This document shows, piece after piece, positions 1 through 43,180 of a stretch of DNA of 43,180 nt. Both the position numbers and the translations under genes were made by a program. The notes beneath the pieces were generated by a model. It was not told the DNA's origin and made no database searches. It worked only from the letters and a program-made list of their open reading frames with translations. The DNA is taken from IMG/VR virus record IMGVR_UViG_3300021964_008416, positions 1 through 43,180 of that record; one strand, given 5' to 3'. Origin of the DNA: a virus. How positions within the stretch are numbered: the first letter of the stretch is position 1; every line of letters begins with the position of its first letter.

Positions 1-545
1 GCCATGTCGTGCGATAACCAAGTCCACCAAAGTAGACCTGTTGTTCCCCACTGTGCTACACGCCAATAAGGGCGACTCCAGTGATCACCAATAGGTTTCT
101 TTTCATTAATTAATCGAGCAATGATGTGCCAAAGAGCATAAGCTGCCACAGCGGCTACAGCATAACCCATGATTGATTTCATCAGCATCTTTTCCAACAC
201 AAAGGTTGACGCAAAAGCTGAAAGAACAAGGAAGGATGTAGAGACTGGCACACCAATGCGAGTTAGCACAAGGAGTACGGCAGGAGCCGCTGCGTGATAC
301 CATTGAATCTCTTGAAAAGGAATCTTAGTTAAACGTCCGTATGAAATGTCTCCTCCGTTGACATACCATCCATACCATAGCGCCCAAAGCAAAACCGCCG
401 AAGCGGCGGCCCAGAGCTTAGTCCAACTAAAATGTTCGTGATTAGAAGCGATCCATGTGCCGAGAGTTTGCACAGAATCGTTTGCGATGACACTGTAAGC
501 AGCCATTAAAAAGCCTAGTACCATCCAGATAGTTAACATATCCAT
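1..545 (-). CDS. Integral membrane protein, C-terminus cut off by window edge
   Basis: Translation from the ATG at 545 is open for 181 codons to the window edge, so the C-terminus is missing. A purine-rich AAGAAG lies about eight bases before the ATG. The protein begins MDMLTIWMVLGF and has several hydrophobic stretches separated by short loops, so it is a multi-pass membrane protein. Residues about 20-30 read ANDSVQTLGTW, a string that reminds me of PiT-type phosphate permeases and related marine membrane proteins. That assignment is only a guess. Its codons are richer in G and C than those of the replication genes, like the gene at 12612-13295. It stands alone behind a palindromic promoter region. 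Presence of the protein is well supported; its function is not. Confidence 0.6.
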   Translation of the reverse strand, partial: MDMLTIWMVLGFLMAAYSVIANDSVQTLGTWIASNHEHFSWTKLWAAASAVLLWALWYGWYVNGGDISYGRLTKIPFQEIQWYHAAAPAVLLVLTRIGVPVSTSFLVLSAFASTFVLEKMLMKSIMGYAVAAVAAYALWHIIARLINEKKPIGDHWSRPYWRVAQWGTTGLLWWTWLSHDM

Positions 546-590
546 TAAAGTATCTTCTTTCTATATAAATTTTAATTAGTATACCAAGCG

Positions 591-608
591 GTATAATACG
601 TATTATAC
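591..608. promoter_or_regulatory. Perfect 18-bp palindrome in the promoter region of the membrane-protein gene
   Basis: The sequence GTATAATACGTATTATAC equals its own reverse complement. It lies 46 bases upstream of the ATG at 545 and contains a TATAAT on the minus strand. Seventeen bases upstream of that is ATGAAA, a four-of-six match to a -35 box. A second small inverted pair (TATACC AAGC GGTATA) overlaps its left side. A palindrome covering a -10 box is what a dimeric repressor site looks like, but no regulator is identified. Confidence 0.4.
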
Positions 609-730
609 TACAATTATGTTACAGTTTCATTACAAAACATCCTCGTCAAGAGCAAGGGTAAAAATTTAGTTTTACCAAGTTGACGAAACGCAAATAGTAT
701 GCTATTATTACTTTGTAATTTAGTGAAAAC

Positions 731-838
731 CTTCACACCGTAGGTGAAGAGCTGTTGAACATGGCGAACACGCTGTGAGTTAACGTTGTCTCGGAGAGAC
801 ACAGCTGGATGCGCGTAGCGCATTAACGTCTGCGACGT
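731..838. other. GC-rich array of short hairpins; uncertain 92-codon minus-strand ORF across it
   Basis: Between the genes ending at 850 and starting at 545 there are about 300 bases. The central part is clearly GC-richer than its surroundings and holds at least four small stem-loops: 731-749 (CTTCAC/GTGAAG), 787-801 (TGTCTC GGA GAGACA), 809-823 (ATGCGC GTA GCGCAT) and 826-838 (ACGTC TGC GACGT). The last three have three-base loops. A minus-strand ORF of 92 codons (614-892) also spans the region, overlapping the end of the preceding gene by 43 bases. I cannot match it to a family and see no good ribosome-binding site. The segment may be a structured RNA at the end of the replication operon, or a small protein gene. 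Confidence 0.35.
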
Positions 839-849
839 CACAGTTGCGT

Positions 850-1557
850 CTAGCGAAAACTCTTTTTCTGCCACTTTTTTCTCCGATACCAATCTTTTCT
901 ATCTAATCGCATATCTTCCCTAGTTTCGTGTGCTCTTGTCAATACTCCACTTTTTAAATTTGTAGTGCTGGATTTCCATTCTTGTCTCTTGAATGGGATA
1001 ACTTGAATCATGGGAGTTCCCTTTTTTAAGTCTATTTGACTACCAATCTCTAGTCCTGGAAATATGCAAGGAAGGTTCACAGTATTAAAATATTGATCTG
1101 TATCAACAACTCCTGATAAGGGTACAAAAGGAATATCGTGTCTGTTAAGAGGCGGGGTAAATATACAAGAAGTGTTAGGAGATGTTTCTATAATCCAAGG
1201 GTTGTAAAATTTTATTACTTTAAAATCAGCAAACGGTGACCCAGGATATTGAGAAGCATCATGATTTTCTATTAAAGTATACTTAGAAAGTCTTTGCTTT
1301 TCTTCTTCATCTTTCCACAACAACCTATTACCTGTTTTTGTGACTGCAATAGTTATATCAAACGGTAGAGGGATAATATACCCTGCAGTCATCGCGTCCA
1401 AAAATGGTACACATTTCTTAACAGTTTGATAATCTTCTACTTCTGTTTGTGGAGATAAGTGCTTCATCCAGTCAGGAATAGCCTTTGAAGCAGGAAAAGG
1501 GTTTGGAATATCCAAACCCTCCCACTCTCTAACTAAATGAAATTTTATATTACTCAT
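850..1557 (-). CDS. Conserved protein resembling the DUF6065 group
   Basis: A 235-residue soluble protein. The middle contains short conserved-looking stretches (NPWIIETSPNTSCIFTPPLN at about 118-137 and GVVDTDQYFNTVNLPC after it) that resemble the uncharacterised DUF6065 group found in bacteria and marine phages; this comes from memory of the pattern. The C-terminus is strongly basic (DRKDWYRRKKWQKKSFR). Its ATG overlaps the stop of the glycosyltransferase-like gene upstream by four bases (ATGA), so the two are translationally coupled. It is the last clear gene of the minus-strand replication operon. No catalytic motif is recognisable. Confidence 0.6.
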   Translation of the reverse strand: MSNIKFHLVREWEGLDIPNPFPASKAIPDWMKHLSPQTEVEDYQTVKKCVPFLDAMTAGYIIPLPFDITIAVTKTGNRLLWKDEEEKQRLSKYTLIENHDASQYPGSPFADFKVIKFYNPWIIETSPNTSCIFTPPLNRHDIPFVPLSGVVDTDQYFNTVNLPCIFPGLEIGSQIDLKKGTPMIQVIPFKRQEWKSSTTNLKSGVLTRAHETREDMRLDRKDWYRRKKWQKKSFR

Positions 1558-2363
1558 TTTCCATCATTTACGCTAATAATTTTTGAAACATCACCTTCAA
1601 AAGTATATGAGCCGACGTGGTTTAATTTAGTCCTAGGATCAAGCCAAATCTCTCCGCCCATCTTTTGCCATAGACGACAGAATCTATAGTCTTCTGATAG
1701 GTAGCGTCGATCTTCTTCATCAATATGTGTATCAAAAAATGCATAACAGTATTTTGCCATCTTAGGGTCAATATTACTATCATTTTTATAGTGTAGTTCT
1801 GGGTGTGCAATCATCATTTTTTCAATAACTGACCTTTTAATACAGAAGAAACCTGTGCTGGCATCTAGCACTTCAACTAATCCGTTTTCATAACGAATTC
1901 TTTTATTAATTGGGTCAACAAACTTAAAGTTTAATGCATACTGAATCGGTAGAGCTTTTTTAGGATAAGCGCCTACTACTACGTCCTTATCTGCAGAGAT
2001 TGCTCTCATAATAGATTCGGCGTCAAATTCGATATCAGCATCAATAAAAAATAGATGGGTTGCATCACTATCAAGAAACATTGCTGTGCAAATATTTCTT
2101 GCGCGAGTTACAAGACTTTCATTTCTTAGAGTAGTAACTCTGTAGTTCATAGGAAGTCTGTTAAGTTCCTGAATTGTCTTAAACATACTTAGAAAATACT
2201 GATCTGTAATCAGACCTCCATAACAAGGAGTAGCAAAGAAAACATTTTGTTTCTTTAGAAACTCCTTATCAATTGGGGCAGATTCCATGCTTCTGTTTTC
2301 TAAGACTTCCTCTTCGGAAACTGTGGAATTCTCATCCACATTAATCTCAGAAAGTTTTACCAT
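1554..2363 (-). CDS. GT-A-fold glycosyltransferase-like protein
   Basis: A 269-residue protein with features of GT-A glycosyltransferases. An N-terminal FFATPCYGG strand is followed by a region reading LVTRARNICTAMFLDSDATH and then LFFIDADIEF, where DAD would be the metal/nucleotide-sugar DxD motif. TGFFCIKRSV and a late acidic SEDYRFC segment fit the acceptor side. Similar proteins are common in T4-like marine phages, where the sugar acceptor is unknown. It sits between the ssDNA-binding protein and the DUF6065-like protein, so it is expressed with replication genes rather than with the main glycosyltransferase block at 17-23 kb. This raises the possibility that it modifies DNA or a replication product, but that is inference. 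Confidence 0.7.
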   Translation of the reverse strand: MVKLSEINVDENSTVSEEEVLENRSMESAPIDKEFLKKQNVFFATPCYGGLITDQYFLSMFKTIQELNRLPMNYRVTTLRNESLVTRARNICTAMFLDSDATHLFFIDADIEFDAESIMRAISADKDVVVGAYPKKALPIQYALNFKFVDPINKRIRYENGLVEVLDASTGFFCIKRSVIEKMMIAHPELHYKNDSNIDPKMAKYCYAFFDTHIDEEDRRYLSEDYRFCRLWQKMGGEIWLDPRTKLNHVGSYTFEGDVSKIISVNDGK

Positions 2364-3016
2364 TAATCAAGGTCCTCTGCTGTTTCAGCAATCATCTCAT
2401 CCCCAGCGTCTCCAGCAAAATATGCTGTGTTCTGTAGAAGCCATTGCTTTTGTTCATCATAAGATTGACGCTTGTAGATCCGATTTAGATCAAATAACTC
2501 CATCTCTTGTTCAGCTGCAATTAGCGCAACACTGTTACGAGCAGGAATACAGGTATACTTTACGTTTTGTGGAAGAGGACCTGTCTTCTCTTTCTTAATT
2601 GTAATATCATACCCTGTTTCTGAGTCAGCAGGGTTTCCATACTCTGGATTTGATGCGTAATCAACAATCTGACGATAAATGGTTGAACGCAGATCGAATA
2701 GCTTAATTGAGTTGTCTCCTCGATCTAAAACATTACAGACATAAGCAAATTGTGGCTTATCTGCAAAAATAGCCTCATCCAACTCCTTAAAAGGGTCTGG
2801 CTGAGAATCGTCAAAGGTTTCTGTATTTCGGTTGAAACGAAGACACTCAACTGGCATCTTCTTACCTTCATTTGTTACTACCCAATAAACATATCGTGGT
2901 AGTACATCTCCAACAAGTCTAACCTTCGTATCACCAATATTTAGTGATAGACGTTGTACTTCTCGGCGTTGTGTATTGGAGCCTGTTGCTCCTTTTGCTT
3001 TATCCCATGATACCAT
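2363..3016 (-). CDS. Single-stranded DNA-binding protein, gp32-like
   Basis: A 217-residue protein beginning MVSWDKAKGATGS, ending in a strongly acidic tail (GDAGDEMIAETAEDLD). An acidic C-terminus that recruits partners is the hallmark of phage and bacterial ssDNA-binding proteins. The central part is beta-rich with aromatic residues (RYVYWVVTNEG, PQFAYVCNVLDRG), as expected of an OB fold. No zinc-binding His/Cys set like that of T4 gp32 is visible. The neighbours are a helicase, polymerase, primase and replicative helicase. The identification rests on the tail, size and context. Confidence 0.6.
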   Translation of the reverse strand: MVSWDKAKGATGSNTQRREVQRLSLNIGDTKVRLVGDVLPRYVYWVVTNEGKKMPVECLRFNRNTETFDDSQPDPFKELDEAIFADKPQFAYVCNVLDRGDNSIKLFDLRSTIYRQIVDYASNPEYGNPADSETGYDITIKKEKTGPLPQNVKYTCIPARNSVALIAAEQEMELFDLNRIYKRQSYDEQKQWLLQNTAYFAGDAGDEMIAETAEDLD

Positions 3017-3497
3017 ACTTTTTTTCTCCTCTGTTTCGTATTAATTCTGGAACGAAAACTATGTTTTCTTCGATGGTTTTTATAAATGGATTATTTGCAG
3101 ACCAATCTAACTGCTCATCATTTAAATAATTTAAAGGAATTCTAGCGGACTTATCATTAATTGGTCGCATAGATAGTAAGTATAAGTATTCTAACTTTTT
3201 TCTAACAGGACAAATCGCTGTAAGAAAATTTCCGTTAGTAAAATAACTTTGAGGTTCTTTACACTTATAGTTTACAATAAGTTCCTTATAATTTTTAGAA
3301 ACTAAGACATAATCATTTTTTAATATGACTCTTGGAATTACATCTATATGTAACTTTGTCATTAGTTTATTTGCATTTTTACTCAATAATGTATTATACC
3401 CTTTATATAGAGCATAGGTCAAGATTAATATGCCTGCGGGTTCTTCTTTAGCGTCTTTTTTTAACTCGTACCAATTAAAATATGTTTTACGTTTCAT
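3000..3497 (-). CDS. Hypothetical protein in replication operon
   Basis: I choose the ATG at 3497 (MKRKTYFNWYELKKD, 165 residues), which lies just inside the end of the helicase gene. A longer frame to 3548 would overlap the helicase further. The 3' end overlaps the ssDNA-binding gene by 17 bases. The protein is lysine- and leucine-rich with no membrane segment and no motif I recognise. Its place between a UvsW-like helicase and an ssDNA-binding protein suggests a loader or accessory factor such as T4 gp59 or gp33, but no sequence similarity supports this. Confidence 0.55.
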   Translation of the reverse strand: MKRKTYFNWYELKKDAKEEPAGILILTYALYKGYNTLLSKNANKLMTKLHIDVIPRVILKNDYVLVSKNYKELIVNYKCKEPQSYFTNGNFLTAICPVRKKLEYLYLLSMRPINDKSARIPLNYLNDEQLDWSANNPFIKTIEENIVFVPELIRNRGEKKYGIMG

Positions 3498-4779
3498 ACT
3501 TCTGTCTCTGATACCAATCAAATCTACTCTTTTGTTGCTTACCCACAATAGGACCTTTAAGCCAAAAATCTACTACTAAAGGTCTTTGTTTTTCTGGATG
3601 TTCTCTAATAATTCTACCTATTCTTTGTTCTAACTTAATAGGATTATTACTAGGACAAGTTAGAAATAGAGTATCTAATCTGTGACAACTAATACCTTCA
3701 TCAAATAGCTTTGTACTTAAAACACAATCATATTTTATTCCTACATTTTCAAGTGCTTCTTTTCTTTCTTCTTCTTTTGTAGAGCCTATCATCAAAACAC
3801 TTCTAGGAATCATTTTATTTAATTCTTTTAGCATATCTAATCTATCTGCTAGAATAAGAGGACAACGTCCATTTGCAATTTTTGTAATCGCTGTTTCTGC
3901 CAAAAGCTTTAAATAATTCTTATTGTTAGATAACTTATTTATTTGCCTACTCCAGTCACGCTTTGGATCAAGAACCCTAAAATTAATGTCTGTTGATATA
4001 ATTTCTACTTTTGGTATTTCTAAAACTCTTGGGTCCACCGCAAAAGATTTAAAATCTGTAAAATAATCATCTAGATAAACGTGTTTTCCGTCTTTTCTTC
4101 TTGGAGTTGCTGTAATAGCAATTTTTGCTCTACAATTAACAGAGTTTACTGCTTGAGAAAACATATCTGCAGGACATAAGTGTGCTTCATCTACCACTAA
4201 TAGGCTAAACCTATCATGTAAATCTTCCATATTATTTAGTACACTTTTATAGATACCAACAGTAATATCTTCCACAGCATATAGCCCATCTCCAATTCTG
4301 CCTATATCTACATCAGGGATTTGAGATTCTAATTCGTCGATCCACTGTCTAAATAATAACTTAGTGTGAACTAGTATTAAAGTTTTTTTGTTAGAACGAG
4401 CGATCAAATTACATGCAACATATGTTTTACCCCACCCACAAGGAGCCTGGAATAGACCACTTCTCAATCTATCTCCAATAGAGAAAAAGTCATCAACCAT
4501 GGCCTCTTGCTCAGGTCTAAGCTTACCTTGAAAACTGAATTTAGTATCAGAGTCTTCAAAGTTTCTTAAATCTTCATATTCTGTTAGGGATAATTTTTTG
4601 TAAGAGTTACTAGGGACAGCATAAATGTCTTTTTCTTCATCATATTCATAAGTAAATAGTATCTCATCACCTATATTATACGTATATGCTTGTAAAAAAG
4701 AATCAACATCTTCTATATCATCTGCGTTCATGTATATTTTATCTGTTATTGTGGCGTGTTTTATTACTATTTTATTCAT
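3487..4779 (-). CDS. SF2 DNA/RNA helicase, UvsW-like
   Basis: A 430-residue superfamily 2 helicase. An N-terminal domain of about 85 residues precedes a Q-region (LRPEQEAMVDDF), Walker A (QAPCGWGKT, residues 111-119), motif II DEAH (197-200), motif III TATP (223-226) and motif VI (EQRIGRIIREH). The order and spacing match phage UvsW and XPB/RAD25-type helicases. In T4, UvsW unwinds R-loops and branched DNA and moves replication from origins to recombination forks. The stop overlaps the start region of the next gene, and its own ATG overlaps the stop of the gene at 4776 by four bases. All core motifs are intact. Confidence 0.88.
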   Translation of the reverse strand: MNKIVIKHATITDKIYMNADDIEDVDSFLQAYTYNIGDEILFTYEYDEEKDIYAVPSNSYKKLSLTEYEDLRNFEDSDTKFSFQGKLRPEQEAMVDDFFSIGDRLRSGLFQAPCGWGKTYVACNLIARSNKKTLILVHTKLLFRQWIDELESQIPDVDIGRIGDGLYAVEDITVGIYKSVLNNMEDLHDRFSLLVVDEAHLCPADMFSQAVNSVNCRAKIAITATPRRKDGKHVYLDDYFTDFKSFAVDPRVLEIPKVEIISTDINFRVLDPKRDWSRQINKLSNNKNYLKLLAETAITKIANGRCPLILADRLDMLKELNKMIPRSVLMIGSTKEEERKEALENVGIKYDCVLSTKLFDEGISCHRLDTLFLTCPSNNPIKLEQRIGRIIREHPEKQRPLVVDFWLKGPIVGKQQKSRFDWYQRQKYET

Positions 4780-5279
4780 AAATATGCGGCAATCCTATTG
4801 TGTTTTGAAAAAGAAAATTCTAAGGGATACCATTGATTGTCCACGTATACCAATGTTAGATAATATACATCATTAATGTTAATCTTAGAAGTATTTAATT
4901 TAAAAGGATAACTAATGTTTTCTACCCAAACTAAATTTTCTTTTATTTTTTTAATTTTTTTACAAGTTAACTTAAATTTTTCTTTTGTTGTAAAGTCAAA
5001 TATCTTTGCTTTACTATCCAATCCCCACTTTGTTTTAGAATTTAATATTTCTGATAAATTACGACAAGTATAGTTGAAATTAACTTTAGTATATTTTAGA
5101 TTTAACATCTGTACTTGTCTATTGAAATAGTCTCCTTGTAAAGTTCTATCGTCTAATACTCTCCACTGAGTGTCATTAGACGATAATTGTATTTCTACAG
5201 TATTTAGAGTAAATCTAATATCGTGAGGCTTATCTCTAAGGGCATAAAAAGGATATTCTATGCCCTTAAACTTACTCAT
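4776..5279 (-). CDS. Hypothetical protein between polymerase and helicase
   Basis: A 167-residue protein rich in lysine, asparagine and aromatic residues, with no signal peptide, membrane segment or familiar motif. A lysine-dense patch in the middle (KFKLTCKKIKKIKENLVW) could bind nucleic acid. It is coupled at both ends: its ATG shares its first base with the polymerase stop codon, and its stop overlaps the helicase start by four bases. This suggests balanced expression with the replication enzymes. I do not recognise the family. Confidence 0.6.
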   Translation of the reverse strand: MSKFKGIEYPFYALRDKPHDIRFTLNTVEIQLSSNDTQWRVLDDRTLQGDYFNRQVQMLNLKYTKVNFNYTCRNLSEILNSKTKWGLDSKAKIFDFTTKEKFKLTCKKIKKIKENLVWVENISYPFKLNTSKININDVYYLTLVYVDNQWYPLEFSFSKHNRIAAYL

Positions 5280-7534
5280 TAGTAGTTTTCTAGCTCACCC
5301 CAACTAGGACCTAGTTCAAAATCCATACCGATTGGGCAGTCAGGAATAGAGCATCCCCTATCTTTTTGAATGAAGATTTTTGTTTTAGCAATATAGTCAT
5401 CAACAAGTTCTGTTTTAACTTCTGCAACAATTGAGTCGTGAACAACTGTAAACGGAATAATATCATTTCCTATATTTTCTTCGTCAATCCAATTAATCAA
5501 ATCAATTAGGCCAAACAAGTTAATGTCTGAAGCTACGCTCTGAACCAAGAAGTTAACCCCTGATCTGATTGCGTGTTTAGCAACCCCTGGATTAGGGGAA
5601 CGAGACTCTGGAAGTCTACGTTTTCTACCAAAGAAACTATAAATGTACGCATTATTTTCAATGAAAGTGTTGCTACTATCAATGAAGTTTTTAAGCTGAC
5701 GAGCTTCTTTGAAGTATTTGTTAATGAACATTCTAGCTTCAGCAGTCTCAACTTCTGCAGTTTCCGCAATTTTTGCTGGTCCTGCTTGGTACATGATACC
5801 GAAAGTAATTGCTTTAGCGTGCTGTCTTTTATCTGGGAACAAAGTTTTAACTTCATTAATCTCACATGGCAAGTTAAATATTTGTTTTGCTATATAAGAA
5901 TGGAAGTCGAGTTTATCAATAAAAGCTCGTTGTAAAAACTGGTCATTACTTAGTGCAGCTGCATAATAAACTTCTGCAGTTCCTAAGTCGCCTTGGACAA
6001 TAGTAAAACCGTCTCTAGCTCTAAACATCTTCTTAATATCTTTATTATCACGAGGAATATTCTGATAATTGAGAACTCCAGAACTTGATAGACGACCACT
6101 TGTAGTTCCTTGAATATTAAAACCACTTCTTAGTCTGTGATCTTTGTTAATTCCCTTGATGATATTTGCAATGTAAGTGCCACGGAGCTTATTCTTTTCT
6201 CTTAAATCTAAAACAGCTTCTGCAAGTGGGTGCTCTAGTTCTGATAGAACTTCTTTGTCTACAGACCAAGCACCTGTCGCTGTCTTTTTAGTTGGTTTTA
6301 GCTTCAAGATTGTGAAGAACAAATCTCTAAGTTGAGCAGTACTATTAGGATTAAAAGTTTTTTCATAGATTCTTTCAAATCTTTGAACTGCTTCATGCAT
6401 GAAAATCTCATTCTGACACTCTTCAATATCAATTTCATAATTACTATCTAGTTCTGCCAAAGCTTTAACATCAATAGGTCCACCATTGTTTTCAAGCTTC
6501 ATCAAAGCGCGCGTAGCAGGAATTAATATCTCACTATACAGCTTTTTGAACCTTTGGTTTCCCAAAACTAGTGGCGAAAACTTTTCGTAAAGTTGAAAAG
6601 TAGCGTCAGCATCTTTACAAGCATAAGGGGCGAGAATATCGGTTGGAAGCATACCATAATTGAAATCTTCTAACTTAATTTTATTCTTACGAGCAAAAGT
6701 TTTCTTGTACTCATCTAGTTCTCTTTCGTAGTCTCCTAGATCAGTAAATCTTAGTGCTAAAGGTTTTAACCCATGTGTCCCAACTGCTTCTTCCAAGCAA
6801 TAGTGCATTAGCATAGTATCATCAAAATTTGGAAATTCAAATCCAAATTCATACTTTAAGAACGCAATATCAAACTTTGCATTGTGAAAAATACAGTGTT
6901 TTTCTCTGAAGAGTTTGTGCAAAACAGTATCGTCCTCATCTTTTGCCATTACTTCATCAAGTACTTCGCTTAAAACATAAATACCCTCATGAGGTTGTGT
7001 ACTAAGTGCAATACCTAAAACATTTCCTGTTCTAGGGGATAGGCTAGATGTTTCAATATCAACTACAATCTTATCTGTTGCCTGCATCTTTTCTACATAG
7101 TCATTGAAACTTTTAACATTGTCAATGATTTCATAGTGTTTTTCAACAGTTACAGCAAAGTCTTCTCCAGAAACAATTTCTGGAATTTTATTGAATGCTT
7201 TAATAATCTCATCTTCGTACTGTGGCTTGAATACAATAAGATTAGGGTGCATAATTGGTAAATATTTTTTCTCAATATGCACTCCGTTATACTTTGTAAT
7301 ACCAGTTATTCCTGCAACATACTTTAAGGGCTCTGCCCCTACAGGACAAACAAGCTTATAGCTATCTAACACCGACATGTCCATGTCGATATCTTTCTTT
7401 AAAATCTTTTCTTTAGCGTCTGAGCATAAGAAATGTACATCATAATCCTCAATAGAATCAGGTAAATATTTGTTAATTACTGCTTCAGGATCTTTTTCTG
7501 CCGTTGATGCAAAGACAAAACAAGTATCAGTCAT
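5279..7534 (-). CDS. DNA polymerase I (family A) with 3'-5' exonuclease
   Basis: The 751-residue replicative polymerase. The 3'-5' exonuclease has Exo I (VDIETSSLSP, DIET at 159-162), Exo II (FHNAKFDIAFL) and Exo III (YACKDADATF). The polymerase domain has TTSGRLSSSGVLNYQNIPR, motif A (GDLGTAEVYYAA), motif B (RQHAKAITFGIMYQ) and motif C (FTVVHDSIVAEV). Motif B carries Phe at the position of E. coli F762. Motif A is unusual where most enzymes have DYSQIELR, and motif C has His-Asp-Ser instead of His-Asp-Glu; both catalytic aspartates remain. The first 115 residues are not 5'-nuclease. They resemble the C-terminal half of SPO1-pol-type uracil-DNA glycosylases (VCPVGAEPLKYVAG, ITKYNG, PIMHP). 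The 5' end overlaps the primase gene. Confidence 0.93.
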   Translation of the reverse strand: MTDTCFVFASTAEKDPEAVINKYLPDSIEDYDVHFLCSDAKEKILKKDIDMDMSVLDSYKLVCPVGAEPLKYVAGITGITKYNGVHIEKKYLPIMHPNLIVFKPQYEDEIIKAFNKIPEIVSGEDFAVTVEKHYEIIDNVKSFNDYVEKMQATDKIVVDIETSSLSPRTGNVLGIALSTQPHEGIYVLSEVLDEVMAKDEDDTVLHKLFREKHCIFHNAKFDIAFLKYEFGFEFPNFDDTMLMHYCLEEAVGTHGLKPLALRFTDLGDYERELDEYKKTFARKNKIKLEDFNYGMLPTDILAPYACKDADATFQLYEKFSPLVLGNQRFKKLYSEILIPATRALMKLENNGGPIDVKALAELDSNYEIDIEECQNEIFMHEAVQRFERIYEKTFNPNSTAQLRDLFFTILKLKPTKKTATGAWSVDKEVLSELEHPLAEAVLDLREKNKLRGTYIANIIKGINKDHRLRSGFNIQGTTSGRLSSSGVLNYQNIPRDNKDIKKMFRARDGFTIVQGDLGTAEVYYAAALSNDQFLQRAFIDKLDFHSYIAKQIFNLPCEINEVKTLFPDKRQHAKAITFGIMYQAGPAKIAETAEVETAEARMFINKYFKEARQLKNFIDSSNTFIENNAYIYSFFGRKRRLPESRSPNPGVAKHAIRSGVNFLVQSVASDINLFGLIDLINWIDEENIGNDIIPFTVVHDSIVAEVKTELVDDYIAKTKIFIQKDRGCSIPDCPIGMDFELGPSWGELENY

Positions 7535-8396
7535 TTATACCTCCTAGTAAATAGTTAATTTCTGTTTTTTGTAAATCTCCAGGGTCCCTTCCATAGGGTA
7601 AGCCCACGATTTTTGATTGAATATCCACTTTTTCTAAAAATCCTTTTATTCTTTTTGCTGCTCGTTTACCAGCATCATCTCCGTCCATTAAGATAGTTAC
7701 CTTAACTACTCCTAATTTTTCTAGAATATCAATCTTTTTATTACTAAAATTTGATGTTCCAAAAATACAGACAGTATTTGTATATCCCATTTCCCACATA
7801 TTTAACATATCAAACAAGCCTTCGACTAATATTAGATGTTTTTTATCACTAATAAAGTCAATAGGAAAAAGAATATCAGCACTCTGAGCATTTTGTGGTT
7901 GTCGATAGTATTTTGATTTTCCATTGTTAGAAAACTTATTTCTACCTTCTATAAATCTTAGTTTACCAAATTGATATACAGGTATGCAAAGATAATCTTC
8001 CATATTGTATTCAGAAGTATAGAAAGCTTTAAACTTCTTTAGAGTTTCTAAAGAAATTGTTCTATAAGACTCTTGTACTGGACGAGTATTTTTAGGTAGC
8101 ACAAAGCTACCATATTCTATCTTTTGGTTTAGTTTTTCTCTAAGTTTTCTAATCTTATAAGGTTGCTTACTGGTAATAGGTATTTTTGTGTGAATCCCTA
8201 CAGAAGCAAGAAACTTAGAAGAACCCCCAGAAAAGTTACAAGCCCAACAATGAAATATATTTTTATCTAGATTATATTGCATACTTGGGTTGCTATCATC
8301 ATGTAGTCCACTAGTACATTTCACAAGTATTTCAGAAGGATTATTTGATTTTTTATACTCAATTCCTTTTTTATCTAATATTTCAACTATATCCAC
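7527..8396 (-). CDS. DNA primase, DnaG type (CHC2 zinc finger and Toprim)
   Basis: A 289-residue primase. The N-terminal zinc ribbon uses C27, H32, C50 and C53 (FHCWACNFSGG), and the Toprim domain shows VEGLFD (E192, D196) and ILMDGDDAGKRAA (D238, D240). It makes RNA primers for lagging-strand synthesis. It is shorter than bacterial DnaG because the C-terminal helicase-binding domain is missing, as in phage primases such as T4 gp61. It overlaps the polymerase start by eight bases, and the replicative helicase is two genes upstream, so primase, helicase and polymerase are co-expressed. Confidence 0.9.
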   Translation of the reverse strand: MDIVEILDKKGIEYKKSNNPSEILVKCTSGLHDDSNPSMQYNLDKNIFHCWACNFSGGSSKFLASVGIHTKIPITSKQPYKIRKLREKLNQKIEYGSFVLPKNTRPVQESYRTISLETLKKFKAFYTSEYNMEDYLCIPVYQFGKLRFIEGRNKFSNNGKSKYYRQPQNAQSADILFPIDFISDKKHLILVEGLFDMLNMWEMGYTNTVCIFGTSNFSNKKIDILEKLGVVKVTILMDGDDAGKRAAKRIKGFLEKVDIQSKIVGLPYGRDPGDLQKTEINYLLGGIND

Positions 8397-8659
8397 TAAT
8401 TTCCACCTTCCTCTTGCTGTAAAGCTTTATTAAAAAATTCTGCATCTTCATCTCTAAAAAACCTAAAAGTAATCCCAGAATACTTATCTGGATAGTACGC
8501 TACTCCCCACGTTCCTGTACAGTTTTCCTTACAAACATTAATTAAGTGCTGCACAGACTTATGTTCTTCACATAAGTATTTTGTTTCTATAATAGTTCCA
8601 CTACCCTCACTAGTTAGGTAGCGAGAATTTAACATATTATAAGTTCGTCTCCACATCAT
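8396..8659 (-). CDS. Small hypothetical protein
   Basis: An 87-residue protein between helicase and primase. The start overlaps the helicase stop, with two adjacent ATG codons (8659 and 8656) giving MMWRRTYN. It has three cysteines (YLCEEH, NVCKENC) and aromatic residues near GTWGVAYYPD and GITFRFFRD. I do not recognise it. The gene order helicase-small protein-primase suggests a replication accessory protein, but nothing in the sequence proves this. Confidence 0.55.
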   Translation of the reverse strand: MMWRRTYNMLNSRYLTSEGSGTIIETKYLCEEHKSVQHLINVCKENCTGTWGVAYYPDKYSGITFRFFRDEDAEFFNKALQQEEGGN

Positions 8660-10038
8660 AAGTCTTTATCCTTTTCATCTGATCCAAACATAGCTGCTTT
8701 GTGAGGGTGTTCATTATTAATTTCTGTTATGTTTGGGTTAATCTTTACACAAGGCCAATCCATATACACATCAAAACTCATATGCTTACCGTTTCGAATC
8801 TTTGTAGTGTGAATAGTAATTTTGTTGGTCTGTTCTCTACCTTCTCCTTCTTCTGCAGGAAAAAAGTTAAAACTTCTATCTGCACTATCAAGAATACCCT
8901 TAGAGAATCTAGCTTCGCCTGTAGCATCAATCTGATACGGACTTAGAACTGTAAGGTCATATTTACGACTCATACTCTTTAGAGCTTCAGCAAGAACAAT
9001 CTGACTCTTCCAATCTTTATTATCTTCATGTTTAATGATATTAATATAATCTACTACTGCCATATTATACTTTGGATATTTGTTAGAAAATAGATTACAA
9101 TAATGGTCAATTCTATTTAGAGTTAAAGACTCATCATCAATAATAAACAATCTGTGATCTTTTAATTCTGGCTTTTCAATTTTTAAGTAGTTTTCAAACT
9201 TTTTAAAATCTTTATCTGTTACCAGGTTTTTAACTTGTAGATCAAGTTCACTATTTGGTTTATAGAAAGTTTCTATCTTTGCTTTCACAATAGACAGTTT
9301 TTCAGTTTCTGTTAACTTGTTTCTAAAGATATTGAGAAAAGGAACTTCACTAATAATACTTAAGATACGATCATAAACTTCTTTGTATCTCATTTCAATA
9401 GTAAAAAATCCTACAGTATTTCCTTGTAAGAATCTATTTAAAGCTAAATTCACACTTATGATAGATTTACCACTACCTCTTCTACCTCCAAGAAGTACAA
9501 GTTCTTGAGAAGCAAATCCACCATTTACAGCGTCATACTCAGCACTAAGACCAGAGGTGTAAATTTTAAAATCATCATCGTCTGGAAATAGTTCAAGTTC
9601 CGCAACATCATATAACTCATCAGCCATTGGAATAGCTTGATTAAGATTTAACAGATGTGTTTGAAATTTGTCCACAATTTCAACTTTTTCTAAGTCATCT
9701 AAGTTATCAATAAAATTGTCCAAAAATCCGATTGTCTCTTCCCGGATATAAAAATCCTGTAGCTGAGAAACCAAAAACTCGTTTTGGACATCGTCAGCTC
9801 TATTTTCTTCATCAATAATTTCTGTTTCTAAGTACTCTTGTGTTGATAAATCCTTTTTGAGAGCTACAAACTCATCAATGGAAGGAATTCTCATATTAGC
9901 TTTATAAAAACTTTGAATCTTTCTATATATAATAGAGTTAGCGCCACTAAAATAGGGCGCTACCAATTTTGAATATAAGTCGTGATTTTGTGTTTCTAAA
10001 AGTCTTCGTAAAGTTACTTTTTGTAAGTCTAATGTCAT
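8656..10038 (-). CDS. Replicative DNA helicase, DnaB/gp41-like
   Basis: A 460-residue RecA-fold hexameric helicase. A helical N-terminal region of about 150 residues precedes the core with Walker A (GGRRGSGKS, 184-192), a following VGFFTIEMRYKEVYDR stretch as in DnaB (motif H1a), Walker B (MAVVDYINII), and the sensor region AEALKSMSRKYDLTVLSPYQ. It would unwind the fork ahead of the family A polymerase and partner with the primase encoded two genes downstream. The stop overlaps the next start. The C-terminus is acidic/basic mixed (FGSDEKDKDL). Confidence 0.9.
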   Translation of the reverse strand: MTLDLQKVTLRRLLETQNHDLYSKLVAPYFSGANSIIYRKIQSFYKANMRIPSIDEFVALKKDLSTQEYLETEIIDEENRADDVQNEFLVSQLQDFYIREETIGFLDNFIDNLDDLEKVEIVDKFQTHLLNLNQAIPMADELYDVAELELFPDDDDFKIYTSGLSAEYDAVNGGFASQELVLLGGRRGSGKSIISVNLALNRFLQGNTVGFFTIEMRYKEVYDRILSIISEVPFLNIFRNKLTETEKLSIVKAKIETFYKPNSELDLQVKNLVTDKDFKKFENYLKIEKPELKDHRLFIIDDESLTLNRIDHYCNLFSNKYPKYNMAVVDYINIIKHEDNKDWKSQIVLAEALKSMSRKYDLTVLSPYQIDATGEARFSKGILDSADRSFNFFPAEEGEGREQTNKITIHTTKIRNGKHMSFDVYMDWPCVKINPNITEINNEHPHKAAMFGSDEKDKDL

Positions 10039-10817
10039 TAATTACTCTTTATTGGAAATAAGTTTTCTCTAAGTTCATCTCTAAAATGCCCATAGTCTCC
10101 GTCTACGAAGATTCTGTAATATTCTCGTCCAGTTTCTTCAATTACACTTTCTGTGTATCTAATCTTTTCTTTAATTGCCATTTCTTTCCATTCACTACCG
10201 TCTTCATACTGCCAATAGATATTCCAATGAACATCTTCGCGACCTTCAAAATCGGTTCCATACTTTTTCTTGGCAGCTTCAAGTCCATGTAGCTCTACAT
10301 AACGACGACGTTCTGGTTGACGATGATAATCAATCCATTCTTCGTCAAACACTTGTTTTACTTTTCCAAAAGAGTTAATCTTAGGAATGAAAACTCTATC
10401 ACCTTCTTTAAAGATAACATCTAAGTCTTGGACAACGTGATCTACCTTTGCTTCTCCGCGCTTTGATCTTGCACGGATAGGTACATTCATTTCAATAAGA
10501 ACATTCTTAATACGTTGTGGTGATGCATATAAGCGTGTAGCAATAGCTGATTGACTCTCGCTATTGTTATAGTCGTTTACAATTTGCTTCTTTTCTGCCT
10601 CTGTAAAAGGTGTTTTAGAACGTTTTTTCTTTAATTCTTTGAGGCGAGTCTCTCTATCTTGAAATTCTTGCAAAATAGTATCAAGACGCTTTGTGTTATA
10701 TGCAATACCCAAATGCCCACAAATAGACTTTTTAGTCTTATTTGCTTTTACCATCCAGATTGCTTGTCTGATTTTTGTTTCAGAAATTTCGTTTGTTTTT
10801 GTAGCGGCTCTTGCCAT
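10038..10817 (-). CDS. DNA-binding protein with two helix-turn-helix units, first gene of replication operon
   Basis: A 259-residue protein. The N-terminal half shows two HTH-like units: about 13-50 (ETKIRQAIWMVKANKTKKSI, AYNTKRLDTIL) and about 70-115 (FTEAEKKQIVNDYN, SQSAIATRLYASPQRIKNVL), the second like a homeodomain/resolvase-type HTH. The remainder has a KOW/SH3-like stretch (FKEGDRVFIPKINSFGKVKQ) and a C-terminal domain rich in aromatics and charge. It is the first gene behind a strong promoter and has a good ribosome-binding site (TAGGAGATAG). It could be a replication initiator, origin-binding protein or transcription factor; none is proven. Confidence 0.65.
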   Translation of the reverse strand: MARAATKTNEISETKIRQAIWMVKANKTKKSICGHLGIAYNTKRLDTILQEFQDRETRLKELKKKRSKTPFTEAEKKQIVNDYNNSESQSAIATRLYASPQRIKNVLIEMNVPIRARSKRGEAKVDHVVQDLDVIFKEGDRVFIPKINSFGKVKQVFDEEWIDYHRQPERRRYVELHGLEAAKKKYGTDFEGREDVHWNIYWQYEDGSEWKEMAIKEKIRYTESVIEETGREYYRIFVDGDYGHFRDELRENLFPIKSN

Positions 10818-10839
10818 AAACTATCTCCTATTTTTCTTT

Positions 10840-10868
10840 ATTTTAACACAAAGAAAGATAGCTGTCAA
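10840..10868 (-). promoter_or_regulatory. Sigma70-type promoter of the replication operon
   Basis: On the minus strand TTGACA (10868-10863) is followed after exactly 17 bases by TAAAAT (10845-10840). The -35 is perfect and the -10 matches five of six. The predicted start near 10833 leaves a short leader with TAGGAGAT before the ATG at 10817. It would drive the block from 10817 down to 850. Confidence 0.8.
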
Positions 10869-10887
10869 ATAAAATATTGCTTACTGA

Positions 10888-11088
10888 TTACCAATGGCGT
10901 ATCGCATTCGCTATGATAGCGCAGCAAGTAACTATATGAAGTATGATCCAAAAGGTTCTAAGAGCTAAAGCGCGTTTTACACTTCTTTGTGTAATAGGTA
11001 AAAATGTAGGTTCGTCATCGTCAGTTATACCTATTGGCATACCAACAACGCGAGCCCACATTTTTAAAAATTGCCTTTGACCGCTCAC
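10888..11088 (-). CDS. Small membrane protein coupled to uvdE
   Basis: A 66-residue protein with one C-terminal hydrophobic helix (TFWIILHIVTCCAIIANAI) after an amphipathic N-terminus. Its ATG overlaps the uvdE stop by four bases, so it is translated with uvdE. The next gene downstream has its own promoter. No function is recognisable; the single anchor and small size fit a tail-anchored protein. Confidence 0.5.
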   Translation of the reverse strand: MSGQRQFLKMWARVVGMPIGITDDDEPTFLPITQRSVKRALALRTFWIILHIVTCCAIIANAIRHW

Positions 11089-12158
11089 AGGGTTTTACAC
11101 ACTAGAGGTTCTCCAGCCATTTCTTCTTCTTCTTTGATAAACTTGTAAAAACGAGCAATAGCATATTCTTTGTTTTTTGCTTCTACATCAAAGTCTGCAT
11201 ACTCAAGCATAGGTACTGCAAGAGACATTAGCTCTTCATCATGGTAAACATCAGAATGTGCATTTACCTTCATCCAATAGTTTTCGTTATCTATAGGAAA
11301 TGATTGCGACTTGTGAAATAGTGGACGACGACCTTTCCAGGTTTTTACTGCTTCTTTGAAAAAATCATCATTAACAGTAATATGCTCTACTTCATCTCTA
11401 ATTTTTCTATTAACTATATCACCTTTTGAATTCTTAACTTTTTCAGAAGTTTTCATTCGGTGACACGCGTAATGATGGATATCTAAAGTGCACTTAATAG
11501 GAATTCGTTGTGCAAGCTCTAACGTATGTTCAATGTCATAACCGTTAGGTTTGTCTTCGTTTTCCACTGACAATGCTTTTTGAGCATAGTCTGAAAGATA
11601 CTCAAAGTTAGTTGCGAATCGTTTAATTCCATCTTCATGTTTTCCGCCATACAGACCTTGCAAATGAATATTTACTGAAAAGTCTTCTGCAGGAATACCC
11701 ATTGATTTTCCGATCAGACAATGATACTCAATGTCTTCAATTGCTTTTTTAACAACTTCTTTGTCTCGACTCCCAAGCACTGTATATTGTCCTGGGTGCA
11801 TAGATAGTCTAATTTCTTTTTCTAAAGCAACTTTACCTGCTAGTCTTAGTTTCTCAATTAGTAAGCCAATAAATCCGTCATAGAATTCTTGTGCTTCTGG
11901 AAGAGTATACACAGGAAACATGTCAGAGGTCATTCGATAACAACGAAAGTTCTCTGGTTGAGTTCCTAGATACTCCATAATCCACTTTAGCTTATCTACG
12001 TTACGAGTAGCAGCTGTTCTGGCTCTTGAATTATCTTTCAAGAAATATGTTTTTGTAGTTGTGTTAGCATTAAACTTAGTAGCTAAGTCTTTGTCGTGAA
12101 ATTGACAACATAGACCGAGCCGCCAGTTTTTACTTGTTTTGTTAAAATATTGTTCCAT
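11085..12158 (-). CDS. uvsE: UV damage endonuclease, UvdE/UvsE family
   Basis: A 357-residue TIM-barrel nuclease. UvdE enzymes nick DNA 5' to UV photoproducts and start excision repair without photolyase. Visible family features are the N-terminal LGLCCQF, NVDKLKWIMEYLG, the metal-site segment IRLSMHPGQYTVLGS, a later CTLDIHHYACHRMK and a HAHSDVYHDE-like metal-binding end (KVNAHSDVYHDEEL). The ribosome-binding site GGAGTAAGT lies just before the ATG. Transcription probably starts at the promoter embedded in the terminator immediately upstream. Such a gene suits a phage of sunlit surface water. Confidence 0.88.
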   Translation of the reverse strand: MEQYFNKTSKNWRLGLCCQFHDKDLATKFNANTTTKTYFLKDNSRARTAATRNVDKLKWIMEYLGTQPENFRCYRMTSDMFPVYTLPEAQEFYDGFIGLLIEKLRLAGKVALEKEIRLSMHPGQYTVLGSRDKEVVKKAIEDIEYHCLIGKSMGIPAEDFSVNIHLQGLYGGKHEDGIKRFATNFEYLSDYAQKALSVENEDKPNGYDIEHTLELAQRIPIKCTLDIHHYACHRMKTSEKVKNSKGDIVNRKIRDEVEHITVNDDFFKEAVKTWKGRRPLFHKSQSFPIDNENYWMKVNAHSDVYHDEELMSLAVPMLEYADFDVEAKNKEYAIARFYKFIKEEEEMAGEPLVCKTL

Positions 12159-12170
12159 ACTTACTCCATA

Positions 12171-12209
12171 AAAAAAAGTCTTAGGTTTATTATATAAAAC
12201 CTAAGACTT
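12171..12209 (-). terminator. Rho-independent terminator after the 12231-12548 gene
   Basis: On the minus strand a 13-bp perfect stem AAGTCTTAGGTTT/AAACCTAAGACTT (12209-12197 and 12188-12176) with an eight-base AT loop is followed by a run of T. It lies 21 bases after the stop of the 12231-12548 gene and ends just before the uvdE ribosome-binding site. Confidence 0.8.
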
Positions 12210-12217
12210 CTTGTAAA
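12189..12217 (-). promoter_or_regulatory. Promoter overlapping the terminator, for uvdE
   Basis: TTTACA (12217-12212) is followed after 17 bases by TATAAT (12194-12189). The -10 box occupies the terminator loop and the spacer covers its left arm. The predicted start near 12182 lies in the right arm, so the uvdE message would keep only half of the hairpin. Confidence 0.65.
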
Positions 12218-12230
12218 TATATATTTTGAT

Positions 12231-12548
12231 TTAATGTGTTATCAAATGATCGTCTGTAAAATACAAATCGTTTACTACGTCTCTTATCAAACCTTGTTTT
12301 GTATACACAATAGTAAAACATTCTTGAAGAAGGGCATTATTCCTATAAAGATGTTCTATTAAGAACCCTGTCCTGTAACTCAGTTGAAGATGTGAATATT
12401 CTTCTGAGTCAGGTTCAACTTTTGGAAAATATTGCTCAATTAAATGGCGAATGTACTTACTTTTTTCTCGTTCTTCGAGAGCTATTATTGTAGCTAAAGT
12501 ATCGTCTTCTAATTCACCTAGTGTTAATTCTTCTTCATTATAAATCAT
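12231..12548 (-). CDS. Small acidic hypothetical protein
   Basis: A 105-residue acidic protein starting MIYNEEELTLGELEDD, with helical repeats (EEREKSKYIRHLIEQYF). It is flanked by terminator hairpins on both sides. No Shine-Dalgarno sequence is visible: the bases before the ATG are the T-rich tail of the preceding terminator hairpin, and I see no separate promoter. It is therefore probably expressed at low level by read-through. No family is recognised. Confidence 0.55.
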   Translation of the reverse strand: MIYNEEELTLGELEDDTLATIIALEEREKSKYIRHLIEQYFPKVEPDSEEYSHLQLSYRTGFLIEHLYRNNALLQECFTIVYTKQGLIRDVVNDLYFTDDHLITH

Positions 12549-12550
12549 AA

Positions 12551-12587
12551 ATAAAAGAAGTTACAGAGGCGTGACCTCTGTAACTTC
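12551..12587 (-). terminator. Terminator after the four-HTH-repeat gene
   Basis: A perfect 13-bp stem GAAGTTACAGAGG/CCTCTGTAACTTC (12587-12575 and 12569-12557) with a five-base loop, followed on the minus strand by TTTTATTTA. It lies about 25 bases after the stop of the 12612-13295 gene and ends eight bases before the next ATG. The T tract is interrupted, so some read-through is plausible. Confidence 0.75.
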
Positions 12588-12611
12588 AGGCTACATTAAA
12601 TAGCTTCCTTA

Positions 12612-13295
12612 TTAGTCGTCTGCACCCTTTGGAGTGTAGTCAGCGCAGGATAGACCACGGCGTGTAAGAACAGTCTTAACACCACGAACTGTCTTGCCAA
12701 AGCTCTCGGCAATTGCCTCAACTGACTGGTCAAGCATGTCCTCAATACCTTCGTAAGGATCGGACTTCGCGGCCTTCTTGTTCTTCTGCTCGGCCTTTAG
12801 ACCCATGCTTAGAAGCTTACCACGGATTGAGTTGACGCTCTTGCCAACTGACTCTGCGATATCCTCAAGGAAGGCGCCGTCTTCAACCATAGAAGCAATC
12901 TGGCTTTCCTCATCAGCGGTGTAGGTCTTTGGTGTGATCTTCTTCTCAGCTGGCTTAATGTGCTGAGTCATCTCAAGTGATAGAGCCTTACCGTTGATCT
13001 GACGAGCGGTGAACTTACCACCCTCAAATGTGTCGGCAACCTCTTCAGCGGTGTGAACACCACTGTTAGATTCTAGGAACTGGGCTAGCGCCTCTGTCTC
13101 TTCGGCTGAGAAAACAGGTGCTGCACCTGGCTTCTTAGGAACATCGTAACCTAGCTTGCGTAGCTTGGCGGTTACGGAACGACGAGGAAACTCAAACTCG
13201 TCAACTAGAGCCTCAATAACGTCTTCTGTGACGCCACTGGAAGCTGCTTCGGTCATACGAGTAATCATCTCGTCGGTGTAATCAAACTTACTCAT
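12612..13295 (-). CDS. DNA-binding protein made of four tandem Myb/HTH-like units
   Basis: A 227-residue protein built from four related units of about 45 residues. Each starts with an aromatic plus acidic helix and ends with a recognition-like helix: YTDEMITRM...SVTAKLRKLGYDVP; FSAEETEAL...ARQINGKALSLEM; YTADEESQI...SIRGKLLSMGLKAE; YEGIEDML...GVKTVLTRRGLSCADY. The pattern is that of SANT/Myb or GcrA-type HTH modules. Codons are richer in G and C at third positions than in the neighbours. The gene has tandem promoters, a strong AGAGGGG ribosome-binding site and its own terminator, so it is likely abundant. A phage nucleoid-like protein or global regulator is my inference. Confidence 0.7.
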   Translation of the reverse strand: MSKFDYTDEMITRMTEAASSGVTEDVIEALVDEFEFPRRSVTAKLRKLGYDVPKKPGAAPVFSAEETEALAQFLESNSGVHTAEEVADTFEGGKFTARQINGKALSLEMTQHIKPAEKKITPKTYTADEESQIASMVEDGAFLEDIAESVGKSVNSIRGKLLSMGLKAEQKNKKAAKSDPYEGIEDMLDQSVEAIAESFGKTVRGVKTVLTRRGLSCADYTPKGADD

Positions 13296-13330
13296 TATTT
13301 TTTCCCCTCTTTCTGTTGTTTTGAAAATTT

Positions 13331-13350
13331 AGAGAGTTTGTTAACTCTCT
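13331..13350 (-). promoter_or_regulatory. 5'-leader stem-loop of the four-repeat gene
   Basis: The inverted repeat AGAGAGTT/AACTCTCT with a four-base loop lies at 13331-13350. The predicted transcription start is near 13358, so the hairpin would sit at the very 5' end of the message, 36 bases before the start codon. Such terminal stems are known to protect messages from decay. It could also act as an operator on DNA. Confidence 0.45.
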
Positions 13351-13364
13351 GTAAGTTATGATGC

Positions 13365-13393
13365 ATTATATCAAGAAAAGTTACGTATAGCAA
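13365..13393 (-). promoter_or_regulatory. Proximal promoter of the four-repeat gene
   Basis: TTGCTA (13393-13388), 17 bases, then a perfect TATAAT (13370-13365) on the minus strand. The leader is about 60 bases. The same TTGCTA -35 with the same spacing is found at 13514 and at 26163. Confidence 0.75.
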
Positions 13394-13485
13394 GTTTAAT
13401 TTGAACTTTACATACACGTTCGGTCTTTTATAAACATTTTATTTTTCTGTTTTGACCGACTCAATATTTTTCATCGAATATATGT

Positions 13486-13514
13486 ATTTTAACTATTTTT
13501 AAGGAACATAGCAA
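13486..13514 (-). promoter_or_regulatory. Distal promoter of the four-repeat gene
   Basis: TTGCTA (13514-13509), 17 bases, then TAAAAT (13491-13486) on the minus strand, about 120 bases upstream of the proximal promoter. The gap between the two is AT-rich and holds one long-range inverted pair (CGGTC/GACCG), but no gene. The two form a tandem pair. Confidence 0.55.
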
Positions 13515-13544
13515 CTGTTTTATTGCTTTGAATAGGCGTAGCTC

Positions 13545-13865
13545 TTATTTATTTTTTAAATTATATAGAGCAGTTACAGAGGCAACGAGCGATTTTAAAT
13601 TTTCTTTTTTATTTAAATTCGTGCCTTCGATTTGAATATCTAACATATTTTCTAATTCGATCAACATCATTTTAACCGTTTTATTAGGTTCTTCATATTT
13701 TTCGGTAGGTTTTTCATATATTTTTAATTGTACTAACTTACTGATAACACTTCTATAGCCTTTATTGAATATTTCAGCTAGTTCGTGAACATCTTTAAGC
13801 TCGTCTTCTGTATATAGGAAAATTAATTGTTTTTCGTCTTCATCAGACCAAGCTTTCATACTCAT
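13545..13865 (-). CDS. Single-unit Myb/HTH-like protein
   Basis: A 106-residue protein. Residues 6-52 (WSDEDEKQLIFLYTEDELKD, HELAEIFNKGYRSVISKLVQ) match the same unit repeated four times in the gene next downstream, so the two look like relatives by domain duplication. The rest is a helical, charged tail that may dimerise. The start at 13865 (MSMKAWS) has GAGGAG seven bases upstream; the second Met is also possible. The 5' end overlaps the PC4-like gene by 23 bases, which suggests co-translation. Confidence 0.65.
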   Translation of the reverse strand: MSMKAWSDEDEKQLIFLYTEDELKDVHELAEIFNKGYRSVISKLVQLKIYEKPTEKYEEPNKTVKMMLIELENMLDIQIEGTNLNKKENLKSLVASVTALYNLKNK

Positions 13866-14136
13866 TAGCTATCTCCTCAAAATTAAAACTTAACTGTGTA
13901 TCATTTTGTCTATAGTACACAGCTATTTTTTCGCTTGCTTCTTGCAATACTTTTATTACTGAATCTAGTTCATTTCCTAAAATTGCGTAACCTGATTTAG
14001 TAGGATACCATACTCCAGTGTCCCCGTCCATAGAATACTCTCTTAAATGAACGTACATGTTACCTCTAAATTCATTAACAGTAACTTTTACTTGGTTAGC
14101 ATTTTTTATATAAGCAATTCCTATTTCTTCATTCAT
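13843..14136 (-). CDS. PC4/p15-like transcriptional coactivator (ssDNA-binding)
   Basis: A 97-residue protein with the core of the PC4/YdbC fold: VTVNEFRGNMYVHLREYSMD at about 18-37, then GVWYPTKSGYAILGNELDSV. The order EFRG...hlR.Y...G.W.PTKsG is the usual signature of this four-strand plus helix fold, which binds melted DNA as a dimer. Eukaryotic PC4 works in transcription and repair; bacterial and phage relatives bind ssDNA. Its position beside HTH regulators suggests a role in phage transcription or at open forks. The start overlaps the upstream stop by four bases. Confidence 0.75.
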   Translation of the reverse strand: MNEEIGIAYIKNANQVKVTVNEFRGNMYVHLREYSMDGDTGVWYPTKSGYAILGNELDSVIKVLQEASEKIAVYYRQNDTQLSFNFEEIANEYESLV

Positions 14137-14726
14137 ATTACAATATTTTCTTCTTTATTTATAAAATTTTTTAACCAATTATTTGGTTTAGCAATTATAT
14201 TTAAACTATACCTAGTCTTATACGTGCTTTTATTATACGCTCCGTGATATACTTTATCTGGATTAAATATAACTGATTGTCCTTTTTTTAACAATAGTTT
14301 TGTAGAAATACCATTTTCTTGAAAATAATACTCAAAACTTTCATCTTCATTTAGGGCTGTCCATATTCTTATTAAGAATTCTTCTTTTTTTGAATTAGTA
14401 TTATTATAATCTACATGTAAACTAGTAAACTTATTTGGTTCTTGCTTAAAAATCCGAATGCGCGTTGTTTCCAACTTAAAAGAGTCTACTAAGTTTTTTA
14501 TAGTGGGATGTTCGTAAAGAGCGGTAAGAGAGTAGTCTTCTGGATTTTCTGGGTCTTTGCTTCTTAGTAAATCATTAATATTACCTGATTCACTTTTTAA
14601 AGCTACTCCTGTTATTGCGTTTTTTAAATCATAATCGTCGCAAGTAAAAAAAGGAAGTTTTTCTAAAACAGAAGACCACTCTCCTACGAGGGTTGACTTT
14701 GCTATACTAAAATTACTCGTCTGCAT
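14133..14726 (-). CDS. 2OG-Fe(II) oxygenase-like protein
   Basis: The likely start is the ATG at 14726 (MQTSNFSIAK, 197 residues); 14741 is possible. The double-stranded beta-helix metal site is visible as H104-x-D106 (SLHVDYNN) and H161 (KVYHGAYN), with R172 (TRYSLNII) as the 2-oxoglutarate ligand. Members hydroxylate proteins, nucleic acids or small molecules using Fe(II), O2 and 2-oxoglutarate. The substrate is unknown. It is the first of five such proteins in this window and lies beside sugar-modifying genes. Confidence 0.75.
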   Translation of the reverse strand: MQTSNFSIAKSTLVGEWSSVLEKLPFFTCDDYDLKNAITGVALKSESGNINDLLRSKDPENPEDYSLTALYEHPTIKNLVDSFKLETTRIRIFKQEPNKFTSLHVDYNNTNSKKEEFLIRIWTALNEDESFEYYFQENGISTKLLLKKGQSVIFNPDKVYHGAYNKSTYKTRYSLNIIAKPNNWLKNFINKEENIVI

Positions 14727-14943
14727 CAGAAGACTCGTCATCTTCTTCAGCCTTAACTGCGGGGGAGGCAGTTACAACCTTTTTAGTTGCTGGAGCAGCG
14801 GTTCTTGTAGAAACCATAGCAGTGTTAATAGCTTCTTTCATCTTATCACCTTCTGTTCCAGTGTATCCATTTACTCTTAGCCATTGGTCTAAAGGCTTAC
14901 CTTCTTTGACCCAGGCAATAGCATTTTCGATTGCTTCACTCAT
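14713..14943 (-). CDS. Small protein with acidic tail
   Basis: A 76-residue protein with a helical, tryptophan-containing N-terminus (AIENAIAWVKEGKPLDQWLR), an alanine/threonine-rich linker and a strongly acidic end (EEDDESSDADE). AAGGAGATAA is a good ribosome-binding site before the ATG. The stop lies inside the next gene's start region. Acidic tails of this kind often mediate binding to basic proteins or ssDNA-binding complexes. The family is unknown. Confidence 0.6.
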   Translation of the reverse strand: MSEAIENAIAWVKEGKPLDQWLRVNGYTGTEGDKMKEAINTAMVSTRTAAPATKKVVTASPAVKAEEDDESSDADE

Positions 14944-16317
14944 TTAATTATCTCCTTGTAGTAAAATATTTTTTACTTGATTCCCCTCTACAGGTCTGTT
15001 TAAATAATCTTTTCCAAAAACCCACATAGTTGGATTTTTTTCTGCTATATTATTTAACCAGCTTTTGTATAAGTCTTCAACTTCTGATAGTCTTCTTGTA
15101 TAATGCGTATTTACTGTATGAAAACAGTTACTCCACCAAATAACAGAATTGGGAGTATTATCAATTTTTCTATAAAACTTTTCAGCATTTTCTACAATAT
15201 TACAATGAACATATGTATGTTTTAACTTTTTATATCTATCCCAATGTTCTTTAATATTATCTGCTCCGCCCCATCTTTCACATTCTACTTCCCACAGCTC
15301 CTCATAATTATCTTGTCCGTAAGGATTATGAGTAGTTTCATTAATATTAATTTTACTTTTAATATCATATAAAAATTGTGGGTAGTTTGATCCGTTCCAT
15401 TGTTGTAATAATAAATTTTTAAATGCTAGTGCTTGTTTACTATAATCATAGTATACTACTTCAGTACTATCTGTAAACCCATAAGTATTTAAGATAAAAT
15501 TTGGTTTAAAACTAGCTGCTACACTATATAATTTTTGTATAGGCTCTTTTATTAAATTAGAATTTCTTTGTAAATCTCTATAATTCTCAGTGTTCCAAAA
15601 AAATACACAATTAGGTGCATGAGATAAAATTTGATTTATCCAACTTAGTTGACTTTGTAATTCTTTTAGACTCTTATTAGGATACGCATATGATTTTGAA
15701 TCTCTTATCTTAGGATGAAAATTATAAACAGTTAATCCATATTCTAAACTTTTACTAATAAAATTCCAACCATCTACAATAGGAGTACAAACTTGAGTTT
15801 CTTCAGTTGGAAATAACCCTAACGGGGTATAATCGTCATGTATATCTTTACTATGTCGTTTTGCTTTGGCAACTATTACGTCTTTTTTATTTTTATTACC
15901 ATAATCAGGTTTATTTAGTTTTTTGTAATAATTTAAGTTTACCAAAAGGCACTGTTTGTGTAGCCCGTAGTATCCATCACCTTTTGACTGCATATTTACA
16001 GTTTCTTTATCAATTATATGTCCTGTAATAAAAAAGTCTCTTTCTTCTATCCATCTTTCAATTAATTGAAAAAAACTAATTTCCTTTATAAAATGTCCTA
16101 CTGACTGAATTACACAGTATTCTATATTTTCTTCTTTTATAGCTTTATCTAAAATTTCGTTAACAGATTTTCCATGTAATACCTTTCCAAAGTATTTAAA
16201 GCGAGTAAAAAACTCAGTTAATTCTTTGAAAGCGTTTGCATAATCTTGATTAAAAATTGTCTGTCTATCGTCTAAAATACCTACAATATATTTTCTATTA
16301 AGTCCCATAGGACGCAT
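14944..16317 (-). CDS. Conserved phage protein of unknown function in glycan block
   Basis: A 457-residue soluble protein; ATG at 16317 or 16308 are both possible. The N-terminus (KYIVGILDDRQTIFNQDY) and a stretch around 80-130 (YCVIQSVGHFI, ITGHIIDKE, GDGYYGLHKQCLLVNLNYY) remind me of proteins found among marine phage glycosyltransferases. The C-terminal part is aromatic- and asparagine-rich. No DxD or nucleotide-binding motif is certain. The context (oxygenases, glycosyltransferases) suggests glycan or small-molecule modification, but I cannot assign a reaction. Confidence 0.55.
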   Translation of the reverse strand: MRPMGLNRKYIVGILDDRQTIFNQDYANAFKELTEFFTRFKYFGKVLHGKSVNEILDKAIKEENIEYCVIQSVGHFIKEISFFQLIERWIEERDFFITGHIIDKETVNMQSKGDGYYGLHKQCLLVNLNYYKKLNKPDYGNKNKKDVIVAKAKRHSKDIHDDYTPLGLFPTEETQVCTPIVDGWNFISKSLEYGLTVYNFHPKIRDSKSYAYPNKSLKELQSQLSWINQILSHAPNCVFFWNTENYRDLQRNSNLIKEPIQKLYSVAASFKPNFILNTYGFTDSTEVVYYDYSKQALAFKNLLLQQWNGSNYPQFLYDIKSKININETTHNPYGQDNYEELWEVECERWGGADNIKEHWDRYKKLKHTYVHCNIVENAEKFYRKIDNTPNSVIWWSNCFHTVNTHYTRRLSEVEDLYKSWLNNIAEKNPTMWVFGKDYLNRPVEGNQVKNILLQGDN

Positions 16318-16930
16318 AACTTTTTACTACCAATTCTTTAAATTTTTGTGAGGGCTTACCATGAACAATAATATGTATTCTATCTTCTTTTGATTTATTA
16401 ATGTAAGCATGTCTATTACCTACATCAAGCATCATTGCAACTCCAGGTTTCATAGGAACGACTCCGTGTTTTTCCATTTTAAAAATACAACCTTCTGGAT
16501 GATTTAACGCTATATTTACAGGACTTAGTGACGACTTTTCTGTGTCGATATGTGGACTAATAAATCCCCCTGGTTCAAGTAACATAAATCGTACTCTATA
16601 GTAGTCTGCCATCGGATATCTTTCTTTAAAGAAAGTAGTTGTAACAGGACAAAGTTCAGCAATTTCTGTCCAACAATACGGAGCATATTCATTTGACTTA
16701 TATCCATACTCTGTAAAATGATTTGTTTTTTGTGCTGAAATTCCGTGTATACATAAACTTTTCCATCCTTTATGCCTATACCCCCCTTGAAAATCTTGAT
16801 CTCTGTGTGCTACAAATAAATGTTTTATGGCCTGTGCTTCCTCTAACATTTCTTGATGGGGAATTGGTATTTCTAAAGGTAGCCAAGGTAACCCACTTTC
16901 TTTAACTATTTGTTGGTAATTCAAAGTCAT
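16298..16930 (-). CDS. Aspartyl/asparaginyl beta-hydroxylase-like 2OG-Fe(II) oxygenase
   Basis: A 210-residue protein with the full cupin-type Fe(II) site: H127-x-D129 (SPHIDTEKS), H174 (GNRHAYINKS) and the 2-oxoglutarate arginine R184 (EDRIHIIVHG). The segment NHPEGCIFKMEKHG before the second His is typical of the Asp/Asn beta-hydroxylase branch, which hydroxylates proteins or lipid parts. The start overlaps the Fe-S carrier gene and the 3' end overlaps the next gene, so it is within one transcription unit. The substrate is unknown. Confidence 0.82.
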   Translation of the reverse strand: MTLNYQQIVKESGLPWLPLEIPIPHQEMLEEAQAIKHLFVAHRDQDFQGGYRHKGWKSLCIHGISAQKTNHFTEYGYKSNEYAPYCWTEIAELCPVTTTFFKERYPMADYYRVRFMLLEPGGFISPHIDTEKSSLSPVNIALNHPEGCIFKMEKHGVVPMKPGVAMMLDVGNRHAYINKSKEDRIHIIVHGKPSQKFKELVVKSYASYGT

Positions 16931-17366
16931 ACATAAAACTTGAGCCGCAACCGCAACCCATTTTTGCCCCTGGGTTATTAACCATCATTTGTCCTGTAAA
17001 ATTATCTTTTACCCAATCTATTTCTGTACCCCGCAGATATTTTAAACTTTCACTATCTACATAAGCTTTGGGACTTTTATTAAATTGTATATCGTCCTCA
17101 GTAATTACATTATCAACTGAAAATTCGTATTGAAACCCTGCGCATCCTCCACCAACAATAGAGATTCTAAAAAAATCATCATTCTCTAATACGTTAGAAA
17201 TATAAATTTCTGCTTTTTTTGTAAGTGAAGGCAACTCTGTAACAGATTCATCAATAATAGGTGCATTATAGTGAAAATCTCTTAGGAGTTTTTCATCTAA
17301 AGACTCATTATCTAAATCGTTTTGGTTTCTTTTTGTCTCTTGCGATGTCACGTAAGACTCCTTCAT
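16902..17366 (-). CDS. A-type iron-sulfur carrier protein (IscA/ErpA/HesB)
   Basis: A 154-residue protein whose last 110 residues are an A-type Fe-S carrier. The three ligand cysteines are C75 in VGGGCAGFQY and C138/C140 in KMGCGCGSSF. Such proteins receive clusters from a scaffold and pass them to target enzymes. The extra 45 residues at the N-terminus are charged and probably disordered; a later non-ATG start is possible. Here the obvious client is the radical SAM enzyme at 23273-24472. HesB-like genes are known in marine phages. It overlaps its neighbours on both sides. Confidence 0.88.
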   Translation of the reverse strand: MKESYVTSQETKRNQNDLDNESLDEKLLRDFHYNAPIIDESVTELPSLTKKAEIYISNVLENDDFFRISIVGGGCAGFQYEFSVDNVITEDDIQFNKSPKAYVDSESLKYLRGTEIDWVKDNFTGQMMVNNPGAKMGCGCGSSFMYDFELPTNS

Positions 17367-18468
17367 AGCCTTTAGCTATATTTTTCCATGTATTATGATT
17401 TTGATGTTCTTTAATTTTTTGTTTTAATTCTTTTTTATTGTGATGGAAATACAAAATCTTTAAACACTCTTTTAAATGATCAACGACTGGCTCAATTATC
17501 CAACTATGAGTATTCATTAATGTTAAGCTATCTCCATCTTTAGTCGCAAAAAGGTTTCTATCTGTTAGATCAATAAATTTTTTCTGCGCGTTAATCTTCA
17601 TTGCTAGATTATCAGGAATAAATTCGTCAGTCGGTCCATGCTTTGTAACAACAGGAATTGCACCACAAGCAAAAGCTTCTTGTACGTGCATTCCAAAACC
17701 TTCTCCTCTATAAGGATGTACTAGTCCATAAGAGTTTTTAAAGATACCTGCCATTTCTGTTTCAGATAAATTATCTTCATTATAAATTATGGTAGCACAA
17801 TCTGATTTATACTGCAAGGTTAATATTTCGTTAATAATATTACTTTGCCCATAAATTTGTGGTGTATCCTTAATGAACAATTGAACATTGTCTGCTTTAA
17901 CGAAAGCATCTCTCCAAGCAGTTAAAAGAATATCTAATCCTTTTCTGTGCTGACCACAACCTACAAAAGTAAAAGTAAACTTAGAAGAATCAAATAAAGT
18001 TGTTTCTTGTGGGTCTGTATTATAAATATCAGGATTATATCCATTTGGAACAACTACTAATTTACTGGGTTCAATACCTCCTTCTGCAATAATATTAGCA
18101 GTCCATTGACTAGGAGTAATAATAGCATCAGCAAAAGTTTCCCATTTGTATTGCCACTCAAAAGGAACTTTGCTCCATTCCCAAGGTTGGATATATACAA
18201 TCTTAGTTTTTTCACTAAGAGGCCATCTCCAAATAGGAGGATAAGAATGTCTTAGTTGGATATCTGGCTCGAAAGGAGGCTCTTTAAGCTCATACTTTTT
18301 TAGTAGTTTAATTTCTTCTCTATCTACCTTACTATCAGGAGAAAAAGAATCTGTTGGAGTAATAAAAAAGTCTAAGTTATCAAGTTTATCAAACTGTAAA
18401 ACTAAATTCCTATTTACTTTTGCAAGTGAGTGATTATCGTAAAATTTTCCTACTATTTCTAACTTCAT
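17308..18468 (-). CDS. Glycosyltransferase, GT4-like (GT-B fold)
   Basis: A 386-residue protein. The C-terminal half shows the usual GT4 donor domain: FTFVGCGQHRKGLDILLTAW, an aspartate/lysine segment VQLFIKDTPQ, then PYRGEGFGMHVQEAFACGAI with the E-x7-E nucleotide-sugar motif, followed by PVVTKHGPTDEFI. The N-terminal half (IVYIQPWEWSKVPFEW, ITPSQWTANIIAEGG) binds the acceptor. It would transfer a sugar from an activated donor, retaining configuration. It belongs with three further glycosyltransferase-like genes downstream. Confidence 0.87.
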   Translation of the reverse strand: MKLEIVGKFYDNHSLAKVNRNLVLQFDKLDNLDFFITPTDSFSPDSKVDREEIKLLKKYELKEPPFEPDIQLRHSYPPIWRWPLSEKTKIVYIQPWEWSKVPFEWQYKWETFADAIITPSQWTANIIAEGGIEPSKLVVVPNGYNPDIYNTDPQETTLFDSSKFTFTFVGCGQHRKGLDILLTAWRDAFVKADNVQLFIKDTPQIYGQSNIINEILTLQYKSDCATIIYNEDNLSETEMAGIFKNSYGLVHPYRGEGFGMHVQEAFACGAIPVVTKHGPTDEFIPDNLAMKINAQKKFIDLTDRNLFATKDGDSLTLMNTHSWIIEPVVDHLKECLKILYFHHNKKELKQKIKEHQNHNTWKNIAKGYEGVLRDIARDKKKPKRFR

Positions 18469-18478
18469 TTTATACCTA

Positions 18479-19297
18479 TTAATAACATAAATTTAATTGA
18501 TTTTCAGCAACTGCTCTTAAGTTTTCTGCAGGAATAGCTACTAGCTTAGGCCATTGGTTATTACCAAAACCTGAAGTTTTAAAATTTCTTAAGTTTTGGT
18601 AATTTTGCATGTTAGTTGCTTTCCAGTTATGAAAAAACGGATCTTCGTTGGCAATGTCGCTGTGTCCAATATTATTTACTTTCTGTTCTAAATTTTTTTC
18701 TGTTCTACATAAACTCCAATGTAAAACTACTAGAGGGGTTAAAATCTGTCTTGTATTAGTAGTCCATCTAGCGTATTGGTAATTAAACTTCTTATGTGTT
18801 ATGAATCCTTGTGGAGCTTCTCTATGAAATGTATTATCTTCGTTAGCGATTACAAGAATCTTATCCTCAACTTCTTTCCAAGGAGTAAACCAAGTAAACA
18901 TAAAATCATACTTATCATAGTACCTTTCAATGATAGGAATAAACTGAAAAAAGAAGTGTCTTGGATTTATTAACTCTTCGTCTGCATCAAAACTAAAAAT
19001 CCAATCATTAGAGCATTTTTCTTTTAAGAAGTTTCTTTCATAATTATCGTTTTCAATAGGTGTTTGAGATGGGTGAAAGTTTTCTTCAATAATTTCAATT
19101 TTATTATCTTTATCAATAGATTTTAATTGTTTCCACAATTTATTTTCATCAAACTTGAAAGAATTATTACTCCAAGTGATTCTGTCTTTATCAAGCCCTA
19201 AGATAATCTCATCTACATAATCATAGTATTTCGCAATACTATCTGGAAGATATTCTGCATCATAACTTATAAGGGAAATTACTGATTTTTTAATCAT
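18479..19297 (-). CDS. Glycosyltransferase, GT2-like (GT-A fold)
   Basis: A 272-residue protein with the GT2 start (SVISLISYDAEYLPDSI) and the donor/metal motif in DWIFSFDADEELINPRHF. This is the DxD of inverting GT-A enzymes that take nucleotide sugars. A tryptophan-rich segment follows (FMFTWFTPWKEVED). The start overlaps the methyltransferase stop by eight bases. The acceptor is unknown; phage glycan, tail or DNA modification are all possible. Confidence 0.8.
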   Translation of the reverse strand: MIKKSVISLISYDAEYLPDSIAKYYDYVDEIILGLDKDRITWSNNSFKFDENKLWKQLKSIDKDNKIEIIEENFHPSQTPIENDNYERNFLKEKCSNDWIFSFDADEELINPRHFFFQFIPIIERYYDKYDFMFTWFTPWKEVEDKILVIANEDNTFHREAPQGFITHKKFNYQYARWTTNTRQILTPLVVLHWSLCRTEKNLEQKVNNIGHSDIANEDPFFHNWKATNMQNYQNLRNFKTSGFGNNQWPKLVAIPAENLRAVAENQLNLCY

Positions 19298-20015
19298 TTT
19301 TTACCTTCGGTGCTGCAGCGACGGGAGTTGTTTTATTTTCTAGATAATAGATTCCAACACCAGAACGCCCATCTAACCCAGCCCCAGTATCTGGAATTGG
19401 TTGAAAAGCAATAATTGAAAAATTATTGTCTTTTAAGGCATTTTCAAAAGAACCCCTAGTTCCTACATCTTGAAATTTGGTAACTGCAATAAGACAAAAC
19501 TTGTCTAAAGTACCTTTATATTGACTTAAAAAGTCATCAGCCCACTTACTTTTTTTATTTGCGTCATGAAAAACAATATCAATTTTCTTATCAATTTGTT
19601 TAACAGTAGAGGGGTCTTCTAAATCTCCTTTAACTACTGTAATCTCATTTGGACCTTTCCAAGATTCTTTATACGCTTTAATACTATTATTAAGAGCTGT
19701 TTCTACGTTAGGATGTCCCTCTTCTGCATACCTATTTGGTGCAGTTTGATCCCACTTAAAGTTATCTACTACATATGCAGTAACTTGGTTGTCCCATACG
19801 GCTGCTACAGTTAGCGCTCCTCTATAAGCTCCAAGCTCTAAATAGTTAACAGGCATTCCTGTATCACATAGCGCATTTACTAAATGCTTCATACCCTCAC
19901 CTGCAAGGGAGTACATTTCCTCTTGTCTTTGTCCTAGTTTTGATCTGTTTCTAGTGACTGTGGAATTAATTGTTTCCAGATGTTCCGTCATCTTCTCTTT
20001 CATGATAGTCTTCAT
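19290..20015 (-). CDS. SAM-dependent methyltransferase, class I
   Basis: I choose the ATG at 20015 because GAGGAAT lies eight bases upstream; 20021, 20003 and 19991 are also in frame. The SAM-binding motif I is NYLELGAYRGALTVAAVW, followed by an acidic strand end (TAYVVDNFKWD) and motif IV-like IDIVFHDANKKSKW. The arrangement resembles TylF/macrocin-type sugar O-methyltransferases. The place among glycosyltransferases fits methylation of a sugar. The C-terminus has a low-complexity tail (TTPVAAAPKVKND). Confidence 0.75.
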   Translation of the reverse strand: MKTIMKEKMTEHLETINSTVTRNRSKLGQRQEEMYSLAGEGMKHLVNALCDTGMPVNYLELGAYRGALTVAAVWDNQVTAYVVDNFKWDQTAPNRYAEEGHPNVETALNNSIKAYKESWKGPNEITVVKGDLEDPSTVKQIDKKIDIVFHDANKKSKWADDFLSQYKGTLDKFCLIAVTKFQDVGTRGSFENALKDNNFSIIAFQPIPDTGAGLDGRSGVGIYYLENKTTPVAAAPKVKND

Positions 20016-20277
20016 ATACATATTCCTCTTCTTTTGAGCGTTTTGCTCTAGTTTCTAACCATATAACTGGTAAAAATATAATAACTAATGGTAAAAATAA
20101 AATTAATGTTGCAATAAGTAAAATACCAAAACCCAACATTAATGCACCTAATGTCATTATTGCTAGTAAGGTTGAACTCCAGATTCTATTATTAGTTGAT
20201 AAATTAATTTTTCTATTTTTAATCATACTAGTTAATTCGTCTTCAGTAATTAGCCATTGTTTTTCTTCATCATCCAT
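19966..20277 (-). CDS. Small membrane protein with a long hydrophobic hairpin
   Basis: A 103-residue protein. Residues about 34-75 are nearly all hydrophobic (STLLAIMTLGALMLGFGILL, IATLILFLPLVIIFLPVIWL) and form one or two membrane helices, with charged, acidic ends on both sides. No holin or transporter motif is recognised. It lies between a HeH-domain protein and the methyltransferase in the glycan block; a membrane anchor for that pathway is possible. Confidence 0.55.
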   Translation of the reverse strand: MDDEEKQWLITEDELTSMIKNRKINLSTNNRIWSSTLLAIMTLGALMLGFGILLIATLILFLPLVIIFLPVIWLETRAKRSKEEEYVYEDYHEREDDGTSGNN

Positions 20278-20308
20278 TTTTACTGTACCTTACTTTCATT
20301 GACGCCTC

Positions 20309-20497
20309 TTAGTCTACAACTGTGTGGTATTTTAGTTCATTAATCATCTTAGCCTTTGTAAGACGACGATCAAAATTGATACCATGACCTGCTGCCCATT
20401 CCTCAATTTCCTTCTTTGTCATCTTGTTAAGCTCAGTTTCTGTAATGACAGCAGGTGTGTCTCCAACTCCTAGCCATTTCCTAATACACTTAAACAT
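20309..20497 (-). CDS. Small HeH/LEM-like domain protein
   Basis: The start at 20497 (MFKCIRKWLGVGD, 62 residues) has GGAG six bases upstream and is preferred over 20533, which would overlap the glycosyltransferase far more. The C-terminal 40 residues (TELNKMTKKEIEEWAAGHGI, DRRLTKAKMINELKYH) match the helix-extended-loop-helix (HeH) pattern of LEM/SAP-like domains seen in small phage proteins and Rho N-termini, usually nucleic-acid binding. It overlaps the upstream gene by eight bases. Confidence 0.6.
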   Translation of the reverse strand: MFKCIRKWLGVGDTPAVITETELNKMTKKEIEEWAAGHGINFDRRLTKAKMINELKYHTVVD

Positions 20498-21260
20498 CGA
20501 ATTCTCCATCTTCTCGGTGACCCACTCGTTCATTTAAAGTTTTCCATAAAGGAGAATCTGCCCATTTAGTTAAAACTCTGTCTTTATTTCTCGCTTCTGC
20601 GTCTCTATTTCCTTGAGTAGCTACTCTTCTGTTATCTCTACTTTGCCAATGTAAGAGCCTTGTGGGAACTTGATAAATTTTCCATCCCTTTTCTCGGGCA
20701 GATAAACAATAATCTACATCTCTGTTGTAAGTCCACTCAAATGACCTATCAAAATTTCCCACTTGATTTATCACTTCTCTTCTAATGTAAACACCACCAA
20801 AAGTTGTCCAAGCAACTTCTCTAACATGGTCATATTGTCCTGCATCTTGTTCTGGCTCTTTCCAAAACTGTTGAGTATTCATGTCTAGTCCGCTACCAAA
20901 ATGTTCTGGGTTTCCATTTTCATCAAATCTACCGCCGGCACTTTCAATCCAATGATGACCTGCATCGTTCTTAGCAGGATATAATAGTTTCATTCCTAAT
21001 AGCCCTGCTTCTGGATATTTTTCAGCGTAGCTACATAATTCTTCATACCAAAGAGTTTCGCCATCATCTTCATAGTGTCTCATATCGGCATGAAAAATAA
21101 TGATGTCTGTATCACAGTTGTTCCACATACGCTCAAACATCAAGTCAGAGCCAATTTTATGTGTATCTCTTTCAAAAACAAAAGGAAGTTCCCAGTATGC
21201 TTCTTTTAATGCTGAGATTTCTTCTTCAAAAACATAGGGACAAATAATTGTAGCAGACAT
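20490..21260 (-). CDS. Glycosyltransferase, GT2-like
   Basis: The start is the ATG at 21260, which shares one base with the epimerase stop (TAATG), a classic coupled junction. The 256-residue product has IIIFHADMRHYED as the metal-binding region, a conserved TTFGGVYIRREVINQVGNFD acceptor stretch, and NRDVDYCLSAREKGWKIYQ with the ED/DxD-like base. These are hallmarks of GT2 rhamnosyl-type transferases. It acts in the same pathway as the epimerase upstream. Confidence 0.82.
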   Translation of the reverse strand: MSATIICPYVFEEEISALKEAYWELPFVFERDTHKIGSDLMFERMWNNCDTDIIIFHADMRHYEDDGETLWYEELCSYAEKYPEAGLLGMKLLYPAKNDAGHHWIESAGGRFDENGNPEHFGSGLDMNTQQFWKEPEQDAGQYDHVREVAWTTFGGVYIRREVINQVGNFDRSFEWTYNRDVDYCLSAREKGWKIYQVPTRLLHWQSRDNRRVATQGNRDAEARNKDRVLTKWADSPLWKTLNERVGHREDGEFDV

Positions 21261-22258
21261 TAAATTAGTCTTTCTACCCAAGTTCTAGGGGTTGCTTCGG
21301 TTACGAACTCTAAATCAAGAGCATAATTAAATTCTTCTGGACCACGTCTATCAACCCAAGCACACATTTCTTGGAGTGTACTATCTAAAGTTCGGGTAGT
21401 ATTATAATTAAACTCAGACTTAATTTTTTCAGAAGAACACCAAGCATTCTTTACTTCCGCAGGTCTATCTGGAAAATGTTCAAAGTGAGGATACTTTGCA
21501 CAGTGATGACCGATTTTTTTAGCTAATTCTAAAATGGAAATTTCATTATCGTCAGGTCCAATATTGTAAACTTCTCCACACAAATTTCTGTTACTTTCAA
21601 CTATTCTTTCAACCGCATCAACACAATCATAGACGTTACTAAAACTACGTTTTTGCTCTCCATCTCCATAAACTACAATTTTCTTACCTAATTTTAATCT
21701 ATTGATCATAATTGCTGCAACATTTCTATATGGATCCATGTATCTTTGTCCGATCCCAATTACATTATGCGGTACAATAGTTAAATATTGTAATCCGTGA
21801 AGTTTATTTAGCATAGCAAGATGTTGTTCCGCTTGGACTTTTGCTAACCCATAAGGGTCTTCTGGAGCGGTTGGCATATCTTCTGTGAAAGGAGGAGTTT
21901 GATTTCCATAACGAGCCATAGAGCTAAAATTGATAAATAATTTTACTTCATTAGCAAGGGCTGCACTAGCAATACTAACAGTACCTGCTACAATATTTTC
22001 TGTTACAATTTTAGGACTAAATACAGATAACCCCTCATAAGGAAGTGCTGCAGTATGAATTACAACATCACATCCTTTCATTAGTTTTGTGATTTCTTTT
22101 GTATTTAAAATATCTTCTTCAAAAAATTTTATATTTGGTACGTTATCTTTGAGTCCACCGATATAATTATCGCACCCAGAAACTTCGTGATTTTTAGTTA
22201 ACCTTCTAGCAATGTGGCCTCCTAATAACCCTGCAGCTCCTGTTACAAATACTCTCAT
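21260..22258 (-). CDS. NAD-dependent nucleotide-sugar epimerase/dehydratase (extended SDR)
   Basis: A 332-residue extended short-chain dehydrogenase. The N-terminal Rossmann motif is VFVTGAAGLLGGHIARRL, the catalytic serine is in NFSSMARYG, and the YxxxK motif is DPYGLAKVQAEQHL. The C-terminal domain (YNIGPDDNEISILELAKKIG) fits UDP-glucose 4-epimerase/GDP-sugar epimerase relatives. It makes or interconverts nucleotide sugars that the neighbouring glycosyltransferases would use. Exact substrate is unknown. Its ATG overlaps the upstream stop by one base. Confidence 0.88.
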   Translation of the reverse strand: MRVFVTGAAGLLGGHIARRLTKNHEVSGCDNYIGGLKDNVPNIKFFEEDILNTKEITKLMKGCDVVIHTAALPYEGLSVFSPKIVTENIVAGTVSIASAALANEVKLFINFSSMARYGNQTPPFTEDMPTAPEDPYGLAKVQAEQHLAMLNKLHGLQYLTIVPHNVIGIGQRYMDPYRNVAAIMINRLKLGKKIVVYGDGEQKRSFSNVYDCVDAVERIVESNRNLCGEVYNIGPDDNEISILELAKKIGHHCAKYPHFEHFPDRPAEVKNAWCSSEKIKSEFNYNTTRTLDSTLQEMCAWVDRRGPEEFNYALDLEFVTEATPRTWVERLI

Positions 22259-22959
22259 TATTTAGCAATACCTTTCCAAACTTCTGCCCAATCAATTAGT
22301 GGTGAAATATGCCCATCTTTTAAATGTGTAGCAACTCCTGGTAATGGACATATACAAGGAACTTGCTGTAAAATATTATTTCTAAAAATATGATAATTGT
22401 TTGATTTTGCGTTTTCTTTTAATAATTTAATATAATATTTCCAAGTAGGGGCATTAGCCATTACACACCATGTTGCTTCTTTTGTAGTTCTCCAATGTCT
22501 GTCTGTACCTACAAAAACTTGAGACTCATATGGCGTTACGTACTTTTCGGGCGCATCGTCAGGAACAACAAACCCGCTCCAGTGATCTAAGCATTGATTT
22601 AGTATCACTAAAGCGTCATACACAAATAAGTAGTCATCTTCTAATAAAAAGTGTCCTCTAGAATAGTCTAAATTATCTTCAATTGTTTCTAAAGCAGTTG
22701 TTAGATATTGTCTTTTATCTTCTGTTTTAGGAACTTTTATATGAGTTACTAATCCCCTTGCTGAGTCTTCTAAGTTTTGAACTTGCTTATCTGTTAAATC
22801 AGAGTCAATAATAAAAATTCTATCATCTTCTGTGATACTTTGTTGTAAACTGTCCCAACTCTTTTTTGTAATATCTGATTTTTTAGCAGATTCCCAAATG
22901 TATCTTGGATTACCGCTTTGTGTATCTTCTACATTGCTTGCTAAAAAATAAATATACAT
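22258..22959 (-). CDS. Glycosyltransferase-like protein (GT-A type)
   Basis: A 233-residue protein. The N-terminus reads like a strand-turn start of a GT-A domain (YIYFLASNVEDTQ), and residues about 102-112 (GHFLLEDDYLFV) supply the acidic motif expected at the metal site. A later tryptophan/proline-rich end (PLIDWAEVWKGI) contacts the acceptor in similar proteins. Similarity is weaker than for the other transferases here. One-base overlaps with both neighbours show it belongs to the sugar operon. Confidence 0.6.
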   Translation of the reverse strand: MYIYFLASNVEDTQSGNPRYIWESAKKSDITKKSWDSLQQSITEDDRIFIIDSDLTDKQVQNLEDSARGLVTHIKVPKTEDKRQYLTTALETIEDNLDYSRGHFLLEDDYLFVYDALVILNQCLDHWSGFVVPDDAPEKYVTPYESQVFVGTDRHWRTTKEATWCVMANAPTWKYYIKLLKENAKSNNYHIFRNNILQQVPCICPLPGVATHLKDGHISPLIDWAEVWKGIAK

Positions 22960-23219
22960 TATACTGGTATTGTTGGTGTAGGAATAGTCATACTATTTGA
23001 CATATTCTTTTTATTCTTTTCTTCTAACTCTAAAATTAAAACGTGTCTATCTTCGTCAAAAATAAATAAACAATTAGATGGAAATTCATATCTAATATTA
23101 TATTTATCAAACGCCCATCTTGCGCCTGTTTCTTCTACAATTCCATCTTCTTTAATATTAGAAACTTTTCTCCAAAACCATTGGTTTGGGAGTTTGTATT
23201 TAATTGTATAAGTAATCAT
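22959..23219 (-). CDS. Small hypothetical protein
   Basis: An 86-residue protein starting MITYTIKYKLPNQWFWRKVS, with a beta-rich N-terminus and a threonine/proline C-terminus (MTIPTPTIPV). The ribosome-binding site ATAGGAG precedes the ATG at seven bases. The 50 bases upstream are AT-rich with a short palindrome and no promoter I can support. Similar small phage proteins are uncharacterised. Confidence 0.5.
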   Translation of the reverse strand: MITYTIKYKLPNQWFWRKVSNIKEDGIVEETGARWAFDKYNIRYEFPSNCLFIFDEDRHVLILELEEKNKKNMSNSMTIPTPTIPV

Positions 23220-23272
23220 TATTTACTCCTATTTATAATTATAAATTTTTTTACATTGGTAAGCAAGAAGTT

Positions 23273-24472
23273 TTATACTTTTATATTTTCATACCACTCA
23301 GCCAACTGCGGTACTACTGTTGTAAAATTTTCATTTCTAGATTTATCTAAAATTTCTGTGCGTATTTTAAACTCTTTTTCTAGCTTTTCTCTATTTTTTG
23401 GCTCATGTTTTAACCATTGTAATAATTGAATAAATTTTTCTATCTCCCAACTTTTAAACATATTTCTATGTTTATTTAAGAAATGTTTGTAATGACTCAT
23501 AATTTTATCTTTTTCTTTTTTTGGAAGAATTTGTGCTGATAACTGTTGGGGCCTGGTTAACAGGCTTGGATAAGTATATTTGTTGTATTTTTTACTATAT
23601 AAATATAAGTTTGTGTAATCATAAACATTATACAGTTGAAAAGTACAACTTATTGAGTTGATATATGGAAGAACTTTTTTAAAATTTTCATCAAAAAGAT
23701 TCCACTCTAGTCCTTTTCTGATATACTCTCCTACGTTTTTGTAACCATCTTGACTTACCCAAAGATTTATTTTTTTAAACTTGTCCCATAGCTCATAAAT
23801 ATTTTCTAATTTATAGTTTAGTATAGATAAGTTTGTATTATAATTAATTGTTATGTCTGTTTTATTGTTTTTAAGTAAAAAATGTAGTAATTTATAGTGT
23901 CCTTCTTGTATTAAAGGCTCTCCACCTGCAAAATATAATTCTTCTATATAAGGTAATAATTTTTCCAATTCTTTCCATAGTGTTTCACTATTTGTCCAGA
24001 CATCAGATATTGGGTTTACAGTTCTTTTTAATAAAACGTCTTCTTCTCTCCATTGACTACTGGCAAAGGAACCACACATTCTACATCTAAAATTACATAT
24101 ATTTCCAAACCGTATGTCTAAATAAATAGGAGGGCTTTTAAGAAAGCCCTCCTTATCTGTAAATTCTTCTTTTTGTAACTTAGCATACTTATTCCAGTAG
24201 AAATTCATTTCTTGTCTATGACTATGTCCACCTTGATTTTCTTTATCATAGCAAGGCTCTTGACATTGAACTGGAATTCTGCCGTTTAAAAAATCTTTTC
24301 TTAATGTTCTATACTCTTCACTATTCCAAATTTCAGTGATGGGTTTTTTATGATCCCCTAAATTATATTGATCTGTAGAAATACTGCCTTCAGAAAAACA
24401 ACAAACTTTATATTGCCCAGTAATGCTTCCGTGAACATGAATCCAGGGTAAAATACAACCTTTAATACTCAT
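23273..24472 (-). CDS. Radical SAM enzyme with SPASM/twitch-like cysteines at the N-terminus
   Basis: A 399-residue protein. The radical SAM cluster motif CxxxCxxC is C126-C130-C133 in FGNICNFRCRMCGSF, followed by the GGE-type SAM motif (LYFAGGEPLIQEG). Upstream, residues 1-80 carry more cysteines (C6, C24, C25, C70, C74), starting GCILPWIHVHGSITGQYKVC. That pattern resembles a SPASM/twitch auxiliary-cluster domain, here N-terminal rather than C-terminal. Members modify peptides or sugars by radical chemistry. The A-type Fe-S carrier at 16902 could supply clusters. The gene starts directly after the tmRNA, whose 3' end may overlap its ribosome-binding site. Confidence 0.85.
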   Translation of the reverse strand: MSIKGCILPWIHVHGSITGQYKVCCFSEGSISTDQYNLGDHKKPITEIWNSEEYRTLRKDFLNGRIPVQCQEPCYDKENQGGHSHRQEMNFYWNKYAKLQKEEFTDKEGFLKSPPIYLDIRFGNICNFRCRMCGSFASSQWREEDVLLKRTVNPISDVWTNSETLWKELEKLLPYIEELYFAGGEPLIQEGHYKLLHFLLKNNKTDITINYNTNLSILNYKLENIYELWDKFKKINLWVSQDGYKNVGEYIRKGLEWNLFDENFKKVLPYINSISCTFQLYNVYDYTNLYLYSKKYNKYTYPSLLTRPQQLSAQILPKKEKDKIMSHYKHFLNKHRNMFKSWEIEKFIQLLQWLKHEPKNREKLEKEFKIRTEILDKSRNENFTTVVPQLAEWYENIKV

Positions 24473-24484
24473 AGTAATCCTTGC

Positions 24485-24661
24485 TAGGCCCGTTCTGTTG
24501 CTAGGTGGAGCCCATACCTCGAACGATTAAGCTGCTAGAGCGTAATCTTCAGATGCTACGAAATTATCGTTGGCATTTGTAAAGTTTCTTGCGATTAAGG
24601 TTGCTTGCGCACCTGTCTCTCGGCTTCCCTATTGTCTGCCTGTCGATCCTGTTTCGCCCCC
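24485..24661 (-). ncRNA. ssrA: tmRNA coding piece (circularly permuted, two-piece tmRNA)
   Basis: On the minus strand the RNA starts at 24661 with GGGGGCGAAACAGGATCGAC, the tmRNA 5' consensus. The first seven bases pair perfectly with CGCCTCC of the acceptor piece, with a G-U at the third pair that gives alanine identity. About 100 bases on, GCC AAC GAT AAT TTC begins a reading frame for ANDNFVASEDYALAA followed by TAA, ending in the LAA protease signal. tmRNA rescues stalled ribosomes and tags the product for ClpXP. The 3' end near 24485 is approximate. The order acceptor-spacer-coding is the permuted form known from alphaproteobacteria. Confidence 0.9.
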
Positions 24662-24813
24662 ATCATCAGAACAGAGTAAATCAGAAGCTTTAGTTTCCCA
24701 GATACAAGGAAAAATTCCATGAACAATTAAAATACATGATATAGTAAACGCTCTAAGCATGTGTTTAAAGTAGGTATTATTTGTTTCTTTTAAATGTTTC
24801 ATTTCTGTTCTCA

Positions 24814-24855
24814 TGGTGGAGGCGGGGGGTATCGCACCCCCGTCCAGTTCAGTTT
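24814..24855 (-). ncRNA. ssrA: tmRNA acceptor piece (3' part, encoded upstream of the coding piece)
   Basis: On the minus strand, GGGGG TGCGATA CCCCC (24841-24825) forms a five-pair T stem and seven-base loop, followed by CGCCTCC (24824-24818), a discriminator A and an encoded CCA ending at 24814. CGCCTCC pairs with the start of the coding piece at 24661. The 5' end lies near the purS stop at 24856, possibly overlapping it. The 152 bases between the pieces would be removed during maturation; this is longer than I would expect for an intervening segment. Confidence 0.88.
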
Positions 24856-25083
24856 TCAGTCTGCGTCATCAAGACACTTAAGTTCATAATCTTCCATAAC
24901 TTCATTATAGAGATAATGAATAAATTCTTCTGGATTTCTATCTGTTTTAAAATAAATAGTCTTACCTATTCTAACATCTATTACTTCTGGAAATCCTTGT
25001 CCGTTTAAAGCTTTAGTAATTGCGCGACCTGCATTATCTAAAATACTAGGGCGCAAAATTATATTAACCGAATAGCTTTTCAT
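24856..25083 (-). CDS. purS: PurS subunit of phosphoribosylformylglycinamidine synthase
   Basis: A 75-residue protein of the normal PurS length. It reads MKSYSVNIILRPSILDNAGR and EVIDVRIGKTIYFKTD, matching the family's LRP..LDp.G.ai and VRiGK signatures. PurS bridges PurL and PurQ and channels ammonia for step four of purine synthesis. No purL or purQ is present in this window, so it would act with host or other phage subunits. Purine genes are known in marine phages as boosters of nucleotide supply. The stop lies directly against the tmRNA acceptor piece. Confidence 0.88.
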   Translation of the reverse strand: MKSYSVNIILRPSILDNAGRAITKALNGQGFPEVIDVRIGKTIYFKTDRNPEEFIHYLYNEVMEDYELKCLDDAD

Positions 25084-25309
25084 CTATCTCGGTTTCATCA
25101 GTTATCTTTGCAGTTTTCCAATTATAGATTCTAAAGTCATCAGCTTCTAAATCCCAAACAAGTTCCATCCCATCAGGATATTTTTTTTCTGAACCCGCGC
25201 CTTGAATCTTACTCGCAACAAAATTAGTTGGTAGATCTTTGATTCTACTAAAAATCATGATTCGTTCCTCTCCATTCTTTTTAGTGAATGTACCTTTATA
25301 AGCTTTCAT
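25064..25309 (-). CDS. Small phage protein, possibly SH3 beta-barrel (DUF2693-like)
   Basis: An 81-residue protein, MKAYKGTFTKKNGEERIMIF then DLPTNFVASKIQGAG and MELVWDLEADDFRIYNWKTA. The pattern resembles small SH3-barrel proteins common in marine T4-like phages; the match is from memory of the pattern only. The 3' end overlaps purS by 20 bases. AAGGAAAA precedes the ATG. A TTGACA lies upstream near 25350, but there is no convincing -10 at the right distance. Confidence 0.5.
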   Translation of the reverse strand: MKAYKGTFTKKNGEERIMIFSRIKDLPTNFVASKIQGAGSEKKYPDGMELVWDLEADDFRIYNWKTAKITDETEIDEKLFG

Positions 25310-25362
25310 TTAATTTTCCTTTCTTATAAAGAGTACATTACTTATACCGTATTTGTCAAAGT

Positions 25363-25611
25363 TTATCTGGATTTGTTACGTTTATTGTTAAACCTAGCTC
25401 TTTGCTCTTGTTTAATGAAAAGCTCTTCAGCCTTTTTCTGTCTTTTTTTATCTCTTAATATTCCAACGGCTTTTTGCTTTCTGCGTTTTTCGCCTTTTGG
25501 AATATAATATGACTTTTCACCTAGTTTTCTAAAGTGACCATCATCTTGAAGTTTTCGAGTCAAAAGCTTATAAGCTTTCAGTACATTATTATTTTTAACT
25601 TTTATTAGCAT
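25363..25611 (-). CDS. rpsU: Ribosomal protein bS21 homologue
   Basis: An 82-residue very basic protein. The first half (MLIKVKNNNVLKAYKLLTRK, LQDDGHFRKLGEKSYYIPKG) follows the S21 pattern of a short strand, a helix ending in KLK..G....LR...yy..P, then an EKRRKQKA basic helix. bS21 sits near the anti-Shine-Dalgarno end of 16S rRNA and affects initiation. Phage-encoded S21 is known from marine phages and is thought to redirect host ribosomes to phage messages. It is longer than many host S21 proteins owing to a basic tail. It lies close to a phage tmRNA, so two ribosome-acting products share one transcript. Confidence 0.85.
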   Translation of the reverse strand: MLIKVKNNNVLKAYKLLTRKLQDDGHFRKLGEKSYYIPKGEKRRKQKAVGILRDKKRQKKAEELFIKQEQRARFNNKRNKSR

Positions 25612-25635
25612 CTAATATTATATATTCCTTGGTAA

Positions 25636-25908
25636 TTATTCTTCATTCCAACCAAGATTTATAACTTGGTTAAAATAATGATCATACATATACTTTCCTG
25701 TTACTTGTAGTAAGATTGCGTCATTTTTAATAAACAAAAAAGTAGGAAAACGATTAATTCCAAAATATGTAGCAGCTTCTCCTTCACTATTTTGTACTTG
25801 AATATTTAAATGAGTAAAATCTGCTTGCAACTTGCTAACAGTTTTTTCTACGTTGTTTTTTAAATTCATTCCGTAAAAGTTGTAAATTCCAATAATTTTT
25901 CTATTCAT
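25636..25908 (-). CDS. Thioredoxin-fold protein lacking the CxxC motif
   Basis: A 90-residue protein. The region YFGINRFPTFLFIKNDAILL has the cis-proline loop and following strand of thioredoxins, and QVTGKYMYDHYFNQVIN fits the last helix. The place where CxxC would stand has YNFYGMNL, with no cysteine in the whole protein. It therefore cannot act as a disulfide reductase and may serve as a processivity-type or binding subunit, as thioredoxin does for T7 polymerase. That role is speculation. The start overlaps the upstream gene by eight bases. Confidence 0.6.
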   Translation of the reverse strand: MNRKIIGIYNFYGMNLKNNVEKTVSKLQADFTHLNIQVQNSEGEAATYFGINRFPTFLFIKNDAILLQVTGKYMYDHYFNQVINLGWNEE

Positions 25909-26089
25909 TGGTAGGTCCTCGGCTTATATGCATAAACTGCTCTTCTAAAGCTTGAATTCTTTCTTCAAGCTGACTAAACCTATCATTTAAATAGTTAAGG
26001 TCGCCACCTAAATCTGAACTCGCTTCGCGGATCATTTCAATGACAACTCTAACTTCTTCTTTTAGTTCTTTTGACGTAATATAATACAT
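25901..26089 (-). CDS. Small coiled-coil protein, apparently leaderless start
   Basis: A 62-residue protein whose second half is a heptad-like coiled coil (LNYLNDRFSQLEERIQALEE). It is the first gene of the minus transcript. The promoter at 26096-26124 places transcription start on the A of the ATG at 26089, so there is no room for a ribosome-binding site. If the start were an internal Met the coiled coil would be kept. No family is recognised. Confidence 0.5.
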   Translation of the reverse strand: MYYITSKELKEEVRVVIEMIREASSDLGGDLNYLNDRFSQLEERIQALEEQFMHISRGPTNE

Positions 26090-26095
26090 ACACTT

Positions 26096-26124
26096 ACTAT
26101 ACTTGATATGTAAAAAAAAGTCAA
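26096..26124 (-). promoter_or_regulatory. Leftward promoter of the divergent region
   Basis: TTGACT (26124-26119), 17 bases, then TATAGT (26101-26096) on the minus strand. The predicted start coincides with the ATG at 26089. It would drive the small protein, bS21, purS, the tmRNA and the sugar block beyond. A run of eight A on the plus strand lies in the spacer and -35. Confidence 0.7.
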
Positions 26125-26162
26125 TAAATTTCTTACTGCAACCTTTTCTAGTCAGTTTTTGC

Positions 26163-26191
26163 TTGCTATTTTACTTGTATTTTGTTATAAT
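26163..26191 (+). promoter_or_regulatory. Rightward promoter of the divergent region
   Basis: TTGCTA (26163-26168), 17 bases, then a perfect TATAAT (26186-26191). The same TTGCTA/17 arrangement is found in both promoters of the four-repeat gene. Transcription would start near 26198, 20 bases before the ATG at 26218, and feeds the plus-strand block. Confidence 0.75.
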
Positions 26192-26217
26192 GGCTTATCA
26201 ACAAGGGAAATGATAAT

Positions 26218-26562
26218 ATGGCAAAAACTAAAAACGATAAAGGTATTTTTGGCTTCAACTTTTGGGACACTCGTACTACAATTCGAGAGTGTCAAAATCT
26301 AGTTCGTTGGAATCCAGCTTTAGCACTAGAGTGGATGACACGACTTCAAGGGCAACCAATGAATTCACTAGTCACACGAGAGTATAATAGAGCAGTTCGA
26401 GTAATCAATAATTATTTAGATCAATTAGAACGTCATTCATGGTACAACAAAAAAGAAGTGTGGGGAGTCTTAGCGCCCCAACGACTTGAAGAAATATATG
26501 AACCTCTAGACGATATGGCTTTGCACCAGTTTGCGTCAAAATTAAATGAAAATTTAGATTGA
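26218..26562 (+). CDS. Hypothetical protein, first gene of the rightward operon
   Basis: A 114-residue tryptophan-rich protein (FGFNFWDTRTTIRECQNLVR, NPALALEWMTRLQG, HSWYNKKEVWGVLAP). It has no membrane segment or known motif and looks mainly helical. AAGGGAAATG precedes the ATG. As the first gene behind a strong promoter it may be an early product. Function unknown. Confidence 0.6.
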   Translation: MAKTKNDKGIFGFNFWDTRTTIRECQNLVRWNPALALEWMTRLQGQPMNSLVTREYNRAVRVINNYLDQLERHSWYNKKEVWGVLAPQRLEEIYEPLDDMALHQFASKLNENLD

Positions 26563-26622
26563 CGGTTGACCAAAACTGTGCTAATTTAAAGCGTGAACAA
26601 AGTTCAAAAAAAACAATGAAAA

Positions 26623-26985
26623 ATGAAATTATACTTTAATTCAAAAAATCCATATCGAAATTTAGAAAAAAATCTTCGACGATGTGTTCAAAATAAAAAA
26701 TACGATGATGCAATGCTCTCAATATTATTGGACTACGCTCAAACGAAGTGTTTGACAACGCACCTTCACGTGCATCCATCAATTAAGTTTTTTCAGGTAG
26801 ACGTCAATAGTGTGCCTGCAGATCAGATAGACTCAGGAAACTATTTACTTAATCCTTGGGAAATTTTACGAACGGAGTTCGTTCACGCTATGAACTGTTC
26901 GATAAAAGAAAGAAATATCTATATTTCCAAGTCTATAGCTTGGTTTTTAACAGTGGAGCGAGTACAAGATTGGATAGTAGATTAG
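26623..26985 (+). CDS. N-terminal ORF overlapping a GT9-like gene; possible frameshifted half
   Basis: A 120-codon frame starting MKLYFNSKNPYRNLEKNLRR. The segment up to NPWEILRTEF (about residue 85) looks like a helical protein start, while the remainder is less convincing. The next frame, shifted by -1, carries RYELFDKRKKYLYFQ and then a GT9-type domain. In the GT9-like proteins I recall with helical-repeat N-termini such a segment follows in the same frame. So this may be the true N-terminus of that protein, separated by a frameshift mutation, a programmed -1 event or an assembly error. There is no good ribosome-binding site, and a seven-codon ORF begins seven bases upstream. Confidence 0.45.
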   Translation: MKLYFNSKNPYRNLEKNLRRCVQNKKYDDAMLSILLDYAQTKCLTTHLHVHPSIKFFQVDVNSVPADQIDSGNYLLNPWEILRTEFVHAMNCSIKERNIYISKSIAWFLTVERVQDWIVD

Positions 26986-27806
26986 AAAACTTAATAAGTT
27001 ATGATGCTTCTGTCACAGAGTATGTAAACTTATTAGTATATCAAAACTACGGCTTTGGGGATATGGTGCAGTTTTTGCGCTATATCCCTTTGCTATTTGA
27101 ACGAAGTTCAAAACTGGGACTTCGTATTAAAGGGAACTTTTATGAACCGTGGATTGACCCTACTAAGGAACCTCCGAGTTTCAAGTCGCTACTTATTAAA
27201 AATTATGGTAAATATCTAACCGATATTACTATAAACGGTTGGAATGGAATTCCACAGGACTATACTCACAAGATTGAGTTTATGGAATTAGAAAAGATAT
27301 TCCCAGTCATAGCACCAGATACGTGGATAGTAAAATCAAGCAATGTTTTACTTCCAAAAAAGAATAAATTAGTAGGATATTGCTTACAAGGATCAAAAGG
27401 ACATCCAAATGACCAATGGCGTTCCCTTAATTCTTTATACTTTGATTATTTTTTACACAAAAATGAAGAAATTACTTTTGTAAATTTATCACAAGAGTCT
27501 TTACAAAAAAATTATAATGTTATTGAAATTGAGGACACGATTAACATTATTAAACAACTAGATTTATTAATATCAGTAGATACGCTTTTAGCACATTTAG
27601 CTGGGTATTGTAATGTTCCTGTATGGATGTTACATGGAAAAATACCAGACAACCGTTGGTTAGACGATACTAATAACTGGTATCCAAAAACCAAACATTT
27701 TTTTCAAGGGGAAAACGATGAAAATTGGTCTAGACTTATTGAGAATAATCTTTACACTACTTTCAATGATTGGAAAGAGAGAAAGGACTTTGATAAAAGT
27801 AACTAA
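26856..27806 (+). CDS. GT9-like glycosyltransferase (ADP-heptose:LPS type)
   Basis: The open frame runs from a TTG at 26856 just after an in-frame stop. The protein has the N-terminal GT9 signature YQNYGFGDMVQFLRYIPLLF, and the donor-site signature LVGYCLQGSKGHPNDQWRSL, then IIKQLDLLISVDTLLAHLAG and CNVPVWMLHG, as in heptosyltransferases and repeat-GT9 proteins. It overlaps the preceding ORF by 130 bases in another frame, so its own start is uncertain. It would transfer a sugar, perhaps to the same glycan as the leftward sugar block. Confidence 0.75.
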   Translation: MGNFTNGVRSRYELFDKRKKYLYFQVYSLVFNSGASTRLDSRLENLISYDASVTEYVNLLVYQNYGFGDMVQFLRYIPLLFERSSKLGLRIKGNFYEPWIDPTKEPPSFKSLLIKNYGKYLTDITINGWNGIPQDYTHKIEFMELEKIFPVIAPDTWIVKSSNVLLPKKNKLVGYCLQGSKGHPNDQWRSLNSLYFDYFLHKNEEITFVNLSQESLQKNYNVIEIEDTINIIKQLDLLISVDTLLAHLAGYCNVPVWMLHGKIPDNRWLDDTNNWYPKTKHFFQGENDENWSRLIENNLYTTFNDWKERKDFDKSN

Positions 27807-28212
27807 ACAGGAACTAGAAGCATTTAAAGATATTACAAAAGAAGCTCTGCTTGATACTCCTTTAGATATTCTAAATGAGTACGAAGAATATATTATGGAA
27901 GCTGAAGTTTGGCAACTATGTGAAGAAAGACAGGCGGGACCTGCTAAAGGTTCACGCAGAGTTGGAGCAGCAAATATGCTTTTTGCTAATTCTCTGGTTT
28001 TAGAATATTTTGATTCAAAAAGATTTGGTCAAAACCACGAAGAAAAAACAGATAGTGCTGTTCAATTCTTTAAACACGTGTTACAATTGTTGGTTGAAGA
28101 AAACTTCTTGAGAAAAAATCCAGAAGTTGTAAGACAAATGTTTACATTAATTGAAGGGGATAACAATGACAGACATGGAGACAGTAGAACTATCAACATC
28201 GATGAAGGATGA
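27766..28212 (+). CDS. Hypothetical helical protein
   Basis: The frame is open from 27718; I take the ATG at 27766 (MIGKRERTLIKVTKQELEAF), overlapping the end of the GT9-like gene. A TTG at 27790 after AAAGGA is also possible. The protein is helical and acidic in the middle (DTPLDILNEYEEYIMEAEVW) with a GSRRVGAANMLFANSLVLEY segment and a C-terminal helix. No family is recognised. It is followed directly by a small charged helical protein. Confidence 0.55.
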   Translation: MIGKRERTLIKVTKQELEAFKDITKEALLDTPLDILNEYEEYIMEAEVWQLCEERQAGPAKGSRRVGAANMLFANSLVLEYFDSKRFGQNHEEKTDSAVQFFKHVLQLLVEENFLRKNPEVVRQMFTLIEGDNNDRHGDSRTINIDEG

Positions 28213-28423
28213 TTTACGTGGACTTATTGAGTCCTATGTAGATAATCTAACAAAGATGGATGTAGCTAGAGAAGCTAATAATGATATTATTAAAGAAATT
28301 AAGGGAATGGGTATTAACCCAAGTCTCGCTCGTAAGGCTGCAAAGGTTGTTTACGAACAAAACAAAGATGATGTTGATATGTCACACCAAGAACTAATGG
28401 GCTTGGTTGATATGTGCAGTTAA
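28166..28423 (+). CDS. Small charged helical protein, possibly dsDNA-binding (DsbA-like)
   Basis: The ATG at 28166 has AAGGGGAT upstream and gives an 85-residue protein (MTDMETVELSTSMKDDLRGL, IESYVDNLTKMDVAREANND, IIKEIKGMGINPSLARKAAK). The size, two-helix pattern and the phrase 'KGMGINPSLARKAAK' recall the small dsDNA-binding protein DsbA of T4-type phages, which acts at late promoters. I rate this as low confidence. The 3' end overlaps the 3' end of the opposing SGNH gene by 30 bases. Confidence 0.5.
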   Translation: MTDMETVELSTSMKDDLRGLIESYVDNLTKMDVAREANNDIIKEIKGMGINPSLARKAAKVVYEQNKDDVDMSHQELMGLVDMCS

Positions 28424-29050
28424 AATTTTAGAAAGTTCTTTATGAAGACCTGGCCCCGCATGTGAACCATCCGGGGCTTTTTCTTTATGTTTTAAAGCGT
28501 CTAAAGGAAAATTTACAGAATCTGTAGTTAATTCTTCTAGCAAAGGTTGTAAATGTGAAAAACAACAAAAATGTATTTGTTTAACATTCTTGTTGTCTAT
28601 TAATAACATTTGTAAAGCTACTGCAGCACGCCACATTCTTTGTACCACTTCTTCTTCAGAATAATATAACATACCTGCTGCGTGCCAAGCTGCTTTATGT
28701 TCAGGAGTTTTTCTACGATTATCTAAAAGCTGCTCACTAAGAACCCAATTTTTATATAGCTTTTTATTGGTTTCAATCCAATTAGCTACAATTATTCCTT
28801 GCCACCAACCAGTTCTTTTATCTCTAACTTGCCATCTATATTCACTAGTATGGCCAACTATAATCAAATTAGGATTTAGCTTGACAGCTTCTTCAACTTG
28901 TGATGTAATAAGAAATTCGGATGCTCCGCTTTGAGATAAATTTACTACTTCACAATCTAATTCTTTTTCAAGTAAATGTCCATAAACTTGATCTTTAGAA
29001 GACAATCCTTCTCCCAAAGAATATGAGTCTCCACAAATTATAATTTTCAT
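28394..29050 (-). CDS. SGNH/GDSL-type hydrolase
   Basis: A 218-residue protein with all four SGNH blocks: block I GDSYSLGEG with the nucleophile Ser, block II NLSQSGAS with the Gly, block III GHTSEYRW in the place of GxND, and block V PDGSHAGPGLH with Asp and His. Such enzymes remove acetyl or acyl groups from sugars and lipids. It is the only minus-strand gene in the plus-strand block. Its promoter overlaps the start of the divergent SGNH-like gene, and its message appears leaderless. Confidence 0.82.
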   Translation of the reverse strand: MKIIICGDSYSLGEGLSSKDQVYGHLLEKELDCEVVNLSQSGASEFLITSQVEEAVKLNPNLIIVGHTSEYRWQVRDKRTGWWQGIIVANWIETNKKLYKNWVLSEQLLDNRRKTPEHKAAWHAAGMLYYSEEEVVQRMWRAAVALQMLLIDNKNVKQIHFCCFSHLQPLLEELTTDSVNFPLDALKHKEKAPDGSHAGPGLHKELSKILTAHINQAH

Positions 29051-29055
29051 ACTGG

Positions 29056-29084
29056 ATTATACCTCATGTCAGAGTTTGACACAA
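29056..29084 (-). promoter_or_regulatory. Promoter of the minus-strand SGNH gene, inside the divergent coding start
   Basis: TTGTGT (29084-29079), 17 bases, then TATAAT (29061-29056) on the minus strand. The predicted start is within one or two bases of the ATG at 29050. The promoter overlaps the first 19 bases of the gene starting at 29066, so RNA polymerase here would affect both genes. Confidence 0.55.
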
Positions 29085-29677
29085 GTAAAATTTTACTTAT
29101 TGGAAATAGTTACTCTTTACCAAGTTTAGCTGTGGACATTCCTTGGCCTATGCAACTAGGCATTAATAATAAAATTGAAGACATGGGTGCTACTCTTGAT
29201 TATCAAGCAGATGTAATTATTAATTATCCAGAAAACTATGACTATTTAATTTGGTTAGTAGGCCACCATCTTAGGGCGGACCCAAGAGCTAACAAACAGT
29301 TTATTCTTCCTTATGATTGGGCAGAAGGTGATGTTTGGGGTGAACTTACTAGAAAGTTGTGGTTTAAAAAGTTTACGAGACTTAGTTGGTATAATAGGAT
29401 TGCACTTTTAAGTGTATCTGCCGTATTAAATTATGTTCCTGCAGAAAAACTTTTACTTGTTCCCATATATTATCCAAATGTTTTAGAACATGAATTATTA
29501 AAAGACCATCCATCAATTTGGTGGCATTATTTATACAAGTATAGAGAAAGTGACCCAGACGGGTCAGGACATCCTAATCAAAATGGACATAATAAGATTG
29601 CAAAAGAATTTCAAAAGGAGATTTATAATAGATGGAAGATTTCATTGACCCTAAATGGAAATATTGCATTGAACTAA
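29066..29677 (+). CDS. SGNH-like hydrolase, divergent partner
   Basis: A 203-residue protein with ILLIGNSYSLPS at the start and ESDPDGSGHPNQNGHNKIAK near the end, equivalent to SGNH blocks I and V. Block I has GNSYS rather than GDSYS. LIWLVGHHLRA may replace block III. It is likely a distant relative of the neighbouring minus-strand hydrolase (similar end motif). The start codons are 15 bases apart and back to back. No ribosome-binding site or promoter is clear for this gene. Confidence 0.65.
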   Translation: MSEFDTSKILLIGNSYSLPSLAVDIPWPMQLGINNKIEDMGATLDYQADVIINYPENYDYLIWLVGHHLRADPRANKQFILPYDWAEGDVWGELTRKLWFKKFTRLSWYNRIALLSVSAVLNYVPAEKLLLVPIYYPNVLEHELLKDHPSIWWHYLYKYRESDPDGSGHPNQNGHNKIAKEFQKEIYNRWKISLTLNGNIALN

Positions 29678-30222
29678 CTTTTAATCAACAAATATATTTA
29701 GCCTCTGATCATTTAATAGAAAAAGCAGAAAAACATGTTGAATGGTATGGTAATCAATGGGTTTCTAAATTTTTACCTACTGGAATTTGTATCCTTTTAA
29801 AACCTGGTGATCAGTATGATTGGCATTTTGATAATTTAGATTATACAGACGGAATTGTGAGCGTTCCTAGACCTGATAGATATTGGACAGAGGTAATATA
29901 TCTAAATGAAGGTACTCCTTTAGAAATTGGTACATGGAGTCCAAATAAAAATAGGGTTTGGGAAACAGAGTTTAGCGCTCCTGTTCCTGATCAAATTATT
30001 GCAAGAGTTTATCCATCACCAGGAAAAGTAGTAAGATTCCCCTGTTTTATGGTTCATAGAATTGTGCCTCCAGTAACAAACAGAAGATGGACTATTACAA
30101 CCTTTATAGACTCAGCAAAGTATGCTTCTTTTACTAAAAAAGATTTAACTAAAGCTTTTAAAGAATATTTTTCTGAAGATAATAAATTACTAAATACTTT
30201 TAAGAAAGTAACAAAAAAATGA
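29632..30222 (+). CDS. 2OG-Fe(II) oxygenase-like protein
   Basis: A 196-residue protein with H65-x-D67 (YDWHFDNLD), H142 (FMVHRIVPP) and arginines at 151-152 (NRRWTITTF), the set that binds Fe(II) and 2-oxoglutarate. The 5' end overlaps the SGNH-like gene by 46 bases, with AAGGAG about 11 bases before the ATG. The stop overlaps the next oxygenase start by four bases, so two oxygenases are co-translated. The substrate is unknown. Confidence 0.8.
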   Translation: MEDFIDPKWKYCIELTFNQQIYLASDHLIEKAEKHVEWYGNQWVSKFLPTGICILLKPGDQYDWHFDNLDYTDGIVSVPRPDRYWTEVIYLNEGTPLEIGTWSPNKNRVWETEFSAPVPDQIIARVYPSPGKVVRFPCFMVHRIVPPVTNRRWTITTFIDSAKYASFTKKDLTKAFKEYFSEDNKLLNTFKKVTKK

Positions 30223-30800
30223 ATATAATTATAGAAGAAAATGCTCTTCCTTTAGAAACTTGTCAATCGGTAGTAAAACTATGTGAAAAGTACCGACAAA
30301 CTTTTTCACAATCAGGGCAACAAATAGAACAGTTTAAAGAAAAGACTTTAAGCAATAAACTATTACATTTTACACAACCGGAGCCTTGGTCATCTTATGC
30401 AAAAGCTTTAAACTATGCTAGATTTTTAGGACAAAAAAAGATTATTGAACATTACAAAGAATGGTGTGTTCCTGACAATACAGAGTTAACTCGATGGGAA
30501 CGGGGAGACTCTATGACTTTACATTGCGATAATGCTTGGCAGCTTGATGCTCCTGACGATATTAAATCAACCCTTCATCCAACACATTATAGAACATATT
30601 CTGCTATCTTTTATCTTTCTGAATGTAATGGCGGAAATTTTTATTTTAAAGATTTTGATCTAAAAGTAGAACCTAAACCAGGTTTAATGTTGTGTTTTCC
30701 TGCTGGAATAGAGTATACTCATGGAGTAGAAAAAATTTATGCAGGAAAGCGATATACAATCGCAGTTTGGTATACAAACCAACTAGGATATGCAGAATGA
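30219..30800 (+). CDS. 2OG-Fe(II) oxygenase-like protein (prolyl-hydroxylase type)
   Basis: A 193-residue protein with H102-x-D104 (TLHCDNAW), the strand YSAIFYLSECNGGNFYFKDF, H168 (EYTHGVEKI) and R178 (KRYTIAVWY). The layout 'SAIFYLS...GG.F.F' is that of P4H-like oxygenases. It directly follows another oxygenase and precedes a small ORF. A pair of different oxygenases suggests either two steps on one substrate or two targets. Confidence 0.82.
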   Translation: MNIIIEENALPLETCQSVVKLCEKYRQTFSQSGQQIEQFKEKTLSNKLLHFTQPEPWSSYAKALNYARFLGQKKIIEHYKEWCVPDNTELTRWERGDSMTLHCDNAWQLDAPDDIKSTLHPTHYRTYSAIFYLSECNGGNFYFKDFDLKVEPKPGLMLCFPAGIEYTHGVEKIYAGKRYTIAVWYTNQLGYAE

Positions 30801-30934
30801 AACATTTAGAATTTGATTGGAGAATAGATAATCCCTATGAAAGTTGGGATGATTATTTAATTCGTAAACTAAAAGAAGAAAGAGAGTATAAATGCCAGAA
30901 GGGCCAGAATGTACAATCGTCGCAAGACAATTAA
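30797..30934 (+). CDS. Very small charged protein
   Basis: A 45-codon ORF whose ATG overlaps the upstream TGA (ATGA) and whose end overlaps the glycosylase start by 43 bases. The product begins MKHLEFDWRIDNPYESWDDY and is charged with no membrane segment. The coupled junction supports expression; the function is unknown. Confidence 0.4.
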   Translation: MKHLEFDWRIDNPYESWDDYLIRKLKEEREYKCQKGQNVQSSQDN

Positions 30935-31752
30935 ACAACTTTGTTGCAAATAAAAAACTTTGTGATATAGAACTTTTAACAGGTAGATACACTAAAAAAG
31001 AACCAGATGGATATTTAGATTTTTATGAAACGTTAGTGGACGAATCGCACTTAGTGTTAGGAGCTAATAATAAAGGTAAATTTATTTATTGGCTTACAGA
31101 AAACGGTGTTATATTTTCTACACTTGGAATGACTGGCACCTATAAAACAGAAGATAATAAGTATGCTAGAGTTAGGTTTGATTTTACCGATAACACTTCT
31201 ATTTATTATTCAGATATGAGAAATTTTGGCACTCTTAAGTTTTTTGTAGGAGAAGAAGCTAAAATACAATTACAAAAGAAATTAAATGAAATAGGTCCAG
31301 ATATGCTAAATGAGCCTTGTGATGAAGAAACATGGTTATCTATCTGTGACAAAAGAAAAAATCAATCACTAGTAAAATTTTTAATGGAGCAAAAAAATGT
31401 ATCAGGCGTGGGAAATATTTACAAATCTGAAAGTTTATTCCTCAGTGCTTTGGCACCACATCGTAAAGTCTTCGAGTGTTCTGAAGAAGAACTTTTGCGA
31501 CTTTATAAAGCGGTAAAAACTGTACTTAAAAACTCATTTGAATCTGGCGGAGCTACTATTAGAAACTATTCTGATTTGTACAATAATCAAGGTGACTATG
31601 TAGCTTTTCCTTCAAAAGCAGACGATATGATGAAATCTCGTATTGGGGTAATGGTTTATTCCCAAAAAGAAGATCCTTATGGAAATTTAGTAGAAAAAAT
31701 TACCTTAGATGACGGAAGAACAACTCATTGGTCACCACAGGTGCAAAAATGA
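30892..31752 (+). CDS. Fpg/Nei-type DNA glycosylase, zinc-less finger
   Basis: A 286-residue base-excision glycosylase/AP lyase. The N-terminus MPEGPECTIV supplies the catalytic Pro2 and Glu3, and GVGNIYKSESLFLSALAPHR is the H2TH region. The C-terminal finger reads DDGRTTHWSPQVQK, keeping the Arg-Thr core, but the four zinc cysteines are absent, as in zinc-less fingers of NEIL1 and plant Fpg. It removes oxidised bases and complements the UvdE enzyme on the other strand. It is coupled to the next gene by ATGA. The MPEG start resembles Nei more than MutM. Confidence 0.88.
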   Translation: MPEGPECTIVARQLNNFVANKKLCDIELLTGRYTKKEPDGYLDFYETLVDESHLVLGANNKGKFIYWLTENGVIFSTLGMTGTYKTEDNKYARVRFDFTDNTSIYYSDMRNFGTLKFFVGEEAKIQLQKKLNEIGPDMLNEPCDEETWLSICDKRKNQSLVKFLMEQKNVSGVGNIYKSESLFLSALAPHRKVFECSEEELLRLYKAVKTVLKNSFESGGATIRNYSDLYNNQGDYVAFPSKADDMMKSRIGVMVYSQKEDPYGNLVEKITLDDGRTTHWSPQVQK

Positions 31753-32996
31753 GCAGTGAACTATTAAAGGGACTAAATAAAACATATTTAAATCCAAAAG
31801 AATTTACTATGGGATTTTTAAATAGAGAAAATTTTGCAGAATGCGAGTATCAGATAGACGAAGCTTGGCACTCTATAGATTGGACACAAGATGTGAAAGC
31901 GTCTTATAGTGATTTATTGAGAGAGCGTTGTGAACAATTACGTAATAAATACGATTATTTAATCTTAATGTATAGCGGAGAATCAGATTCTTTAACTGTT
32001 TTAAATTGTTTTGTTAATTTTGGTATAAAATTAGACGAAGTATTAATGTATGATTTTGCAATTAATGGAGAATCTATTTATCCCAACTATGAATTTAGTT
32101 TTAACTATGCAAAAAAACTTCAAAGTAAGGGAAACTTTATTTTAAACAAAATTACTTTAACAGAAGAGCATTTGGTAAAAGAAAAGAAAAGTTGGGAAAA
32201 ACATTTATTTACAGAAGACTATACTAATTTAGGAATAAGTCCTTTTAGTATGCGGTCTAATGGGTATCACTCTTTAAGTGCAGCAGGGTTAGTGGATTAT
32301 AGTCATGTTAAGAGATTAAAGGCTTATAAAAACATTGCTTATATTTTTGGAGATAAAAAACCACTTATATCTGTTGATTTTAATACTGGAAATGTTTATT
32401 CTACGTTTGTTTGGTCTTTTTATGGTACTAGAAATACCGAAAGAATGAGTAATTGGCAAAACGTCGAATTTTTTACTCATACAGACCTTCCAGAGCTACA
32501 ATTAAAACAATCACATATAGTTTATGGTACTTTACTACAAGATAAAAGTTTTATTGAATACTTAAAAAACAAAAATATAAAAGGTTTAACAAATATAGCA
32601 GAAACTTCTGACTCAACCGTAAAAAGGTGGCTAGATAATAGTCCTGTTAGAGATAGAGGCCCTAGTACTAGATTTGCACTTACTAAAACAGGACAAGGAA
32701 ATATGATATATAATTCTATATCTCCTATAATGTTAGAAAAGTTTAACTCAACAAAACATAAAGATTGGAATGAGAATAGTTGGTTTTATCATAAATTATA
32801 TAGCTATGATAAAAAATATTATGAGGCACAACTATATTCAATAAGACCTTTACTTGAAGTTTTAGGAGTTAAAACACAAGATCAACTTTTGGCAGCTTCA
32901 ACTGCTAATCTCAACATTGTTCCTAAACCAAAAAACCACACATATAATTTTTATATGGGTAACAGCTCACTTTTAATAAAAAATAAAGTTGACTAA
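31749..32996 (+). CDS. PP-loop superfamily protein (asparagine-synthase/ExsB-like fold)
   Basis: The ATG at 31749 overlaps the glycosylase stop; the 415-residue product begins MSSELLKGLNKTYLNPKEFT. Residues about 72-86 (YLILMYSGESDSLTVL) match the PP-loop SGGxDS with one Gly changed to Glu. The rest is aromatic-rich with no second clear motif. PP-loop enzymes adenylate a substrate to amidate or thiolate it. The family is common in marine phages without a known role. The Gly-to-Glu change could alter ATP binding. Confidence 0.6.
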   Translation: MSSELLKGLNKTYLNPKEFTMGFLNRENFAECEYQIDEAWHSIDWTQDVKASYSDLLRERCEQLRNKYDYLILMYSGESDSLTVLNCFVNFGIKLDEVLMYDFAINGESIYPNYEFSFNYAKKLQSKGNFILNKITLTEEHLVKEKKSWEKHLFTEDYTNLGISPFSMRSNGYHSLSAAGLVDYSHVKRLKAYKNIAYIFGDKKPLISVDFNTGNVYSTFVWSFYGTRNTERMSNWQNVEFFTHTDLPELQLKQSHIVYGTLLQDKSFIEYLKNKNIKGLTNIAETSDSTVKRWLDNSPVRDRGPSTRFALTKTGQGNMIYNSISPIMLEKFNSTKHKDWNENSWFYHKLYSYDKKYYEAQLYSIRPLLEVLGVKTQDQLLAASTANLNIVPKPKNHTYNFYMGNSSLLIKNKVD

Positions 32997-33018
32997 TACA
33001 ACTTATTTATGTCATAAT
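32989..33018 (+). promoter_or_regulatory. hsp20 promoter
   Basis: TTGACT (32989-32994), 18 bases, then CATAAT (33013-33018). A second -10-like TATAGT overlaps at 33018. The -35 overlaps the stop region of the PP-loop gene. The start near 33025 would give a leader of about 50 bases that carries the candidate thermometer. Confidence 0.55.
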
Positions 33019-33033
33019 ATAGTATAACTTGCC

Positions 33034-33068
33034 GAAATGGGAGTTATACATTTCTTGCTGAAAAGGAG
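33034..33068 (+). promoter_or_regulatory. Candidate ROSE-like RNA thermometer of hsp20
   Basis: In the hsp20 leader, GAAATG (33034-33039) pairs with CATTTC (33049-33054). Directly after it, TTGCT (33055-33059) faces the Shine-Dalgarno AGGAG (33064-33068) across a GAAA loop. UUGCU against AGGAG, with a G-G mismatch, is the core of ROSE thermometers that control small heat-shock genes in alphaproteobacteria. The element ends eight bases before the ATG. Confidence 0.6.
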
Positions 33069-33075
33069 ATTAAAA

Positions 33076-33468
33076 ATGGGAAATGAACTATTTAACACAA
33101 TGGAAAGACTAATGATGGGGCATATTGACCATCTAACTAGGCCAATTAAAGCTTTTCTACCTTACGATGTTGTTAGGGATGAAAAGAAAGGCACTATTGC
33201 TATTAACATGGCAGTAGCAGGTTACACTAAAGATAATTTAGAAGTAACTTACAGAGACGGACTTCTTGAAGTTAAAGGAACAGGACTACCTTATGAAGAG
33301 GATATTTCTGTTGTCTACCAAGGTCTATCAAAGAAAAATTTCCACGTGCAATTCCCTGTCTCACCAATTTACTTGGTTGAAGACGTTGAGTTGAAGAACG
33401 GAATGTTAAATATTACATTTAAGCGTAATGAAGAAGCCATCAAGACTTTTGATATTAAAGCTGCGTAA
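33076..33468 (+). CDS. hsp20: Small heat-shock protein Hsp20 (alpha-crystallin domain)
   Basis: The ATG at 33076 has AAGGAG eight bases upstream and gives 130 residues (MGNELFNTMERLMMGHIDHL); the frame upstream is leader. The alpha-crystallin core reads INMAVAGYTKDNLEVTYRDG, then LLEVKG, KNFHVQFPV and the family's end motif ELKNGMLNITFKR. It holds unfolding proteins in a refoldable state. Hsp20 is a frequent marine phage gene and may aid capsid or host protein folding. It is a single-gene unit with its own promoter, regulated leader and terminator. No C-terminal IxI motif is obvious apart from FDIKAA. Confidence 0.9.
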   Translation: MGNELFNTMERLMMGHIDHLTRPIKAFLPYDVVRDEKKGTIAINMAVAGYTKDNLEVTYRDGLLEVKGTGLPYEEDISVVYQGLSKKNFHVQFPVSPIYLVEDVELKNGMLNITFKRNEEAIKTFDIKAA

Positions 33469-33494
33469 TAATTAAAAATAAAATAAAGTTAAGA

Positions 33495-33524
33495 GGGAGT
33501 GCTGGTTGGTCGGCGCTCCCTTTT
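33495..33524 (+). terminator. Terminator after hsp20
   Basis: GGGAGTGC (33495-33502) pairs with GCGCTCCC (33513-33520) through eight base pairs including one G-T, and TTTT follows. It closes the hsp20 unit 26 bases after the stop. No separate promoter is seen for the carbamoyltransferase that starts 16 bases later. Confidence 0.7.
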
Positions 33525-33539
33525 GCCTTTTGAGGGTAC

Positions 33540-34955
33540 ATGAAAACTTTAGGAATTAGTGCGTTACATCATGATAGCGCAGTTTGTTATACAAAAAATA
33601 ATGAAATATTATTTGCTTCTGGAGAAGAAAGATTTTCTAGGATTAAAAACGATTCGTCTTGGCCAAAGCACTCAATAGATTATGCTATTGAACATTTTGG
33701 AAAACCAGATAATTTTGTATTTTATGATAAACTTTCTTTTTCAAAACGTAGAGAAATAAAAAGCAAATTAGGTAAGAATGTTTGGTTTATTGATCATCAT
33801 GAATCTCATGCATATAGTTCAATTTTTACTGCCCCTTGGGATACAAGACATCCTTGTGCTGTAATGGTAGTGGACACCGTTGGTGCAAATAAAAGTACAA
33901 GTTTAGGTTACTGGGACGGAAAAAACATAAATTGGTTAAAAGTATTTAGACACCCAAATAGTTTGGGACTTTTCTATAGTTCTATAACCCGTTTAATTGG
34001 TTATGAACCAAATTTAGATGAAAGTAAAACAATGAGCGCTGCTGCTTTTGGGAACCCAAAATGGCTACCATATATGGAAAAATATTTTTTAGAATATGAT
34101 TTTTCTAGTTATCAGTGTTTAAAAGATTTTCGTAGAGGACTAGGACAAGGAGTTTTAGATTTTGATATTGCTGCAAGTGCCCAACTACTCTTACAAGAAA
34201 TTTTGATTACTCTCGCCGCATGGCTCCAAAAAGAAACAAAATGTGATAAATTAACTTATGCAGGAGGAGTTGCTCTTAACTGCGTAGCTAACACAAAAAT
34301 CTTTGAAGAAACTAATTTTACAGAGATGTGGGTACAACCAGCGGCAGGAGACGCTGGAGGAGCTATGGGGGCTGCTTTTGGAGAGCGTGTTTTACATCCA
34401 AGAGTTTTGTGTGGGCCTCCTGCTCAATGGAAAAATGCATATTTAGGATGTGATGCAGGGGACAACTTAGACCCTGCAGAAACAGCAAAAAAACTTATTA
34501 AAGGACAAATAGTCCCCGTTCTTAGAGGAAAAGCAGAGTGGGGGCCAAGAGCACTAGGAAATAGAAGTTTTCTAGCAGTTCCAAATAAAATTAATTCTAT
34601 TAGATTGCACGATATAAAAGGTAGGCAAACAGATAGATGGCGTCCTTGGGCTCCAATTTGTCTATCCTCTGTAGCTAATAACTATTTTGAAATTGTTAAC
34701 CCTTCTTATGAAATGATGTTTGTTGCGTACTCAAAAACTAAACAGTGGTTTAAGTATCCAGACAATACTGCGAGACTTCAAGTGGTTGATAGTGTAAACA
34801 ACCCTTGGCTTGCTGAGGTATTACGAATAACAACAGAAAATGGAAAACCTATTTTAATTAATACTAGTTTAAATGTTAAAGGTAAGCCCATCGTAAATAC
34901 ATATGAAGATTATGAAAAGGAGATAAAAAATGTATTTGAAAAAATTGCTAATTAG
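33540..34955 (+). CDS. Carbamoyltransferase, NodU/TobZ family
   Basis: A 471-residue enzyme. The N-terminal Kae1-like domain has LGISALHHDSAVCYT, GEERFSRIK, DHHESHAYSSIF, VVDTVGA and YAGGVALNCVANTKI. The C-terminal YrdC-like domain has LRGKAEWGPRALGNRSFLA and ILINTSLNVKGKPIVNTYED. The family makes carbamoyladenylate from carbamoyl phosphate and ATP and transfers the carbamoyl group to a sugar or antibiotic hydroxyl. It is shorter than TobZ but keeps both domains. Here it may cap the phage or host glycan built by the sugar genes. GAGGGT precedes the ATG. Confidence 0.92.
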   Translation: MKTLGISALHHDSAVCYTKNNEILFASGEERFSRIKNDSSWPKHSIDYAIEHFGKPDNFVFYDKLSFSKRREIKSKLGKNVWFIDHHESHAYSSIFTAPWDTRHPCAVMVVDTVGANKSTSLGYWDGKNINWLKVFRHPNSLGLFYSSITRLIGYEPNLDESKTMSAAAFGNPKWLPYMEKYFLEYDFSSYQCLKDFRRGLGQGVLDFDIAASAQLLLQEILITLAAWLQKETKCDKLTYAGGVALNCVANTKIFEETNFTEMWVQPAAGDAGGAMGAAFGERVLHPRVLCGPPAQWKNAYLGCDAGDNLDPAETAKKLIKGQIVPVLRGKAEWGPRALGNRSFLAVPNKINSIRLHDIKGRQTDRWRPWAPICLSSVANNYFEIVNPSYEMMFVAYSKTKQWFKYPDNTARLQVVDSVNNPWLAEVLRITTENGKPILINTSLNVKGKPIVNTYEDYEKEIKNVFEKIAN

Positions 34956-35265
34956 TATATTACTTTTAGTTACCACTCCTAGTTTTGCAGAAGAATCTAT
35001 AGCAGTATTTCCTATTAATCTAGCTTTAACTTGTGGAAAAGTTGATACTTTACTCAAAGTATGGCAAGATCAAGGGGGTGAAAAGATTATCTTTATAGCA
35101 GATGTATCTGAAACAGATAGACGCCCCCCAGGACAACTTATAATAACACAAAACTTTAACAATAAACGTTACACTATTTTTATAAAACCAGAAGGACTTG
35201 AAGATAATATGTGTATAGCAATTAGTGGGTCAAACTTGGAATATTTAGGAAAGCAATGGAAATAA
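34930..35265 (+). CDS. Small exported protein
   Basis: A 111-residue protein with a cleavable signal peptide (MYLKKLLISILLLVTTPSFA, cleavage after SFA). The mature part has two cysteines (LALTCG, DNMCIAI) that may form a disulfide, and a beta-rich look. AAAGGAGAT precedes the ATG, which overlaps the carbamoyltransferase end. The 3' end overlaps the SleB gene by ten bases. It probably acts in the periplasm with that hydrolase. Unknown family. Confidence 0.6.
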   Translation: MYLKKLLISILLLVTTPSFAEESIAVFPINLALTCGKVDTLLKVWQDQGGEKIIFIADVSETDRRPPGQLIITQNFNNKRYTIFIKPEGLEDNMCIAISGSNLEYLGKQWK

Positions 35266-35816
35266 CTTTACCCGCACTTTTAGTGCTTTTTAACATATCC
35301 AATTCAGTTGTTGGGTATACTCAACCCGTTAACTATAATGAAATTTATTGTTTAGCTGCTAACTTATATTTTGAAGCAAGGGGAGAACCTTTTGACGGTA
35401 AGATTGCTGTTGCTCAAGTGGTGATGAATCGTGTAAAGTCAAAAGACTATCCAAATTCTGTCTGTGAGGTAATTACAGAAGGACCTCACCGTGAGAGTTG
35501 GAAAACACGAGGAAAAGAGTTACCCAAAGAAGAAAGGCAGTATTACCCTATTAAACATCGATGTCAATTTAGTTGGTATTGTGATGGTTATTCTGATAAA
35601 ATACCTATAAAAAGAAAAGACGGTAATATCAATACTGTAATAGAAAATATGTGGAAAGATTCTGTTTATGCTGCTATACTAGTTTATAATAACAGGACAA
35701 AAAATTTAGTTGGTACTTCAGAATTTTACTATGCTCACGAAAAGGTAACGCCTGATTGGGCTGAAGAAATGAATGAATATGTAACTATTAAAGGGCATAG
35801 GTTTATGTATGATTGA
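35256..35816 (+). CDS. Cell-wall hydrolase, SleB/CwlJ family
   Basis: A 186-residue protein with an N-terminal hydrophobic signal (ITLPALLVLFNISNSVVG). The catalytic-domain signature is CLAANLYFEARGEPFDGKIA with Glu40 as the likely catalytic acid, followed by VAQVVMNRVKSKDYPNSVC and CQFSWYCDG. These are typical of Hydrolase_2 lytic transglycosylases that cleave peptidoglycan. The signal makes it independent of a holin. A second lytic enzyme (GH24) is encoded 1.5 kb downstream. Confidence 0.85.
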   Translation: MEITLPALLVLFNISNSVVGYTQPVNYNEIYCLAANLYFEARGEPFDGKIAVAQVVMNRVKSKDYPNSVCEVITEGPHRESWKTRGKELPKEERQYYPIKHRCQFSWYCDGYSDKIPIKRKDGNINTVIENMWKDSVYAAILVYNNRTKNLVGTSEFYYAHEKVTPDWAEEMNEYVTIKGHRFMYD

Positions 35817-36486
35817 TTATTCAGTAACTAATTCTGTATACGCGGAAACTTTAGAGTCAGGTAGAACTTATATGACTCCTGACGGAGACTTTCCTAGCAT
35901 GACTACTATTTTAGGAAAGACTTCCGAAAACCAAGTTTGGTTACAAAAATGGATTGAAAAAGTCGGAGAAGAAGAAGCGGCTAGAATTTCAAAAGCAGCA
36001 ACTGATAGAGGAACTTTAGTCCATGAGTATGCAGAAAAACATTTTAATGGTGAAGATATTAAACCAGACTTGATGAAAGAAAGAGCAGATGTTAGAGAAA
36101 TGACTGCTAATTTGATCAAAGCTGGTGAAAGAGGGATTGAGGAAGTTTGGGCCCAAGAAATAGCTTTGTGGAGTCCGTCTTTACATTACGCAGGTAGAGT
36201 AGACTTGGTGGGCAAATGGAAAGGGATTCCTTCAATTGTTGACTTTAAGACTTCAAAGAAAAAGAAAAACGTAAAACAAATTAAAGATTATTATGTTCAG
36301 TGTTGTGGATACGCATTTGCGCATAATGAACTTTTTAACACTGAGATAAAACAAGTCGTAATTTTAATTACAGTTGAATCTGGTGGAGCACAAATTTTTA
36401 CTGGTAATATGCAACATTATTTACCAGAACTTAGATATAGAGTAAATAAATACCATGAACTATTACGAAGCGGTGCAATTACCTGA
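35809..36486 (+). CDS. PD-(D/E)XK nuclease (RecB/Cas4-like)
   Basis: A 225-residue protein. Residues about 63-70 (TDRGTLVHEYAEKH) match the RGT.vH of RecB-type nucleases. The metal site is GRVDLVGKWKGIPSIVDFKT followed by SKKKK, giving D...DxK. QIKDYYVQCCGYAFA is the usual QxxxY motif. It likely processes DNA ends in recombination or replication. The start overlaps the SleB gene by eight bases and its end overlaps the next gene by 32 bases. Confidence 0.85.
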   Translation: MIDYSVTNSVYAETLESGRTYMTPDGDFPSMTTILGKTSENQVWLQKWIEKVGEEEAARISKAATDRGTLVHEYAEKHFNGEDIKPDLMKERADVREMTANLIKAGERGIEEVWAQEIALWSPSLHYAGRVDLVGKWKGIPSIVDFKTSKKKKNVKQIKDYYVQCCGYAFAHNELFNTEIKQVVILITVESGGAQIFTGNMQHYLPELRYRVNKYHELLRSGAIT

Positions 36487-36907
36487 GATTAATTTATCCG
36501 CTGCTTGTGAAGAACTTTTTAAGTTAGAAAAAATAATGAAACCCAGATATTCTGGAGCAAAAGATTGGATTAGTACAGACTTAGTTAAAGAATACACTCC
36601 TCAAAGAATTTTAAGGGTTTGCCCTTATATTTGTGGTTGGTTATTTGGAACAAGGTATAAAACAGTTTATGCTGCAATCTTGAAATCAAAAGGATACATA
36701 GATTGGCATAGTGATCAAACGCATAAAACTATGTCTAAAACTATTAATTTTTATTTACACTGTGATGAAAATAGTTTTATTGAGTTTGAAGGAGGCTATG
36801 TCTGGGTTCCACATGAAGGGCATGCGTTTAGATTTAGGTCAGATATTCCTCATAGAGTTTTAAATTTATCAAAAGAAGATAGATTAATGTTAAGTTTAAC
36901 GGAGTAA
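36455..36907 (+). CDS. 2OG-Fe(II) oxygenase-like protein, short
   Basis: A 150-residue member with H85-x-D87 (YIDWHSDQT), H133 (DIPHRVLNL) and R143 (EDRLMLSLTE), the complete set in a compact size. The strands INFYLHCDENSFIEFEGG and YVWVPHEGHAFRFR lie between. It is the fifth protein of this fold in the window. No ribosome-binding site is visible for the ATG inside the nuclease gene; coupling is likely. Substrate unknown. Confidence 0.72.
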   Translation: MNYYEAVQLPEINLSAACEELFKLEKIMKPRYSGAKDWISTDLVKEYTPQRILRVCPYICGWLFGTRYKTVYAAILKSKGYIDWHSDQTHKTMSKTINFYLHCDENSFIEFEGGYVWVPHEGHAFRFRSDIPHRVLNLSKEDRLMLSLTE

Positions 36908-36910
36908 GAT

Positions 36911-37024
36911 ATGTTTAATTGGTGGTATAGTTTATTATTTGAAATTAAATTTTATTTAAAAAAAAGAAAATTAAAGAAATTAGATCCTTTTGTATATAAG
37001 GTAAATAATGACGAGAAGAATTAA
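36911..37024 (+). CDS. Small basic, membrane-associated peptide
   Basis: A 37-codon ORF starting three bases after the oxygenase stop with GGAGTAAGAT in front of the ATG. The product begins MFNWWYSLLFEIKFYLKKRK, an aromatic amphipathic or short membrane helix followed by a lysine-rich segment. It overlaps the next gene by 17 bases. No family is known. Confidence 0.45.
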   Translation: MFNWWYSLLFEIKFYLKKRKLKKLDPFVYKVNNDEKN

Positions 37025-37202
37025 TAAAAAATTAGAATATTTTTTAAAGAAACAAAAACTGACATTTAGGGAGCATAAGTTTTTACAAGGTTGTTTATCT
37101 TTTCAAAACAAACTTCCACAGCTTACTAATAAACAGTGGCAAGTAGTAAAATCTATAGAGGAAAAATATAAAAATGGGCAAGAAGACCCTGAAGGAAGCT
37201 AG
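37008..37202 (+). CDS. Small basic hypothetical protein
   Basis: A 64-residue protein, MTRRINKKLEYFLKKQKLTF, strongly basic in the first half and with QLTNKQWQVVKSIEEKYKNG later. It looks helical and could bind nucleic acid. It overlaps genes on both sides, typical for this dense region upstream of the lysis genes. Function unknown. Confidence 0.5.
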   Translation: MTRRINKKLEYFLKKQKLTFREHKFLQGCLSFQNKLPQLTNKQWQVVKSIEEKYKNGQEDPEGS

Positions 37203-37272
37203 AAAAGTAAGTAAAGTTCATTCTTTAGAAGAACTTTTAAAAGTTATTAAAGAAAGGTGTAAAAAAAAATGA
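37174..37272 (+). CDS. Very small basic peptide
   Basis: A 32-codon ORF (MGKKTLKEARKVSKVHSLEE) with AGAGGAAAA upstream, ending in CKKK and overlapping the lysozyme ATG by four bases. The junction suggests translational coupling to the lysozyme. Nothing more can be inferred. Confidence 0.4.
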   Translation: MGKKTLKEARKVSKVHSLEELLKVIKERCKKK

Positions 37273-37712
37273 ACGTTGATGAATTAAGAGAGCAACTAGA
37301 AATTGACGAGGGAGTAGTTTATGAAATATACTTGGATCATCTTGGTTATCCTACTTTTGGGATTGGTCACCTTATACGCAATACCGACCCAGAGTATGGA
37401 TGGGAAGTCGGAACGGCTGTCTCTGCCGATAGAGTCGCTGAAGCCTTCGAATCGGATATCGAAGGAGTCTTGTCAGACTGCCACAAGCTTTATTCAGAGT
37501 TTTACGATTTGCCAGAAGAAGCTCAACAAATAATTGCTAATATGATGTTCAATTTAGGTTATCCCAGACTATCAAAGTTCAAAGGTATGAAGGCAGGTGT
37601 TGATGCTGAAGACTGGAATCGGGCTGCAGATGAGATGGTTGACTCGGCTTGGTATCGTCAAGTAACAAACCGGGCACAACGCTTAGTAGATAGGATGAGA
37701 GCAATTGCATGA
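37269..37712 (+). CDS. Endolysin, T4-type lysozyme (GH24)
   Basis: A 147-residue lysozyme. The catalytic triad E14, D23 and T29 stands in IDEGVVYEIYLDHLGYPTFG with the spacing of T4 lysozyme (E11, D20, T26), and GIGHLIRN follows. It cleaves the MurNAc-GlcNAc bond in peptidoglycan. There is no signal peptide, so it needs a holin; the membrane proteins at 38877 and 39355 are candidates. Its stop overlaps the next ATG. Confidence 0.93.
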   Translation: MNVDELREQLEIDEGVVYEIYLDHLGYPTFGIGHLIRNTDPEYGWEVGTAVSADRVAEAFESDIEGVLSDCHKLYSEFYDLPEEAQQIIANMMFNLGYPRLSKFKGMKAGVDAEDWNRAADEMVDSAWYRQVTNRAQRLVDRMRAIA

Positions 37713-37882
37713 ACAAAGAAATTAAAGAAGGTCCAGTACAGAGCCATGATCCAGACGAAAGAGTCTGGGAATATGATGGTGATGGAAATAAGATCTATAA
37801 ATTAGATCAAGGTTATGAAAAGAAAACTCTATATACGAAAACCCATTATTATGGCACTCATTTTTGGAAAGGCAGACAGTAA
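37709..37882 (+). CDS. Small hypothetical protein in lysis cassette
   Basis: A 57-residue ORF (MNKEIKEGPVQSHDPDERVW, ending THYYGTHFWKGRQ), coupled to the lysozyme by ATGA. It is soluble, charged and rich in tyrosine. A ten-codon ORF then bridges to the inner spanin at 37911. Unknown function, but position suggests part of the lysis transcript. Confidence 0.5.
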   Translation: MNKEIKEGPVQSHDPDERVWEYDGDGNKIYKLDQGYEKKTLYTKTHYYGTHFWKGRQ

Positions 37883-37910
37883 TGTTAGTTGAGTCTATGA
37901 GAGTAATAGG

Positions 37911-38384
37911 ATGACAAAAATTTTTATAGTAATCATACTATTAATGGGAGGCATAGGGTATTGGTACTACCAAAATACTCAAGCAACATTAATGGAACAA
38001 GCGCAACAGATTGCTGGTCAAAAAGCACAAATTTCTGCGCAGAATGAAGCGATTGAAAAGCAAAAAGAAGATATTGCTCAATCTACAAAGTTATTAGAAG
38101 AAGCAAATGCTAAGTTTGCTGATTCAAGAAAATCAGTCGAAGATTTACAGTCTAAATTTAATAAAGTAAGTAGTCTATTAGGAGCTAGGGATATAGGTAA
38201 AATGGCCGCTGCCAAGCCTGGTTCTATTGAAAGAATAATTGATAAAGGTACACAGCAAGTTATGAGATGTTTTGAAATCTTTAGTGGTCAACCTTTAACG
38301 GAGAAAGAAGAAAATGCTGAGAAACCAAGTCAAATTAACAAAGCTTGTACTTCCATTGCTAATCCTAAGTACATTAGCAATTAG
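37911..38384 (+). CDS. Inner-membrane spanin (Rz-like)
   Basis: A 157-residue protein with one N-terminal membrane helix (IFIVIILLMGGIGYWYY) and then a long periplasmic coiled coil (EQAQQIAGQKAQISAQNEAI, EKQKEDIAQSTKLLEEANAK). This is the layout of an i-spanin, which links to an outer-membrane lipoprotein and fuses the two membranes at lysis. The 3' end overlaps the lipoprotein gene by 71 bases in another frame, as Rz/Rz1 often do. Cysteines near the C-terminus may make disulfides. Confidence 0.8.
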   Translation: MTKIFIVIILLMGGIGYWYYQNTQATLMEQAQQIAGQKAQISAQNEAIEKQKEDIAQSTKLLEEANAKFADSRKSVEDLQSKFNKVSSLLGARDIGKMAAAKPGSIERIIDKGTQQVMRCFEIFSGQPLTEKEENAEKPSQINKACTSIANPKYISN

Positions 38385-38769
38385 TGGTTGTAGTTCAACA
38401 AAAGACATAAATATTACAACAAAATCTTTAGAGAAAGTTCCTTTAACCCTTCCACCAGTTGACAAGATTAACTTAGATAAAATTGATTGGATTATTGTAA
38501 CAGAAAAAAACTTTAAGGAAGTTTTTGCAGACTTAGATAAGAAGAATTTTGACCCTGTTATTTTTGGCCTGTCTGATAGAGGGTATGAAAGTTTAAGTGT
38601 TAACACTGCTAAAATAAAACAGCTAGTAGAACAACAACGACTAATTATCATTGCCTATGAAGAGTATTATAAAAAGACAAATGACAGCATAGACGGGTTT
38701 AATAAAGAAGAGGAAAAACCACAAGAACAAGAAGAAACTCTTGTTGGTAAAATTAAAAGTATTTTTTAA
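38314..38769 (+). CDS. Outer-membrane spanin lipoprotein (Rz1-like)
   Basis: A 151-residue lipoprotein: signal helix LVLPLLILSTLAISGCSS with lipobox ISGC, so Cys26 is the lipidated residue. The mature part begins with a proline-rich stretch (VPLTLPPVDK) and then helices. It is longer than Rz1 but sits in the right place, overlapping the i-spanin. Together they complete Gram-negative lysis after the lysozyme. Confidence 0.8.
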   Translation: MLRNQVKLTKLVLPLLILSTLAISGCSSTKDINITTKSLEKVPLTLPPVDKINLDKIDWIIVTEKNFKEVFADLDKKNFDPVIFGLSDRGYESLSVNTAKIKQLVEQQRLIIIAYEEYYKKTNDSIDGFNKEEEKPQEQEETLVGKIKSIF

Positions 38770-38802
38770 CCAAGGACCAAATTTAATTTAAATTAATTTT
38801 AC

Positions 38803-38831
38803 TTGAGGTTAAGAAAAAATTAAGGTATACT
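38803..38831 (+). promoter_or_regulatory. Promoter of the membrane-protein/curli unit, overlapping the lysis terminator
   Basis: TTGAGG (38803-38808), 17 bases, then TATACT (38826-38831). The -10 lies inside the left arm of the terminator hairpin and transcription would start near 38838 in its loop. It leaves a leader with GGAGATGG before the ATG at 38877. Confidence 0.65.
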
Positions 38832-38860
38832 ACTTATAGATGTAGTATACCTTTTTTTTT
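38822..38860 (+). terminator. Strong terminator after the lysis genes
   Basis: AAGGTATACTAC (38822-38833) pairs perfectly with GTAGTATACCTT (38842-38853) over 12 bp with an eight-base loop, and a T run follows. It separates the lysis operon from the downstream unit. Confidence 0.85.
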
Positions 38861-38876
38861 GTTTTGGAGATGGTTA

Positions 38877-39155
38877 ATGGAAATATTTGCACTAATAGGA
38901 GAAGTAGGGTTTCCAATAGCCGCTGCAATGGCTGGTGGTTATTTTGTTTTTCTAACAATGCGTTTCATACTTGATGGTGTCATGGATTCTGTAAATCGAA
39001 TGAAAGGTATCATCGGTGCTTTAGACAATAGAGTACAAACGATGAATCACGACATTATTAGAATTGACACGCTAATGAGTAATGCATTCGATGTTACTCC
39101 AGATATAAACAGAATTGCACGAGCTGACGGAAAGAACGATGCGAGGAAAGATTAA
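38877..39155 (+). CDS. Holin-like small membrane protein, paralogue A
   Basis: The ATG at 38877 with GGAGATGG upstream gives 92 residues. One hydrophobic segment (GFPIAAAMAGGYFVFLTMRF) is followed by a charged helix (RMKGIIGALDNRVQTMNHDI). The same plan and several identical residues are seen in the protein at 39355-39621, so the two are paralogues. One transmembrane segment plus a soluble coiled tail resembles class III holins or BhlA-type proteins. It is the first gene behind the embedded promoter. Confidence 0.6.
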   Translation: MEIFALIGEVGFPIAAAMAGGYFVFLTMRFILDGVMDSVNRMKGIIGALDNRVQTMNHDIIRIDTLMSNAFDVTPDINRIARADGKNDARKD

Positions 39156-39364
39156 TGAGAGATAAACCAGTATGGTGGAGTGATTATATGCTTCGACTTG
39201 ATCCAAACGGTAATATCACGATAATTGGTGATACTGAAACAGAACTTCTTGATAAAGGACTATTTCAAAAAGATGATATTTTCATAGTCAACAGTAAAGG
39301 TGTTCTGGTTAAATCAGAACCTCTAATGACAGTTATGAAGGACGCCTACAAAAAATGGATATAG
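39155..39364 (+). CDS. Small hypothetical protein between the paralogues
   Basis: A 69-residue soluble protein (MRDKPVWWSDYMLRLDPNGN, then ITIIGDTETELLDKGLFQKD), coupled to the upstream stop by TAATG and overlapping the next start by ten bases. It has a beta-strand look and no signal peptide. Function unknown. Confidence 0.5.
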   Translation: MRDKPVWWSDYMLRLDPNGNITIIGDTETELLDKGLFQKDDIFIVNSKGVLVKSEPLMTVMKDAYKKWI

Positions 39365-39621
39365 CAGAATTAATTAAGGATTTTGGCTTTCCGATTGTCG
39401 CAGCAGTTGGTCTTGGCTATTTCGTTTACTATGTTTGGACCTGGGCAACAAAACAGATTGACCCAGTGATCAATGATGCCAATATCACATTGATTGGATT
39501 GATCGACCGTGTTCGTATGCTTGATAATGATTTGATTCGTCTCAATCAAAAACTGAATATGATTTTAGAATTTCAAAGAAAGTTAGAAAATGAGAAGAAG
39601 AAAAATGAAACACAAAAGTGA
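39355..39621 (+). CDS. Holin-like small membrane protein, paralogue B
   Basis: An 88-residue protein, MDIAELIKDFGFPIVAAVGL, with one membrane segment (GFPIVAAVGLGYFVYYVWTW) and a C-terminal helix (IDRVRMLDNDLIRLNQKL). It aligns by eye with paralogue A over the GFPI..A...GYFV and LDN..I.....I..D/L..L parts. The pair could form hetero-oligomers or a holin/antiholin set. It overlaps csgF by 17 bases. Confidence 0.6.
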   Translation: MDIAELIKDFGFPIVAAVGLGYFVYYVWTWATKQIDPVINDANITLIGLIDRVRMLDNDLIRLNQKLNMILEFQRKLENEKKKNETQK

Positions 39622-40150
39622 ACACGAAGCCAGAGCATGGGAAATGGCAATGAAGACTGTCCTTTACTATTATGACGGATGGGATCTATTCAAAGCAAGT
39701 ATTTTCGGATTTGTATTTGGTTTTATGATTGGATTTCTATTAGGTATTAGTGTGGCATATGCATCAGAGCTCAGGCATAGTTATAAATCCCCAGCTTTTA
39801 ATGGACAGGGATTCAGCTCTCATGTTTTGACGATTGAGAATTTAACTTTTCAAAGAAAAGCTGATATAAAAGCTAGAGAAGAATCTGAAGCAAGAGAGGC
39901 TGCAAGATCTGCAGAAAATACAAATATAAATAAGTTTATGAAAAACTTTGAAAGTAGAGTTTATGCAGAGCTAAGTAAACAGTTAAGTGAAAAATTATTT
40001 GGAGAAGCAGCCGAGGAAAGCGGGACAATTGAAATTTTAGGAAACACTATAGAATATAATAGTGATGGAACTAATTTAACAATGACAGTAATTGAAGCGA
40101 CAGGGACTACTACTACCCTTACTGTTCCGTTATCTGGTTTTGGCTTTTAG
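39605..40150 (+). CDS. csgF: CsgF-like curli assembly protein
   Basis: The ATG at 39605, with AGAAG in front, gives 181 residues. After a long signal region (WDLFKASIFGFVFGFMIGFL, cleavage near AYA/SEL) come LRHSYKSPAFNGQGFSSHVL, the N-terminal CsgF motif that plugs the CsgG pore, and a C-terminal part IEILGNTIEYNSDGTNLTMT then TTTLTVPLSGFGF, as in CsgF. CsgF caps CsgG on the cell surface and helps subunits nucleate. The charged stretch before the hydrophobic core is unusually long for a signal peptide (about 30 residues). It is followed 12 bases later by csgG. Confidence 0.85.
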   Translation: MKHKSEHEARAWEMAMKTVLYYYDGWDLFKASIFGFVFGFMIGFLLGISVAYASELRHSYKSPAFNGQGFSSHVLTIENLTFQRKADIKAREESEAREAARSAENTNINKFMKNFESRVYAELSKQLSEKLFGEAAEESGTIEILGNTIEYNSDGTNLTMTVIEATGTTTTLTVPLSGFGF

Positions 40151-40162
40151 TAAGGATGACTG

Positions 40163-40939
40163 ATGGTAAGATGTTTATTACTAATTCCTATGCTTTTTTT
40201 GGTAGGGTGTCAAGCTTTTATGGAAGAGCTTGCCTCTCCGCCTACACTGTCTGAAACACCACTAAAGGAAACTCTTTACGACTTTCCTCCTATCGCAAAC
40301 GGTAACCCTATAACTGTAGCAGTTTATAGTTTTACTGATAAAACTGGACAAAGAAAACCGGCTGATACGTTAGCAAATTTAAGCAGCGCTGTTACCCAAG
40401 GAGCGGAAATTTACTTAATTAAAGCTTTGATGGATTTAAGTGATGGAAACTTTTTTCAAGTTGTTGAGCGTAGTGGGTTAGATGCTTTAATTAAAGAAAG
40501 ACAATTAATTAGAAACACTCGTGAAAACTTTGAAGGGGACAATGCGAAGAAACTTGGTCCCTTGAAATTTGCAGGAATTATGATTGAGGGCGGTATTGTT
40601 GGGTATGATTCTAATAAATTTACTGGAGGCACTGGAGTAAGATGGCTAGGGGTAGGACCTCAAGCTGAGTGGAGAGTAGATGTTGTTACTGTTGGACTGA
40701 GAGCTATTAGCGTTTTAACGGGCGAAGTGTTAATGGCTATAACAACTGAGAAAACGATATTAAGCACAAGCGCAGGTATAAATATTTTTAAGTTTTTTGA
40801 TATGGGAACAAAAGTTTTAGAAATCGAATCTGGAACCTCAACAAACGAGCCAGTAAATTACGCAGTTCGTCAAGCAATTGAGGCGGCTGTTATTGGCCTT
40901 GTTAAGGAAGGAAAAAGAAAGAGGTTATGGGATTTTTAG
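40163..40939 (+). CDS. csgG: CsgG-like outer-membrane secretion pore
   Basis: A 258-residue lipoprotein with lipobox LVGC (Cys16). The CsgG fold is visible as ITVAVYSFTDKTGQ, VTQGAEIYLIKALMD, FFQVVERSGLDALIKERQL, then GIMIEGGIVGYDSNKFTGGT and TVGLRAISVLTGEVLMAI. CsgG forms a nonameric ring that secretes unfolded curli subunits across the outer membrane. Length and motif order match the bacterial family. With CsgF upstream and two curlin-like genes downstream it forms a curli-type export unit. Confidence 0.92.
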   Translation: MVRCLLLIPMLFLVGCQAFMEELASPPTLSETPLKETLYDFPPIANGNPITVAVYSFTDKTGQRKPADTLANLSSAVTQGAEIYLIKALMDLSDGNFFQVVERSGLDALIKERQLIRNTRENFEGDNAKKLGPLKFAGIMIEGGIVGYDSNKFTGGTGVRWLGVGPQAEWRVDVVTVGLRAISVLTGEVLMAITTEKTILSTSAGINIFKFFDMGTKVLEIESGTSTNEPVNYAVRQAIEAAVIGLVKEGKRKRLWDF

Positions 40940-40952
40940 GAGAGCTATAATT

Positions 40953-41645
40953 ATGTATAGAATATTAACTATGTTATTAATATTGTTCTCTACTACTGTT
41001 TTGGCGGATAACGAAATTTATATAGATCAAACAGGAAGTAGCGCAACTATTAATATTAATCAGGATGGCACAAGCAACCGTGTCGGTTCTAGCAGTGCTG
41101 ATAGTGTCAGTGATGGCGCTACAACCACTATGGATATTGATCAAGTAGGCACTAGTAATACTCTAGATTATAATATTTATGGAGATACTGCAAATATTAC
41201 CTCTAATATTACAGGTAACTCTTCTGATATAGACATTGATATCGGTACTACTGGTGGATCTAATGGTGGTAGCGATGACGTAAATGTAACAATTAACGCC
41301 AGTGGAGGTAACTCTAATACTGTAGATGTTAATGTTGGAGCAACTTCGTCAGGTGTTGATGATGTTGATATTGATGTTGATATCAGTGGTGGGTCAAACT
41401 CTGTAACTATTACAGAAGAGTCAACTGCCACAAGTATTACAGATAAGATTACTGATGTTGATATTACTGGCAGCACAAATACTGTTACTATTAGTAAGAG
41501 TGGCGCTTCTCAGCACGATACTACTTTAAATCATACAGGTAGTAGTAGTACTTTTAGTGTTACTCAGTCGGGAGCGGAGGCAAGTACCGTAGATGTTACA
41601 ACAGATGGTAGTAGTTCTTCTGTTACTGTTACTGTTTCCGATTAA
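40953..41645 (+). CDS. Secreted curlin-like repeat protein
   Basis: The ATG at 40953 (AGGAGAGC upstream) gives 230 residues with a signal peptide MYRILTMLLILFSTTVLA. The mature protein is nearly all Gly, Ser, Thr, Asn, Asp, Ile and Val in repeats such as IYIDQTGSSATININQDGTS and MDIDQVGTSNTLDYNI, later VDVNVGATSSGVDDVDIDVD. This is the look of CsgA/CsgB curlin amyloid repeats (Q..G..N.....Q), with Asp often in place of Gln. No cysteines. It is the most likely substrate of CsgG. The 3' end overlaps the FecR gene by 53 bases. Confidence 0.8.
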   Translation: MYRILTMLLILFSTTVLADNEIYIDQTGSSATININQDGTSNRVGSSSADSVSDGATTTMDIDQVGTSNTLDYNIYGDTANITSNITGNSSDIDIDIGTTGGSNGGSDDVNVTINASGGNSNTVDVNVGATSSGVDDVDIDVDISGGSNSVTITEESTATSITDKITDVDITGSTNTVTISKSGASQHDTTLNHTGSSSTFSVTQSGAEASTVDVTTDGSSSSVTVTVSD

Positions 41646-42657
41646 TTCGTTTGCAGCGGTAGGAAAAGTTGAGCAAAATACAGGAACCGCAGAACTTTTA
41701 AGAAGTAAAGATAAACTTGTTGTTGAAAAAGACCTTGGTATAGAGATGAATGATGATGTTCGCACTGGAAACGGTGTGGTTCGTATAGGTTTTGATGACA
41801 AAACAAAAGTAAAAATTGAAAAACACTCTAAGTTAGTAATTGATGATTTTGTTTATGATTCTAACTCTCCATCAACAAGTAAACTTGGTTTGAAAGTTAC
41901 TCTTGGTACTGTTAAATACGCTAGTGGTTTGATTGCTAAAAACAATAAACAAGCTGTTGCAATCAGTACTCCTACTGCTCGAATTGGTGTTCTGGGAACA
42001 TCTTTTAGTATGACTGTAGATGAAGTTGGCAAGTCTTTAATTATTCTATTACCAGATGCGAACGGAACTGTAGGTGAAATTAAAGTTGAGTCAGATGTTG
42101 GACAAGTAATCTTAAATCAGGCGTATCAAGCGACCGTAGTAGGTGCAGCTGAATCGACCCCTACACCCCCAGTGATTTTAGATTTATCTGAAGCTCAGAT
42201 TAATAACTTATTGATCGTTCGCAAACCAAAGGAAAAAGAAGAAGAGGTATCAAATGAAAAAGGTGTACTAGATTTTAACGAGCTTGATATAAATTTATTA
42301 GATAAAGACGCTTTAAATAAAGATGAGTTAGTTTTTACAAGATTAGATTTTAATTTATTAGATGTAGACTTACTTCTAAATATACTTGATGTATTAAATT
42401 CTAAAATATTTGAGCAAGTAGAAGCGTTCCCGACTAACCCTATTCGACCAGGACAGTACGAAGAAGGAAATACACAAATTTTTGGTGGAGACACTGAAGA
42501 TTGGGAGATATACAGACAAGTAGATGGAAGAATAGTTAGTATAAAAGTTGGAAACTATTCACAAACACAAATACAACTTAATCAGGCAGGTAGTAATGTC
42601 ATACTCCATACTCAAGAAAACGCTTCTGATTCTCTCATTATTATTAATCAGAACTGA
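41593..42657 (+). CDS. Secreted FecR-domain protein with curlin-like C-terminus
   Basis: A 354-residue protein; signal peptide MVVVLLLLLLFPINSFA (Met5 may be the start). Residues about 22-150 are a FecR domain: VGKVEQNTGTAELLRSKDKL, VRTGNGVVRIGFDDKTKVKI, then ISTPTARIGVLGTSF. Leucine/aspartate-rich repeats follow (LDFNELDINLLDKDALNKDE). The last part (VSIKVGNYSQTQIQLNQAGS, then QENASDSLIIINQN) looks like one curlin repeat. FecR domains are usually periplasmic sensors, but here the protein has no membrane anchor and could be a scaffold or anchor on the amyloid. It begins and ends inside neighbouring curlin genes. Confidence 0.8.
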   Translation: MLQQMVVVLLLLLLFPINSFAAVGKVEQNTGTAELLRSKDKLVVEKDLGIEMNDDVRTGNGVVRIGFDDKTKVKIEKHSKLVIDDFVYDSNSPSTSKLGLKVTLGTVKYASGLIAKNNKQAVAISTPTARIGVLGTSFSMTVDEVGKSLIILLPDANGTVGEIKVESDVGQVILNQAYQATVVGAAESTPTPPVILDLSEAQINNLLIVRKPKEKEEEVSNEKGVLDFNELDINLLDKDALNKDELVFTRLDFNLLDVDLLLNILDVLNSKIFEQVEAFPTNPIRPGQYEEGNTQIFGGDTEDWEIYRQVDGRIVSIKVGNYSQTQIQLNQAGSNVILHTQENASDSLIIINQN

Positions 42658-43180
42658 AGCACTAGCAGACAATGCGATTACCATAGAACAGGTTACTAGT
42701 GGTAACTCAAACAGTATTACTGTATCAGTAGAAGGTAGTGGCAACACAGTAGACTATAGTTTTGGTGGTGCGAGTAATACAGTAGACATTGACCAAAAAG
42801 GTGACAATAGTTATGTTGGATACACCTCAGCATGGGGTAGTAGTGCTACTTGGGGTGGTGACTTGGATGGTGACAGTAACAATCTAAATGTTACACAGAC
42901 ATGTAATCAATCTCCATGTGGCGGTGATAAGTTTGAGTTTCATATAGTAGGCAATTCTAATGATGTTGATTTCTATCAAGGACACAGAGTTGATGCTGAC
43001 GGAACACTACATAGTATAGATGATTATGAATATGGTGGACATTTTACACGATTAGATATTCATGGTTCTAACAATAAGTTTTTGGGAAGTCAACGCTCAA
43101 ATAACTCAGGACACGAACATTCAAACATTACAAATATCTATGGTAGTAATAATGATGTTTATACAAGACAGGAAAGTAAC
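42596..43180 (+). CDS. Second secreted curlin-like protein, cut off by window end
   Basis: The ATG at 42596 opens a frame of 195 codons to the window edge. It has a signal peptide (MSYSILKKTLLILSLLLIRT, EALA then DNAITIEQ) and repeats such as GNSNSITVSVEGSGNTVDY, NTVDIDQKGDNSYVGYT, GNSNDVDFYQ, GSNNKFLGS and GSNNDVYTRQ. Unlike the first curlin it has a CNQSPCGG pair that may form a disulfide. Its repeat style (GxxN.V) is that of curlins. It overlaps the FecR gene by 62 bases. The C-terminus lies outside the window. Confidence 0.78.
   Translation, partial: MSYSILKKTLLILSLLLIRTEALADNAITIEQVTSGNSNSITVSVEGSGNTVDYSFGGASNTVDIDQKGDNSYVGYTSAWGSSATWGGDLDGDSNNLNVTQTCNQSPCGGDKFEFHIVGNSNDVDFYQGHRVDADGTLHSIDDYEYGGHFTRLDIHGSNNKFLGSQRSNNSGHEHSNITNIYGSNNDVYTRQESN

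Follow-up and report, generated by a model that had tools for sequence, protein, structure and literature searches.

A curli-type module with its own substrates

Does the phage DNA in virus record IMGVR_UViG_3300021964_008416 encode a curli export system together with the proteins to be exported, and what would such a system do during infection? The window analysed is the whole stretch of 43,180 nucleotides. On its + strand, positions 39605-43180 hold csgF, csgG, two curlin-like genes (curlin 1 and curlin 2) and, between these two, the gene of a FecR-domain protein. This confirms the genes, order and strand given by the first-pass annotation. Gene ends overlap or almost abut, curlin 1 and the FecR-domain gene sharing 53 nt and the FecR-domain gene and curlin 2 sharing 62 nt. 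Judged by eye, all five proteins have a signal peptide or a lipobox (LVGC in CsgG, A-x-A-type sites in the others). Upstream of csgF the module takes in a pair of small membrane proteins (38859-39621). Its downstream side extends, in relatives, to a CHASE2-adenylate cyclase, which is absent from this contig, lost beyond its end. Strong purifying selection relative to the nearest relative, L003 (pN 0.09-0.26, pS 0.66-0.85), indicates that the module genes, curlin 1 among them, are real; curlin 2 is the exception (pN 0.04, pS 0.19). Circularisation of the contig through gene X at 1-545 was unsupported, the strand of gene X being incompatible with the L003 arrangement.

Both export components scored above the Pfam cut-offs, which upheld their earlier identification. 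The csgF product (P0001; 39605..40150, + strand, 181 aa) matched PF10614 at E 4.8e-14, with 53 bits against a cut-off of 25.8, and phrog_35372 at E 2e-39. It begins with a long signal or anchor segment ending in SVAYA, followed by SELRHSYKSPAFNGQGFSSH; its export was judged by eye. The csgG product (P0002; 40163..40939, + strand) is a 258-aa lipoprotein and the predicted outer-membrane export pore, matching PF03783 at E 2e-49. The family profile matched solved CsgG over its full length (E 1e-74), and the lipobox Cys1 is kept in 52/52 viral CsgG sequences.

Curlin 1 (40953..41645, + strand, 230 aa) consists of a signal peptide ending in VLA and curlin-like repeats. Curlin 1 and curlin 2 scored 15.5 and 20.0 bits, respectively, against PF07012, slightly below the cut-off of 20.7, yet the curlin 1 family profile matched solved curlins (8c50, E 5e-10; CsgA 8enq, E 6e-5), and 17 of 29 family members matched PF07012 at E<=0.01. 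AlphaFold2 folded curlin 1 into a repeat of 18 strands, two to each turn, and thus into a beta-solenoid (pLDDT 88). A Foldseek search with this model retrieved no solved solenoid or curlin at significance. The outcomes that the first-pass annotation named as refuting did not occur: CsgF and, at profile level, curlin were hit, and a solenoid is predicted. Its claim that the phage carries a curli export apparatus along with the proteins to be exported is thus well supported.

We counted conservation over 45 dereplicated viral loci, with denominators that differ by gene (CsgF 45, curlin 1 42, FecR 37, curlin 2 and cyclase 23). CsgF, encoded beside csgG, was found in 45/45 loci, curlin 1 in 42/42, FecR in 37/37 and curlin 2 in 18/23. 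The module is thus more than a lone pore, since a lone pore would not retain its substrates.

Relation to known curli systems

The module itself is already known from pelagiphages. A complete csgF-csgG-curlin-fecR-curlin-cyclase module was described in 2022, with uncultured podo- and myo-pelagiphages among its carriers (PMC9599517), and the GenBank records of HTVC008M and Melnitz already name curlins; the suggestion that the module goes beyond what had been described is therefore not borne out. The HTVC023P-type podophages and pelagimyophages of that study share with our relatives' module the gene order (small upstream gene or genes, csgF, csgG, curlin, fecR, second curlin, cyclase) and likewise have no csgC, csgD or csgE. 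HTVC008M (KC465899, 5296-13807), a T4-like myophage (Kyanoviridae) of SAR11, has the same gene order including the membrane-protein pair and cyclase, with 46% identity in CsgG and 52% in FecR, although its fecR and curlin 2 are annotated as hypothetical. Gene order is also shared with Methylophilales phage Melnitz (MZ577097; CsgG 42% identity). The Melnitz paper states that csgA/csgB are absent and assigns the pore to lysis (PMC9004378), whereas its own GenBank record names two curlin-repeat proteins, FecR and a cyclase. Module transcripts are reported from ocean metatranscriptomes (PMC9599517). Fibres of the phage module have never been seen.

Compared with the E. coli csgBAC-csgDEFG system, the phage module has a full-length CsgG homologue, a CsgF homologue and curlin repeats; unlike it, the module has no detected CsgE, CsgC or CsgD, and adds FecR and, in relatives, the CHASE2 cyclase. 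The sole bacterial curli locus with an adjoining FecR in this analysis belongs to a gammaproteobacterial MAG (L090/L110), where curlin-csgF-csgG-curlin-curlin-fecR lies on a chromosome-like contig, also without CsgE but with neither the membrane-protein pair nor the cyclase adjoining.

CsgE boosts export in E. coli, and csgE had been hoped for past position 43180. PF10627 matched nothing in the 15 records of related viruses searched, some of them fragments, so that this expectation was disappointed. There was likewise no match in four alphaproteobacterial and one gammaproteobacterial csgF genomes, and CsgE was present in five gammaproteobacteria; CsgE is thus not universal in curli systems. 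We ruled out FecR as a general CsgE substitute because the four alphaproteobacterial genomes have neither CsgE nor a curli-adjacent FecR gene. The constriction of E. coli CsgG involves Tyr51, Asn55 and Phe56, Tyr51 being aromatic. Tyr51 is missing from all viral CsgG residues listed, and Leu replaces Phe56 in 27/52. Tyr51 is also absent from the bacterial CsgG compared, including those of CsgE-bearing genomes, and bacterial CsgG proteins other than that of E. coli also depart from it at these positions; widening of the constriction was therefore rejected as a virus-specific trait.

An exported FecR-domain protein paired with a CHASE2 cyclase

The FecR-domain protein (P0004; 41593..42657, + strand, 354 aa) matched PF04773 at 34.7 bits (cut-off 24) and phrog_37870 over its full length (E 3e-83). 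Sequence and structure model give a signal peptide, a FecR domain (~23-190), a disordered linker (~207-280) and a beta-rich, curlin-like tail (287-353). The fold of the domain matched the FecR periplasmic domains 6ovk (E 2.6e-4) and 4m0h (E 2.9e-4), both at probability 1.00. A terminal I-x-I-x-Q motif was found in 40/40 distinct tails, compared with 27/713 control ORFs; scored for likeness to curlin, the tails reach only a low median of 2.8 bits. As the motif also occurs in 45/45 FecR genes that overlap curlin 2 by <=4 nt, the tail does not owe its likeness to curlin simply to sharing DNA with the signal-peptide region of curlin 2.

In the 2022 study, FecR is interpreted as regulating iron, and the genes upstream of csgF are called histidine kinases (PMC9599517); the window sequence supports neither. 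A FecIRA-type iron or anti-sigma role is ruled out by the signal peptide starting at residue 1, with the FecR Pfam match following from about residue 54, the lack of an anti-sigma domain and the lack of a nearby FecI-like gene: sigma region-2 gave no match in the window and weak distant matches in 3/15 virus records. Judged by its sequence, the phage 'FecR' is a short exported protein with a conserved curlin-like tail and not an anti-sigma factor. The FecR domain also resembles the adhesin anchoring domain 5ix9 (rmsd 1.0 A over 61 columns; sequence E 0.024), a likeness that offers a lead, and only that, towards FecR as a retention plug.

The CHASE2-cyclase was present in 23/23 dereplicated viral loci where this position is visible. 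Across 115 alphaproteobacterial genomes, FecR lay within 5 kb of 25/116 CHASE2 genes (~0.33 expected). As a point against, the viral FecR profile matched at only 3/30 of the strongest CHASE2 loci. The same FecR/CHASE2 cluster has been described in Campylobacterota (PMC9239204), and the pairing in Campylobacterota and Alphaproteobacteria resembles that of the phages but is mostly not joined to curli genes.

Curlin 2 as a variable, presumptive subunit

Both curlin-like signal-peptide proteins of the first-pass annotation are there, export being judged by eye, with the correction that the second is truncated. Curlin 2 (42596..43180, + strand), a presumptive adhesin-type subunit, is visible for its first 195 aa before the contig end cuts it; this part is 92% identical to a complete 267-aa protein of L002/L003. 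PF07012 matched 19/28 members of the family at E<=0.01. The lengths of curlin 2 span 174-797 aa between the 5th and 95th percentiles; those of curlin 1 span 223-324 aa. PA14 matched 4/28 curlin 2 proteins (best E 2e-14) and GLEYA 3/28. Relatives of this PA14/GLEYA-type N-terminal domain occur in L007, L018, L019/L020, L021/L023/L024/L029 and L031-L034, and the domain is absent from the visible part of the window's curlin 2. The main text of the 2022 study mentions neither PA14 nor CHASE2 (PMC9599517). The variability of curlin 2 and the lectin-like PA14/GLEYA domains of some relatives suggest that it is probably an adhesin, which strengthens the earlier idea of cell coating and adhesion.

What the module may do in infection

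We favour, with somewhat more belief than doubt, a phage type VIII (curli) secretion module through which infected cells would export adhesive curli-like fibres. Its function is what we infer here, including the timing of expression, fibre formation, the role of FecR, and adhesion with its benefit. Late in infection, the host Sec pathway would export the five phage proteins. CsgG lipoproteins would form an outer-membrane pore capped at its outer end by CsgF, and curlin 1, as conserved filament subunit, and the variable curlin 2 would cross it and assemble on the surface of the infected cell into fibres of amyloid type with a beta-solenoid fold. Through its curlin-like tail, the exported FecR protein may remain periplasmic or sit where the fibre starts, and with the CHASE2-adenylate cyclase it may convey the state of export to cAMP in the cytoplasm. 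Such fibres would make the infected cell, and then its debris, sticky, so that uninfected cells are drawn near the burst or the cell is attached to particles. Speaking against fibres, neither cytometry nor TEM showed clumping in the Melnitz study (PMC9004378). The undetected CsgE, the PA14/GLEYA domains being found in relatives and not in the visible part of this curlin 2, the weak tail score and the Foldseek result for curlin 1 also weigh against this reading. A fuller version, which we regard as doubtful though conceivable, is a virus-encoded adhesion organelle with a feedback sensor: phages of several unrelated lineages would have the host build an adhesive amyloid fibre whose lectin-like subunit can be swapped, with PA14/GLEYA domains in some, and FecR would monitor its export, signalling through the CHASE2 cyclase to cAMP.

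Adhesion is not the only use to which such fibres might be put. A fibre coat could hide the receptors of the infected cell and keep rival phages off, as proposed in PMC9599517; recurrence of the module across phage lineages, including a T5-like one, fits a competition gene, and the window also contains glycosyltransferase-like genes. The lectin-like domains of curlin 2 suggest binding rather than masking, however, and we consider this superinfection exclusion unlikely. Curlins displayed on phage particles as adhesive fibres are highly improbable: nothing beyond their presence speaks for this, and the Sec signal peptides of the substrates would take all of them out of the cytoplasm, the site of virion assembly.

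Other explanations centre on the pore. As proposed in PMC9004378, CsgG(F) could time lysis, either as a pore with a gate in the outer membrane or in the manner of a pinholin, and so help to depolarise or permeabilise the cell, with curlins as cargo or plugs. Directly upstream in the window, on the same + strand, lie a lysozyme (37269), an Rz-like spanin (37911), an outer-spanin-like lipoprotein (38314) and two small holin-like proteins, and 9/26 members of the upstream membrane-protein family weakly match holin phrog_4898 (best E 5e-5; TM1 23 bits). Of the 77 loci searched, however, just 1, 3 and 6 had relatives of the lysozyme and spanins, while curlins and FecR are universal, and timing lysis needs neither substrates nor an adhesin-type subunit. 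With so few relatives having recognisable lysis genes beside the module, the earlier suggestion of lysis or leakage is weakened, and we rate it as quite unlikely. Uptake of nutrients or macromolecules through an ungated CsgG pore that raises outer-membrane permeability in infection would agree with the undetected CsgE in the virus records and with the changes at Tyr51 and Phe56. The loss of Tyr51 in bacterial CsgG argues against a viral opening of the pore, and the retention of two curlins, CsgF and FecR would be left unexplained, making this very improbable.

To our knowledge, SAR11 and similar open-ocean bacteria have no curli genes. Phages that keep the complete module under purifying selection would thus give the cell, upon infection, a surface structure otherwise never present. 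With the lectin-like domains of curlin 2 in relatives, the curlin-like tail of FecR and its pairing with CHASE2, what was a loosely defined 'biofilm gene' becomes a set of parts open to experiment, namely what each subunit binds and whether export is sensed. Should fibres form, they would matter for the encounter of phages with hosts in dilute water, and for how particles form.

Upstream membrane proteins and the carrier phage

The two small upstream proteins, TM1 (38859..39155, + strand, 98 aa; phrog_18771 E 5e-30) and its paralogue TM2 (39355..39621, + strand, 88 aa; phrog_18771 E 3e-30), the latter overlapping the csgF start, belong to a family of which 26/26 members match phrog_18771. The pair lies immediately 5' of csgF in 20/40 dereplicated loci. 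Neither protein had a Pfam match to a kinase or ATPase domain. TM1, equated by position with the published 'histidine kinase', is a small coiled-coil protein with one N-terminal membrane segment and no kinase domain, which speaks against that name.

Apart from a lysozyme hit to tail-lysozyme families, no capsid, tail or terminase genes were recognised among the 30 window ORFs scanned with PHROGs, the contig being incomplete. An HTVC023P-type podophage was excluded, as only two window proteins match HTVC023P. Seven window proteins are collinear with Vibrio phage Ceto at 27-45% identity and include a D5-helicase-primase-polymerase-helicase block of Demerecviridae type. This T5-like replication block sets the window phage apart from the phages of PMC9599517 and makes the carrier a third phage type for the module, new here. 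The presence of the module beside such a block shows transfer between very different phages.

A curli-type module with its own curlin-like substrates

The window is the whole of a linear IMG/VR virus record of 43,180 bp. From position 39605 its plus strand carries csgF, csgG, curlin 1 (a curlin-like gene), a gene for a FecR-domain protein and curlin 2, also curlin-like, which runs past the contig end. In the HMM searches proposed by the first-pass annotation, CsgF (E = 4.8e-14), CsgG (E = 2e-49) and FecR (34.7 bits; cut-off 24) passed Pfam. As single sequences, both curlins fell slightly under the PF07012 cut-off; at the level of family profiles they matched. In the PDB, a curlin 1 profile built from 29 relatives matched two solved proteins, curlin 8c50 at E = 5e-10 and CsgA of E. 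coli at E = 6e-5, and 17 of the 29 family members matched PF07012 at E ≤ 0.01. Because Gln/Gly/Asn-rich repeats can inflate such scores, we also weighed the AlphaFold2 model of curlin 1, which shows 18 paired strands with an irregular period of ~22–30 residues (pLDDT 88, pTM 0.84). Together, these results confirm the annotation's proposal of curli-type genes accompanied by their own curlin-like substrates and FecR. The stretches that encode the final curlin-like strand of curlin 1 and of FecR also encode, in a different frame, the signal peptide of the next protein, FecR (41593–41655) and curlin 2 (42596–42670) respectively; comparable overlaps are present in many relatives.

The annotation's central claim of novelty did not hold, because the module was already in print. 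In pelagimyophages, csgF/csgG and unassigned neighbours were reported in 2020, with "sibling capture" proposed (PMC7029224), and the full module of two curlins, FecR and cyclase was described in podo- and myophages in 2022, with metatranscriptome evidence of expression (PMC9599517). Pelagibacter phage HTVC008M and Methylophilales phage Melnitz have the same genes as the window; Melnitz had been said to be without csgA/B (PMC9004378). The new and testable parts are the adhesin domains and the interpretation of FecR with CHASE2, both described below.

Conservation across viral loci

An IMG/VR search with CsgG yielded 75 loci, or 45 after removal of near-duplicates (CsgG >95% identical); as they were collected by CsgG similarity to the window, the sample represents relatives of its module. 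CsgF was found in 45/45 dereplicated loci. Counting only loci with enough flank, we found curlin 1 in 42/42, FecR in 37/37, a CHASE2-adenylate cyclase within 8 kb in 23/23, the second curlin in 18/23 and a pair of small membrane proteins ≤2 kb upstream in 20/40. The cyclase gene lies downstream and encodes ~690 aa, with CHASE2 (E = 2e-39) and class III cyclase (E = 3e-16) domains. Against the nearest relative, locus L003, the module genes except curlin 2 gave pN of 0.09–0.26 and pS of 0.66–0.85.

L037 (10001–11170) and loci like it, whose contigs measure up to 214 kb, encode a CsgG of ~390–420 aa, which in L037 carries a C-terminal bacterial SH3 domain (PF06347, E = 1e-7), as well as giant second curlins of up to 797 aa. 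Contigs from MAGs filed as Rhodobacteraceae, Pirellulales, Flavobacteriaceae and Pelagibacter (L079–L085, L094) carry CsgG close to the viral ones, and most also have a large part of the viral-type module; they are probably phage contigs binned with bacteria. An unannotated CsgG (39% identical) at 229–948 of OR851715.1, a 1.5-kb record titled Salmonella phage S.Kent 1-2-1, may be host DNA.

Adhesin-like domains in curlin 2 of relatives

Curlin 1 is steady in length (5th–95th percentile, 223–324 aa); lengths of curlin 2 span 174–797 aa. Among 28 curlin 2 proteins, PF07012 was matched in 19, PA14 in 4 (best E = 1.9e-14) and GLEYA in 3. N-terminal domains related to PA14/GLEYA are fused to curlin repeats in curlin 2 of loci L007, L018, L019/L020, L021/L023/L024/L029 and L031–L034. 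In yeast flocculins, PA14/GLEYA domains bind carbohydrate. Of 48 sequences, 30 are capped by a cysteine pair at the C-terminus (C...GC...Q). Nucleotide identity between the window and L003 is ~60–80% up to 42515 and then jumps, from ~70% to ~94%, within curlin 2 (42515–43180 against L003 12350–13013), indicating either that curlin 2 was recently exchanged by recombination or that the contig end is chimeric.

FecR and the CHASE2 cyclase

FecR has been taken as an iron-dependent regulator (PMC9599517), but its sequence lends this no support, as a signal peptide starts at residue 1 and the cytoplasmic anti-sigma part is absent. Sigma region-2 had no match in the window and three weak ones among 15 virus records, far from the module in both phages where they could be placed. 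The modelled protein comprises a FecR fold (matching 6ovk and 4m0h), a disordered linker and a beta-rich tail (287–353). In 40/40 distinct sequences, compared with 27/713 unrelated ORFs, this tail finishes with a strand, I-x-I-x-Q, that resembles the final curlin repeat; the motif is kept in 45/45 FecR genes whose overlap with curlin 2, if any, is at most 4 nt. The sequences are related and these counts not independent. Against the curlin profile the tail scored weakly (median 2.8 bits; shuffled copies, −0.5 bits). FecR may contact the curlins through this tail.

A strong FecR match lay within 5 kb of 25 of the 116 CHASE2 genes in 115 genomes of Alphaproteobacteria, against ~0.33 expected from density at an assumed ~3.6 Mb per genome. 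CHASE2-cyclase/FecR clusters also occur in Campylobacterota (PMC9239204), and in Sinorhizobium the cAMP regulator Clr targets a FecR-domain protein (PMC5498481). On the best reading, FecR and the cyclase form a sensory pair that has been joined to the curli genes.

Bacterial relatives

We detected CsgE neither in the 15 virus records nor in five bacterial genomes with csgF, of the type closest to the viral module; it adjoins csgF in five gammaproteobacteria. One gammaproteobacterial MAG (L090/L110) has curlin-csgF-csgG-curlin-curlin-fecR on a single contig, which acyl-CoA dehydrogenases and a pyruvate phosphate dikinase-like gene mark as bacterial; none of the remaining bacterial curli loci read has FecR beside the curli genes. 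Constriction aromatics of the E. coli type are not retained in viral CsgG, nor in other bacterial CsgG. In L090, an exported protein without a Pfam match (8176–8685) lies just upstream of the curli genes.

Possible functions

Export of adhesive curli-like fibres by infected cells is the most likely function, at somewhat better than even odds, since the substrates are universally retained, curlin 1 is under purifying selection and the second subunit is adhesin-like in relatives. Counting against it are the missing CsgE and the fact that neither fibres nor clumping have been seen with a cultured phage, Melnitz included (PMC9004378). Superinfection exclusion is an unlikely role for the same genes.

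A lysis role for the pore was proposed in 2022 (PMC9004378). In the window, the small upstream proteins TM1 (98 aa) and TM2 (88 aa) come after lysozyme and spanin-like genes, and 9 of 26 TM proteins weakly matched a holin family. TM1 and TM2 are paralogues (phrog_18771), each having a single membrane segment plus a coiled coil; by position we take them to be the genes named histidine kinases in PMC9599517, and they have no kinase domain. However, just 1, 3 and 6 of 77 loci contain relatives of the window's lysis genes, which places this neighbourhood outside the conserved module, and we consider control of lysis timing slightly less probable still than superinfection exclusion. An uptake pore appears improbable, and decoration of virions the most improbable of all.

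The carrier phage

Published carriers are podo- and myophages; the window phage has a T5-like replication block. Seven of its proteins, encoded between 2363 and 13295, have counterparts in the same order, at 27–45% identity, in Vibrio phage Ceto (Demerecviridae): D5, a replicative helicase, a primase, a DNA polymerase, a small protein, another helicase and a protein of the D11 region. Only two window proteins match HTVC023P. No head or tail genes were recognised among 30 window ORFs scanned. CsgG is absent from 13 contigs with close polymerase relatives, many of them fragments, which fits sporadic gain. A membrane protein at 3–545 (minus strand) is 88% identical to the protein encoded immediately behind the cyclase in L003, has homologues in T5-like contigs L150, L156, L158 and L159, and bears, by eye, a GVPVSTS motif reminiscent of PiT phosphate permeases, with no Pfam match; its orientation with respect to the curli module is not the same in the window as in L003.
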